From Pseudovirgaria hyperparasitica (lineage: Eukaryota; Ascomycota; Dothideomycetes; Acrospermales; Acrospermaceae): a stretch of 64,000 bases of DNA. Positions 1 to 64,000 of this stretch are shown here, one piece after another. Made by a program: the position numbers and the translations under genes. The DNA lies in assembly GCF_010093815.1 (NCBI RefSeq), contig NW_022985572.1, forward strand, positions 62,001 through 126,000, given 5' to 3'. Below the pieces are notes generated by a model, which saw only the letters and a program-made list of their open reading frames with translations, searched no databases and was not told the origin of the DNA. Position 1 is the first letter of the stretch. Each line of letters opens with the position of its first letter.

Positions 1-279
1 GTGCGCGAACGCACGCATCGCAACACGGCCGAGAGCACAAACGCTCGCGTCAAATACTGGAGTATCTTTCAACTGGTCATCCTGTTCGGCGAGGCCTTGT
101 TTCAGGTCTGGTGGCTTAAGCGGTTTTTCGAGGTACGTGGCATATGACACACATACATATTTGATAAACACTATTGTGGAGAAGAGGCCTGCGATGGAAT
201 ACAGCAGATGAGGACATGGAAAATTCTAGAGAGCGACAGAGAGCTGATGAGGGACTCGCAGGTCAAGCGCGTTGTTTAA
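1..279 (+). CDS. p24 (emp24/GOLD) family cargo receptor, 3' end only
   Basis: Only the C-terminus is in the window; the gene starts to the left. Frame 1 reads from base 1 through a juxtamembrane stretch (RERTHRNTAESTNARVKYW), a membrane span (SIFQLVILFGEALFQVWWL) and KRFFE. An intron (133-261, gtacgt...cag) then joins a six-codon last exon (262-279) encoding VKRVV and stop. This gives a cytosolic tail with the two aromatic residues and basic pair typical of p24 proteins, which bind COPII and COPI coats. Reading through the donor would end at a stop at 145-147 and lose the basic tail, so the spliced form is preferred. Family members cycle between ER and Golgi and help select cargo such as GPI-anchored proteins. 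The subfamily (alpha/Erp1-like) is a guess from the R-N-T-A-E-S-T-N segment. The gene is convergent with the phosphatase gene at 789-3046. Confidence 0.85.
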
Positions 280-788
280 AAGAGTACATTTTTGGAAAGG
301 CTGGCTGGACGGAAGGGCGGGACAAAGAAGGAGATCCATGACTATAGGGTAGGTATCTGGTCACGAAAATGAGGAGAATGGCGTGCAGTCATTGTAGTCG
401 ATGGATGCAGGTTCTTGTGAATCTGTATCCACCAAGGGGCACAACAGCACTTTAGGAAGTGATGACGCAAACGAGGAGGGCAATTTATCAGCACACTGAC
501 GAGTCTGGCAGGTGTGACCGTCTGTACATTCATCATTTGTACTGCCACAAGACACAACGGTGGGAGGTGTAAAGGGTCGTCTGCGATGGAGAAATAAGAA
601 TTACATGTATACCATACACAAACGAAAAGCTATACCAGGGTATCCAGCAACGACAAATTAACATATACACAGAACGAAGGATCCTTCTAGCCTCCCTCGT
701 CTCATCACAAGCTCTCCCTATTACTCGCAAATGCAACCCATGCATCCATCGTTCAGTTCTCGATCGATTCTCAGCCCTGTCCCTCCAA
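280..788. other. Intergenic, convergent 3' ends
   Basis: Non-coding stretch between the 3' ends of the p24 gene and the PhoD-like gene. The short open frames here show no family features. It presumably carries both 3' UTRs. No repeat or RNA gene was seen. Confidence 0.6.
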
Positions 789-3046
789 TTACCAGTGCGT
801 CCCCTGCTGCGCATGTCCCTTAGCATCCAGCGCAGGCACTGAGAATCCATATCCCTCAGTCTTGCCTTCACGGTCCTTGGGCGAGATCTCTACTCGCAAC
901 GTAACATCGAGTCCGTATGTGCCGCACAGACCCGTGCGATGCAGTCCAGATGCCGCAGGGTGCTTCGTGCCAGCATCTTTCTCACCGTTATGAATCGCAT
1001 GTCGTGTGTTTGCCTTCTTCTCCAACGTGTTGGACACGTCTGCAGTAGCTCCATTTGTAGCAGGAGCCACAGTGCCATCGGCAGGTGCGAGGGTGGATGC
1101 GGCGAGCTGGCCTGGCTCATGCGACTCGTCGATAATGGCGTAGTTACGGGACGGCATCGTCGCGTTATTCGCATCCGCAGTCTTCTTAGCCGGGGCATCG
1201 CCGTTTGCATGGTCAGCACGACCCGGATCGCGGTCAAAAATCTCGAGCAGAGTCTCATCAGTCTCGTGATCGAGATGGTGGATCTTGTTGCGGCGAGCAA
1301 GTAGATTGGCGACTGCCTGTGGTGGTGGCTTGTTCGTGATGGCCGAGGAGATGATGTTGGGCATGTAGCGGTAGTCGCGTTCGGCTGGGATCTGTTGTTT
1401 AGGGTTGGAGAAGAAGCGGCCGATGGCAGCGAGATGAACATCGCCACCAAGAATGGAGACGCGGACGGAGTGTTGTTTAGAGAGCTCTTGCAGGCGGTGT
1501 ATGAGTTCCTTGCGCTCGTGCTTGTGCTGATGGGCGGTGTAGTGGTCGTCGAGGTCGTCGAGGAGATCGACGTTGCCGTCGAACTTGTTAAAGAGTCCAC
1601 CAGCAATACCAAAGCGCTTGTTCAACAAACGGATTGGCGCGATCACCGGGGAAGAAAGGATGTTCTCGAGCCACTGGAGTCGTGGGTATGCAATGGGCAC
1701 ACCGAGTAGAAGAACTAGATGCTTGACATCAGGTGCGGCAGATAGCTCTCTTGAGATCGTGTCGAAGATCATTTTGTAAGTCTCCGGATAGTTGATTTGG
1801 TGACGCGTTCGCTCAATACGGGCATCAAGCCCAGCGAATGCAATTCTGGCACCGAGTTGGCAATAGATAGACCGACTCTTCTCGGCTACATACGGACCGG
1901 GCTTGCCACCAATTATGTAGGATGGATCCTCCTCAGTCTCTTCCAGTACGAAAGTGTCCTTCAGCTGTACAGCATCAGTACCAACAACACCTTCAGTATC
2001 GCCTTTGACGGTCTTGGGTGCGTCTGTTGTAAATGTACTCTTGGGAGGGGCAACGTGATGCTGGAAGAGTAGGTAGTATCTGTGTGACAGTCAGGAAGGT
2101 TACGAGGATAGTGAAAACACCAATCTTACTTATGAGCTACACCACCAATGCCTCGAAAGACAGGGGCCTTCATGAAATGGTCCGTGTAGGAACCGAATCC
2201 GTCAATGATATCATGGTCGTCCCATATGTTCAATTGAGGAATCTTGCCATTGGCCGTAGAGAATGGAGCAGTTCCATACCACCTTATGTAGTTCTGGAAG
2301 TAGTACTCGTCGCACTCTTCGCGGAGCTTTTCAGTAAATGGGTAATCGCGTCGTTTCCTGGGATTGTGGATGTCTGTCCATGGCTTCAACGGTCCATCTA
2401 CTCGCACCCCATCGTTGTAGATTTGATCTCCTCCTCCGATCATAACGTGGAACGGCCTCTGAGCGTGCATGCGCAGGACATCGTTCCAGAGAGCTGGACC
2501 GGACCAAGCATCAACATCAGTACCGACGGAGAAACCGTTACACGAGTGGAACATGATTCTCATGGACTGGCTAATCGCAGGGACCATAAATATTTGCGGC
2601 TCCAGGGAGGCTATAGTGTACTCCCATTGCGCCTCGTATGCCTGAAAAGGCACGTCGATAACGAAGCGAAAGAATGCCTTGCCTGGGTCCTCATACAGCT
2701 TGACTCCCTCGTAGGTGCGCGAGCCTGAGCTGGAATCAGATGTGTTGCTGGCCCCGATACCACCAGGTACAGCACCTAGACAGTGCAAGCTTAAGCTCGG
2801 CGTAGGTGTACCAGGCTTCGTAACGATGAGAACGCTGCCGTGCCAGGTCGGATTCGCGGTTCCCGTACCACTCATATGCTTGTAATTGATCAATGGCCCG
2901 CAAAGAACGTCAACCTGACCAGATGTGCTAATGATTTGAGGACCCTGACCGGCTCCTTGGACACCATTGTGCTGACCAGAGGCTATCGGAGCGGTAGTCT
3001 CAGCAGGGTCTACAGACGGCTGCGCCGGGGGCTGATGATCAGCCAT
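789..3046 (-). CDS. PhoD-like metallophosphatase
   Basis: Two exons (3046-2130 and 2079-789) joined by a 50-nt GT-AG intron give 735 residues. The frame is continuous across the junction (GVAHK then YYLLFQHH). Metal-binding blocks of the PhoD-like phosphatase fold are visible: GGGDQIYND near residue 204, WDDHDIIDG near 275 and GGDVHLA near 517. The first 70 residues are Pro/Gln/Gly-rich and look disordered. The last ~130 residues are low-complexity and followed by a beta-like end (YGLDVTLRVEISPKDREG). No signal peptide or membrane span is visible, so a cytoplasmic enzyme is likely, unlike secreted bacterial PhoD. An upstream in-frame non-ATG extension exists, but the ATG at 3046 is the first methionine giving a family-like N-terminus. 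The physiological substrate is unknown; phosphodiester or phosphomonoester hydrolysis is inferred from the family. Confidence 0.88.
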
Positions 3047-4028
3047 GACTATGTGGATTTTGAGGAGGTATTCGGAAGAATGTTTCGCAACGGAGGTCGG
3101 TCGGAAAGCTGTAACGGAAGCTTGTTTATGCAAGTCAGGGACGAGGCGAGCACAATGAGATTCGTCGAGTAACCAAGGCTAGGATGAAGAGAGCCTGGCG
3201 CTATCGACGATGTAGGTGGAGGAAGAGGAAGTAGAATGGAAGCACAAAAGAGTCGCAGCGAGGACAGTGAAGTAAGTGATTGAAGACGGGCACTTGGGGA
3301 AAGCTGAGTGCTGAGCAGAACAACAACTGGAATCCTGGTCAGCGTTCGCGTCGAGGTAAGTAATTAGGTGGGTCATTCGGTGCAATTTGGGTTACACGAG
3401 CTGAAATGCTGGGGCTGTGAGTGGCTGATGCTGCTTGTCGGGGGGCTGGGTATGTAGCTGTTGTTGGCTAGTCAGCGCCCGCTCAGTCGGGGGTGCAATT
3501 GGAATGAAAGTGCATGACGTCTCTATCCAGATCTAGGTAAGATGCAGAGCCAGATCCAGATCCAGATCTAGATTCAGATCCAGATTCAGAGCAGATCTAT
3601 CCCCGAGTGTATATATGCCATCAAGGAAAGTCTGTATATGTGTTGTGAACCCATAACGTCAGCGCGCTCGTCGTCGGCATATTCCTGTTGTGGCCTTCAT
3701 CACACTAAAACATCAAGAAATCATGCCTAGCTGCACTAAAAGCTTGCTTTCCTATATGCCAAGATGTCCCACGAAAAAGCACGGGGAACATTGCGGACTG
3801 TGATATGCCGTGTATGCGTACAAGGGGTGTGTATGTCGTAGTCCTCATTCTGGGGGCGCCTAATAGAACTCCATTGCCATATACGTATAGTAGTAGATAG
3901 AACCATACTCTTCCTAATGCCGTCCTTGTACTCCGCAAATGCTATAGATACCCACAAGGCATCTCCCAACAAAACACCAGTGACATGCGTTCTCGTCCCA
4001 AAATTCCCGAGTTGTACAAAACTAGGCC
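3047..4028. other. Intergenic with CAGATC-type simple repeat
   Basis: Promoter side of the phosphatase gene and 3' side of NBP35. At about 3545-3597 there is an imperfect hexamer run (cagatc/cagatt units). Scattered short open frames show no recognisable domain. A TATA-like tatata lies at 3610-3615. Confidence 0.5.
3545..3597. repeat. Imperfect 6-bp tandem repeat (CAGATC/CAGATT)
   Basis: Six-base units cagatc, cagatt and tagatt follow one another across about 50 bp. It lies in the region upstream of the PhoD-like gene and is not inside any called exon. Confidence 0.75.
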
Positions 4029-5080
4029 TCATCGTCTTGATATCTCCTGCACCACATTCTGCACAACGCTATTCAATGCCTTGCAAGCTGGACTGTCAGG
4101 AAAACTGTCCAGAAAGCTTTCCCCATAGTCGCAGGCCATGCCAATCCTAGGATCCAGTGGCACCGCTCCAAGGAAGGGAATACCCTCTTTCTCGGCCAAC
4201 TTCCTTGCCCCGCCCGTCGTGGCTCTGAATATTTGGCTCTCATGCTTACAGCCCGGACAAACAAACCCGCTCATGTTTTCCACAATGCCCAGTATCCGTA
4301 TCCCAGCCTTCCTACAAAAATCCACCTCTTTCCTCACGTCCAGCAGACTGACCTCTTGCGGCGTTGTCACCAGAACCGCGCCATCCACACCCGCCTCTTT
4401 CAGAAAGCTATTTACACTCAGGTGTTCATCCGAAGTTCCTGGCGGCGTGTCCACAATGAGATAGTCCAGCTCGCCCCAGTCCACGTCTTTCAAAAATTGT
4501 TTGATCAGCCCATTCTTCTTCGGTCCGCGCCAAATCACTGCATCGTCGCGGTTAGGCAGCATGAATTGCACACTCATCACCCCCAGGTTGTCTGCGACCC
4601 ACACAGGACTCCAGCCATCACTACTGACGTGTATAGTTTCGTCTTCGACACCCATCATCTTCGGGATAGAAGGTCCTGTGATGTCGGCATCCATGAGCCC
4701 TACTTGCGTGTCTTGGTCTATGGCAAAGCCGTGTGCGAGCATCGTTGAAAAGGTCGATTTGCCGACGCCGCCTTTTCCACTGAGAATGAGGACTTTGTGC
4801 TGTACGCCTGCCAGGCGGGCGGTTATGATGGGAATGTCTGGGTCCGGGCCTTTCGGTGCAGACGCGCATATTTGTTGATTAGGGCAACCGGCGCAGGCTT
4901 CGCCTTGACCGGCTTGTTCGGATTCTGGACCGGGGCAGTGCTCTACGGATCATCGGTCAGAAGAGTAGGCTATGGTATTCTTATTTGTTGCGTACCTGGT
5001 TCGGGCGCGACAAGCTTCGGTACCGCCTTAAGAGGACCGGCGATATTGTCTTGCGCCGGCTCTTCGAGCGATGGAGCCAT
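4029..5080 (-). CDS. NBP35: Cytosolic Fe-S cluster assembly scaffold ATPase NBP35
   Basis: Exon 1 (5080-4996) and exon 2 (4942-4029) flank a 53-nt intron and encode 332 residues. The N-terminal ferredoxin-like motif C-x13-C-x2-C-x5-C is complete at Cys31, Cys45, Cys48 and Cys54. The deviant Walker A motif [10 protein letters not shown] spans 83-92. The Mrp/NBP35 signature [13 protein letters not shown] follows, and the C-terminal CPGC pair (Cys257 and Cys260) bridges the dimer. Nbp35 and Cfd1 form the scaffold that builds [4Fe-4S] clusters for cytosolic and nuclear proteins; the N-terminal cysteines distinguish Nbp35 from Cfd1. The start is set by the exon-1 sequence [10 protein letters not shown], which splices in frame to EHCPGPE. 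The gene is co-oriented with UBA1, whose 3' end is 289 bp upstream of this start. Confidence 0.95.
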
Positions 5081-5369
5081 GACGGGAGTATTTATTGGAA
5101 TGGACTGATGCTGTAGGTGTCTAGCACATTTTAATCTGAGGGGGGACTTCCGCCACAATGTTTGAATGAGAGGGGAATTATGTCCGACATATAGCCGATG
5201 GATATCTTCTCGGAATTATCCGCATAATCATGTTTAGTCAGGTTTTACCATAATCACAAGTATTCATGTCTATTCTAGAACTGTTTAAGCTTGCTAGTCC
5301 TCCTGTCAAAGCTACCCCCGGGCTCCAAGCTCACCATCGCTACCTCTCATAGTGTCGTCGGCACGTCTT

Positions 5370-8300
5370 CTAACGATATCGGAAAGCGTCGTCGGAAAAG
5401 ACATCGATCTCTTGATCCTGCACCGTCAAGTATCGCGGCTCCTTCGACTCATTCGGCTGCTTTTTTTCTTGTTCGGGTTCTAGCATGAGTCGTTTCACAA
5501 TTTTTTTGGACACGGGCACGGCGTCTTCGGTAACTTTGACCATTACATAAGGAATGTCGAAATCATCTGGAGGCTCCCCTGAGCTTTCCTCTACTGTTTC
5601 AAGTAGAAACGGGTTGAATCGAGGAGCGCGCTCAGGCAGTTCTGTATGAGGCGGTTTTGGTACCTGCGGTACCTGCCGTGGCGCATTTGGGAGTGCATCG
5701 ATAATGACATTCTTTTGGTGGTCGGGTACTTTTTCCTTGGTCCCCTTTTCAACCAGCTTAAGCAACCTGTAAATGCATCAGCTACTGCTTACTTTATATT
5801 GCTAGAAAGTACTAACGTCAAATCCATAATATCGGCGGCATCTTTTCTTATATCGAAGTAGAGGAGGCTACGGCCCGAGGTCATCATTGAGATTGTCATG
5901 CCTGTCTTATCTTCGAACAAATCTAAGAATTGTCTTAGCGTCATGTTTTTGACTTCGAAGCGACCCCAAAATCTATCGAATGTGTGGACAAATTCGACTT
6001 TGTCCTTCTTTTGTTCATTTCGAACGATATATGTATACTTTTGACTTGGCATCGGCTCGCTGAATCCGAAAAAGGGTAGCGCAAGATTTACAAATCCATT
6101 CTTGTACTGCTCAATGTCGGTCTTGCCATCAATGATCTTGTAGATTTCCAAGTTGGCGAGACCAGTCACAAGGGCTGTCGTTGTTGCAATTGCGGGAATA
6201 ATCTTTCCAGCAATGAGTTTTATTTGGTGACGTTTAGCTTGCGTGATATTGTAGTTCTCCGCGCGGAGATTTGCAGCGGCAGCGATAAAGTCAATATGAT
6301 AATTGGTATCATCGTCTTTCTCGAACACGACTGGTTCAAGTTGAAATCCAGCCAGAGATTTTGGAGGAGGTACCGAGTTTGCCAGTACAGACAGATCATC
6401 CTGGTCCAAATCTGAATTGCGAGCGTTGGGATCGGGATCCTTGTCGCTCGCTTGAATCTTAACACCCGGGTCAGGCTTGAAGTCCGGAATGATCAAATTA
6501 TCCAGTATCTTCATATAGTGGTCCTTAGCAACACCTCTCGAATTGATGTTGTAGTTGAAGGCGTGCAAGTTAGCGGCAGATTCAACGAAGGCGAAATGTG
6601 TGGCATTGTTTGCATCAAATTTAAGCGGATCTGGAGCCCGTTTCGAGCCGGTCCAAAACAACTCACCCTTGGATGTCCTCGAGTCCTTGGGGAAGTTATG
6701 GAGTAGCTGCGAGATTCCATTGTTGAAATGCTTCTCAAATTGATATCGTGCCCAGGCGATGCAATCGTCGAAAGTGAGAGGCTTCTCTGTAACCAAGAAA
6801 TCCCGTAGCGTCTCCAGTACCTGGGTTTGGTTACCATTCTCCCGAAATGTCTTACTGTTCAGGTAATTCGGCATAGTGAGATAGAGATTAACCATTTCAG
6901 CTGGGCCAGTAAAGTACGTGTGAAACATCTCCTTGGCCCAAGCAATAGTGTGTTCAATACGGTGCGGGAATGATTTAAGTGTACACATTGGAAAGGTCTT
7001 CTCCGGAGGGTCTTGAGAGCTGCTGTAAGTCTGGGTAAGGTTTGGAAGCACGACCTGCGTGTTGCCCTTGGTTCCAAGCGTTCCGCTGTCAACAAGAGGT
7101 TTGTAATGGAAGACACATTTTTGGTCGACGTATGTTCTGGCCTCTATATTGTCGAGAGCGTTTGTTACGGCATCTAGTGAATCCCAAAATGCCTCGTGGA
7201 ATATTTTCTCAGTGCCTGAACCGACGGGATCATTGAGTGCCGTCATTTTACCCTTCAGGTCGGGATTCATGACTTGTACAGCCTCCGTAGCGCAAGTGCT
7301 TTTTTCCTTTCCAACATCATTGGCTCGAAATAGGAATTGACGATTGAGATTGCTTCTTTCAATTTGATCATTGTCCGTAACAAAAATATGGCCATTGCCG
7401 GACGCAAGACCCATCATGGCCCAATTCTTCAACATCTCACAGCCAATGGCACCAGCGCCGACGAGGAACTCTTTGACGTTGGCAAGTTTTTGTTGATATT
7501 CGGTCCCAAAGACAGCGATTTGACCGTCGTAGCGACTACCCTGGGGCGCGCAAAGAGATTCGGATCGTTGGACTGATGTAGGGAGTGACTCCAAGGAATC
7601 GAAGTATACCCATTGCTTGACAGGATGGAACTTCCCTGAAACGGATTTCAGTACCTCTTGAGCTGCGAGACCACCAAAGAAAGCCGCTATCGGGCTCAGA
7701 TCTCCCTGTGCCTGGTAGCTCAGCTCTCTGATGAGCTTCTCGTCCAATTCGATAAGTTCTTCACCCTCTTTGGCCAGGCCCGAAGCAATCTTGAAAACCT
7801 CAGCGGCATCAGCATCGTTATGCGGCCGGGGGTAGGACCCGCCACGACTTTCAGCAAACGCGTGCAGTGCTTGGAATCCTACATGTAGCTGAGCTGGTCG
7901 ATCAAATTTTGCAAAATCGGAAATGATGATCTCTGGTCTGCGGAGCTGCTTTCGGAGTGGCTCAAAGTCAATGAATTTCGGCATCGTGACTTGTTGAAAC
8001 AAACCACCCCGCGTGTACTGTCCTAATCCGGATACATCGCCAATCGAGAAGGTGTAAGGACCCGACACAGTGATCTTGCGAGGCGCAGAGTTATTAAGAC
8101 CCTCCATGCCGTCTATCTCCGAGAAAGTAACAAAATCACCGTCTTCTAGACCATGTCTAGTCTCATCCGACACGGAGACGAGGCCATCCGTACCAATCCA
8201 TGCAACGATACCACTCTGAGGATTCTCACCAGTGGGATCGCCGCAGGTAAAATTCTTCCCAAAATCTGTGAAGATCGACCCGAACAGACCGAAGGTGTCA

Positions 8301-8785
8301 GCTATTACAATATATATACCATTGGCATGACAGAAATCGGATATGGTCAACTGGTCCCTGAGCGGAGTGTCTGTCAGAACAACCACCTGATATTGCTTCA
8401 ACGAGCCCAAATCATCCAGCAGATCCGCTGATTGGTGTTCCTGTACTGGAGTATAAGGATTGAGCTCTGCAACGCGCGGTACCGTGACGGAGGCGCGGGG
8501 ATTTCCAACGTCTTCGGGGCGGAGAAAGAATTGGGAAGAAAGGTCAGCCAAAGTAGCAGGGCGAGGGTCGTAAAGAGTAAGAGACTTGACACCAGCTAGT
8601 GCGATGTTCTTGGCGATCTCAACACCCAGACCTCTGAGACCAACGATGAGCACATTGGACAAGCCCATACGTTTCATAGCCTCGTGGCCCAGAACATAGA
8701 GCTGTCTACTGTAGAGGGACTCGTCAATTTCTCCATCGGTAGAGCGTATCTGCTCGGCAACAGCCGCTGGACTGTCCACCTGCAT
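5370..8785 (-). CDS. UBA1: Ubiquitin-activating enzyme E1
   Basis: Exon 1 (8785-5817) and exon 2 (5766-5370) flank a 50-nt intron; 1121 residues. The order of domains is that of UBA1: inactive adenylation half from about residue 25 (SRQLYVLGHEAM, GLRGLGVEIAKN), active adenylation half from about 418 (RYDGQIAVFG, VGAGAIGCEMLKNWAMMG at 442-459), and the catalytic cysteine at Cys601 in PMCTLKSFPHRIEHTIAWAK, close to Cys600 of yeast. A C-terminal ubiquitin-fold domain follows. E1 activates ubiquitin with ATP and passes it to E2 enzymes in cytosol and nucleus. The C-terminus is odd: a Pro-rich insertion of about 45 residues sits before the last strand (DIPYVMVKV), followed by a Lys/Glu-rich tail of about 50 residues, so the protein is about 100 residues longer than usual. 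Confidence 0.93.
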
Positions 8786-9681
8786 CTTTATATCCTGTAT
8801 TGAGTCCAGTATGTTAGACGCGAATGTGTGTGTGTGGGAGGAATTGCGATTTGTGGGCAGAAGCGGCGAGCGACAGCTTAAGAAGTGATTCGCAGAAGAG
8901 CGAGCCGTTGGTGAATGGACTCACTGTCATAGTTCGCTTGTTCGGACTAGCAAGGTCCTCGTTAGTGATCCTTCTTTTCCCCAGTTTGGCTATGATGACC
9001 AGACCTCACCGTCGTGGTGAAAGGTAGTCGCAGGGAGCGTTGGTGGGGGTTTATAGTGACGAGCGGGGGCAGTGTTGCAATGAAGGTATAGATATGTATC
9101 GTTCACACTGTACAATATGAAGTGAAGGAGGGTATGAGCAGAGCAGCTGAGGATACTGCGTGTAGTGTCTGGTCAGTATAGTTCAACAGACCCAGACGAA
9201 GACAGATGTTGAAATGGAAGTTTGAAGTGTCAGGTCGCCGCTCACCTTGACTTGTTAGGTGCACGGCGCACCTCACGGACAACGCTCCGCCCACGAGCAT
9301 GATGTCAGGTAAACAATTTGTCAGCTCCGTAATTGCGGCCGAGTAACATGGCATGCCCCAGGCAACAACGCACTTCCTCCCAATTCGTACACCGTTCATA
9401 GATCGAGTCATAATCCGCGCGACTGTCGTTGCCTGTGACCGTGTTTTCAAACGTATATAAACATTGAATTAATCGGCGAACGCAGCTTTGCTAGTATTTG
9501 CCCATTCCACTTCCTTCTGAAGTCCTACTCTGACCACATTGGGACTGCCTTTTCGATCGGGTTTGTACGACGCCAAAATTAGCGAGTTCAATCGTGTGCT
9601 TCATCTGCATTCACGAAGCTGTTCCATTCCACTGTACCTGAGGCTCGAGTCGCACCTCCCCGAGCCGCATTGGAAGGTATC
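8786..9681. other. Divergent promoter region, UBA1 and acidic orphan gene
   Basis: Non-coding region between two divergently transcribed genes. Open frames here (for example 9103-9450 on the minus strand) lack family features and look incidental. No repeats or RNA genes were seen. Confidence 0.5.
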
Positions 9682-10398
9682 ATGGCGGACTCGAAGGAAG
9701 GTTCCAATATTATTGCAAGCACTGACGACGACCGTCCCGTGAACGGAGAACAGAACAATGAGGCTGAAGCTATGGGCGGGACGCCTGGTAACGATCATGA
9801 TGCAGGTGATGATGACAATGATGACGATAATGATGATGCTGATGATAACGACGACGAAGATGACGGAGGTTCATTCGTCGTACAATTTGAGCCTTTGCTT
9901 GCAGAGCTGAAGGAGCGGATGAACGAAGCTGGTGCTCACCAACCAAAGCTCCAAGACAAGATTGTTCCCGGCGTCCGAAAGTTATTCCAGGAATACTGGC
10001 AGGCCGTTATGAAAGACGTTGAGAACCTGATAGCGTCCAACGAAGCCATACCAGACCAACTCACGAACCCGGCAGCGAAGACGTTCAGGATATGGGTCTT
10101 TAAACAAGACGAGGATAGTCTTAATAGTTGTCCCTGTTGCTTACCCATATGTGGCGACGACATCGTACTCAAAAATAACCAAGGAGTCACCAAAGTGGAT
10201 CTTATACGTGGCATATCTCAATACTTGTATGCAGATGTCGACAAGTTCCCCGCACTGCACTGCATGGACGATGGCTCTACTGATGCTCTCCCGGTTGCGT
10301 CTGTAGAGTTCAACTATATGACGAACGGAGGTCAAGATGAGACGTGTGTACTTGCAAGCCATGAACCAGGAATCTGGATGTATTGCACACCACCTTAG
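9682..10398 (+). CDS. Hypothetical acidic protein
   Basis: Single-exon open frame of 238 residues. The ATG at 9682 is preferred over an in-frame non-ATG codon at 9670. Residues about 35-60 are an almost pure Asp/Asn/Glu tract from GAT/GAC codon repeats. The rest looks globular, with an amphipathic helix (FEPLLAELKERMNEAG) and a central cysteine cluster (NSCPCCLPICGDD) that could bind metal. No signal peptide or membrane span is visible and I do not recognise the family. Codon use and the sustained frame suggest a real gene, but it may be lineage-specific and there is no homology support. Confidence 0.5.
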   Translation: MADSKEGSNIIASTDDDRPVNGEQNNEAEAMGGTPGNDHDAGDDDNDDDNDDADDNDDEDDGGSFVVQFEPLLAELKERMNEAGAHQPKLQDKIVPGVRKLFQEYWQAVMKDVENLIASNEAIPDQLTNPAAKTFRIWVFKQDEDSLNSCPCCLPICGDDIVLKNNQGVTKVDLIRGISQYLYADVDKFPALHCMDDGSTDALPVASVEFNYMTNGGQDETCVLASHEPGIWMYCTPP

Positions 10399-10884
10399 TT
10401 TGATTCACTACTTGAGCTATTACAACGTCAAATAAGTGGATTCATGAGGCGTAGAAGATGCACACCTCTTCAAAGAGAGACCCGGGACCCCAGTTGATGG
10501 GGTCTAACTCCACATTCAAGAACCGCAGCTACGCCTTCAAAGAGCCGAGTACTTTGTTCCGCCATGGCTGTAAGCCAACGTTACCAACACTATATGATCG
10601 CTGTCGCAAGGTTCCGATGGTTCCCCTTGCGATTATGTCAACGTAGGAGGCTGGGTGGGTTTGTCAGTGTTTCTCTAAATTCTGATAACGTACAGGTCCT
10701 CCTGTCGGGTATGTTAGCACACGTGTCACCAGCTTTGGTAGAAGCGTGGCGAAATGGATGTTATGTATAAATAGCAGCTTGACCGTCCAATTTCGACTTA
10801 GCCTGAATATATAAGAACTGACTTCATTGCTCTTATATTACCCTTACGTAGTTTGCGCTCTGGATTCAGTCGCACTTGCTCATC
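10399..10884. other. Intergenic, MFS permease promoter side
   Basis: Separates the acidic orphan gene from the permease. It holds the TATA-like element listed separately. No coding feature is supported. Confidence 0.5.
10808..10815 (+). promoter_or_regulatory. TATA-box-like element upstream of the MFS permease
   Basis: TATATAAG lies 70 bp upstream of the permease ATG at 10885, a usual distance for a fungal core promoter. Supported by sequence and position only. Confidence 0.45.
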
Positions 10885-12656
10885 ATGGATCCACAGCATG
10901 ATTCAACCACATCCAGCGAGATAAGCAGTCAAAATGACAAAGAGGTAGAAGAAGGTGGCTCAAACGTGAACACTGAAATTGATCCGGAAGCGGAGAAAAA
11001 GCTATTACGAAAATTGGACTACACAGTGCTACCTATTCTCTGTTGGCTCTACGTACTTACCTTCCTCGATCGCATCAATCTTGGTGAGCTTACCAGTCTC
11101 CTGACAAAACGTCGCAATTGATGATGACTAGGCAATGCACGTATCGCAGGGCTGGAGGCTAGTCTGGGCAGTAAGTCGGCCTCAAATCACGAACTGTGTT
11201 CACTGACAAAAGACCAGTGTCTGGGAATGACTATAATGTCGCTACATGCGTATTCTTCGTCACATATTGCATCTTCGAGCTTCCAAGCAACATCGTTATG
11301 AAGTATGTTGCACCTTCAACTTGGATGGCTCTACTGGCCTTCCTCTGGGGTAAAGCAGTGGTCCACTACCCTCATGACCACACTCGACTAACAGATAACC
11401 CAGGGACGGTGACGGTCTTGACAGGTATAGTCCAGAACTACTCTGGCCTCATCGCATGCAGAATCTTTCTCGGCCTATTTGATGCAGGTTTTATGCCTGG
11501 TAGGTTCGTCAATTCTAAGACGGAGGCACGACTAACATACAGGTTAGGCGCGGCGTATCTGATGTCGATGTACTACAAACGGCACGAACTCTCGATCCGT
11601 TTCAACACGTTCTTTGCCGCGAGCGTGTTTGCGGGTGCCTTCGGAGGGCTTCTTGCGTATGGCCTCACGCAATTAGATGGTCGTGCAGGTCTCGAAGGAT
11701 GGCGCTGGCACGTTCTTCGACGTCACATCCTGATCAAACGCTAATTGAACAACATAGGATCTTCATTGTAGAAGGACTTATAACGGTGGTTACCGCTTTC
11801 GTTGCCAAATATTTCGTCGCCGACTGGCCGCAACAGAACCGTTTTCTCTCCGCCGAGGAAAAAGCTTTGCTCGCTGCGCGACTAGCTCAGGATAACAAGG
11901 GCGCTGGAATGGAGCGTCTTGATAAAAAGGCTGTCAAGCGCATATTCACAGATTGGAAGATTCCAGTCGCGTAAGTCGATGCCATCTCATCACGTTACCT
12001 ATTCTAACAACTTTAGCATTTGCATGTACATTCCGTTCTCAAGCAACAACTACTCTCTCGCCATCTTCATACCTACCATACTAAACAGCATGGGATACCA
12101 CCAGACGAGAGCACAAGTCCTCTCAATTCCAATCTATGTCGCAGCATGTACAGTGTGCATTATTGTTGCGTTCTGCTCTGACAAAACTCGACATCGCTAC
12201 GCATATATCATGGGAGGGCTCATGTTCTCTGTGATCGGGTTTGCCATTCTATTAGCTCAGAGCACGTCGCTGGGGGTGCAGTATATGGCTATCGTCTTCG
12301 CTGCCTGCGGTGGCTACACAGCTCACCCGCTAGTTGTGACGTGGCTGACGAACAATATGGGAGGGCGCTACAAGAGATCGTTTGGCACAGGGCTTCTGCT
12401 TGGGTTTGGAAATGCTGGTGGTATCATTGCAAGCAACATCTTTATTGAGAGTGAGAGGCCTCGGTATCTTGTAGGGTATGGTGTGTGTCTGGCTGTTGCA
12501 ATATTTTCCGCTGTGATGAGTTCTGTATTCATTGTAGGTCTGAGGAGGGAAAATAGGAAAAGGGATGCCGGAGGGAGAGACTACAGGTTTGAGTTTGTGA
12601 AAGAGGAGCTGGAGAATCTTGGTGACTCGCATCCGGAGTTCAGGTTTGTCTACTGA
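10885..12656 (+). CDS. MFS anion:cation symporter, Dal5/allantoate permease type
   Basis: Seven exons (10885-11083, 11132-11170, 11218-11349, 11404-11499, 11548-11707, 11758-11970, 12017-12656) give 492 residues. Family features are the acidic N-terminus, LRKLDYTVLPILCWLYVLTFLDRINLG split before NARIAGLE, the GMSGNDYNVA loop, and the EGWRWIFIVEG block before the central cytoplasmic loop. About 12 hydrophobic spans can be traced, ending with a basic cytosolic tail. Dal5-type permeases import vitamins, allantoate, ureidosuccinate or other organic anions with protons at the plasma membrane; the substrate here is unknown. The intron at 11708-11757 starts GC rather than GT, and the donor at 11084 (gtgagc) is standard. 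The start is the first true ATG. The gene is convergent with the FAD oxidoreductase, 188 bp apart, and both could serve nitrogen compound use (inference). Confidence 0.87.
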
Positions 12657-12844
12657 GTGACTTGGCCTGTTATGGTTTTTTGAAAATTAAATCCGTTACC
12701 AAATCCAAGAATTGATATTGGACCGTGCCTATTCTTCAAGAGTCCGAGAAAAGGACCAGTTATGTATTGCTCCTACCGTGACTGATTATCTCTGTCGGCC
12801 GTCGTCGCTACGCAGATCTATCTTTCTGGATTTTTATATCCATG

Positions 12845-14952
12845 TTATGATGCGCCCGGTGGTTGTCCCTTGTTGCTCACATCCAATTTCCTTCCCTCAA
12901 AAGCCTCCTCTCTCGCCTTCTGTATTCTGTCGTCGCTGATGAGAAACTCCCTCGGGAACCACTGTGGTATCGCAGCATCGCCGCTTTGCATCAGATCTGC
13001 GAGAGCCTCAGCACACTTGAGCGCAAGTGCCATACCATGTCCATTGAAGCCAGCTGCAATGAACAACCCGGAGGATCCATTTCTACTTCGCTCTCCTACC
13101 TGATTCTGCGCTGCGCCTTCGAAGACCAGGGGCATGGGGACTTCTCCGATAAATGGCATATCATCCGGCGTGACCCCCATAATACCTGTCCACTCTCTTA
13201 CGACGTCTCTTCCTTTTACCGACTGTCCAGCATCATCACCATCACCATCATCACCATCACTATCATCACCATCACTATCATCACCATCACTATCATCACC
13301 ATCACCATCATCACCACCACCCCTATACCCCGTCCAGTGCTTTCCGAAATAAGCCCTGCCTATATCAGCCAAATACTCCGAAGTCGCCGGGTTCAGTTCG
13401 CTATCATCCACCGTGCCGTACTCGCTCGCTCCACTAGATGGCAAACGGCCCAGTCCTCCACCAATGATAATGTGTTGTTCTTCTCTCCCGGTCCCGTCGG
13501 AGTTACTACTCGTGCTGAGCCGTGGTATCATATAATCATAACCACCATCGTACATGAAACTGTACGTACTAGGCAGCAGTGTCGGAAGAGTGCTGCCCTG
13601 TGGCACTTTCAACGCAGCTATCTGACCTCGCAACGGTACGATGATGCTTTGCAGACTCGGCAACAAATTTGCCGTATAACCATTTGTTGCGAGCACGACG
13701 CGGCGTGCGTTTATGGTGCCTTGGGCAGTAGGTACGGCATATCTGAAATCCTGAGCTGGAGACGGCCAGGATGCGATAACACCAGTTACGGGCGTGTGGG
13801 TATACAGAGTCATGCCACGCGAAATACAGAGGCTCAATACGCCAGAAGTGAAGGCATATGCATTTATGGACCCTGCTTCGTATGCAAACGCACCATCAAC
13901 CTTCTCAGGGGCATGAATTCCACCCGGGGCTTTCTCAGGTCCGACTAGAAATTTGGTTACCGTCTTTTCAGCGTCTAGGATCTTATATGAGGCAGCAGCA
14001 TCAGCTGCGCCAAGATTGGACTGCAGAGTATGAATCGCATCGATGCCTGATGTGTACGTCGCTGGGTCATAGATGATATCCGTGGTTTGGCATGGACGAG
14101 ACGTGCACGCAATCAAGTGGGTAGATGCAAAGGCATGAGTGTCGCGGATGTTGGCGAGCTCGAGGCGGGCTATCTTTGCGGCTGTGGATGGAGAATGCGA
14201 AAGAACATGAGAAGGATAAGTACGATATGATGCTGCCTTAGTGTGGCCGCCTAGAATGGGTTAGAAAATGATAGCTTCTGAAATAACCAAAGAATCCATT
14301 CCCACCCCGGACAATGCACTGTCATGCGGATAAGTTCGAGGCGCTCTATATGAACGAATACAGAGGTGCTGAAAAAAGAGGACAAGAAGGGACTGAAGTC
14401 TCTTGAGGGTAGAAATATATGAGCCCAATTGGTATAATTCGAACTCGTTTACGTGAAATCTTTACATCCACCACGATCCTGTTTAAGCAGATCTTCAATG
14501 TACACCCATATGGGCAAAATTCGGAAGAGAGAATAGCGAATACAACTTTTGGTCAGTGACAATTGTTTGAGAGTCTTTAAACACATTCTATATACGACTG
14601 ACATGTGCGGGTGAAAGCGACGAAATTGGAAAACCTCATGACATATAGAAAGCAATAAATATGAGACATACGAAACCTTTGACTTACCATTCCTGCCTGT
14701 CGCCCCACCGACAGCATCCCTCGCTTCCAACATGACAATATCCTTCACACCCTTTTCCAGTAGATTCCAGGCAACCATAGCACCTGTGATGCCACTCCCA
14801 ATGATGACGGTATCAGCAGTCCTGGGGAGTGATTCTGTCGAACGATGGCGAGCAAGTGGTGAGGGCGGATGGTGCCAGTACGATTTGATGGGGATGGGAT
14901 GTGGAGGCTGAACGGGAATTTGTGCACGCGAATGCAGTTCTGGGTACGACAT
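12845..14952 (-). CDS. FAD-dependent oxidoreductase, DAO/glycine oxidase-like
   Basis: Exon 1 (14952-14688) and exon 2 (14250-12845) give 556 residues. The dinucleotide-binding motif VIIGSGITGAMVAWNLLEKG spans about 49-68 and is followed by the ARDAVGGATGRNGGHTKAAS region typical of fungal DAO-fold oxidases. The distal block GIMGVTPDDMPFIGEVP and the C-terminal GLFIAAGFNGHGMALALKCAEALADLM close the FAD site. Enzymes of this fold oxidise amino acids or secondary amines, giving H2O2 or feeding an acceptor; the substrate here is unknown. Two oddities: the intron is 437 nt, long for this window, and an Asp/Gly/Ser insert of about 30 residues near 398-428 comes from six 15-bp repeats. No signal peptide is seen. 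Confidence 0.85.
13231..13320. repeat. Coding minisatellite, six 15-bp units
   Basis: Six head-to-tail units of catcatcaccatcac/tatcatcaccatcac with few differences. They lie inside exon 2 of the FAD oxidoreductase and encode GDDSD/GDDGD units on the minus strand. The length is a multiple of three, so copy-number changes keep the frame. Confidence 0.92.
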
Positions 14953-15642
14953 GCTGGATAGCCAAAGAACACTTGAAGTGTGAATCAGGAGAAGACTATG
15001 AGATGGGGTAGGTGAATGTAAGGATCGAGAGTGGCTGTCTCACGCGTAGATTCGGATGCTAGACTGGAGAAGACAAGGAGATACGGAAGCGACCTTCGGC
15101 ATATATACCTGCAGTATGAAGAAGATGTTGCCTGGAGCAGCGATTAGGAGTCTGAACTACAACTAGAATGTGAAAAGTATGGGTGTCTTACGTCTATGTA
15201 CAAATGTAGCTACACTGGACTGATAAGATGGGATGGACGAGCCAAAAAAGTGGGTCGCGCACTCGCTGGTGCCCACCAACGGGCTTTCTAGCGAAAACTG
15301 ACAACGTCACGTCCTGCTTCACCTATAGGACATCCATGGATGACAGTGAATAATCAGGATGAGGTTGGCGAACAACTAATGCCCTTACATGTATGCAATC
15401 ACGACGTAAGGCCCTGGTCAACATAAGTTTAATTTCATTGTTATACAGCCCATCGATCCGGCGATGCGCCTCCTCCCACGATGATACCTACGCGACAGAC
15501 GAGCCCGCATACGAACGTACCCGCACGCATTGCAGTAATGTCGGCACCCTTATCGACCACGTATTATACATAGCACGACCGGCACAATCGTTGCTTCGTA
15601 TGCATGACGGGAACAAGGACGAGGAGAGGGGCCAGTGGCAGT
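14953..15642. other. Intergenic, gene-free
   Basis: Promoter side of the FAD oxidoreductase and 3' side of the DUF6699-like gene. Open frames on both strands show no family features. Confidence 0.5.
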
Positions 15643-16541
15643 CTATGCCTCCTCTGCGTTCTTCTTGTTCTTCTTCTTGCCAGATGTCATGGGTGCCTCG
15701 CCTGTCTTCTTCTGATGTACGATGAAGCGCGTGTAGCACTCCTCTCTATCCCACTCGAAGCCAGCGAGATATGGTGCGTCGAGTTCGTCGTCGGCCTGTG
15801 AAATCGTTGTTAGTATCGATATAAGAGAGAGGAATTAGAGGATACATGGCAGGACAATCGCTACGGACATGGAAGGTATGACCTGTTGTGCAGAGCCGAA
15901 GTCGGCGAGGAAAAACACTGTTCATGGACAATCACGTACCTTTTTCTTGAACTGCTTGTGGATTGCATCTAGTGCATCCTTAATAGTAACACCTTTGAGG
16001 TTGCGAGCGGTGACCTCCAGGCCCAGTGGAAAATGTAGGTCGATCTTCTTCACCTTAGGCATCACCAGAGGCTTTTTCAGCACCTCAGGCTCGCCGATCG
16101 ACGTTGGTGATGTGTTCAGCTTCCTAGCCTAGGTTAGTACCGCTGACATACCAGTGCAAAAAAGCTACCTGCGTAATGACGAGAAGGTAAGGTAGTTGGA
16201 ACGACGACAATGAAGCAAATCTTAAAGAGGACGAGTATAAGTAGAGCGGCTTACCAGTTAAGCTTTTGTGTTTCTGGTGCAATGGCAAGCTCGACGCCGT
16301 CCTTCTCTGTCGGAAGGCAGTCAGTATGGAACCCCTCAATATGAACCCCTCACCTAGGAGTCCTTCTCGGCAAGAATAGGTGATCATCAGGTGTAGGGCA
16401 TCGACGGGATGGAGCTGCGGTAGCTGACTCACCTAGATCATTGATGTTGAAGACATCTGCCGCGGTGCTGCTCTGTCGTCGCTTTGCTGGAGCATGAGTC
16501 TCACCAGTGGCGGAATCGACTTTGGAGAGTTCAGCTGCCAT
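15643..16541 (-). CDS. Small conserved fungal protein, DUF6699-like
   Basis: Four exons (16541-16433, 16306-16255, 16123-15940, 15795-15643) join in frame to 165 residues. The start is the ATG of MAAELSKVDSATGE. The core reads KIDLHFPLGLEVTARNLKGV, then TIKDALDAIHKQFKKK, then an aromatic and acidic stretch (YLAGFEWDREECYTRFIVHQ). That strand-helix-strand pattern resembles the fungal DUF6699 domain, whose function is unknown. The tail is Lys-rich (SGKKKNKKN), which could act as a nuclear signal. Exon 2 is only 52 nt. For exon 3 the nearer of two candidate acceptors would give an immediate stop, so the second acceptor at 16124 is used. Family assignment is from memory and should be treated as tentative; the exon model is better supported than the name. 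Confidence 0.6.
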
Positions 16542-17843
16542 GATGGTAGAAGCGGTAGAGTGATGTTTGGTCAAGCTACAGGGAGTAGCTTGTAAAAGGA
16601 GATGATGATGATTGGATTATGTGCCTGCGGCGCTGGGTTGGAGATGATGCTTTAATTGGAAGTTGATGGATGGAAGAGGAGGATAAGGAGAAGAAGAAGA
16701 GGAGGAGGAGAGTGAGTGGAAGATGGAATGGAGGACAAGGTCATTGATCTTGCTGCGGCGGCGAGCGGGGTTGCGTGATGGCCTCCTGATCTGGAGCTTG
16801 GACAGGCACCTCAATCTCACTCAGCTTCCCCCAGATACACGCAACCGGCCTCGTGAATCTGGGCTAAACTCCGATCTCTCTTGATTGGGCCGGGACAGCG
16901 ATTATGAAGCTCTTACAACCATAGCTATGCCTGGCTGACCTACCTTTGCTTTTGCTTACACGCACTCGACCCACAGTCCCCTCCAGAATAGCGACTCTAG
17001 TGAACTCTAGTGAACTCTAGTGAGTCCGGGGAAATGCGGGGTAGCGCCAAATATGCGTGCAGCCTCAGGTGATGGTCACGCGACCATACGCACGTGTGTT
17101 GTGTGTGTGCGTAATTGTCATGCACGGTTCAGTATGCCCGCTGTCATCATTACACAGTAGCTCATAATCAGTTCCTTACTTTGTCGCTGAGTGTACTCAG
17201 TGTGTAGTGTTGTACTGTGTTTGGTCTGTGGTCCGCGGAATACTTGGCTTGCCTGGAGTCACACTCATCTCAAAGCAGTACACAGCATAGTACATCATAG
17301 AGTCGATTATTGTCGCGTTGATCTCTAGGCGGTATAGATGAGTCTGTTAGCGCTATTGTTGAACTAATGTAGGAGCTGCCGATGTAGTGAGTGTCATACA
17401 GCTTTGGCAGCTTACCGACATCGATTGATTGTTTAAAAAGTCCAAGATATCTATAACGCAATGATAGTATGAATATTTGTGTTGATACCAGGAGGAGAGA
17501 CTTAAGAGAAAAGCTAGACAATGATAATCACTTGAGTATCTCTATCGCGATAATGTGTTCAACGCCATCGGCGCCAATCTTTAGTTTTCTCAACACAGCC
17601 CAAGTGCTTGCACATGAAGTCTGCTTCTACGGCTGGTTTGCAGTTGGTCGTTGCAAGACCGACTCAGCGGTAGACCTTCTCGGCGGTAGACTGAGCCATG
17701 GACTCTACGGAGCATCAGGGCTTAAATTCGTGGCATTGACCTCTTATGAGCCATTACTACCTCGAGAGGAAGTAAAGTGACTAGGCATTGTGGCTCGACT
17801 ACGAATGAAGCATCGTCCTCGTAGAGGCTCAATCCACATTCTA
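16542..17843. other. Intergenic, gene-poor with simple repeats
   Basis: About 1.3 kb without a supportable gene. It contains a purine-rich stretch (about 16672-16715) and a triple 10-bp repeat (16994-17023). The open frames here show no domain features. Confidence 0.5.
16994..17023. repeat. 10-bp direct repeat, three copies
   Basis: Three exact copies of a ten-base unit of the form actctagtga, in tandem. It is non-coding. Confidence 0.85.
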
Positions 17844-19239
17844 TCAGTGCATCATCATCATCATCATCGACGTAGAAGTAATATTTTGATCCCTCCTCCG
17901 GTCGATTACCGGTGTGAAACCACCGTCATATTTGCTAGGGGGTAGCGATATCACATCAAAAGGGCCTCCCTGTAGCGTGATAGATGTGGAAGCCAAGGGA
18001 CCAAACTTATCAGATCCGTTCTCAGGCACAATTGTTATTTTCAGAATCTCTGCAAGAGCACGGTCATCCTGCAAATGTTCCTCCTCTGGGAAATCCAATT
18101 TGAGAAACGTGATTTCACCTTGGTAGGATGCCCATGACCACGAGGATACACGCCACTCCTTTGTATAGTGGAAGCCTTGTCGCAGAAAGGTCATCCCATC
18201 CCCAATGGCATCCTTCCGGCCGTCATTCTCGTACCTGATCACCCCATAGTACCATGCAAGTTGTGAAAATAATTCATTGTACCACAAGCCTGCGACATAG
18301 TCGCAGCCCATCAGTGGGCTGAACTCTCGGGCAATTGCCGAGATAGCTGTTACTTCGTCTTTCGCTTGAGTAAGGTTCCTGTGAGTTCGCCTGTGACCGG
18401 GTCGCGATCCAGCCGCATATAAACCTCAACTGTAGTAATCCAAATTCGAAGGCCTTCTAGAGATATGTTCCGCGACGCATTAGCGTCGCTCGAAGCACCA
18501 AGTCTCCCTAACTCAATGAAAGTGTCGAAGCGAGTCTTTGCGGCCCGTACGTAATTATCACGCCCCTGAAACCGACGAGCCATCTCTATCACTGTGGCCT
18601 GACCACATTTCCATCGCAATAGTGAATTTGTAAAGTTAAGGATTCTTGGAGCGAGCAATCTCTGGATTCTGAATAAACCTCGGTAGGTTATGCGATGATT
18701 CGAAGTGAAGATAGCATACCTCCTGAAATACCAACCTCGCTTATTCAGTGGCTGATAATCAAGGCTAGGAGGATCATACATGAGATCCTTCCTTCTTCCA
18801 TGGTGTATACCATGGACTTTTGCGCAAGGGCCTATTGCTTCCTCGGTCTTCCCTCGAGGCACAGAAGGTCTCGGTCCGACCGTATTGATAGCATCGATGA
18901 ATTTTGGAAACTGGTTCAGTGATGGTGGTTCCTTCTTCCACTGGTCCGAAACTTCAACACCGGAGAGACTAATTTGAGAGCCCTTTAGACCCCATCGATG
19001 GGATAAAGTAGCATAACATACGCCTTCTGGGATATCGTCCCCCGTGACCAGTGATATGGTGTCAGAGCCAGCATGCAGATATAGCAGTCGGCTAGGTCGA
19101 AATGCTCTCTCCAGAGAATTGCGACAAGGCGTCCACACTTTTCGTGCTTGTTACGACAAGGTATTGAGTCAATATTTTGCCAGTACCATACACTCCTCTG
19201 ATCCGGTGGAGCGATTCGTGTAATAGGGCGCTGGCCCAC
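17844..19239 (-). pseudogene. Degraded HET-domain (heterokaryon incompatibility) gene
   Basis: Pieces of a HET-domain protein follow one another on the minus strand in the right order but not in one frame. They are a leading Cys/His segment, ATLSHRWG, a PLNKRGW-type block, LLAPRILNF, and a C-terminal tail with AISAIAREFSPLMGCDYV and WSWASYQGE. HET proteins act in non-self recognition after hyphal fusion. The copy looks broken in several places, about three or more, and the central conserved block of the domain appears to be missing. It is therefore called a relic rather than a multi-intron gene. An ATG microsatellite sits at its 3' end. It lies at the edge of a TA-rich gene-poor stretch, consistent with decay in an accessory region. 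Confidence 0.65.
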
Positions 19240-20814
19240 TTACATCACCTTAAAAAAACATTAGCAATGGGGATTAAATGCTAGAATAGAAGTAGGCATA
19301 TATCTTGACTGGCTATAGTTTCCTAAAGTGGGAATACTTCCGTGTGAATGACTTCCGTTCTTACAGCATGAAACTTTACTCGAGCATTAACAAGCACCCC
19401 TTGGACAGACCAGCGCGTCTTCAACTGCAAACTGTCTATAGCATTTGTCTGTCTCATACAACATTGAGTAGCAAGGCGCAGCCTACTACCTACAGACCAA
19501 GAGTACAGATTTACAGTTCGTACATAAGAAGGCGTCATGTGAACAAAGGCACCACACATCTGTAGGCAGAACTTTGACCATTCTAAGCTGAAGGTTTAGC
19601 GCTCAGCCTGATGGATTCTCCATACAACTGATGGATCTTGTGCGAACCCACGAGGAAGGCGCACCGATTTGTGCCGTTACACTGTGGCGGCTCTGAACAC
19701 AAACTGCCATGTTCGACAAAGTGAAGGGCTCGCACTGCGTTTGTATTCAAGTAAGAGACACATATCCGACAGTTTATTGCATAAATAATGCCATAATCCA
19801 GTCTCGGAACCGCAGGAAGGAGGCAAATACAGGCCGCACTGTACTCATGCCTGTTGGGCTCCGTGTAGGAGACACATAACATTTATCATGATGAAGTCGT
19901 GCCATCACCGGCATTGATTGGTCGAACAGAACCAAAGGCTGTGCCGGGTTTGGAAAGCCTTACTCCACCCCGACTCAATCTTGGACATCCTTATGACAAG
20001 CTTGACATGAAGATGGTATCTGCGCATACGTATGTTGTAATACAGTCCCTGTAACCATCAGGATGTTCATTTTGTTGAAGGAGGAACTACTCTTATTTAT
20101 CAGCTTCTGTACTCATACAACACTCACTAATACAACCAACACATTTCGTTCAACACAGATTTTTCTCGTGAGGCTGTAGCGAGTAGCAGGGGCACGATAA
20201 TACATCTCTTTGTGTATGTGCAGAAGCAGCTGCGCGCCACGTTACACACTTCTACATTGAACCGGATACCACAGAGTTTTTAGTGGCATTCCGTTCTTCG
20301 CGCAAATTCTAAGTGTTCCATAAGCTTGTCTTATGCTCCGGAACGAGACAATGCGACGTACTACTACTATACAGGGTTCGATGACGATTCTTCTAAGAGC
20401 TGACGCTTATGCATATTGATAAAATAGACTGAACTAGACTTCGGCGTATGCAATCAGATGTAATTAGTCACTTTAAAAGTATAGAGTAAACTTGTAATCT
20501 ATACTAAGGGATTCGAACACTATTAACATCAGAGAGTAAGAATACTTCTATTAAGACATGTAGTTTTCTAGGCAATCTCACTATAGTATATGCATGTATA
20601 TAATATATTAGTAGTAATTACTAGACATGCTTCTTATGCACCTCTACTCGACTATATTCTAATGAACATCCAGGGGGTCGAGAAATTCACATGATTGATG
20701 CATATTCATGGACCAATGGGACCATCTACAAACACTGGTACGCCACAGCACCGTGTCCAACCTATACAGGTGGACATCTACAAACACGAGACCAAAGCTA
20801 TCTTTCCAACTCTA
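19240..20814. other. Gene-poor TA-rich stretch
   Basis: No gene is supported. Base composition shifts to clearly TA-rich from about 20400 to 20690, with many TA dinucleotides, as expected for a remnant of repeat-induced point mutation (RIP). No terminal repeats or coding remnants could be recognised, so the origin remains undetermined. Confidence 0.45.
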
Positions 20815-22997
20815 CTATGATCCATTCGCAATTTCCACAACCCGATCTGCAGCCTCATCAAACCGATCAAACGCCTCCAACTTCAACCCACTCTCAGCAA
20901 TTATCCGCTGCCCCTCCTGCTCGTTCGTCCCCTTGATGCGCACCACCACCGGAATGCCCTTTTCCTGCAATCCCAACTCTTTGAACGCAAGCAATATGCC
21001 ATTAGCAATCATGTCGCCCAGCGTCAGGCCGCCGAAGATATTGACAAAGATCACCTTGACGCGGTCGTCGCGCAGGATCAGGTTGAAGGACTGCTTGACC
21101 GTCTCGGAGGTGGCCTTGCCGCCGGTGTCGAGGAAGTTGGCACTCTTGCCGCCATGGCTGTACAGTGCGTCGACGGTGTTCATGGCGAGGCCGGCGCCGT
21201 TGACGAGCGTGCCGATGTTGTGGGTGCGGTCGGATGAGGCGCCGAGCTTAACGTAGACAATGCCGTCCTTTTCGGCTTCGAGCTCGGCGGGGTCGACGGC
21301 GTCTCTGTCTCGAAGTGCGTGTATCTCTTGTTGGCGCTTCGCAGACTTGGGGGCGGAGTCGTCGAACATGAAGGACGGGTTGAAGATTTTGAGGGTGTCG
21401 GATTGGGTGTCGACAGAAACTGAGACGGTCAGGTCGATGGCTTCGGTGGCGGTGTACATCGTAGACAGGGTTTTGATGAGCTTATATGCTTGGCTTTTGG
21501 CGGCAGGGGGTGCGGCGTCGAGCTGTAGATGGGCGATGGCTTCTTCGATTAGAGTTTTGGAGGGTCCCTGGTGGTAATTGTAGGGGAAGCGCTTAGAGCG
21601 CTTTTCGAAGGTTGACATATCGGTAGAAGGAGAGACGAGGATTGACGGGGAGCGAGCAGAACGATCGACTGTGATGGAGAGGAAGCGTGCATCAGAATCG
21701 GAAGGGGTCGAGGAAGTGTTGATACCTTGTTTATTGAGGAGGTCTGAGGCTTGTTGAGCAGAGATGTTAAGAGATCGGCGCTGTATTGTGTGATTCACGG
21801 AAGAACTCGGAGGAGTCATGCGTAGTCTATTAATCATACGTGAAGTATGATATCCTCGCTTTTGAGAAGGCGTTGCTTTATCGGTCTGTTGGTGTCAGAA
21901 GGGATCGTGATCGCACGTTGCTGATGCTTACTATGTATTGCTCTCGCCCGCTCTGCTTCATGAGAGTCTTCATGAGACTGCCGAGCTTTGTAGGATGGTC
22001 TACAACAGGCACGCCCACATTCTTCAATATCTCGACCTTCTCATGCGCTAGTTTGTCTCCTGGTAGTGCAAAGGCGCCCGCATGGCCCATGATCGTACCC
22101 TGCCTCGCATGTACACCACCAATCACAGCCGCGATGGGCTTAGGATTCTTCACACGCTTCTTGTAGTCTGCGATCCACTCTGCAGCATCAGTTTCGGTTC
22201 TACCCCCTATCTCACCACACATTATGATTGCATGCGTGTCCGGATCAGTCTCAAAAGCCGTCAAAGCTTCGACAAAGTTGGTGCCAGCAACGATGTCTCC
22301 ACCCATACCGATCACTGTGCTCTGTCCTAGTCCAGCACTTGTGAGAGCACCGACTGTCTCGTAGCTTAAAGTGCCAGACTTCGCGATGATACCCACGTGA
22401 CCAGGTGCGAAACACGGCAGAGGCTGGAACCCGATCCGGCATCGACCAATAGCCGAGATGATTCCAGGAGCATTTGCACCCACCAGTCTCGATTTGGATT
22501 GTGTTTGTAGGATCGAGGATATCTTAACGGTATATTAGAGAAGACGACTAGAGAGACAGACACTGCTACAAGCTTACTCTCAGAATGTCGTGAAGTGGGA
22601 TGTGTTCGGCTACAGCTACAATGAGGGGGATTTCGGCCTCGATGGCCTCCTCTATAGCAGGAGCGGCCTGTCCAGCGGCCACGTAGATGGCTGTGGCATC
22701 AGGATTGAGCTTCTCCTTCGCTGCTCTCACGCTTGGTAGCACGGGTAGACCCAAATGTTCACTTTCAGTGTTTGGTTTCACACCACCCACAATGTTGGTC
22801 CCCCACTCGATGGAGGCTTTCGCATTCATGGTAGCCTGCTTTCCTGTGAATCCCTGAAACATGACACGCGTGTGGGCGCCAATCTGGAGGTTCTTGATCG
22901 TGTCCGCATAGTTGTCACGTGAATAAGTCACAGAGAAGCTCCGCCGTGCCAGAGACTTGGGCACGACGGACTTTTGTGAAGCTCTCAAGAGTAACAT
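20815..22997 (-). CDS. Succinyl-CoA ligase alpha-beta fusion protein, ATP-grasp module reduced
   Basis: Three phase-0 exons (22997-22578, 22522-21932, 21885-20815) encode 693 residues. Residues 1-337 are a full alpha subunit: an Arg/Ser-rich presequence (LARRSFSVTYSRDN), the CoA-binding domain (TRVMFQGFTGKQ), APGHVGIIAKSGTLSYE, and the phosphohistidine loop GTIMGHAGA with His287. A 46-nt intron joins this to a beta-like half. Its linker (about 338-377) ends QRRSLNIS, like the mature start of mitochondrial beta subunits. A first helix (QQASDLLNKQGI) follows, but about 100 residues of ATP-grasp domain are absent before the VDRSARSPSILVS strand. The CoA-ligase end (VNGAGLAMNTVDAL, FLDTGGKATSE, VNIFGG) is intact. 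The normal enzyme interconverts succinyl-CoA and succinate in the mitochondrion. This protein may be a divergent paralogue; nucleotide binding is doubtful. Confidence 0.85.
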
Positions 22998-23967
22998 TGC
23001 GATTGGTTACCACAAAGGCATTCGAGGACGTATAGTACGAACGAGAGCTCAATTGCGGGAGAGGGGATCTATGGAAGGCAACAGAAACTGTGGCAAAGGA
23101 ACAAAAAGGAATCTAAAGAGGTATGAAAGCTTTACATGCAATGGTGAAATCATTTCCATCATTGAAGCCGGACGCCACGCATTCTTGTAGTTCCAGCTCG
23201 GCCGGGAATACCAAGAGTTGGGCAGGGCTACGGGAATAAGCGCACAGAGCATTGCTCGAAGAGAAGGCCGACCTCGGAATGCAAAGGATATCCGTGACGG
23301 CTGCCGATACTGCGAATAAGTATGTTCCGTGTGCTATGCAAGACTATACCCGCCTCTGCTGGGACACAATGCATGGAATACTAATTATTATTGTCAAAGC
23401 CGAAATGACGTGTGCCGGAAATCGGCTGTTATGTCTAGCTGCCCCTCCGAAAACCACGGCATTCAGAGGCACAACGTTCTGACACATGCGCAAGAGCTCC
23501 TGGCTTCCAAGCTGTTGTTGTTAGTATAACCATGAAACACGCTACAAACAATTTATAAGATTATTGAACTTTAGTCTAGACGATGGTATATCGCTTTGAA
23601 TATAATCTTACTAATATTATACTAACATAGAGGTCAATTGGCACTCTAATAACGAGACATACTGTGTTGGTGGCTCCGAGGCTCAAGACATGGAAAAGAC
23701 CAGGCATCCAGGCCCCAATACCACCGCCAAGACCACGGCCCCACTTGCGGAAAGCTTAACCCCACAATCTCAAAGCTGACGTCGGAAAACAATACTGGTG
23801 CAGTCTAGTCCACAGGCTGTGAGCAATACGATCCTCACAACTTCCTCCCTCTCAGCAGTATCTCTACCCTCCTGCATCCTCCACAGCATCAACCACTACA
23901 CCTCTCTATTCCTTCACAACAAACAGAATAACCTCCCATTCCAACGCCATCCCTTCCACCTCCCACA
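22998..23967. other. Divergent promoter region, no gene seen
   Basis: Between the succinyl-CoA ligase fusion and the Ser/Pro-rich protein. A short TA-rich patch is visible near 23550-23640. No supported coding or RNA feature. Confidence 0.5.
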
Positions 23968-24708
23968 ATGCCGTCGTCCACTCCACACCCATCTGGTAAT
24001 GAGTTCCACCTCCATCTCCACTCCTATTCCCATCCCAATTCCCCCCAAATATACTCCTCCCTCCCACTCATATACATCCACATTCCTAACCAAAAATCTC
24101 CTACAGAACTAACAACCTCCCTCTCCGCCCTCTCCATCACCACAAAACCCACCTCGCAAAAGACCGCCCTGGTGGCAGACTCCTGGGAAGACGAGGCCGA
24201 CGACGACGACGACAACGACGATGCCTCCTCCTCCTCCTCCTCACTGCCATCCACACCCACTGCATCCACAGCACCATCCAAATCCACATCCACAAACCCA
24301 ACAACGCGCCAAAAACCCACCCAACCCACTCCATCCGCCCCGCCACCAACCCCCTCCTCACCAAACCATCCCTCCTCATCACCATCCTCCTTCTCCTCCT
24401 CATTCCCAACTGCCCCCTTCTCCTCTTCAACCTACCAATACCCCCTCTCCCCTTCTCACACCGCCAGCAATACAACCCCGCAGGCACAACAACCACCAAC
24501 CCGCCGCCCAGACAAAACAACAAGCACAGCCTCACGCATGATTGCCGCAGGCCTGGGCATGCGCGCACCCGTGCGCACGGCCGAGCAAAAGGCATACGAC
24601 GATGCAGAGCGCAAGGTGTTACGCGAAAAGAGGGCTAGGGAGCGCGAGGAGGAGAAGAGGAAGGAGGCGGAGAGGGAGAGGGCGCGTGTGGCGGTTTGGG
24701 AGGATTGA
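23968..24708 (+). CDS. Conserved ascomycete protein of unknown function, Ser/Pro-rich
   Basis: Exon 1 (23968-23995) and exon 2 (24107-24708) flank a 111-nt intron with a cctaac branch-like site; 209 residues. Splicing removes a poorly conserved-looking His/Tyr-rich insert and joins MPSSTPHPS to ELTTSLSALSI. The layout is a short Ser/Thr head, an acidic motif VADSWEDEADDDDD, a long Ser/Pro/Thr disordered middle, and a C-terminal block SRMIAAGLGMRAPVRTAEQ. A charged Arg/Glu helix follows (REKRAREREEEKRKEAE) and the protein ends in VWED. The pairing of a DSWED motif with an IAAGLG-R-APxRTxEQ motif recurs in ascomycete hypothetical proteins as I recall them; the function is unknown. No signal peptide or membrane span. 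Confidence 0.65.
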   Translation: MPSSTPHPSGNEFHLHLHSYSHPNSPQIYSSLPLIYIHIPNQKSPTELTTSLSALSITTKPTSQKTALVADSWEDEADDDDDNDDASSSSSSLPSTPTASTAPSKSTSTNPTTRQKPTQPTPSAPPPTPSSPNHPSSSPSSFSSSFPTAPFSSSTYQYPLSPSHTASNTTPQAQQPPTRRPDKTTSTASRMIAAGLGMRAPVRTAEQKAYDDAERKVLREKRAREREEEKRKEAERERARVAVWED

Positions 24709-25685
24709 GAGGATTGAGGAGATTTTCATAAAAAGTTGTGCAGATAGTAGGATTGGAATTGAGTGGATATATGGCTACGCATGGAAATTTTGACTGGAGC
24801 TATGCGTGTGTTGGGTTTCTGATTTGGATAGAATGCTAAAGTGGAATACTGTATACTTGGGCCATTGGATTTCGTGCCGGTGCATGGTGTGATATTTACA
24901 ACCATGCTGTGCATGTACAGTCTCAGCACGACATCAAATGGTTCTACGAGTCTATCATCACACGAAAAGCCACGCAATCAAATACGAGCATTCAATGCCA
25001 CAAATCATACAGAATCAAACATCTTCATTTGAGCATGCGCAGTCCTATCACTACACAAGACAGACAATCCTACAAGTCGCATCATCATTATCATCATCAT
25101 CACTCTGAGAAACCATCGTCTCATCCGGTTCAACACCCTCCTCCAAACCAAGTAATAGTAGGGCGTTTTAGTTCTTACCCTAGAAAATTCCTGCCCTGCA
25201 GGGAGAGTAGTAGAACAGGTCTGTGACCATATCAAACCGTGCCCAGAACCCATGTGATGATGATATGAATACGGTATTTATTCCAAAACAGAAAAGAAAA
25301 AATGAACAAGAACAACAGAACACACGAGGCTGTTAGCTAGCCAAGGGGCAGAGGAAATAATGACCCAGCACGCTCCGCTTTGAACGCCGTTGCCGCATGC
25401 TCGCTATGCTATTGAAGGAGGAAAGAAAGAAAATGAGGACAAGCGGAGAAAAACTCTTGAGTGCGCGTGAGATACATAAGATTGTAAATAGCGAAGTGAA
25501 GTGACAGTAATGAGACGTAGGAATTTTTGAGTCTCATGCTCGGCCGAGGCAGTCGTAAGGTAGATGGTAGTGGCGTATGAAGAATTTAGGAGGTTCGATG
25601 ACTCTCTTAACAAGATTCCCAGCGTGATTTAGGAAGGGTCATGTACAGGTGTAACATGATCTTTAGACAACGCCAAGCAGTAGCT
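24709..25685. other. Intergenic, convergent 3' ends
   Basis: About 1 kb between two convergent genes. Poly-His and CAT-rich open frames near 25080 derive from a tca/tcat simple repeat. No gene is supported. Confidence 0.5.
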
Positions 25686-27182
25686 TTAGATGTCCATACT
25701 CCACCGATTCTGCACATGTTGCATGTCTCCTATCCATTCTCTGCTAACACCAAAGCCACTGCCACCCCATTCAATATCTCGAATGGGCTGCTTTTCATCG
25801 GGATACTGGGCTCCTGATATCGCGGATGATTTGATATGTGCAGGGGGTAGTAGCTCAAGAGATCGTTCTGTGGAACTCGAAGACTGTTTTTGAGTATTTG
25901 ATGCTGGTGTAAACCGATCTTGAAATGCGTTGAGCGAGTAATCGGAGAGGAACAATGGTAATCGCCGACCCATGCCAGGACTTCTTGAATCGGAAGAGCC
26001 AGTGTTTGTATGCTGTAATTTCTTTGGACGGACATGATTCTCGTCCCGAATCACGGACTTTGAAGTGGCATTCTCGAGACCATCGCTCTCGGTAACGGTA
26101 ATGTTCGGTCTTTGAGCGGTCGTAGAAATGCGAATGAAGCCAGACGAAGAAGTAGGGCGATTCGATTGCGGAGAAGCGTCCATAGTAAGAGTTTGGACCA
26201 TTGTCTCACTAGAGGATCCGGTATGATTGGTGGGAAGCATAAGACTGTCTGTCTTGGCTCTACGCGTCTTACGACTGGGCTTTGGAAGTGTATTCGTATA
26301 TGTGTTTGTGTCGTATGTTAGTCCGCGCGAGGGCGCTCGGCAGGATCCCCCCCTGGAACAAGTCGGCATCTCAGGTGTCTCACCTCTTTGCATCTTCTCG
26401 AACAATCGCTTTTCGCTAACTTGTCTTTGTAAGCTCAGCTCAACTTTACTGCTGGCGCCGCTACCACCACTACCACCACTACCGCTGCGACTTCTAGAAT
26501 TGGCACGGACTTTGCCGTTCATGACTTTGGCTTTCGGTGGTGGCTGCAGCATCCACTTGTTATCTCTTGCATATGACGATGGCATGCTGACGACAGGTGG
26601 GTGCATGTCATTGACAGGTGGACCTCGACCAAAGTAGCTGTCGGTGGAAGAGAAGGCGGTCCCAGGTCTACTTATGCGTGCAGCAATTGAACCCCCAAGT
26701 TTCGAGTGTTGCGATTGTATCTCGTCCGCATCCTCAAAACCCCAAAGCTCTTCGTCCTCGCGTTGATATCTCTTTCGGTTCCAGTTGTCTCCATCCAAAG
26801 TGTCATCACTCTTACGGCCATCGGGAATCGTGAAGGCCTTCAAGGGGACATCTAAGCTGCTCCCACCATGGCTGGTTATAGAGCCCTGTGTGCCTGCCCT
26901 ACTTGGTACATGGTCTCTTCTGCTCCCTTCGCGGCTCTTTTTGCCTTTTGTTCTTCTTGGGGGTGGGCCAGGCCCGAGAATTATTTCCTCACGCCAATGC
27001 TCGTTTGTATCGTTAGGATGGGGATGCCAGTAGAGCTCTGGCTGCTCTGTTTCCAACTTTTCCCTCTCAGCCTTATCACGCTTTGCGTCTCTCCGGAGTT
27101 TCTTGCGGTGAGCGGCTTGGGTACACGGTGCGCAAGATAGATAGTGAAATACGGCGGACTGAATTCCGCGCATCAACGACAT
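25686..27182 (-). CDS. Conserved Pezizomycotina protein of unknown function
   Basis: Single exon of 498 residues from ATG 27182 (MSLMRGIQSAVFHYLSCAPC); a longer in-frame form from 27245 is less family-like. The N-terminus holds a short hydrophobic, Cys-containing helix (AVFHYLSCAPCTQAAHRKK) that might be lipidated or membrane-associated. A basic helix follows, then the block ELYWHPHPNDTNEHWREEI with LGPGPPPRR. The rest is Ser-rich and disordered, with a Gly/Ser run (SGSGGSGGSGASS) and a conserved-looking end (IEWGGSGFGVSREWIGDM). I recall this architecture from many filamentous ascomycetes, annotated only as hypothetical. A role at a membrane surface is plausible but not shown. Confidence 0.72.
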   Translation of the reverse strand: MSLMRGIQSAVFHYLSCAPCTQAAHRKKLRRDAKRDKAEREKLETEQPELYWHPHPNDTNEHWREEIILGPGPPPRRTKGKKSREGSRRDHVPSRAGTQGSITSHGGSSLDVPLKAFTIPDGRKSDDTLDGDNWNRKRYQREDEELWGFEDADEIQSQHSKLGGSIAARISRPGTAFSSTDSYFGRGPPVNDMHPPVVSMPSSYARDNKWMLQPPPKAKVMNGKVRANSRSRSGSGGSGGSGASSKVELSLQRQVSEKRLFEKMQRGETPEMPTCSRGGSCRAPSRGLTYDTNTYTNTLPKPSRKTRRAKTDSLMLPTNHTGSSSETMVQTLTMDASPQSNRPTSSSGFIRISTTAQRPNITVTESDGLENATSKSVIRDENHVRPKKLQHTNTGSSDSRSPGMGRRLPLFLSDYSLNAFQDRFTPASNTQKQSSSSTERSLELLPPAHIKSSAISGAQYPDEKQPIRDIEWGGSGFGVSREWIGDMQHVQNRWSMDI

Positions 27183-28585
27183 TGCGCAAGTGGATAGCGA
27201 CGCAACAGTCAGCGTACGATACGGGCAATTCGGGATGGACAGCAACGAAAGGAGGACACGTCGAGGTCGAGACGAGGAGAGATCACACTGTAATGACAGG
27301 AATGCGCCAGGAGAAAGATCGACAGTCTTGGTTTCACGTCGTCGAACGTGGCGCAGGAAGAGACCGACGGGCAGCGGGGACCTCAGGCTAAAGAAGAGAT
27401 GATGATCGTATAATTGCAGCGGTCCATTTCTGCAGTAGAAAGACAGGATGGTGTGATGCTAGGACCAACAATTGGATTGGATTGAAGACGTGACGAAGAA
27501 GTGTGATAGCGAAGGGTGAGGCAATGAGGGAGGACTAGGAGAGGACGTGAAAGTGGTGGAGGGAGAGAGGGAGGGGTTGTCGCGCAGTTGAGCGGCATTT
27601 TTGGGGGGGTTGGATGTACCTGCCTGCCTGCCCCTGCCCTGCCTATCTACAAACTAATACAGTATCTACAGTATACAGCCCACTGAGCCCAGCAGTGTCC
27701 AGCACAGTAACAGTGCAGTAGGATCCGCCTATTCCGAGGGGCTCGCTTCTTGCGGCAATGCGGCAAGAAGATCATGACAGCCCCTGGAATCCATAGGCTA
27801 GTCATGTCATCGGTAGCCCTCAGGAGTCTGGAGTCTGGAGGCGACGTGGGCAGATTGGCAGCCAGCACAGTAAAAAGGGAAAAGGGCAGCAAAGGGTCCG
27901 GGTCTCTATCTCGCCCTGCGTCTGACGTGCATAAATAGTAGTATTTGATATCCAATGATAATCCATGTGCAAGATGGCTCTAGCTCGCTAGATCATGACA
28001 TGCCATGCCATGCCTCGCCCACCCTTTGTCTATCTATTTCATCTAATTAATGTGAAGAACATCTATCCAACATAGACTCATGTCGAGAGAATATGCTATT
28101 CTGGACAGACTTGTAGCCAGAGATCCCCATGCCTGATGTTACTATGAGTATTTCATATTACCACATTATCCGTGTATACCTAGTACTATGGGTAGGGCTG
28201 ACCGGGAAGGAAGCCAGCACAGCCGCGGCCCACTACGGGAGAGAGATTGATGGATACAGGCGGGCCCGACCGGCTAATGCTGTGTAATCACTTTACTCCG
28301 TCCCAAACAACATTCCAGTAGACCACAGTTCAGTATTAAGCGGTCAGTAGCTATACTGTCCGTTACTATCGATGCTGCTACTTCTCTTATACTCTCGAGC
28401 CGGAAAGCAGGTTTCTTTGTACTAGTACAGCCTTCGTCTATTCCCTATTTTTTGCTTTATATACACAACATCTATTTCCCTGGCCTTGACATATTCACTA
28501 CGCACGCGTAGAGCTGTCTTTGACATTCGTTTCAGCTTCCTCAGCTTCCTCAGCTTCCTCAGCTTCATCAGCTTCATCAGCTTCA
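27183..28585. other. Intergenic, gene-free
   Basis: About 1.4 kb including the promoter side of the 498-residue protein. A 54-bp 9-mer repeat abuts the biotin gene stop at its right edge. The open frames show no domain features. Confidence 0.5.
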
Positions 28586-28586
28586 T
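28533..28586. repeat. 9-bp tandem repeat, six units, abutting a stop codon
   Basis: Three copies of cagcttcct followed by three of cagcttcat. The right end overlaps the first base of the biotin gene stop codon (28588-28586 on the minus strand). In the +1 frame of that gene it would encode DEA and EEA units. Confidence 0.9.
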
Positions 28587-31483
28587 CAGGCTTCTCTGTT
28601 TAGCTCTTCTAGCTCCTTTAGCTCCCCTGGCTTCCCGTCGGCTGCAATATCCATTTCCCCCTCTTTATTGTCTGCGTCATGTCCGTCATTTTCTGTGTCC
28701 ACATCCGGGCTTACATCGTCCTTTGACTTCCCCTGCGTAGGAACCATCATCGATCGCACTTCTGATTCAATACCAAAAGCCCGCGCAATCGCTAACTGTA
28801 CATGATACATAGTACTTGTCTGGGTGGTAAGACTAGCCATGACGTAGAGGACGTTGCCAAGCACGCGGCAGTGAATTGGTTGTCTGATGGAGCGTTCAAG
28901 ATCATTCTGAAGCGTAACAGCTGCTCTAGATGAATACCCTGCCACTAATATTAGCTGCAATTCCACTCTGTTCTTTCCGACACATGATACTTACCAGATC
29001 CCTCGGGGTCAGTGATTTTTATTGCAAGCACAGTTCCCAAAGCCACTACACTTGAAACTCTTTCTTGTCGAGAGAGAAGCTTCACAAATTCAAGGTGCCA
29101 ATGACTCCAGACCCGTTCATATGGAAGACGACTGACGATTAAGTTATTGACTCTGTCTGGCTCCGACGGTATCGCACGTGCAGCTCGCGCCCAGGAGAGC
29201 TTGAATAACTTGGTGGCCCTTTGCTGCTGAATATCGTTCATCATCCACAAAGCCTTCTTAGCTACAGTGCATCCCATCGCATGTGCTGTGTAACTATGTC
29301 CGTGGAGGAGCGCATCGGACTTTTCGTCGCCCAAGAAAGCCTCAAAGATGCTATTGGATGCAAGCGTCAAGCAAAGCGGAAGAAGGCCACCGGTAAGCAA
29401 CTTGGCATGTACAGAAATGTCGGGTTTCACCCCCAGGAAACTTGCGGCGCTGAATCGTCCCAGACGGTACAGTCCTGTGAAAACCTCATCGAACACAACA
29501 GGCAAGCCCTGCCAGGCATATGGATCCCGGAAAGCCGATTGCAACTCTTGTTTCCCAAAGTTGCGTCGCCGCACTGCATTAACCAGGGCACTCTGAAATA
29601 GAGGATCTCTGTTACATGACTAGTTAGCATTTTACTTGACTTTAGTCTAAAGGCTGGGACAGGTCATTTCTTACGCGAATATCATTCCTCCAGCACCAAG
29701 CAAGACTGGTTCCATGACCAGGGCTCCGAACTTTCTTCCTTTTTCATTCACCTCCTCATCAAGCACTTTGTCAATGTATTTCTCATACACTGCTGGATCT
29801 CTTGATGCAAAAACTTGGTTTAAGTCGTCGAAAGTCTCTCCAGGCCCGAATTCAGCCTCCATACCCTTTGGTGGGCTGACTACCCATTTGCCGTCTTTCA
29901 TACCAACCGAAGGATAGTCGAACCAGTAGCCACGACCTCGATACCATTCAGTCTTTGTGTTGAAAACTGAGGGCTCTGAACAGTCCATTGCACCAATTGT
30001 ATCTCCATGGTAGGATCCTTTGAGTCCTATAATTTCAATGGAGTCTTGTTGTCCCGTAAACCCGTACCTCTTCACTGCTGCTTTCAGTGCCATCTTGATG
30101 CCTACTTCGATACCGGTGCTCCCGTTGTCTGTAAAGAATACCTTCTGCAGACGGGCATTCTCTAGTCTCTCCAAAAAGGTCTCCGCTAGTTCGAGTGCAG
30201 GCTCATGAATCGCACCAGCAAACATAACATGTCCATATCGACCAGCTGCATACGCCGCTGCTAGAGATAAAGCTGGATTGCTATAAAGCAATTAGTGCCA
30301 GGTCAGATACATGTTCACGGATCTTAACATACCCATGTCCAAGGCCTTGGGTCCACCAAGATGCTGAACCATCGAAAGTACGTGATACCTTTTCTGCTGG
30401 CTTTGTTAGAGTAAAGTAGTCGCCGTAAGCTGAGTCAATTGGAAGCAGGTCAGCGGCCTCAGACTCCTTGTGTTGCATGAAGGGATGCCATATGGAACTA
30501 GCAGCTCGTGACCTTAAAGATGATGCAGATGTTCTGAACGCGTCCTTATCACACAGAAGGAGCTCCGTAAAGATCTCATGAACATGGGTACCCTTTCTCA
30601 TTATCTGATTGTAATAGTCATCCATTATGGCAGCGTCGCGGCTTGTGTCTTGTTCCTGCGGCGGAATCGGCGGAAGTACAATGATGTTTCGAGCCAATTG
30701 AGAATATCCGTATAAATTCAGGTATGTCCTCACGTCTCGGTCGTTCTGGTGAGGTTCATTTCCGAAGAACACCAGCTGTTCGACATCGTATCCGCGCAAG
30801 GTCAGTGATTCAAACGCAGACACGGTGCTTGACACACCACCTAGTTTTGAATCACCCACAAGGACAATCGGCAATCGGAAAGAACGATAGAAGTCAGCCT
30901 GGGCTCTACCGCTTGGAAGAGGAGACATAACCCCTCCAAATGTTTCAACTATAGAGTAACTGCCAGGGCGATTCAGATCATCAGCAAGGATTTTCAACAT
31001 TTTGGAATCGTCCAGCTCCCTAAAGCCAGTACTGTAATCCTAGAGAAATGTTACCCAATTGTGTCCGATGTGACTGAGAACAGACGTACCGCATTTCGTG
31101 CCGCATTTCGCTCCCACTCTGCAGCACGGGTAGGGCTCCATGGCTGACTGTACTTCTGGTAGCACTTGACCATAACATTATTTGCGTGTCTTTTGATGTG
31201 GCTTGGGGCGGTTAGCATACTCCAATCAACAAATGACCGCTTAATTAGGGGAGACATACACGTGGTCTAACGTTTGTTCAGGACCGGTGGCAACAGGTTT
31301 GATGTACCGAATACTTGTGCCTTCCGGTGGGTCAACTTTGCAGAAGAGTGATGATACGATTGTTTTGCCGACGTCAGTATTGGCGCCAAATATCTGTATA
31401 GCTCTGCCATTGGGAGTGCGAATACTGGTCTTGAGAGGCAGTGTCCATTTTCGATTAAGCCCTTTGCGTATGACGGGCTTCAT
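28586..31483 (-). CDS. bioDA: Bifunctional dethiobiotin synthetase / DAPA aminotransferase (biotin synthesis)
   Basis: Six exons (31483-31260, 31201-31090, 31039-30333, 30280-29675, 29608-28995, 28944-28586) give 873 residues with consistent phases. The N-terminal half is dethiobiotin synthetase: P-loop GANTDVGKT at about 33-41, IRYIKPVATGP, and VETFGGVMSPLPSG. The C-terminal half is a class III PLP aminotransferase: WWTQGLGHG, FFTDNGSTGIEVGIKMAL, VVFDEVFTG with Asp590, and Lys619 in HAKLLTGG as the likely PLP lysine. The two halves carry out successive steps from KAPA via DAPA to dethiobiotin. Fused bioDA genes are known in Aspergillus, and a BIO3-BIO1 fusion in plants. The enzyme is often mitochondrial, and the basic N-terminus (MKPVIRKGLNRKW) would fit. 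The tail after about residue 840 is acidic and low-complexity. The gene is head-to-head with PAT1. Confidence 0.94.
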
Positions 31484-31945
31484 TGAGACCGCTCGCTTGT
31501 TCAACCTCCTAGAGGAGACTACTCAATGCTGCACTCACCTTTTCAGACGTGTGAGAGACACGTCGGACAAGGAATCGAATGAGAGTGTTTTGAGTCTCCC
31601 CCACAAAGTTACCTAGGTAGAACTAGCTCGCGCCAAGTCTCAGGTCCCAGTCCCGCCAAACACTTCTGTTACCATGACCGTCTTCAACACACCACTTTAC
31701 CCGGACGACTGTTCAGTCGAAGCAGCGCTTAAGGTCCAGCACATATCATATCTTTTGTCGCGCACAGGTAGGGCGCAGCCGTTCGCCAAGTCTACTGTCG
31801 CAGTGTCGATAGACACCCATAGTTCTTTGCCTCGATCGAGCTGTTTCGATTTGTTCAATTCGGCGGGAGCTTGAATTCTGACGTTAAGAAGAACCTCGCG
31901 GCCTTACATTGGTGCTGATTCTATCCAGAATTCAACGTATTCTCC
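31484..31945. other. Bidirectional promoter, biotin gene and PAT1
   Basis: A 462-bp non-coding interval between two divergent start codons. A 66-codon open frame at 31674 shows no family features. No clear TATA box is seen. Confidence 0.55.
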
Positions 31946-34576
31946 ATGGCCTTCTTTGGCTTCAGTCAGCCGAATGACCCTTTCGCTGGTCTCTCTGGCA
32001 GACCCGATGGCGATGACGATGCGTAAGTTCGACAACATTCCAAATTTTCGATCTTGCTGAGATGGCTTCCAGATTGAACTTTGAGGATACATATGACGGC
32101 TTAGGCGATCAGCTTGACGAAACAGATGACGCCTTCAACGATGACACTTTCGGATCGGCTCCTGCCACGCAGCAGAATATTGGGAAGGACTTTGATTTCT
32201 CTGGGCAAACCGCAAAAATCTCAACAACCTTACAAGAGGAGCAAATGTTGTACACAGCTAGACAACCCCCACCTAAGGCGAAGCCAACAGTCGCTTCTAA
32301 AGGCCCTTCGCGAACTGGCTATGAACGATATGTCGACCCCGGATACATCCCTGCCCTTGAAGCAAACGCTAGCATCTGGGGGGTAGGCCCAAAAAAGCCA
32401 GAGGCTACTGTTCAGGAAAGGCCTGATCAATCCGCTGGTGCACATGGGTCTTCAAGGAAGATGATGAGCTTAGAAGAGGTGGAGGCTGCCATGCGTTCCC
32501 AAAGCAAGAAACCCGTCTCATTGCCCGACGCTCAAGTCTCCGGATCCAGCTCTCAGATGTATGAGCAGCAATGGCACCAGCAGATCCCAACGCCTCAACA
32601 GCAACTCGGAGTGGGCGAGCCTGCACAGATACTTCAACGTCCGCATCCACCAAACGTACCTATGCACCCTCAATTCCATCAGTCTCTCCCGCAACATGGC
32701 CAACCCGAGTTTGCAGCACGCTCACAGCCATCCCCTCAGACTCAGATTCTGCAACGACAGAAGCCAGTTGCTCAGGATAATTTCAATAGAGTACCAGCAC
32801 CACCACACACGATTACAAGAGCACAACCCCAATCCGTACAACAACAGCCGCAGCCTCGTCAAATCCTGCAGAATCCTCAGAGGCTGTCCGGTCAGGGTCA
32901 ACCATTATCTCAACATGGCCATGGGTTCCGACAAGCCGAGATGCACAGAGCCCCTCCAACAGGCCCCTCTCACGGCAGAGTTCCATCCCATCACGCCGTT
33001 GTCACCCATCCTGAACAGCTTCTTCAGCTCTCTGAAGAAGATAGAGCCGCGTTCCTTGTCGAAGACGCAAAAAGAGCCAAAAGGAACCACAAGATTCTCA
33101 TGTTGTCACGAGACAATGGACTCATGACGCCCCAGGACAAGAATTTTATTACGCGTATACAACTACAACAATTAGTCACGGCCACTGGCGGTGTCGATGA
33201 TCAGGGTCCCGAAGCTGCTTTGGCTGAAGACTTCTACTATCAGGTCTACAGTCAAATCCGTGGAGCGCCACGCCAGAATCCTCATCAACCTGCAAGTCAG
33301 TTCGCGCAAACTTATCTCTTTCAAACTGGTGGTAGGTACGGGCCCCAGGGTCGAAGACACCCACGTGGAGGGGACAACCACATTCAACGCATGGAACAAC
33401 AAGTTCAACGAGCTGTCGAGGCTGCAAAAGCGAAGCCCAAGAATAAACAGCTGGTAATAGAGGGCAGTCTTGGGAAGATCTCGTTCAGTAACTCCAAGAC
33501 ACCCAAGCCATTACTTAACATCAAGCGGCCTGACACGAGCGATATGCGTCAACAATTGACAGGTAGACAAGCAAGTCGACCCGAGAATTCGCCTATCGCA
33601 GACAGGCGACAAGTTCTGCGTAACATTGAAGGGGTCTACGCCACTCTGATGCGACTCGAGGATCATGAAAGGCATTCTCCGCCGCACCTTAATGATAGTA
33701 GCGATCCCTCCACTATCCAAGAGCACAAAGATTGGCAGCAGCGACTTCAGAGTCTGAATCAGAGTTTATGGCACCAGCTCAAGGTTATGGAGCCCATCAA
33801 TCCTAAGTAGGTCGATCCATCCCCCAGTGCTCTTACCTCTCCTAATCAATTACAGTTCCCCGACGGCCCATCCTTTCGTCGCCATGCTGTCTCATCCGAA
33901 GGGCAAGAAAGCTATACCTCGAGTTTTCAGGCATATCGACAATCAACAGCGCCTCACCATACTCACTATGATCGTCGTTCATATGGACTCGCTCGATGTG
34001 ATCGCCCAGGCCGTTCCCATTACGGAGGAGCCCGCTAGCCTTTCACGTATGGTCAAAGAAGAAGTTGAACTGTTCGCACAAACGGTCATACCCTCTGTCT
34101 TTGGACATATCAATGAATCACCTCTGGGAATAATAACTGGCCTCCTAGGACTGGTGCTAGAACGCACGAACATACCTCTTGTGGCTCGAACGAAGATAGG
34201 TCTTTCATTATTGACTATCCTCATCTCGAGAGCGGAGCTCTTAAAGCAGTCAAATCCAGAAATTGACCCTGCAGAGTGGAAACAATGGATGGTGGACTAT
34301 GACAGCTTATTCGATACATTGGAACCATACTTGTCATTGCTGTTCACAACTGCAATCAATGATGCAGAAGACGTGTATGTGTGGCAGTTCTTGGCTGCTA
34401 TGGGCGTCGGCGCGAGCCCTGAGCAACAGCAACGCCTGGTTATTGGCGTGAAAGATCGTGTTATGGAGACAGTCAAGGTCAGCAGGGCGCTTCCCCAGGA
34501 GATGGCAAGCGTCCGTCTTGGTCACGTTAACTTGTTCATGAGAGCAATTGGTCTAGACGTTGACTTGCTCGGTTAA
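31946..34576 (+). CDS. PAT1: mRNA decapping activator / topoisomerase II-associated protein PAT1
   Basis: Three exons (31946-32022, 32073-33806, 33856-34576) give 843 residues. Exon 1 encodes MAFFGFSQPNDPFAGLSG and splices into LNFEDTYDGLGDQLDETDD, the N-terminal signature of fungal Pat1. The middle (about 170-320) is Gln/Pro-rich and disordered. A conserved block around FITRIQLQQLVTATGG and FYYQVYSQIRG leads to the helical C-terminal Pat1 domain (HPKGKKAIPRVFRHID, RLTILTMIVVH). Pat1 binds Lsm1-7, Dhh1 and decapping factors, represses translation and promotes decapping in P-bodies. Two introns of about 50 nt are supported by frame; the second uses an aa|gtaggt donor directly before an in-frame TAG. 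It shares a promoter region with the biotin gene. Confidence 0.93.
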
Positions 34577-34885
34577 AAGTAATGAAATGAAACGCGATGA
34601 AAACAAAATGGACTGTAGATCTAGCTTTTACTTTTCATGATGGACAGTTGGGCGGGTCCTTCTGGATTTAGCATTATCAGCACACTTGGAAGTGCGAAAT
34701 ATGGTATTGAGATTAAGCTGCACCTTTTTGCCTTTTTCTGCAACCCAGTGTCCAAGTTTTTTCAGTTCGTGGGCCTTTTTGCAGGTGCTGGCGGTCCTTT
34801 CTTCCAACGCCGGCATGAACTCTGTCCGCATAAAGTAATATGCTTGAACATGCAACGACATACCGAATCCCCATCGCATCGGTAC
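34577..34885. other. Intergenic, convergent 3' ends of PAT1 and LEA1
   Basis: A 309-bp interval holding both 3' UTRs. A minus-strand frame of 83 codons shows no family features. Confidence 0.6.
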
Positions 34886-35899
34886 TCAATCGACCACTAT
34901 CCCAGGTGGTAACCGGCCTTCATTCAGCGCCTTCTCTAGTCTACTGATCTCACTCAGACTCTTTGCATTGCGAATAAGCTCCTCTACCTTCTTCTTCTCC
35001 TTGTCGCTTAGCCGCAGCGCAATGGCCTTCTCACCCCCAACACCATTCGCAACACCAAGACCAGACGGTACATCAAATGTTTTGGACTTGATACCGGAAA
35101 TCTTCTGTGCGAGCTCGGTCGGTGCGTCAGTGGTTCCAAACAGCGCGCGCGACTGTGCGCGTTCTGCGTCGCGCACCTTGCGGTAGTCGAGGAAGCGGAT
35201 ATGCGGATTGAGATAGAGGACATATAGCCGGTAATTCTAAAATCTCCACGTTAGCCCAACAATATTCTCTCTTTATTTTATTCGATATGCGCTTTGTGCT
35301 TGGCTGTCCTGGTGTGTGTGTGAGAGTCTGTGGGTGGGAAACAATATTTACCTCCTTCTGCGCCACCGGGTTCTCCATCAGCACCACGTGTGTCAACTTC
35401 GCAAGCCCGCTCAACGGCTCCAGGTCAGACAGTTCGGAGATCTGGTTGTGTGTCAGGACGAGCGTGGACAGGTTCGGTAGCGAGCGGGCGAGGGTGGGCT
35501 GGATATGCGCGATGCGATTGCGGGCGAGCAGCAGGGTGTGCAGACGTGGCGAGAGCGGGAAATTGCTGAGGGCAGCAATGTCGTTGTCGGTGAAGTCTAT
35601 GCAGTCTTGTTCCTGTTACAAACGCGAGAGAGAGAGCGAGTCAGTACAAGAAGATTTGGTTCTTACCTTGCGGGGTGGGATGGGTGTTGGAAAGGACGCA
35701 CTCTTGCTACGCCGAGGTTCTCGATCGCGGGTATCTTGTGGCCTGTATAGCGGGATTCGCCATTGTATCAACGCTGCTCTTTGACTTCAAAGTGTAGTAT
35801 CGGTTCTTTTCAGTACGCACCTCTGAGATCTAGCTCGCGTTCGGTCAGCGGGTTTATGTACGACAGAGAGCCCTGGATGAGCTCGGCCGTTAACCTCAT
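34886..35899 (-). CDS. LEA1: U2 small nuclear ribonucleoprotein A' (LEA1)
   Basis: Four exons (35899-35821, 35742-35702, 35612-35352, 35236-34886) give 243 residues. The start MRLTAELIQGSLSYINPLTERELDLR is diagnostic. Exon 2 encodes only GHKIPAIENLGVA. Leucine-rich repeats follow (LHTLLLARNRIAHI, LSTLVLTHNQISEL, LTHVVLMENPVAQKE) with the cap NYRLYVLYLNPHIRFLDYRKV. The C-terminus carries a Lys-rich helix (SDKEKKKVEELIRNAKSL) and ends GRLPPGIVVD. U2A' pairs with U2B'' on stem-loop IV of U2 snRNA in the spliceosome. Length is normal for fungi. One donor is a weaker gtgcgt (after LGVAR), but phase and homology fit. Confidence 0.94.
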
Positions 35900-36393
35900 G
35901 TTTGCGACGGTGGAGGGTATAGGGATAGGAGAAACGATATGCGAGATGCGAATTGGTTACGGTCGTCGTGGTGCAGAAGTAGCAGGCTGTCTGTCGTGTG
36001 CATGGAGAGCTATGAATGATATTCCAATCGATATCAAGATCTAAGGAGCGTTTTTTGATAATTCTAAGGAGCGGTTCTGTTAGCGGCCAAGATCCTGAAG
36101 ACGTTTCTCTAATATTATCTGTGAGAGCAGTAGGTGCTATGATAACTCAAGCTTGATATATATCTATCAGTTCAGTTATTTTCTAAATGCAAATCCTAAA
36201 TGTCAGGAACGTTATGACATACGATTTCGCAATTAGAGCCACCCAAATATGAATGCCAGCACTGACTGTGATCTGACCATGTTTCATGGTTTTGCACTAC
36301 CTAAACTACCTATCTAAGAACCTCATTTTTCTGTATAAAAATTCGTTACTCATGCAAAGGCCCAATGGCTCAATATACATATACATGTCATTT
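35900..36393. other. Intergenic, gene-free
   Basis: Between LEA1 and the 3' end of the GH76 gene, moderately AT-rich. Nothing else is recognised. Confidence 0.5.
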
Positions 36394-37783
36394 CTAGTTG
36401 TCTTTGAGGTTGCCTCTGCCCATTGAAGGCTCATCAGGGACCTGAGGAGTCATTGATGGAGCGCTAGACGTCTGAGGAGTACCGGCGTTGTCGACCAAAA
36501 GAGATTGGATGACCTCTAGGGCGGTGATCTGTTGGCCAACGCCATACTGGCCATCATAACCCCCAACATACCACTTCGTCCCACAAGTCACACCGTCGTT
36601 GCCCCCAGAGCACGACCGCGCTGCCGCAGAAGCAGAAGCTTTCAACTTTGTGAAGATTCCGTCGCGAGTCTCTGGCATAAGCACGGTTGTCTTCGCCATC
36701 CACCGAGCTAAGTAAGCCTTGAACGATTGCATATCCAAGTTGCAAGTCCCGATAGTCTCGCAACTAGCTTCATACAAGACGTCCGTGGCATTGTCGAATG
36801 GTGTAAAGAATACGCCAGCAGCATCGATTAAACAATGGGCCCGATCGGACCATTTGGTGTCTTTCGTGTGGTCGTAAAGAGCTGCGGCGCCATACATGAA
36901 GAGGCCGTTGTTGTAGGTATACTGATGCAAGTCATGGCTAGAGCACCCATTGTTCGAGTTGGTACCGTCATACACAGTGCAATATGTGGAATCTATGAGG
37001 CCTTTCTCTGATACCCAGTCCCAAGCTTTCTCTGCCCATTCAACAAAAGTATCATTTTTCGTGGCGCGGGCTAGTCGAGCAGCGAGCTGAAAGAAAGCAC
37101 CATTCGAGACGGTGTTCATGTAAGGATACCCTGGATGGGAGTCGAATATCTGCCACCTGAGACCTCCGTCACAGCCTGCCGTATCCCATCTTCCCACCTG
37201 TGTCTGGAAAGCATTCGTAGCGACTTGGAGGTATTGAGGTTGATCGGATGAAGGGCTCGGGAATCCGTTCTCTACTGCGGACATCAGACTTAGGGCCCAG
37301 AAGCCTTGGTCGTCATTCCCCTGCTTGATATCAGCATAATCCATCTATACATCCAGGGGTATCCTGACTGTCTGACCATAGAACTTCTCGTTCATGAGAT
37401 CACGGTTTGGGCCACTTTGAGTAACAAATGCATTGATCGTATTCTCAACATATCTGTCATCCCCAGTATATGCCCAGTAGTCTACTAAGCTTCCCCACAT
37501 GGCTCCTGACTCCCACCAGTAGTATGGTAGATTGAGTGTACCGACATCTCGAGGATCAGTATTGGAGGCATTGTTTCTGTAGTAGCTCTGGAGGCCGTAC
37601 GCAACTGTGGACGCAGCAGATCTGATCGAGTCTGTGGCTCAGAGGTCAGAAAGGTTTGAAATGCTTGATATTTGCTCACCTACCTTGACTATTCACGTCC
37701 AAGTCCAGTGCATTAACGGAGCCACAAACCAGTAGTAACACTGTAGTCTTTGAAAGCAGCACTTTACTCCAGGCAGTAGCCAT
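36394..37783 (-). CDS. GH76 alpha-1,6-mannanase-like enzyme, in-frame stop unresolved
   Basis: Exon 1 (37783-37684) encodes a signal peptide (VLLLVCGSVNA) and splices through a 52-nt intron to 37631. That exon reads in frame through LPYYWWESGAMWGSLVDYW, then meets TAG at 37347-37345. The next codon (37344) opens a 316-residue frame with the catalytic Asp pair in GNDDQGFW, GGLRWQIF, SNGAFFQLAARLAR and the late block KWYVGGYDGQYGVGQQITALEV. GH76 enzymes of the Dfg5/Dcw1 group act on mannan or GPI-glycan in cell-wall assembly. There is no hydrophobic GPI-addition tail here, so a soluble secreted form is likely. The TAG could reflect an unusual intron (a 24-nt gt...ag at 37368-37345 would keep frame), an error, or a recent loss of function. 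Confidence 0.72.
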
Positions 37784-40452
37784 GGTGTCTGCCAGATCGA
37801 TCACAGGCAAGCAAAGCGCTCATAAAGCGACGATTACGGCCAGAGTTGTAGTATTCACTCGTGGGGTCTGACATCGTGGGCGGGACATGGCGAACATGTA
37901 GCAGGGCGATTGTATGGCCATGGCGAACACGTTCTTGCCGCCCTGCCGATCAGTATGCTATCGATAGCTCAAGGCGTAGAGACGCTACGTTGTGGACCAG
38001 TAGCAGGGGGCGAAGAAATGTTTATTCGGCAGCTTGTGAAGGTCGGAAATGCAGCCCAGATCCATTTCCAGGTCCAGCGTCCCTAATTAGGAAAGGCGCT
38101 CCCCGCAACTCCAGGTCAGCGGAAATCTGGCAGTCACCTATAGCAACGACCATGCCCAACATTCATCTAGTTGGTAAACTAATGCTAGATACAACATTAT
38201 GGTGCGACGCCGGCAACATTTCTAGAAGATCGCTTGTTCTTGACAATAACCTGCGCACAGTAATAATGATGACGACCAAGGTTGAACCGAATCCGCCGGC
38301 TTTACAAACGTCCGAGCCGCGTTTTCCTCCCTCTCCATAATTAGACCACATTCCTGTAAGCCAATCAACTTATTGAGATATGATTAGGGAGATCACGTAG
38401 TGCCGCATCAAGACGATGACCACAATCTAGTGGTCGAGTTCAGGGCTCGAGAAAGACTTGATATTATCATGTATTGCTGCAAGAGAGCAAGTAGAATATC
38501 CATGACTTCCACACCGGCTCCTGGAGTGTTTGTTGGCTATTTGAATTGGATGTTCGAAGCCCGTAACAAACGTGGAGAAGACAGGCAGGAAAGTTTACTG
38601 CCAAAGTATAATCAGCAGTATGTATTACCATGCTCCAGCAACATACCCGCTGCTTTTTTTGCTTTAAAGAGTGCTAGTTTGCTGCTCTCGAAGCGGATCA
38701 GTACACGGTGCCTGCTAGTATACACCAAATCCTGTCCTGTATGTTATGACTTAGATGATAGCTTACTGCAGCGCAGCGTATGCATCACATATTAAGCCCG
38801 CTTCTAATCTCGGCTACGGTCTCGCAGCCATAGTTATGGACTCTCGTCTATCAGAAGTACCAGTCATTGTTCCACAGAGTGACTTTTGTCACGCAGATGG
38901 ACTACGTAGATTTGCAACAAGCTGTACTCTGTTGGTTAGAGCACTACCGCGACGAAGTTGGCTCGACGACAAGCTGCCCGCATAGTTGCCCAGCAACGTT
39001 TGAAAATTCTGCCACCAACATAACGAGGCTAGAACAATATGTATGTGTTCCCCTTGAGCGTACTGTGAAAGGTAGAGTGATAGTCTCATTGTTACTGGGG
39101 CTACCCAGTGAGGTCAGGCTGTGGTTCTTGACATAGACCCGTTACAGTGTCCTTGGGGATAGGTGGGCTGCTACTATCAGGCAGCAGCAAGTCGGCCTTA
39201 ATGACCTCATCGCTCTCCTCAAAACTTGCTAATGTACAATAGTCCTATGGTCTTCGATACGACGCCCATAATATGGCTCATTTTGTTAACCAGACTGTAT
39301 GTATGGAAGCTGTGTCTGTAGGCGTTGACACGTGGACACATTTATGTGTTCCGAACGACGGTGCATCCTCTGGACACTATTCCACTTTTCGGAATTCCAA
39401 TCAAGCTGAAATGATTCTCAATTTGTTGATATGAAGTCTGAGAAGCTACTGATTGTAGTCCTCGATAACCATTCTATATCGTATAACCACACTAATCAGT
39501 AGTAGAGACATCGGTTATCTCATTTAGCTCTTAGTTCTCGTACAGCTAGAACTAGAGAGATCTTTGATTTTAGTTTTATTCGGCTAATAAAAACTATCAA
39601 AGATGAATTATGTGCAGTTTAAGTAACGACAAGTCTTAGATATGATATCAATAAAACCTTTAATTGAGGCTCTACACCGCGAGATCTTCCTATATAATGA
39701 TATAACGCGTCTTTGCTCGTTCAGTAGCGAAGGAAGATGGAGTATTAAGATACAATCTTTCTAGCTAATCATCCTAGCTAAGTATCAATGACCATACTTA
39801 GCCTGTATGTTTCAATAAATCTTAATAACTTATAAATGTTCATTCGAAACCTGCGTACATCATAAAGGAAAATACGTTTCAAAAAATACTGCGAAAGAAA
39901 TCTACTACGTACGTAGTGCAAATATAGAACATGATATCTCTGAGCTCTTTGAACCTTGATACTGCATTGCCATAGTTAACTTTTCTTGGACATGTTTTCA
40001 TGCCCTGATCATACAGTTGTTCACAATCCTTGCCTGTCTAGGGCAGTGCAAACAGAAGACCCACAATCGGACTTCACTGCATGCATGCATGCATGCACAG
40101 AAGTGTAGCACGACACCACATAGATAGATCTCGAGTTACTCTTGGCCACGTAGATAATATCTACATATACAGTGAATATGTGTACGAATGTCCGATCTGA
40201 ATGCATCAAGAGCTGGGATCATAAGCATAATCTTGCTTGCACTACCTATTAAGCGTAAAGATCGTCGCTTCTTACTGACAGAAATCAAGATATACGAGCA
40301 TATCTCGCGAATGCATATGCAAGTCGTGCAGGCAGGTGCAGCGTCTCTTCTGTTTAAACATGCTCAGATCGATATGGCTTCAGCGTCCCTGTCAAGACTT
40401 TGGTACATAAAAGGATTGAGGTCTGTGAAGTGGACCAGAAATTATCTGCCAT
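37784..40452. other. Gene-poor TA-rich block
   Basis: About 2.7 kb without a supported gene. TA-rich sequence from about 39420 to 40010 looks like RIP-degraded repeat DNA, but no element family could be named. A (TGCA)n run lies at about 40078-40097. The open frames at 37861-38340 and 38400-39136 have no recognisable domain. Confidence 0.45.
40078..40097. repeat. TGCA tetranucleotide run
   Basis: Five consecutive TGCA units form a self-complementary run. It is in non-coding DNA. Confidence 0.85.
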
Positions 40453-41247
40453 ATGAGCCTCTCTTCAATATTATCTCACGAATTCCAAGCACTCACCAAC
40501 GCCGTCATGTCGAAGCCAAAAGAAACCGGCGAATCCTCAGCCGTCAGATGCCCAGCCAAGGCCGAGACGTTGATTGCCCAAAACTCTCGTGCATTGTACT
40601 ACTACAAAGGAACGGAGGCATTATATGCCTGCAACGACATCTACTCTACGGGTTACTACTGGCAGCTTATCGATGCTACCGAGAACAGCATTCAACAGGT
40701 CAAGCTGACCAAGAAATACACCCAAGCCATCGGAACACGCGACATGAAAGGCAAGGAGGGAGAGTTACACTTTGATGTCAGTGCAGGCTATGAAGGCTTC
40801 GGCTTCAACGTCAGCGCAAGCTTTGGGGGAAGCTTCAAAACTTTCAGCGAGCAAGAGCTCTCCTCCAACAGGGCAGAGGAGTCCACTTACGAGATTCCCG
40901 GTGGTCTTACCGTATGGATCTATCAGAAGATCTATACGTTCAAGACTCGAACCTGGTTCCTCTACGACCACGGCGCCACCTACAAGGCCGTTGTAAAGAA
41001 CGAAAAGGACGACAAACACCCCTATTACGCGCCCGAAGGTGCGTTCGAGTCGAAGTCGGTTGAAACACGGATCACCTCGGCCAAGTTGGAGGGAATCCAC
41101 CCAATCGAGATTAAGGCTGTGGAGACGGATCTGAACGCTGCGAAAAAGATCGCTGAGCTTGACACCATACGTCTTGAAGAAACTTCTGGCAGTTGCAAGG
41201 AACAATTGGCAAAGTATAAGTTACAGGTTGACAAGACCTTGGCATAG
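40453..41247 (+). CDS. Hypothetical beta-rich protein, possibly of a pore-forming-like fold
   Basis: Single-exon open frame of 264 residues; the ATG at 40507 (MSKPKETGES) is an alternative start. The middle alternates hydrophobic, Ser/Gly and aromatic residues (FDVSAGYEGFGFNVSASFGG, then ESTYEIPGGLTVWIYQKIY and TFKTRTWFLYDHG). This looks like long amphipathic beta-hairpins with a YQKxY-type turn, as seen in some fungal aerolysin/ETX-like proteins. The match is by impression only. The N-terminus has YYYKGTEALYACND and the C-terminal 60 residues form a charged helix region. No signal peptide. The gene looks whole and is set apart next to a TA-rich block, suggesting an accessory, patchily distributed gene. 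Function unknown. Confidence 0.55.
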   Translation: MSLSSILSHEFQALTNAVMSKPKETGESSAVRCPAKAETLIAQNSRALYYYKGTEALYACNDIYSTGYYWQLIDATENSIQQVKLTKKYTQAIGTRDMKGKEGELHFDVSAGYEGFGFNVSASFGGSFKTFSEQELSSNRAEESTYEIPGGLTVWIYQKIYTFKTRTWFLYDHGATYKAVVKNEKDDKHPYYAPEGAFESKSVETRITSAKLEGIHPIEIKAVETDLNAAKKIAELDTIRLEETSGSCKEQLAKYKLQVDKTLA

Positions 41248-41989
41248 GTTGTCGAGTTCAATGAGACGTCATTTCTAGATGAAGCAGACGTATTATCACA
41301 AATGAAATCTTCCGTGCTGGTTGTATCCCGGGCGTGTGCAAACGTTGCTTCTGAAGTGATGATACTATAACCTGTGCTTCGTTGCCTACAGTTCGCTCGT
41401 ACCCGGCACATAAGTTAGTAGTTTCACGAACTAAATATTAGCATATTTCGATCAAAGCCATCTCTTCATATGTTTTGTACTTCTCAATCCATCTTTTACT
41501 TGGCAATAGTAGTCTCTCTTGTCGTGTAAAATAAAATCTGATCTTGGCGTTTAGAGTATATACGATCCTTACTACCAGACAGGTTGAGAACACACCTATC
41601 AACTATTTTTATGGCTCAGCAAGGTGTCAAATTGTCAGTATACGCACAGTGGTTAGTCCTGGCATACCTCTTTAGCCTGTGATCACCTTTCGAAAGCCGA
41701 TGGTCCGTATGGCACCATTGTTTTCCATCTCACTTACGAGCGCAGCTTTCAAGAATGGTCACCCGGTGCTGGTAAGTGCATATCTTACCAAGCATACTTC
41801 ACATTTATAACTTTCCTGGGTTCACGACTACAGTATGCAAGAGAGCAGGCAGACGTGTAAAGTAATTTACCACCCCTGAAAGGGTAGTGGTGCTTGCTCA
41901 ATTCCTATATCAACATATTCGCACAAAACACTGCCCAAGGCAAAGCATGTCAGTACCCAAACTAACCATTCTCCTACGGCAACATGTCG
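41248..41989. other. Intergenic, gene-free
   Basis: Non-coding, somewhat AT-rich, between the orphan gene and the 3' end of the arabinanase gene. Nothing else is recognised. Confidence 0.5.
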
Positions 41990-43081
41990 TCAGACGACTG
42001 GCCAACCACCAGACCACGACAGCTTGTTCCACCCAAATCGCTTCTGGCCATCCGCGTATCCGACAGACGTGTCAACATAATGGTAATACAGGACCAGACC
42101 CTGACTCGAGTCCGTGAACACACCCCTACAAGCCGCGTCAGTAACCAAATCTCCCAATCCACACACGAAAAACAAACGAAGAAACACCTACTGCCCGCCC
42201 GGCCCATACACCTTATCATGAGACTGCAACAGCACCGACCCCCCACTCGCCTTACACGCCTTCCCACTCTTATCAACCTGCATCGAAAGTCAGCCCCTGA
42301 AAGCCACCAAACCCCATTACATATATCAACTCACAAACCCGCCCGTCGCACTCGCACTCCGACACACCATAATCTTATACTCCTCCCCCTTCGCCGGCCG
42401 ACCCGCATCATACCCACAGCACACCCCGCTCGAAAACGTCAAGTAGTAATACCCGCCGTACGCAAACATATACGCGCCCTCCACACTATGACTGCCCGTC
42501 GCATTATACGCAATCTGATAGCTCGGCGCCCCGGCCGGCGCCGTCGCACCCGCGTTCATGCGCACCTGGTACAGCCCGGCCCAAAACGAGCCGAAGCTAA
42601 GATACTGCTCGCCGCTGCTCGTTGTGAGCAGGGCCGCGTCGATGGCATTGTACGGCTTCGCGGGCGAGGACGCAATGCCCGTGCGGCCGTGGTCTGTCCA
42701 TGTGCCGGCGTCCAAGCTGGTGGAGGTGGCGTAGCCGATCGCGCTGGTCTGGCTGCCGAATTCGCTGACGGAGTAGTAGAGGATGTATGAGGTGCCGACC
42801 TTGTGGACGGAGGGTGCCCAGAGATCCTCGGCGCCGGGGAGGTCGATGGAGCTGCCTGAGGGTATGGCGGCGCCTCGGTTGGTCCAGGGGCCTGTGAGGG
42901 AGGGTGCGGAGGCGATGGTGATGCGGTTGCCGGTGCTGAAGCGGTAGTATTTGCCGTCGGAGCTGCGTTGGAGGACGGATAGGTCGTGGACGTTGCAGTC
43001 GCCGGTGCAGGCGCCTGGGTTTGCGTAGGCGTGTGTGAGGGTGAGTAGGAAGGCTAGGGGAAAGAGGAGGATTGTGAGCAT
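41990..43081 (-). CDS. Secreted GH43 endo-1,5-alpha-L-arabinanase
   Basis: Three exons (43081-42335, 42277-42192, 42125-41990) give 322 residues. A signal peptide ([19 protein letters not shown]) precedes the five-bladed propeller. Catalytic residues fit GH43: general base Asp33 in NVHDLSVL, pKa-modulating Asp148 in [10 protein letters not shown], and general acid Glu201 in [31 protein letters not shown] and the C-terminal [20 protein letters not shown] are typical of family arabinanases. The enzyme cleaves alpha-1,5-arabinan side chains of plant pectin outside the cell, which suggests a plant-associated or saprobic life style. The propeller is full length and no extra carbohydrate-binding module is present. 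GC content and codon use in exon 1 are higher than in the flanks. Confidence 0.92.
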
Positions 43082-44663
43082 TTTGGACGGTCGAGGGATC
43101 AGGCCTGTGGGAGAGAAGGAAGATATTGTGGTTCAAGTGAATATGAAAAGTGGCACTGCTATGGTTATATCCCCTCGTCACCCCTACCTACACACATACA
43201 CTTGCGTTTCCCCACATCAAACATACTATATCTGCGTCTTTCTCCCACACCGGAAGCTATACCAAAGCAAACCACGCCAGAACCTACTTTCCATCATCAG
43301 CCCTAATAATTCGTTGTGTGACCCAAGTCTCAATCAAAACGTGCACTAGAAAGGAGGGAGGAATACCACGCTAGCCGCATCAGCTCGTCCACGTATATAA
43401 ATACTATATACTCAGTCCACATGACGCCAAAGTAACACAACCCTCGAGTATTCGCACCATACAACTCAACACAGCCTGCTTTGGACGGTCACATACCAAA
43501 GTGAATATATCCGCCCATCTCAATCGTCATACTCTCCAGTCCCACCGGGAGAACAGTACGTCCTCATAGTTGCGTAGCGTGTCAAACATTGTGTGGGAGC
43601 TTGGCTGTGGCATGGTTGGTAGAGGAGAAAATGGATTCTCCAGAGGTTTGTTTGTCGAGTGAGGGCCTGCGAGACTGTTAGCTCAGGATGTTCCACTGAG
43701 TGTTGTTCGATCGAGAATGCTTGAGGCCATCAAAGGATGGCACGCATATTTGCCCCTACACCTCCTAAACGCGCCGTACGTGTCGACCATACCATAGGAT
43801 TTGCAGCCATCATAGATGTAGTAATGTCCGCAAGGCACGCATCGCACAGTCTGGCAGTCACTTATCATTAATCTCTGTCCCCAAACTCCTCACCACCACC
43901 ACCATCATCAAAACAACACGACAACCTCCAAACCACTCACATGAAATCGACATCCCACCTCCACAAGGCTGACTCCACAACCAACCACGTGTGCACAGCA
44001 CTGCACAGCACGAACCCCTACCCTACCCCAGCGCCTGCATTGCATTGCATGGCACTACACTACACTTACAGCCATCTCAATTTAGCCTCCGGCGGGGAGC
44101 CCCCCTCCCCTCGTCCCCTTCTTCTCCTTCCCCGCAATAAAAATTGATTAATAGCGACTGCGCATGCGTGTATATTACCCCGGATTTTCCAATTGTTGGG
44201 ACACATGGGCGCAAACACACAGACGCACGTGCTACGATAATCTACGAGCTAGAAATATGGGACCATGACGATGATCACGATGACAATGGCTTGAAGGTTG
44301 AGGTCCAGTGAAGCGGCATGCTGTGATTTGAGGGATAAAAGGCGGGGAAGAGAGTTGAGGGAACTGCGGTCCGCTGGTTTCAGCTAGTGGTTGGAGAGGA
44401 GTTTGGAGAAGGAACGATGAATATGATTATTAGCTGTGTCAAAGGGGAGAAAAGGAGACGGATGGAGTCCGCTGACGCGGTGTGGTTATGACCAAAGGAT
44501 GGAGCCGAGGGAAGAGAATGAGAGACTGTGTGGAGGTGGCGAAATGTAGGGTTCGTCTGTCCTAGCAGGCTCTGTGCCTACCAGGGCAAGCCGCGGTTAT
44601 AGATTCGCGTGATGGTATATATGGATATGTATGCTTTACAACAACAAACGTCAACGTAGCCGG
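43082..44663. other. Intergenic, gene-poor
   Basis: About 1.6 kb covering the arabinanase promoter. Low-complexity C/A-rich sequence lies near 43990-44070. No supported genes. Confidence 0.5.
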
Positions 44664-47056
44664 TCAGTCTACTTCTTCATCCTCGTGGAGCTCGTCGTCA
44701 AGACCCAAAGTTGCAACGCTGTCCGCGAGAGTAGGCTCGACCTTCTTGCCTTTGCCCTTGCTCTTCTTGCTCTTCTTGCTTTTTGCACCGCCTTCCACGG
44801 TCAGGGGTGCCTCTCGGACCCATCGAGAGATGGCGTCTGCGCGCTCGGTGGTGATCGGATACTCTTTGCCGTCATCTTGAGCCCAGCGCTTTGGTGCTGG
44901 TCCTACTGACGGTGACGGAGACGTAGCGCTGGACGCAGCGGTCTGTTTGTCTATTGCATCGTCTGCGCGGGCCCGCTGCTCTCTAGCTTGGACTGCGCGT
45001 TGGAAACTGTCCTCGTCTACTACTCGCTCATCGGCCAAGGCTTCCATGACGGCCTCATGCTTCTGGCGCTCGCGCCTCTGTTCAGGAGTCTCGACCTTCG
45101 TCGCTTTATGTTTGGCTCCGTTCATAGCGACTACGTCCTTTGATTTAGTTGGGCCATGTCCAGGGAGGGGAGTGGGTTTACACAAAGTCTCCCAACTTTG
45201 CGTGATGCCTATCCAATTGTTCGTCCGTCGTAGCACCTCAATCCAATCTGCCCGGGCTGGGGAGCGGGCGGGCAGGAATATTGGATAGCCGTCGCAAACT
45301 CGGGCTATACGAGCTACGTTGTGAGAATGTCGGAGAAGCTCTTTTGGCGGTGTCTGTAGGAGGGTATGGCAAAGGAGGAGAGAATGCATCGCATCAGTCA
45401 GCAGAGGGTGATAGGTGACACATTCAGCCGATTCAGCAAGAATAGAGGTAGCTGTCGTGGTGCCTCGAGACTCAAAGGTTTCAAGCGAGGTTGAATCAGC
45501 GGGGAAAGGGGGCAGCCCTGCTGGGAGAGACGGTGAAAACAGCTCTGACACTTTGAAAACTTTAGGCGCTGGTATACGAGACCATCTGGCATGTCCCTGC
45601 TGATATGGTGACTTCTTTGGCACAAGAGAGTCCGAAAGATTACTGTTCGTGTTACTCGTTGCAGACGAAGCATCATGAATCTTATCGTCAAAGTGCGAGT
45701 TCCCTTTCGGTCCGGCAGCGCCAGAGCCTTGACTGAAGCGCATCATGAGTTCATTCTGGTCCTCCCTCGAAAGTCCTGGCGTATACTCCAGACGCGACAA
45801 AAAGGCATTGTAGTCTCTTAGTGCACGCTTTGCATACGCTCTAAGGTTCTTTCGAGCCTCAATCCGCCGCCTGTGCCCTTCCTCATCGGCATCGCTGGGT
45901 GGACTGGGATGGAGCCCATTATCGACAGGCAAAACATCTTTTCGATTCTTGGCTGCTTCGTACTGCTTCAAGCCTTCCAGAGCGTTAGGAACATATGAGC
46001 ATGCGATGGTGAAGTATACGCCGGCGCGATGGAACAACATCTGACTCTCCAATGAGCCCGGCTGGTCCTTCTCTTCCACCTTGGCATCACGTCTCCAGTC
46101 ACTTCCCCATTGTTCTTTTGCCTGTTTCAATAATACTAGCTGGTCTTGCCCTTTTTGATGCTGGGCAGCCCAGTATCTCGCAATGGCAATGCCTTCAGTG
46201 AGGTCGCTCGCTGCACCATAAAAGTCTTCCTTGAAAACGCGCGTTAGGGCACGGGTTCTGAGAGCTGCTCCTTCTGATGGTCGGTCTGATATGACTTCAT
46301 TCAAGGGATCTAGCGTTGTACACTCGGCCATCATCCGAGAGGGGATCTTTTCGTGGAAGAAGTGAACGTATTTGGCGTCAATGTCTGCCGGCTGACGCTT
46401 CAAGACATGCAGCGCAACATCTTCCAGCGTCGCAGTCCCTTGCATGGTCGCAACACTCGCTGCTATCTCATCCAATCGATATGCCTCCGAAAGCTTTTGT
46501 GTAGCGCTTATTCGCATCCTGTGTTTAGCCTCCCTACTCATCTTTCCATGACCGCCGCTCCCATATCCTAGCCCTAGAGCTGCGGCATCACCCAGAAACC
46601 CATGACTGGAGTTCAACGAGTTGTTCAGTGCAGCAGATGTAAGCCCGCTGGCCGCCCTGACGGCCAGAGTCGTTGCCTCTTCAACTCGCCGCCGAACCTT
46701 CACGAGGTCGAACAAGACGGCCGGATCGATCGAATGAGGCCGTGGAGAGAAGTAATTGCTATGAGCAAGGCTTTCGAGAACTTCAGGAGGCAATTGCAGC
46801 CAGGGGCCATGAAAAGAGGAGATGTAGCGCCAGTGCCTGAAGATGGACGGTCATTAAAGATTGGTCAACACGCACAGTTGGACGGATGACTGGTCTGACA
46901 TGCCTCGCTAGGTACGTACTTATTGCGACAAATGTTCAACGAGTAGGTCGAGTGCTCAAAGGGTTTGGGTGACGGTGCGGAAGATGCGACCGGCGGTGTT
47001 CCAGTCCCAGAGGTCTCGGCACTGTCTGCAGCTTGCGACTTGTTCTTTTTGGCCAT
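44664..47056 (-). CDS. Large conserved ascomycete protein of unknown function
   Basis: Exon 1 (47056-46920) and exon 2 (46836-44664) flank an 83-nt intron; 769 residues. Exon 1 encodes a Lys/Ser-rich start (MAKKNKSQAADS) and splices at NK|HWRYISSFHGPWLQLPPEVLES, a strikingly conserved-looking join. The body is largely helical, with LTRVFKEDFYGAASDLTEGI and MLFHRAGVYFTIACSYVPNA resembling TPR-type repeats. A later block reads LLTDAMHSLLLCHTLLQTPPKELLRHSHNVARI. The tail is disordered and Lys-rich (KSKKSKKSKGKGKKVEP). I recall homologues being labelled histidine kinase group protein in some fungal genomes, but no kinase motifs are visible here. No signal peptide. Confidence 0.75.
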
Positions 47057-47791
47057 CTTTGGAGTATCAAGAGCGAGTTATATGGAAGTGTATGTATACC
47101 ACAAGGTTACTGGTGGATGGATTTGGCCAGCAATTGACATGTTGTACGGTTTCCAGGCAGAGTATGCGGCGCAGAATTTGCTGTGTATAATGTTTCGGCA
47201 GGTTCGCAGCTGTTCTACATAATTAGTTTGGTGGACAGGCAGGATCTATTCCGGTGCGCGGAGTCTCTATCCCCGTGACTTACGTAATCAATCAGCCAGA
47301 AACTTAGTAGTACCTCAGGCTACTAATCAATACCTTCTTGACCTCATTCTTCGAACTCGTCTACATATAATATGCTATAACTGCCTCTGTCATCATTCGT
47401 TCTATTAGGCGCCTGGATCTGTTTCATCAGCCATGACTCGATTACATGCCTATCGCCTGATTTATAATTAATAAAGGTAAACATGTTCTTGCGATATATC
47501 CTTCATCACAAAAAACGCCTTGACACTATGGTCTGTCAGTGGACTTAGTCCACTTACAGTAACAAGTGTCGTGTGTTTGAGACTGATATACAGTCAACAT
47601 TATGGTCGACAATCAGATACATTTATCCGTACAAAATCTCAAAATGGACAATTTTCGATCATATCCCTTAACGCATCAAGAGTGCACCGGAACAGTTATC
47701 TCATTATGTTTATTTCTCAATTACACCAATACTGACAAAGTTATTATACAAATAGCATGAAAAAAATCAATCAAAGGAATATCATGACTAT
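47057..47791. other. Intergenic, gene-free
   Basis: Between two minus-strand genes; AT-rich in its middle part (about 47290-47520). No feature is supported. Confidence 0.5.
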
Positions 47792-48796
47792 TCACTTCAT
47801 GAAACCAGCCTTGCCATCGCCATCAGCGTCAATCTTGGGGTTGATCTTGTCCATCAAACTAGGTTTCTTGTGAGTGGTCGTGCTGCCATTGTGCGCATTG
47901 TGAGTTCCGCCAGTGGCGCCAGTGCCAGCCGCAATACCGCCAACACCATTGCCATTGTGAGTCGTACGGTCGGTCAGACCTGATCCATTGGCAGTGCGAG
48001 TAGAGCTTGCACCAGTAGCCCCAGTGGCGACACCACCGGTGGCAGATGTGGTTTCACCTCGCTGCGTCAGATGCGTGGTACCTTGAGCACCATGTCCGCC
48101 AATGTTGGGGTGGCCGGCAACAGTCTTCTCACCGATGGGCAGCGGTTGGCCAGAGAACGCATCAGATTTCTCGCCACGGCCGTTGAGGGCACCGCCTTGA
48201 GACTTGAACTGATCCATGGAGACAGCAGGGAGCGCGGACGCAGCATGGTGCTTGGGTTCGTGATGGTGAGTCTCATGCACGGGTACAGTGGTGTGCACAA
48301 CATGAGGCTGAACAGTCTCCTTCTGGATGACAGGTTGAATATTCTCGTGAACGTCTGGACACAGTTAGGATAGTTCAGTCGAGTATATGAGGATTGATTA
48401 CATACGGTGGTGGACATGCTCGCCGCCAACAGTGGGCTTCACACTGTGTGTTTCCTGAGTGGCACCGACTTCACGGGTGTTCTTGAATTGAGCCTCCTCG
48501 GCGGCGTGCTTCTGCTTGACGGCATCGTGGTCACCGTGGTGGTGGGTGGTGTGCTTTACACCAGCAACTTGGTGCTCATGCTTCTCTGGGAGTACCTCAC
48601 GGTCATGTACGGGTTGTACTGAAGTGTGGTAGTGGTCCTGGTGTACTTCCTTGTCGACAGCGGTTGTTACATTCTCATGGCGGGTGGGGGTAACGTGCTC
48701 CTGTTGGACAGCAGGGTTGACCTTCTCGTGGACGGTGGTGTCGTGTTTTCCATCTTTGCTGAGGAAGGAAGAGACGGCAGACTTGGCTTTCTCCAT
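47792..48796 (-). CDS. His/Glu-rich VHE-repeat protein, copy A
   Basis: Exon 1 (48796-48406) and exon 2 (48354-47792) give 317 residues, joined as HVHHH|VHENIQPVIQKE. The protein opens MEKAKSAVSSFLSKDGKHD, then runs through imperfect VHE-x-PxVxxE repeats (VHEKVNPAVQQEHVTPTRHE, VHQDHYHTSVQPVHDREVLP, VHENIQPVIQKETVQPHVVH). It ends in a Gly/Thr/Asn-rich region and MDKINPKIDADGDGKAGFMK. It is hydrophilic, disordered-looking, and has no signal peptide or membrane span. Such proteins are common in filamentous ascomycetes and are often induced under stress or in conidia, by analogy with LEA-like hydrophilins; that role is inference. A CCCCT stress-response-like site lies about 115 bp upstream. It has a sequence relative at 50712-51578. 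Confidence 0.75.
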
Positions 48797-50711
48797 TTTG
48801 AATGATGATGGGTTTGTTGAATGTGTGTTTGTGAGGAGTATGATATGATTGTTGATGTGAGAGTGAGATCGTAGAGGCAGTTAACGAAGGAAATGCTCTT
48901 GATATAATGACCCCTCGGTCATCGTAACCTGTATCGTGCGCTTGCACGCAACGACGTCACCACGCGTATTATGACCTACACATCTCCCCGCTCTATTGTT
49001 TATTCCGGCATCCAGAATCATGGAGCTCAGATGTAAAGCACTCATTTGCTGAGGCTACACACTAGGAACGACCGGAAGGTTTGGTGACCATTCTGTTGCG
49101 GGGCACTGTATTGGACTGGATGATGTCGATCTTCTTGCCAATAGGGCAACTGTTTGTTTGGAGCCTGTGCTTGGCTGGACAAGGATGAGGATTTGTGGCT
49201 CCTAGGGCTGGACCAGCCGATACAGTACCAAGATCGAGCATCGCAAATGCCAACACAGTGCAAGAGCTATGAAGGATTGTATCCTGGTTGTATATACTGG
49301 GCTAGCAGACTGGTGCCGTGTGTGGATGTCATTGGGGCAGCGTTCCTGAGGTTTCCGCCCATGAAGATCTTCATCTCGGGCGTCGTCTATAGTAAGAGAG
49401 TCGATTTCTAGCCCAACAACATGAAACCTGTTTTCGACAAGCATTAAATCGAAGATTTGCCTACGCCATCTGTGCACTAAGGTGTTGATTGGAAGTCATA
49501 GAGAGGCAGAAAACAAGCCACAGCCTGCAAGCCACAGATCCCGCAACTTCAAAGCTCGCTTGGATAGCATTATTACCTGATTAGGCCTAGAGCAAGAGAT
49601 CATACACAAATGTGACGATCGGGCCCGCCACACGTAGCTTTAAAAGTGGGGCATGTCATCATGGATCTGGCAAGCTATCAGTGAAAGCTTGAGCCTCAAT
49701 GTTGTTGTTGTGTTGTGTGGTGTTGTGTGTAGTGTAATGTGGTCGTGTCTCCGCATCTCATTGCTACGGCCGGTCCTTTTGCTGTTGAGGAAGACAAGTA
49801 TTGTTTCTGATTCTGGTTCCAAGGGTTGTAATGCTTCTTACCGCTTGGAGAACAGCCCGTTTCATTGCTTTTGCGCGAAGAATATCCCGAGCCGCATCAC
49901 CATACATTGCCTTTCGCTGAAAAGGGCATTTTGAATCGAATTCCATAGTAATCAGCATTGCCAATGACGCAGGGAACACAGTCCTCTGTTGGTAGCCGTT
50001 CCATATGCATGTCTGTGCCAGGATCTTGCGCCCGGGAAGCGTCAATCACCCGCTTTCGACTAGTATTGACGACATGCAACGCGTACAGCGCATCTTTCTG
50101 CCGGCTGGGTGATGCCTCCGTCATAACCATAAACCATCTCCCAATGCTCGGATCCATGGGCGAAACGTGTCTCAAGACTACCAGAGCACGAGATCTGCAT
50201 GTCGCGGATGCGCATGGAGATGCCATCAAGACACGACCTACGAACCAAATCGTTTTCTCTGGAGCAATCCAGGGCCGCTCGTAGATTTGGCGCTCCAGAA
50301 CGCAAGCTCGGTCCAGCAGAACGCCTTTCTACAGTAGTCTGCTGGTCTGCAGCTACGTCGGCCAGGCGATTTGCTGCGAAGGTGGGGTTACGCCTATTCA
50401 TTTACAAATCTTGACGTATTTTGTGCCGTGACAAAGTAGTTGTTCGAGGGCGGCCACGTCGTCAACTACGGCTGCCACCCATACTCCATGGAAGCCATCA
50501 TCCCGACAATCTCTGCGCCGAGGACGCTGTAATAGATGATGCAGTAAATCATCTCAAATGGCTACTGTTCCTGAAGGTAGCGACTCTAATTGGCCTCTGG
50601 TCGACCGCAGTCGCGACGTATCCCATCTTCATCCCGAAGTCCACAATCTTGTTGATCTGTCAAACACCGTTGACACGACTGTTCACACTCGTGAGCTTCC
50701 AGGTTGGTCTG
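48797..50711. other. Intergenic between the two VHE-repeat genes
   Basis: About 1.9 kb. G/T-rich simple sequence lies near 49696-49742. Minus-strand frames at 49764-50401 show no recognisable family. The 5' end of copy B may extend into this interval. Confidence 0.45.
48911..48915 (-). promoter_or_regulatory. STRE-like AGGGG element upstream of VHE-repeat copy A
   Basis: CCCCT on the plus strand (AGGGG toward the gene) lies about 115 bp upstream of the start codon at 48796. A tattatatc TATA-like stretch is close by. The pentamer is short and could occur by chance. Confidence 0.25.
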
Positions 50712-51578
50712 ATGAGTATTATCTGGACGAACTGGACTAATGGTAGAATAGCCGTTGTCCACGAACGCGTCACGCCGCATGTGCATAATGTTCGAGAGGA
50801 GGTAGTGACTCGCGAGACTCATACATATGACGTGATCCATCGGGTACAGCCAGTTGTGGATGTAGAGGTACTACCCACGAAGCACTTCGTGCACAACCTT
50901 GATGGAACATTGAGAGAAATTTCAGAGGCTGAAATCCCTGGAAGAGTAGGCAATTGGCATGTAGCTGCGGGTCCAGCACCTGCGCCTGTTGATCACAGTT
51001 CGACAGCATCCAAGTCAGCAGTACCCTTACGATCGTCGAGTCTCGCAGCCACGCAGTCTATAGCTCCAGTCCAAGTGTCCTATGTGGAAGAGACCTCAGC
51101 TGACGGCGTGCTGCGATCGGTAACGACATGGAAGCATCCTCCACAGTATGACCAGCGCGATGCTGGGAGCTGGTCAAAAACTGCGTACGAACAGCCGGTG
51201 ACTGCTACGACCATTGCAGATCAGCACACGGAAGCTGCTACAAAAGTAGTCCCGGTAAGAGCCCCGGAAACAGAGCCAGAAAGCGACTCCTCCGAGCATG
51301 ATTACCATGATGCGCGGGATCAGGTCGAATCTCCAGTACGACACTCCGTCAATTATGACCGCTTGAGCAGCGAATCCACTACCTCGAACCCTACCTTTCA
51401 CGATACGTCTCATGGTTCGCAAAGCTCTGGTATATCAAAAGTCATGGGCCGTGCGAAAGACGTAGGCAGGAAGGCCAAGGATCGGCTCAGTGGTCGACTC
51501 GGCCATTCTCGTGAGAGCAGCGGAGGCATCGATGCCAGGATGAAGGAGCTCAACATTCAAGAATATTCGGGTACGTGA
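50712..51578 (+). CDS. VHE-repeat protein, copy B, 5' end uncertain
   Basis: The supported coding part begins near VVHERVTPHVHNVREEVVTRE and runs to the stop at 51576-51578. Family features are VHERVTPHV, THTYDVIHRVQPVVDVEVLP (compare VQPVHDREVLP in copy A) and KHFVHNLDGTLREISEAEIPGR. A Ser-rich region and an Arg/Lys-rich C-terminus follow (MGRAKDVGRKAKDRLSGRLG). The first in-frame ATG is 50712, which would add a short unrelated leader. The frame stays open back to about 50421 without an ATG, so an upstream exon joined at an acceptor (for example 50747-50749, tag) is possible. No signal peptide. The copy is about 1.9 kb from copy A and divergent from it. Confidence 0.55.
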   Translation: MSIIWTNWTNGRIAVVHERVTPHVHNVREEVVTRETHTYDVIHRVQPVVDVEVLPTKHFVHNLDGTLREISEAEIPGRVGNWHVAAGPAPAPVDHSSTASKSAVPLRSSSLAATQSIAPVQVSYVEETSADGVLRSVTTWKHPPQYDQRDAGSWSKTAYEQPVTATTIADQHTEAATKVVPVRAPETEPESDSSEHDYHDARDQVESPVRHSVNYDRLSSESTTSNPTFHDTSHGSQSSGISKVMGRAKDVGRKAKDRLSGRLGHSRESSGGIDARMKELNIQEYSGT

Positions 51579-52243
51579 CTGGGCAACGATCCTTGGACTG
51601 GCGCTGAAATCCCTCAGGCAAGCTGTCCATCGAAAAGACTCCTCATGGAACGCGTGTCACGTCACAGCCGCAGTCTGGGAGCCCTCATGGATAGTCTATG
51701 TTAGCGACTGCCGGCATGAAGTTCCCATGGGAATCGACCTTTGATATGTGTGGTTGAAGATGGGACGCGTCAAGAGTAATATGCTGCAAGATCGTGAAGC
51801 CAAGTCTGTGACGAAGCAGCTTGGCGGGCCTTTCTTGGGGAAGAATAACATCCGCACGGCTTACAGTAGGAGTACTTGAAGAAGTTCAATAATGAGACAC
51901 ATAGAGCGATCGAAGAAGTCGACCAAGAACAAAAGATAAAACTGAAGTGAAAAAGATGGCTTAGAGCTCCAGGTGGGCACGGACCTGTGACAAATCCATC
52001 CGATGTCATTTATGGAACCTTGGGCGACCTAGTCAGGCTTAATTCAACTGCAACACTTGAAGACTCATATATTCCCTCTAGATCTCTCAGTGGATATGAT
52101 TACAATGAACAACGATACGCTGTATTATATCCATAAAGGAATGACATGTCCCATATGACGCATCCACGCTATGCAATTCTCAATTTCAAGATATTCGTGC
52201 TCTCTATCATTCTTTCGATCATCCTTCACATAGCCATCTGGCC
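51579..52243. other. Intergenic, convergent 3' ends
   Basis: Between copy B and the 3' end of the monocarboxylate-type transporter. No feature is supported. Confidence 0.5.
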
Positions 52244-53942
52244 CTACATTCTGGTAAAGACCTTTCTAGTCTCACTCGCCCTTGCTGCAATGAAGAGGCA
52301 ACCGCCGACAAATAGAGTGAGCCCACAGAAGACTTGGAGATATAGGAAGCCGCCGTTGTTAGCAGTGATCAATGCTCCGGAGATCGGATTGCCTGTCAAG
52401 GCCGCCAGACTGACGACCATCATGTTCGTCCCTAGACGAACACCAATCTCGGATACATCGCTGATCTGGGCTACTAGTGCTGGAATCATAGCAACGAATG
52501 CGCCAGAGCTGAAGCCGTACAGGCAAGCAAACGCTACAATAGGGTCCGTTCCATTTGCCGGAATCCAGAGAGCAAAGGCAAAGATGACGCACAGAAATGT
52601 TGTGGTAATCATCGCGTTGAAACGCCCGAACTTGTCGCCCAAGTAAGCGGGTAGTATGCGACCAACAACACTGGTTGCGTTGAGGATGCTGATGATGTTT
52701 TCCGAGATGTTGCTAGGTAACCTTAAAGCTCTGGCTTGCACAAGCAGGAAGTTGTATGGCACGAATACTCCGAGGAAGAAGAAGAAGGATGCCGAAGCAA
52801 CAAGCGCTGGAGTTCGTAAAGCAAGGGGGCGGAAGAACTCCATGACTCGGAACGGCTTTGGGGTGTGATTGAGTCTAGAACGGACTGTGAGGTTGGCAAT
52901 ACATAGCAGAAATAGGTAGATGAACCCGACGGTCCTCATCGTCCATGGAAACCCGACACGACCGATGATGTTCTGGATGATGACCCTGGTATGCGTCAGC
53001 TTGGTTTGGATGTAAATATCGAAATGCAACAACGTACGGGATTATCACTCCTCCAACCGAGCTGCCTGAGCTCACGATACCTAGTGCGAGAGCCCTACGC
53101 TTGAGGAACCAGGTACCGGCTGAATTGTTGCCGGCATAAAACAGAGCACTCGCACCCAGGCCACTTACCACACTCTGGGCTAGGAAGACCTGGTAGTACT
53201 GGGTACTAAGGCTGGTCATCATGATACCAAAGACATGAAAGAATGTACCCCCAATGAGTAGTGGCCTGGGTCCATAAGAATCAAAGATCTTCCCGAAGAA
53301 CGGTGCTCCAAAGAACATCATGAATGACTGCGTCGAGGGGATCCATGCAATTGTGCTGGAGTCGTACTGGGACAGCAAGGTGGTCGAGTAGTAGTCTTGG
53401 AAGACACCGATGCATATCATCCATCCGAACGAGCAGAACAGGCAAAGGAAGCCACCAGCAACGACAGTCCATGCCGCACGACCACCGTCCGGAAAATCGC
53501 TTGCCGCTGCGATTTCCTTTGCATCGGGAGGTTGTTCTTCGAGTGCACTGCTTTCTAGGAAATTGCCGTCCCAGTTGATGTGGTTTGGAAGGACCTGTGA
53601 GAACCGTATCGATTGAGACAGTCGTAGTGCTTGAGAAGTCCGCTCGAGCGGGTACTCGGCGTACGGATGAGGAAGTTCGAGGCTCAGGGTCTTGTCTCTA
53701 CGAAGAGAGAATCGTTTGTCGATCTCGGAGGCGAGACTATCTGCCACAGACGATCTATCAGACGTTGACTTCTGTGATGATCTCAGTGTTGTAGCATTTC
53801 GCCTGCTCGTTCGGCGGCGTGGTCGCGCAGGAGGACTGAGGGTCGGTCTCTCAGCTTTCTCTTGCCATTCGGCCCAATTGTGCATCTCCTCTGCAAGCGT
53901 AGACGCCTCCGAACTGTGGGAGGCTGAATGTGGACTCGACAT
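52244..53942 (-). CDS. MFS monocarboxylate-type transporter (Mch/MCT family)
   Basis: Exon 1 (53942-53038) and exon 2 (52985-52244) flank a 52-nt intron; 548 residues. A long hydrophilic N-terminus (about 150 residues, Ser/Arg-rich) precedes DFPDGGRAAWTVVAGGFLCL, the conserved D-G-G-x-x-A-W entry of fungal MCT-like carriers. Further marks are FGWMICIGVFQDYY, GSSVGGVIIP spliced to VIIQNIIGRVGFPWTMR, and LPSNISENIISILNATSVVGR. Twelve spans can be traced. Homologues move riboflavin, monocarboxylates or secondary metabolites across the plasma or vacuolar membrane; the substrate here is unknown. The start at 53942 (MSSPHSASHSSEAS) is the first ATG, since an upstream in-frame start is non-ATG. It lies on the same strand as the P450 at 54822-56498. 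Confidence 0.88.
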
Positions 53943-54821
53943 AGTGGTGAGGAGATGAAAGCAATGCAACCTCCAAATGCTAGAACGACGTTAAAGGTCC
54001 TTTCCGGGATGGCTTCCAGAGAACTCTATATCCAGGGTTAACATCCTACATCATAATTCCAATAGTCAGCCATCTCGTCATTTGGTAACACCTGCGTTCG
54101 TATGTGCTGTCAAGGGCCCCAACCAGGCAACTGGGCCTCGTACTCGGGGCCAGAGGGCGTGAAACATTGTTTCGTCGGCGGCGCAACCTGGGACCCACGC
54201 GATTGACAGGCCTGTTGATCGCTCAGAATTATCAACCTTGCTGCCTAGCTGCATAAGCCAGTGCATGGATGAATGCACATCTCTCGTGAGCTGCAGTGAT
54301 CGATCATGCATGGTGATGATGCTTGAAGAGTGCATTGCTGCCTCAGGCCATACATAGATAAGCTAGCCGAATTTGTAACACGCGTCAAAAGTTTCAGAAC
54401 TAATTCTACATCTTCTCTATGAGGATCAGAGATTAGATTGGAGGTGTACCCCTTTACTATCTCACCCAGAGGAGAGATATACCTCAACTCAATGACACGC
54501 CTTGACCCTATTAGCAGTCTTCCCGGGCGTAGCGGAAACTTCGGAAAAACAAGTGAACGACACACTATGAAGTTATGAACACCCTGCCAGCTATATCACT
54601 AAGCGCAGCAGAAATCTTGGAACGGCCAATTACATGTAGATTATTGAACTGTGGAAATGTAAGACCAATCGTAGTTGGGCTTTCAGCTAAGAAGTTTCCC
54701 TCAAGGCTCTGTAAACCTTGAGGAAGATGAGTATCATGTCTCTCAAAACTCCGGATCAACTGTATTCGTACAAAGTCTATCTATCTAAACAGCCCCCTGT
54801 GGCACAAAGTACATGGAAGTT
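53943..54821. other. Intergenic, gene-free
   Basis: Transporter promoter side and P450 3' side. Minus-strand frames at 54245-54759 have no recognisable domain. Confidence 0.45.
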
Positions 54822-56498
54822 CTACGTCTCGACCAGCTTCTCGCTAGCAACACTCGCACGCTTCTTCATCCGGACAAAGAAGTCGAATTGTGGCACAAAC
54901 CAGCGATTCTCCAAGCGCCATTCATTCTTCGCGTTCGGACAGTCTAGCTCCAGCTCGTATGTCTTCAGTAGTGTCGGGACCAGCTTATACACTTCTAGAT
55001 ATGAGATGTTCTTGCCGATGCAGGAACGGTGCCCGTGACCGAACTGTACACGTTAGCATCACACAGGGGTAGGTAGGGAGGTTTGGTGTTTCCTTGAACT
55101 TACTGTGAGAAGAGAGTTCTCCATCTTCTTCCTCTGCTCGGCGTCACAGTCCAGCCAGCGCTCTGGCCGCCATGTATCGACTTCGGCGCCAAAGACTTCC
55201 TCGTTCCGATGCACGACCCATGCACTGCATCCTACGACAGTACCTCCCTTGAACCATTCTCCTGAGATGCGAGCGCCTTCTTTTGGAACAACCCGCTCGT
55301 ACGGAAGGCCGAACGGGGGGTGGATGCGGCCAGCCTCCTTGATGCACGCATCAAGATACGGCAGTGTCAAGGACTGCTTCCATGTGACTAGCTCCGACAG
55401 ATCTGCCTGGTCGAGCTCCTGCAGCAGCCTCTCCATGGTATGTGGATGCTTGAGCAGGTTGTAGATGATGGTCCTCAGCGTGATAGCGGTGGTGTCCGAT
55501 CCAGCAGTGATGTTGGACTGCGTCCAAGCCTGTAGCGCCCACGGAGGAATGCTCTTGTCCTTCTTCATCTGCTCGATGAAGCGGGACAAGAAGTCTCGAC
55601 TGTTCAGATCCCCCTTGTTGTTCTCCACATCCTCCTCCGCCCTGAGCCGTTCGGTCTGGCGCTTGACCGCAAACTCACCCATCGCATTCCACCCGGCCGG
55701 TCGCAGCATCGAAACAATCGGATTCTTAACCCAAAGCCTGTCAATCCACGGCATCATCCCCACCTACTCATGTCAGCCCCACCCACATACCATCGGCACA
55801 ACAACAAGACCAGCACTCACCGGCGCAGTATACTCAAAATACCGCCAAATATCGCCCATGATATTATCCACATCACGGCCCTCCTCCAAGAACCCCAACC
55901 TCTTGCTAAACGTAATCTCGCCAATCACATCAAACGCATACATCTGCAACCAGGCCCCCAAATCACACAGCTCGCCCGTGCTCACAAACCGCCGATCGAC
56001 CTGCTCGAAAAACACCCGCATCGTCGAGTCGACATACGGCTCAAACGACACCAGATTGCTCATACTGTACGTCTGCGCAATCGGCCGCTTCAGCATCCGG
56101 TGCACGCCCTCGTCCTGCGTCGCAAACAGGCCCGGCAGGATCCGCCCCTTGGACATGGGCAAGATGACGTGGTAAAAGTCCGATTTGGCATATGTCCCGC
56201 TGAAGCCGTAGATTTGTGCGATCGCGCCCGGGTCGCCGACCGAGACCATGTTGGGCCCCATGCGTACGAGCGGGCCGTAGCGTCGGTGCAGCGCGATGTG
56301 CTCCTCGTGGGCGCGTCGTCGCCATACCCAGAGGAAGCGTGGGATGTTGCTGATGCGTGCCCAGAACGGGCCTGGGATGTGTGCGAGCGTCTGGTAGGTG
56401 TAGAGTGTGTAGGAGAGGAATGCAAAGGAGGCGGCCAGGAGGATGTATAGCGGGCTCAGGGCGCGGGCGGCGGAGACGACGTCGGTCGTGAGAGCCAT
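54822..56498 (-). CDS. Cytochrome P450 monooxygenase, microsomal
   Basis: Three phase-0 exons (56498-55821, 55763-55104, 55043-54822) give 519 residues. An N-terminal membrane anchor (LYILLAASFAFLSYTLYTY) precedes the proline hinge HIPGPFWARISN. The I-helix is AGSDTTAIT, the K-helix ExxR is in IKEAGRIHPP, and the PERF-like motif is WRPERW. The heme loop FGHGHRSCIGKN places the thiolate at Cys454. The set is complete, so the enzyme should be active with an NADPH-P450 reductase in the ER. The overall pattern recalls fungal P450s of the pisatin demethylase or benzoate hydroxylase type; the substrate is not predictable. An SDR and a GMC oxidoreductase lie on one side and an MFS carrier on the other, which may form a loose metabolic group. 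A 12-bp repeat sits directly upstream of its ATG. Confidence 0.92.
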
Positions 56499-56532
56499 GG
56501 TGGTGATGGTGTGGTTGTAGTCAGGAGTGTGT

Positions 56533-56580
56533 CCGTGAGTGTACTCGTGAGTGTCTTCGTGAGTGTATCCGTGAGTGAAT
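56533..56580. repeat. 12-bp tandem repeat upstream of the P450
   Basis: Four imperfect units of gtgagtgtNNtc spaced by 12 bp, about 35-80 bp upstream of the P450 ATG, so probably within its 5' UTR or core promoter. Confidence 0.8.
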
Positions 56581-57606
56581 GCGTGCGTACGTTATCTATC
56601 CGTTAGTATATCCGTAAATTTCGCCAGGCAAACAGCACAACTACGATCATCCAAAGCAGTCAGTCAATCTTTATCAAAATCAACCGTGCAAACAGCAAAA
56701 CTTCCGCGCCGCACGTGCGTCCTACTCACATCTATATTCCCCCTTATCCAAACACATATCCCCACTCAGCAGACCCTCCCTATACCCAACTCCTACGTAG
56801 GTACCTACATGCCCAGCCCCAAGCTACCCCGGACCCGCGTACATCACAACCCATAGAGCTGTCCCCGGTCCGTATTTCTCATGCTACCCAGGTACCCTAC
56901 ACCATCCCCGGAGCCCGCGTATACCTTATTCAGCTCCCTCGAGTCCAAACACACAATGCACGAAACCCAGCACGGCGTACACGCATCATACGTTGCGTGC
57001 AGCGCCGTTGTCAGCGCGCCTCTTACATATCCAACCATTCTTTGTATCGTGGATGTACATAGTATCGTCTTACAGATTACATGCTACAAAGCGGCTGCGG
57101 CGTAGATGGATTGGATTGTTTGTGGGTTGGGTGTGTGAGATGACATCATTGTGCGCCGGTACGCTGGGTCGTTCCGTAAGGTAAGACAAAGGAAGGAAGT
57201 TCAGCTGAGATTCCTGTGCGAGCATGGACGTAGCTTTTGGAGGGTGGCTATGAAAGACTATAGAGCTGTAAAACTGGGTATACAGGGGTGATGGTAGGTA
57301 CAGTAGAGCATCGAAGAGAATGTACATACATACACAGCATATAGACAGCACATGCCATACCATCTAATAAAATGTACATTACTGAGACTATGATAGACTC
57401 CCATGCATTACATATTCCAATTCCGACATCCTCTCTCTTTCACTTGCCTTCCGTATACAGTAACCATGTCTTAGGTTACAAGACCGTGTTCTAGACAATT
57501 CTTGTGTCTACGGAAAAGCGCTATTTGTTCCGTTTTCCACATTCGATTCGTTATCAAACGAGAGGAAAAGAGGCACAGTGCAAAGTTTGTCTTTGTCGTG
57601 GTGTGT

Positions 57607-57630
57607 GGTGTAGTGTAGTGTAGTGTAGTT
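57607..57630. repeat. GTGTA pentanucleotide run
   Basis: About four tandem gtgta units in a G/T-rich strand. It is non-coding and downstream of the SDR gene. Confidence 0.8.
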
Positions 57631-58057
57631 TTGTGTCGTGTGATATTGTGCCGTGTCCGTGGCTTTGCTGTGCCGCAATTGTGTTCCATTGATTTTGGTG
57701 TTTTGTGGAATGTGGATCTGTTAGGACGCTACATGGCGTGGTACTGGCATTGGAATGATTTGATAGATGGATGTTTGGCGTGCGGGGTTGAGAGGGGCCG
57801 GATTGTGGTGTGGTGATATGGCAGCAAAGAGAAAAGACAAATGTTGCGAGCGATAGAATGAAGAAGTCACAGCACAAGATAGCAGGAAGTAGTGAATCAA
57901 AGGATTAGTTTGGTGTCTATAGTACATGCGCGCGTTTAACATTGATGCTCCCAGGATCCTTCCGAGCAACACGGCCATCGCTAGCTTCCGAGACAGGCGG
58001 GAAGGAGACTCGTCATGGGTGAAATTCGTGTATGCGTGAGCTGTTTTCTGCTGCCAC

Positions 58058-58930
58058 TTAGACGGCACCGCCGTTGATGCGTAGGGTCTGGCCCGTGATC
58101 CAGCGGGAGTCGTTGCCAGACAGGAATGCCATGGTGTCGGCAATTTCGTCTGGCTTTCCGAGACGGTTGTAAGGGCTGGCGGCGGCGAGCTTCTCGATGA
58201 TGGCGTCGGGCTTGCCCTTGAGGAAGAGGTCGGTGCCGGTCGGGCCAGGAGCGACGGCGTTGACGTTGATGCCCTTGCTGGCGAGGTCCTTTGCCATGAC
58301 ACGCGCCATCTGCTCAATGGAGCCCTTGGTGCTGACGTATAGGAGGTAGTTGGGGGTGATGGGCGAGAGACCGGTCAGGGTGGTGGAGACGAGGATGATT
58401 CTGCCGCCGGGGTTCATGAAAGGGACGGCCTTTTGCACCAGGAAGTAGGGGCCCTTGACGTTGAGGCCGAAGGTGTTGTCGAAGTCTTGCTCGGTGGTTT
58501 GCTCGAGAGTCTTCATGGGCAAGATACCGGCGTTGGGGATGAGGATATCGATCTTTCCAAACTTGGCGACGGTTTGCTTGACGAGACCCTCAATTTCAGT
58601 CACATTGGCGGCGTTGGCCTTGACTGCGAGTGCATTACCACCACCAATCTGGTTGACAATGTCGTCGGCGGCCTTGGAGTCGCTGGAGTAGTTGACAACG
58701 ACCTTGGCACCGTCTCTTGCGAGGCGGAGAGCTGCCTGAGCACCGATGCCCTTGGAGCCACCAGTGATGAGAGCGACCTTGCCGGCGAGAGGAAGAGACA
58801 TGGTTGTGTTGGAGTGGGCGGGAATGCTACGGTCTACGAGAGTCTTTTCGGCGGTCGAGGTGGAAGCGGCGTCGTCTTTTGGACAGTTCTTGGAATGCGG
58901 CAGGTGGAGGATGTTTGAGAGAGAAGGCAT
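58058..58930 (-). CDS. Short-chain dehydrogenase/reductase (classical SDR)
   Basis: Single exon of 290 residues. Cofactor motif TGGSKGIG spans 56-63, NAG is at 133-135, the catalytic Ser is about 182 (ILVSTTLTG), and Tyr198-x3-Lys202 lies in YVSTKG. The PG motif follows in NAVAPGPTGTDLF and the end is ITGQTLRINGG. All catalytic residues are present. NYSSDSKAADDIV after beta-2 suggests NADPH preference. The family reduces ketones or oxidises alcohols; the substrate is not predictable. The first 43 residues precede the Rossmann core and may be absent if translation starts at MSLPLAGK (ATG 58801). A TTTATAAG element lies about 120 bp upstream of 58930. It is co-oriented with the P450. Confidence 0.9.
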   Translation of the reverse strand: MPSLSNILHLPHSKNCPKDDAASTSTAEKTLVDRSIPAHSNTTMSLPLAGKVALITGGSKGIGAQAALRLARDGAKVVVNYSSDSKAADDIVNQIGGGNALAVKANAANVTEIEGLVKQTVAKFGKIDILIPNAGILPMKTLEQTTEQDFDNTFGLNVKGPYFLVQKAVPFMNPGGRIILVSTTLTGLSPITPNYLLYVSTKGSIEQMARVMAKDLASKGINVNAVAPGPTGTDLFLKGKPDAIIEKLAAASPYNRLGKPDEIADTMAFLSGNDSRWITGQTLRINGGAV

Positions 58931-61119
58931 ATGATGTTGTAGACAGTCAGATTGTCTGTTGCTGAGCTGGACTGGGTGTTGTGGTAGTAGGTGAGATGAT
59001 GAGTGAGATTGTTGTGATGAGGTAGGACATGTCAGGACGGGAGGATGGTTGTCTTATAAACAATGGCATGGGGGCAGACCGGAGTTGGGGTTACACAGCT
59101 GAGTGAACGCAGGTGCCTGGATATTGAAGCTTACCTCCGACTCACTCTGGCCATCCGCAGCCTCGTTCTTGGGCAACACATCACTCTCCCGGGGTTTGGA
59201 GGCATGGCGCTGCACCGATGAGCACATTCGCGGGCAGAACAGAGTGTTTTGATGCAAGGAATACACGGGTCTGGCGCAGGATGGAGATGGTGAATGGATC
59301 GATCGACCCAGGATGCAGCCACCTGGGCAGACTTGGACAAACTTGACTATGCGAGGCCCAGCAAAGCAACAACGCCATCAATCAGGAATCAATATGACAA
59401 TTAGTAGCCACATCGGGTCCAGCTTCGAAGCATTGATTGCACCCAGGAAGCGCCTCGATTGCGGCACAGTCAACAGAGTGAATCAGCATTGAAACCAACA
59501 ACCAGAACAACAACAACAACAACAATAACAACAGTAACATGACATAATCTGACAATGACGTACTTAGAGAACAAAGGAAGGTGCGTTCAGTCGTGTCGGC
59601 CCCCACTGCGCATCCTACGTCATACCTGTCGCTATTTCCATACCAGCCACTAGCTATATCAGGTTAGTTTGTCTTTCCCGACGTCTCCGCGCTCGGAATC
59701 GCTTCCGGATTTTCCTCAACACCAAAGCCCTATATCCGTCGTGTGTCTTTGTCATCCTTCCATTCAATCTTACATTCTTACATCCTACCATGATCCCATC
59801 TCTGTCCAGGTCTCATTTCAACATCTCGAAAACACACTCATCATTACCAGCTTGCAGCATACATCGACCTCTTGTCGCAGAACCACCTTGGCGGTGGACG
59901 ATGGGCATTCATCTCTAGCCCACATTCCATCTATCTCCAGCCCGCCATCATGTCTGCTCATCGCTAGTCTCCCTTTTCAGTACTTTCACTCAAGTCTCGA
60001 GCATCTGCGTGTAGCTAGTTTGCTGCCTCTGGATCTGGCATCGCCTACTTCTGTTCGTTTAACATGTCGTCCAGCTGAGGCCAATATGGACCTCAGTAAC
60101 CCAACTTGCACGCCTTTTCTCTGCAATTTGAGCTGTAGTCGATTATGTCGTTGTTGAGTGTCCAATGGACAACACAAAATTCAGCCTTTCGAAGACAAGC
60201 TTCTGCCATGTCTTGGAGCTCCTCCTTCTCATTGGTAGATAGTCCACATCAGATCTATTCGGCTATCGAACATCGCTGATTTTCATTCTAATGCAATTTC
60301 CCTCCCGTCATTATGCATTTACCATCAGAGCTGACTTCATGCGCCACACACGGCCGGCCTCACGCACGGTGACGTTCGCACAGGACCCGAGTACAAAGGA
60401 GCTGTCACTTTACGATGCTGCTCCCTCCACTTATCTACCCTCTTCCACGGTCGACTTCGCCCAACACCTTCTATTCTTATCCACGACCGTAACTGGTTCT
60501 GATCGACCCGAAATGGAACTTTTGGTCTCGTGTGTTTCGCCATGCCCTGACGCCTTGACATCTCGTTTCATGCGAAAAGGATCTGCTGCAAGGCACATCT
60601 GACGCCACACGTGGCCAGCCCCGGCCTGTTTCAGAGCCTCCAATCTGGAGGATCCGAACATCTCTCGTGAACATGATTCAGTTCAGCCTTCTTATGGCTC
60701 ACAATGCGCCACACGTGTTGGTGGAAAGCGACTCCCGCGCGCCCTGTGCAGCCACGAGGTGCTCTGATCAGCGCCTCCGCCTCGTGCAACGCCTCCATTC
60801 ATTGACCGGATTCAAGATCATGTTCCAATAAAAGATATCAGCCCCATAGATGGGCCATAGCGACACATGCAACGGTTCGGTACGAGATCTAGCATACTCG
60901 GTGTATTGTACGGACAGAGCATCTGGACGAAACTGTGGATAAACGATACGAGATGATGAGTCTAGAAACTCAGCCTCGGGGAGTGGAATCTATATAAGAC
61001 GATGCCACGGTCAAGCCAAAGACCGGAATATCATCATCTCAACATTCTAACGGATAGGGCATTCGCAAGGCTCGTGGTTTTTGCGTGTTCGTTGTTATAG
61101 TATAAGAGTTCTAGCCGCC
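58931..61119. other. Intergenic, no gene seen
   Basis: About 2.2 kb between the divergent SDR and GMC genes. A plus-strand frame of 162 codons at 59669-60157 has no domain features. An aac trinucleotide run lies near 59505-59535, and GCGCCACAC-like words recur near 60340, 60600 and 60705. Confidence 0.45.
60991..60998 (+). promoter_or_regulatory. TATA-box-like element upstream of the GMC oxidoreductase
   Basis: TATATAAG 129 bp upstream of the ATG at 61120. Position and sequence fit a fungal core promoter. Confidence 0.5.
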
Positions 61120-63125
61120 ATGTTGGGAACTGCCACTGCCTTTGCCCTCTTTGGGCTGCTGTCCACAGTCAGCGCGTTTCCCACGCCTGCGTACGGCAAA
61201 GCCCCTTTCAAGACTCGCCAAACTGGTGGTCTTGGGCCACTCGACCTCCTGGGCAGCGCATATGGCGTTCCGGCCCCGAATCAAACCTTTGACTACATCG
61301 TTGTTGGCGGCGGCAATGCGGGTCTGACTATCGCGGCACGGTTGGCAGAAGTTCCCACGAACCGCGTGGCCGTGATCGAGGCGGGGACGTTCTACGAGTT
61401 GAGCAACGGAAACAACAGCGAGACCCCAGCAACGGACATTACATATGTCGGAAAGGCGCTGGACGATTGGCATCCGGGTATTGACTGGGGTTTTGCTACG
61501 ACACCGCAAGCTGTACGCAATCTTGCCCCTGTACAACATAACAAGAACTAACAGATCTAGGGTCTCGACGGGGACGTCAGTCACTATGCGCGTGGAAAGG
61601 TTCTGGGTGGGAGCTCTGCACGAAACTACATGACATACCACGCACCGACAACAGAGTCGCTTCAGATGTGGGCAGATATGGTGGACGACCAGAGCTACAC
61701 TTTCGAAAACTTCTACCCCTACTACAAGAAGAGTCAGGGGTTCACGGAGCCGGACATGTCGCGCCGCTTTCCCAACGCCACAGTCGACTACGATCCGGAC
61801 TCTTTCGGCACTGACGGTCCTCTCTCTGTTATCTATCCCAACTACGCGACTGCGTTTGCAACATGGGCGAAACGTGCGTTTGCCGAAGTTGGCATGCCTG
61901 ACATTCCAGGTTTCACGAGTGGGCAATTGATCGGAAACGCATATGGCCCAGCAACTATCCAGTACGAAACCAACGTCCGCGATTCCTCAGAGACAGCCTT
62001 CCTGCGCCCCTACCTCGACCAAGACTACCCGAACCTCATCGTCTTCAACCACCACCTCGCCACCCGTATCATCTTCGACGGTACCCGTGCCACCGGTGTC
62101 GAGGTCGACACCAACGGCTTCGTCTACACCATCGCAGCAACCAGCGAAGTCATCGTCTCCGCCGGCGCCTTCCAATCTCCGCAACTGCTCATGGTCTCCG
62201 GCATCGGGCCCGCCGAGGTGCTCTCCGCAAACAACATCCCCGTCATCGCCGACCGCCCAGGCGTCGGCCAGAACATGTGGGACCACGTCCTCTTCGGGCC
62301 CTCATACCGCGTCAACGTACTCACCGGCTCCGCCATGGCCGACCCCGTCTACACGGCCGAGCAAGTCCGCCTCTTCAACGAAGAACGCCGCGGCGCCCTC
62401 GCCAGCCCCAACAACGACGTCTTCGCCTGGGAGAAACTCCCGCACCGCAACTGGTCCTCCTCCGTCGAGTCCGCCCTGCGCTCCTTCCCAGCCGACTGGC
62501 CCGAGATCGAGTACATCGCCCCGCAAGGCTACTTTGGCTACTGCGAAAACTTCAACCGCGACGCGCCCGTAGACGGCTTCAACTACGCCTCCGTCGTCGC
62601 CGGCCTCGTCGCCCCGCTGTCCCGCGGCAACATCTCCATTTCCTCCGCCGACATGCGCGACGCCCCGCTCATCAACCCGAACTGGCTCACCCACGAGGCC
62701 GACATTGCCGTGGCCATCGCCAGCTACAGACGCACGCGCGACATCTGGAACGCGCCTAGCTTGCGCAACATCACCATCGGCCCGGAGTATTTCCCGGGCG
62801 AGTTCGAGCCCAGTCGCACGGACGCCGAGCTGTTGGCGCTGATCAAGAAGTCTGTTAGTACCATCTTCCATGCGAGCTGTACGTGTGCCATGGGCCGCGA
62901 GGATGATGAGAATGCGGTTGTGGATACGCGGGCGCGGGTCATTGGTGCTCAGGGCTTGAGGGTGGTGGATGCGAGCTCGTTTCCGATTCTGCCGCCGGGG
63001 CATCCGATGAGTACTGTTTGTAAGTCTTGCGCTGGTGTTGTGACGCTTGGACTGCTTGCTGACTTGATGATGTAGATGCGCTTGCGGAGAAGATTGCGGA
63101 CGATATCAAGAATGGGTCCTCGTGA
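61120..63125 (+). CDS. Secreted GMC-family FAD oxidoreductase
   Basis: Three exons (61120-61512, 61561-63019, 63076-63125) give 633 residues. The ATG at 61120 has a gccgcc context and opens a signal peptide (FALFGLLSTVSAFPTPA). The FAD motif VVGGGNAGLT spans about 61-70, signature 1 is GKVLGGSSARNYMTYH, and signature 2 is GAFQSPQLLMVSGIGPAE. The active-site pair is the His in TIFHASCTCAMG and His612 in PPGHPMSTVYALA, the latter split by the last intron. Both introns restore frame and the last exon encodes only 16 codons. Homologues oxidise glucose, aryl alcohols or other alcohols outside the cell, giving H2O2. The exact substrate is unknown. It lies 2.2 kb from, and divergent to, the SDR. The 3' half of exon 2 is very GC-rich. 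Confidence 0.92.
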
Positions 63126-63357
63126 CTGGGCTTGTCTGTATAGGTCGACGCTTTGCGATGGAGTAGAGGGAGTCTGGGAGGTGTATACATAATTTCCTTG
63201 TCATAGCGGGTGTTTTGTTGGGGGGGGGAGTTTTGTATGCATAATCTCATTGTTCGTAGCAGGGCGTTTCGTTCGTTGTATATGATACATCATCTATAGC
63301 ATAAGTTCATCATCTTCCCGTACCCGCTTTGTCATCTCCAATCTCGCATGTCGATAA

Positions 63358-63973
63358 CTAACATCCCTCCCCACCCTCTCCGCTCCTCCCCACCGGCACC
63401 CACCCCTTCGGCCTCTCCCGGCCCCGTATCACGAGCTCATACGACGCCTTCTCCACCTTCTCCACACTCTGCCTCACAACAACCATCTTCTTCTCCAACT
63501 GCCCTCCAAACCAACTCCCCTCCTGCACATCCAGCGCCTCCAGCACCATCCTCACATCACGCAAATCATCCAACAACAATCTCCCTTGCCCCTTTTCCTC
63601 TCCCTGCCCCTTGTCCCCACCCGTAACACCCCTCTCCGCAGCCCCCAAAACACCAACCCGCATAACCTCGCCCGTGAAATCACACATCCCAAGCACATAA
63701 TCCTCCACCCCGATACCCACACCTCCACCCACACAGATACCCAGCCGCGCAAACACCCCACAACACTCCTCATACGACAACAACGTGCGCGTAGTAATGT
63801 AGCGCTCGAAACACAGCGCCTCGATATATTCCTGATTCGCGCCCGTGAGGTTCACGGCGTAGCGATGCGCGTTGGGCCCGTGCAGATCGGGCGCTATGGA
63901 GGCGTAGAAGGCGGCGATTGTGCTGTGGAAGGAGGCTGTTGACGGGGTGGGCGTGCGGTGGAGGGCGAAGATG
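63358..63973 (-). CDS. Translin-associated factor X (TRAX), 3' exon
   Basis: The last exon runs from an acceptor at 63974 (ccaaag) to the stop at 63358 and encodes 204 residues; earlier exons lie beyond the right edge. Marks of TRAX are IFALHRTPTP, FYASIAPDLHGPNAHRYAVN, GANQEYIEALCFERYI, VEDYVLGMCDFTGEVMRVGV and RQSVEKVEKASYELVIRGRE ending in RPKGWVPV. TRAX joins translin in the octameric C3PO endoribonuclease, where TRAX carries the catalytic acidic residues; glutamates of the EALCFE and TGEVMR segments are candidates. C3PO is linked to RNA interference and tRNA processing in fungi. The exon is intact. The gene is convergent with the GMC oxidoreductase, 232 bp apart, with a short G-run between them. 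Confidence 0.9.
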
Positions 63974-64000
63974 CTTTGGGGAGGTACATGTTAGCTGGTA

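Follow-up and report, generated by a model that had tools for sequence, protein, structure and literature searches.

The closest described system to the gene reported here is succinyl-CoA synthetase (SUCLG1 with SUCLA2 or SUCLG2, and SucCD in Escherichia coli), to which both of its halves are homologous. The phosphohistidine, the glutamate, the CoA loop and the beta CoA-ligase domain are kept; in contrast to the synthetase, alpha and beta lie in one frame, the first ATP-grasp subdomain is deleted, the Mg2+ ligands are lost and the active-site loops carry fixed replacements. FdrA/AllF of E. coli is a further comparable protein and is not known to have an ATP-grasp. As described in the excerpt of PMC8550087, it is a 555-residue chain with SucD-like and Ligase_CoA domains for which SCS activity was not detected, and the domain list given there names no ATP-grasp. 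Together with AllG and AllH it makes up the oxamic transcarbamylase, which converts oxamate and carbamoyl phosphate into oxalurate and Pi, and back, without a nucleotide (PMC11326118, excerpt). FdrA/AllF resembles our protein in that a single frame unites a SucD-like part with a Ligase_CoA domain and no ATP-grasp is listed (PMC8550087, excerpt), whereas it differs in being a bacterial three-gene enzyme with no mitochondrial processing, and its family model matches the fungal protein, which is thus not a member, only weakly and in part (22.4 bits, with the cut-off at 433). By analogy, it suggests that acyl-phosphate chemistry is open to such a protein even where no nucleotide is involved. Single-chain ADP-forming acyl-CoA synthetases belong to the same superfamily and have shuffled subdomains (in the order 1-2-5-4-3 in Nmar_0206) and an interdomain linker, but retain the ATP-grasp unit that is absent here (PMC11494057, in the part available). 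ATP-citrate lyase (ACL) differs by its citrate synthase module, which Pfam does not find in our protein at E 0.001.

Two mitochondrial enzymes encoded in a single frame have a precedent in the fungal polyprotein ARG5,6 (acetylglutamate kinase and acetylglutamyl-phosphate reductase), whose yeast product is cut internally by the mitochondrial processing peptidase (MPP) after import (PMC8835746, excerpt). MPP sites typically carry an arginine at position -2 or -3, and earlier work cited in PMC10450427 found F-H-T or F-S-T to be the most efficient P1'-P3' residues; on the basis of the natural Su9 site KRAYSS the engineered site RGGGRRAFHT was made for yeast polyproteins (PMC10450427). A literature search, judged by the listing of papers and covering few subscription journals, returned nothing evidently about the fungal protein described below, nor about such an enzyme in eukaryotes. 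The Beauveria protein BBA_8607, called 'succinyl-CoA synthetase-like' and numbered next to ACL subunit 1 in the excerpt of PMC9031566, is possibly the other ACL subunit.

Gene structure and distribution of the fused frame

The gene lies on the (-) strand of the window, a stretch of 64,000 nucleotides from the dothideomycete Pseudovirgaria hyperparasitica, as do all features given below. It consists of exon 1 (22578..22997, residues 1-140), intron 1 (22523..22577, 55 nt, GT...AAG), exon 2 (21932..22522, residues 141-337), intron 2 (21886..21931, 46 nt, GTAAGC...CTGAC...CAG) and exon 3 (20815..21885, residues 338-693 and the stop codon), the last of which holds most of the linker and the entire beta-like half. 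The joined exons encode 693 residues. They match the 693-residue protein deposited for P. hyperparasitica (P0001) with 100% identity and 100% coverage; it is named 'succinyl-CoA ligase-like protein subunit alpha', which bears out the original prediction of a three-exon, 693-residue frame with alpha and beta parts. The chain begins with an alpha-like half that carries the phosphohistidine loop; a linker joins this to a beta-like half. At its very N-terminus stands a segment resembling a mitochondrial presequence (residues 1-27, 22917..22997) that ends in ARRSFSVTYSR, has a net charge of +6 and is modelled with pLDDT below 50 at residues 1-26. At E 0.001 Pfam finds only CoA_binding (PF02629, residues 42-132, 22602..22874), Succ_CoA_lig (PF13607, residues 180-326, 21965..22405) and two stretches of Ligase_CoA (PF00549), the better one being the beta CoA-ligase domain at residues 564-686 (20839..21207); ATP-grasp, PF08442 included, is not among the matches.

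A single-chain AF2 model of the protein reaches a pTM of 0.82. The alpha fold is intact in it, at 1.6 A from the alpha subunit of succinyl-CoA synthetase (VIA-align, the rows shown being on the alpha side), and the beta half aligns in Foldseek over 296-307 columns with TM by target of 0.61-0.71 and rmsd of 2.1-3.1.

For comparison a family set was drawn from the best 120 of 1457 and the best 120 of 6360 significant matches, giving 218 distinct proteins including that of P. hyperparasitica, with a median length of 691.5 residues (range 568-960). The other 119 proteins among the best 120 listed have the same layout, are 55-64% identical to the query and cover 93-100% of it, and the observation is therefore far beyond chance. 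By the names of the proteins, the set covers Dothideomycetes, Leotiomycetes, Sordariomycetes, Eurotiomycetes and Coniocybomycetes; this distribution rests on the best 120 matches per search and says nothing on absence elsewhere. The conservation of the layout across classes of Pezizomycotina had escaped the original prediction, as had the MPP-type motif conserved in the linker. Four members are labelled outside Pezizomycotina, namely Mycena vitilis (P0118), Quercus suber (P0011 and P0020) and Carpinus fangiana (P0120), and are probably contamination, or perhaps a transfer for Mycena. One protein of Chaenotheca gracillima (P0172) is deposited as 'Nucleoporin nup84', an unfitting name for a sequence that aligns with the family.

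The beta half alone was also used as a query. Among the best 120 of 2904 matches, 96 hold the alpha motif GHAG, the linker motif and the beta motif NGAGLAMNT in one uninterrupted frame; as far as the open frame goes, the fusion is thus genuine, as had been claimed. The sole match with an NCBI name among these 120 (P0328, 456 residues) also begins within alpha, and free-standing truncated beta genes were rejected as a candidate on both grounds. The remaining matches, in our view, are exon pieces or gene calls from metagenomes made without regard to introns, some perhaps from the same species as the 218-protein set. The same counts bear on the idea that two adjacent genes were joined in a faulty gene model or that the locus is a pseudogene. 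Retention of the second intron introduces an in-frame TAA that terminates the alpha part, and ATG codons occur early in exon 3; an artefact is nonetheless scarcely credible given the canonical intron signals, the conservation over 218 proteins and the 96 of the best 120 gene calls that cross the junction without interruption, and on the intron signals and the frame we reject it.

Each half of the fusion forms one clade in trees. The alpha half attaches beside the canonical alpha of the same genome on a long branch with an SH-aLRT support of only 86%, and the tree of the beta half has no resolved attachment. Duplication within fungi is the likely origin. Prokaryote contigs were scanned with the family alignment by two peptide patterns only, and the 44 pattern matches contained no relative, which counts, if weakly, against a bacterial origin of the fused gene.

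Ten neighbouring frames in the window match DAO, Aminotran_3/AAA_26, PAT1 and MFS pieces or, in four cases, no Pfam family, and with no evident link between them and the fusion gene a gene cluster was discarded. Aminotransferase class III and AAA_26 pieces lie in adjoining frames at 28951-31039 (-) and look like a fused BioD-BioA biotin gene. A frame at 12845-14260 (-) encodes an FAD-dependent oxidoreductase (DAO) with an inserted acidic D/G/S repeat and faces a long open frame on the opposite strand. The frame at 18350-19150 (-) contains GVCYATLSHRWG and has no Pfam match; to us it is reminiscent of HET-domain proteins.

Retained and lost parts of the active sites

Conserved columns were compared with 82 canonical alphas (80 bacterial, that of the same genome and that of pig) and 72 canonical betas (69 bacterial, that of the same genome, human SUCLA2 and that of E. 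coli). In the alpha half 63 of 97 near-invariant columns are kept, including T51, G52, E131, Y194, E244 and H287, while 34 are changed and none is deleted. Glu244 of the E-I-G-G motif (22211..22213) is present in 218/218 proteins and the phosphohistidine His287 (22082..22084) in 217, with a gap in the remaining one, so that the predicted position of the phospho-acceptor is upheld by the exon join and the alignment. The C-terminal part of the beta half (residues 541-693) keeps 31 of 46 near-invariant columns and changes 15, whereas in residues 376-540 only 2 are kept and 19 changed, and a further 22, the GGRG motif among them, are deleted.

The deletion itself can be placed with some precision. 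The H-E-x-Q-x-K with which bacterial betas start aligns to residues 379-384, and residue 109 of the E. coli beta to residue 405, such that about 108 residues there correspond to 29 here (376-404), a net loss of about 80. The deletion point (residues 394-404, 21685..21717) marks where the first ATP-grasp subdomain is lacking, and the second survives as a remnant (residues 404-540, 21277..21687) in which the Mg2+ ligands are replaced. Of the canonical Mg2+ ligands, the Asn is kept in 14/218 proteins, the Asp in 18/218 and both in 1/218. The claim that the ATP-grasp module was largely gone thus holds for its nucleotide-binding part; the loss is smaller than the roughly 100 residues proposed, and the second subdomain is present in decayed form. 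The stretch at the deletion measures 24-36 residues in all 218 aligned proteins, from at least five classes of Pezizomycotina. Since the deletion falls inside exon 3 in one continuous frame and the same gap recurs in 218/218, a missed exon carrying the ATP-grasp part is rejected, in agreement with the earlier view that no intron had been overlooked.

The protein therefore shows the alpha CoA-binding fold with its phosphohistidine loop and the beta CoA-ligase domain with its N-G-A-G and N-I-F-G-G loops, as expected of a succinate-CoA ligase, and lacks a complete ATP-grasp with nucleotide and Mg2+ ligands; it also scores below the curated NCBIfam cut-offs for that enzyme, reaching 288.2 where alpha requires 336 and 208.8 where beta requires 370. 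The site I residues of the E. coli enzyme are H246, Y159, N264 and 321-323. The alignments indicate that site I (CoA, acyl group, phosphate and phosphohistidine) is largely kept and that site II (nucleotide and Mg2+) is deleted or decayed. Of the possibilities raised at the outset, acyl-CoA handling without nucleotide coupling best fits this pattern of conservation. The conserved loops also carry family-specific replacements, each near 100% (G132H, V591T, C563T and I624L), which suggests a changed substrate or reaction. About one third of the near-invariant columns on the site I side are changed, several of them in fixed form, and the reaction may therefore differ or be lost.

Taken to its end, this last point would make the protein a pseudoenzyme, a non-catalytic regulator that binds CoA or acyl-CoA, as the loss of the nucleotide and Mg2+ sites and the many altered canonical columns would allow. 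We regard this as rather improbable, for a mere binder has no need of a phospho-acceptor, and yet His287 and Glu244 are retained throughout the family almost without exception. A single member (P0215 of Myotisia sp. PD_48; 1/218) has an extra C-terminal 4HBT thioesterase domain at residues 858-921, which either is a true fusion, and then a hint of acyl-CoA hydrolysis, or comes from the joining of two gene models.

The interdomain linker and its MPP-type sites

The interdomain linker in exon 3 (residues 338-376, 21769..21885) is basic and predicted to be disordered, with an AF2 pLDDT below 50 at residues 341-373. Linkers of the family contain on average 9.5 basic versus 1.3 acidic residues and, leaving the N-terminus aside, the linker ranks as the most basic window in only 168/216 proteins. 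Across the 218 proteins its columns vary, with two islands as the main exceptions: Q[R/K]R-x-[Y/M/F/L/I]-H-T and Q[K/R]R-x-[L/I]; in most proteins a short R-P follows the first (columns 361-362). In P. hyperparasitica the first island reads QKRGYHT (residues 345-351, 21844..21864), with R347 conserved in 215/218, H350 in 214/218 and T351 in 207/218 proteins. The second, QRRSL (residues 372-376, 21769..21783), is located at the former beta N-terminus; here Q372 is found in 204/218, R374 in 215/218, L376 in 186/218 and R.[LIFV] in 211/218.

The first island resembles the engineered MPP site RGGGRRAFHT. The pattern R.Phi[HS][ST] occurs in the linker of 205/218 proteins, with 8 matches in all outside the linker and the N-terminus; R.Phi-H-[TS] occurs in 206/218 linkers versus 1.0% of shuffled linkers, and [RK]R[GASQ]Phi-H-[TS] in 161 linkers and nowhere else in the proteins. 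Most of the 11 proteins that have no R.Phi-H-[TS] anywhere still contain something close to it, for instance RRSYQT or KRGMHM, and in one (P0024) the linker is shortened. The triplet is YHT in 86, MHT in 42, FHT in 33, LHT in 22 and IHT in 18 of the 218; exact RR[GAS]FHT is seen in only 2 and R.[FY]HT in 118, making the match to the engineered site an inexact one. At the N-terminus the first 25 residues have a median net charge of +5 (192 proteins), and an MPP-like motif occurs within the first 45 in only 80/218.

The ARG5,6 homologue of P. hyperparasitica served as positive control and was read as one 898-residue frame with kinase and dehydrogenase domains (C20:804400-808600, (-)). Between its two enzymes it reads QQIRQFSSSTR (motif RQFSS), and R.Phi[HS][ST] matches only there and at residue 54 in the N-terminus, with a looser expression also matching at residues 96, 622 and 892. 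Like ARG5,6 (PMC8835746, excerpt; PMC10450427), the fused gene joins two enzymes, here putatively mitochondrial, and has an MPP-type motif inside the frame, but the enzymes of ARG5,6 are unrelated to it, and cleavage, shown by experiment for yeast ARG5,6, is a prediction for the SCS-like protein.

An internal site of the R-2/R-3 type in a flexible interdomain linker, as in MPP-processed polyproteins, is thus present, and the new point here is the resemblance of the linker to a mitochondrial presequence in an internal position. From the conserved motif we consider it quite probable that the precursor is cut into two chains rather than working as one fused enzyme. The linker could be a leftover of the ancestral presequence of beta, though the conservation of just the motif is unexplained that way. 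An uncut single chain, that is, an acyl-CoA enzyme without ATP-grasp in which the motif is only a relic, would accord with the one frame found in 218 deposited proteins, with single-chain relatives in the superfamily (PMC11494057, in the part available) and with the pTM of the single-chain model; it is nevertheless improbable, because a relic is expected to decay while both linker arginines stand nearly invariant among residues that vary.

On balance we favour a mitochondrial polyprotein that is cut into alpha-like and beta-like chains forming a nucleotide-independent enzyme of the succinyl-CoA ligase type. This nuclear-encoded precursor, conserved across classes of Pezizomycotina, would be imported into mitochondria and lose its N-terminal presequence to MPP, which would also cleave within the linker, at Q[R/K]RxPhi-H-T and possibly a second time at QRRxL. 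Cleavage would release equal amounts of an alpha-like chain and a beta-like chain without the first ATP-grasp subdomain, and the two would pair as in succinyl-CoA ligase. Since site I is present and site II absent, the pair would be expected to work alongside the canonical enzyme and to use the histidine for acyl-CoA and phosphate chemistry that needs neither ATP nor GTP; succinyl-CoA or a related acyl-CoA might, for instance, undergo phosphorolysis or hydrolysis.

Partners in the same genome and significance

The search for separate canonical genes recommended earlier was successful. Ligase_CoA also matches a canonical alpha gene (C12) and a canonical beta gene (C3), whose exons were read, and a further match on C2 is probably the ATP-citrate lyase gene. 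A separate canonical beta, Pa_3_7700, is likewise mentioned for Podospora anserina in the excerpt of PMC4683621. In exon-wise profile searches of the genome, which may miss split domains, ATP-grasp_2 (PF08442) matches only the canonical beta gene and ATP-grasp_5 (PF13549) is not found. An ascomycete should possess an ACL-type ATP-grasp. The same two profiles did not detect this one either, and the searches are hence no proof of absence. Within that scope an orphan partner gene was set aside, and the idea of a dedicated subunit lending its ATP-grasp is unsupported so far: as judged from the genome sequence, P. hyperparasitica has the ordinary enzyme besides the fusion and no obvious spare ATP-grasp donor.

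These findings leave room for the chains, cut or not, to act on the canonical succinyl-CoA ligase: either the truncated beta would block nucleotide coupling by pairing with the canonical alpha, or the alpha-like chain would pair with the canonical beta and use its ATP-grasp. Both canonical genes and a single ATP-grasp_2 match would suit such an exchange, as would the alpha fold predicted to be intact and a linker cut that would free both chains to mix. We still think it unlikely, since each half forms a single clade and the active-site columns of both carry fixed family-specific replacements, which suggests that the halves evolve as their own pair.

We thus return to the paired chains of the processed polyprotein and regard the locus as a real, conserved and often misleadingly named variant, with sequence support for MPP cleavage and a hypothetical reaction. 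Many family members are deposited as the alpha subunit of succinyl-CoA ligase or synthetase (e.g. in Lasiodiplodia theobromae, Aspergillus clavatus and Coccidioides immitis) and many others as hypothetical proteins. If our reading is true, the succinyl-CoA ligase name misleads because nucleotide coupling is gone, and family members may be miscounted as a Krebs-cycle enzyme. Moulds would then possess, besides ARG5,6, a further polyprotein cut by MPP, whose natural site comes close to an engineered one, and their succinyl-CoA step may have a nucleotide-free branch. More tentatively, in a reading that we consider less likely than not, the gene may encode a conserved mitochondrial enzyme, made as a self-stoichiometric MPP-cut polyprotein, that has shed the nucleotide site of succinyl-CoA ligase and runs acyl-CoA, phosphate and phosphohistidine chemistry uncoupled from ATP or GTP; this would add a branch that conserves no energy, at the succinyl-CoA step or at another acyl-CoA.
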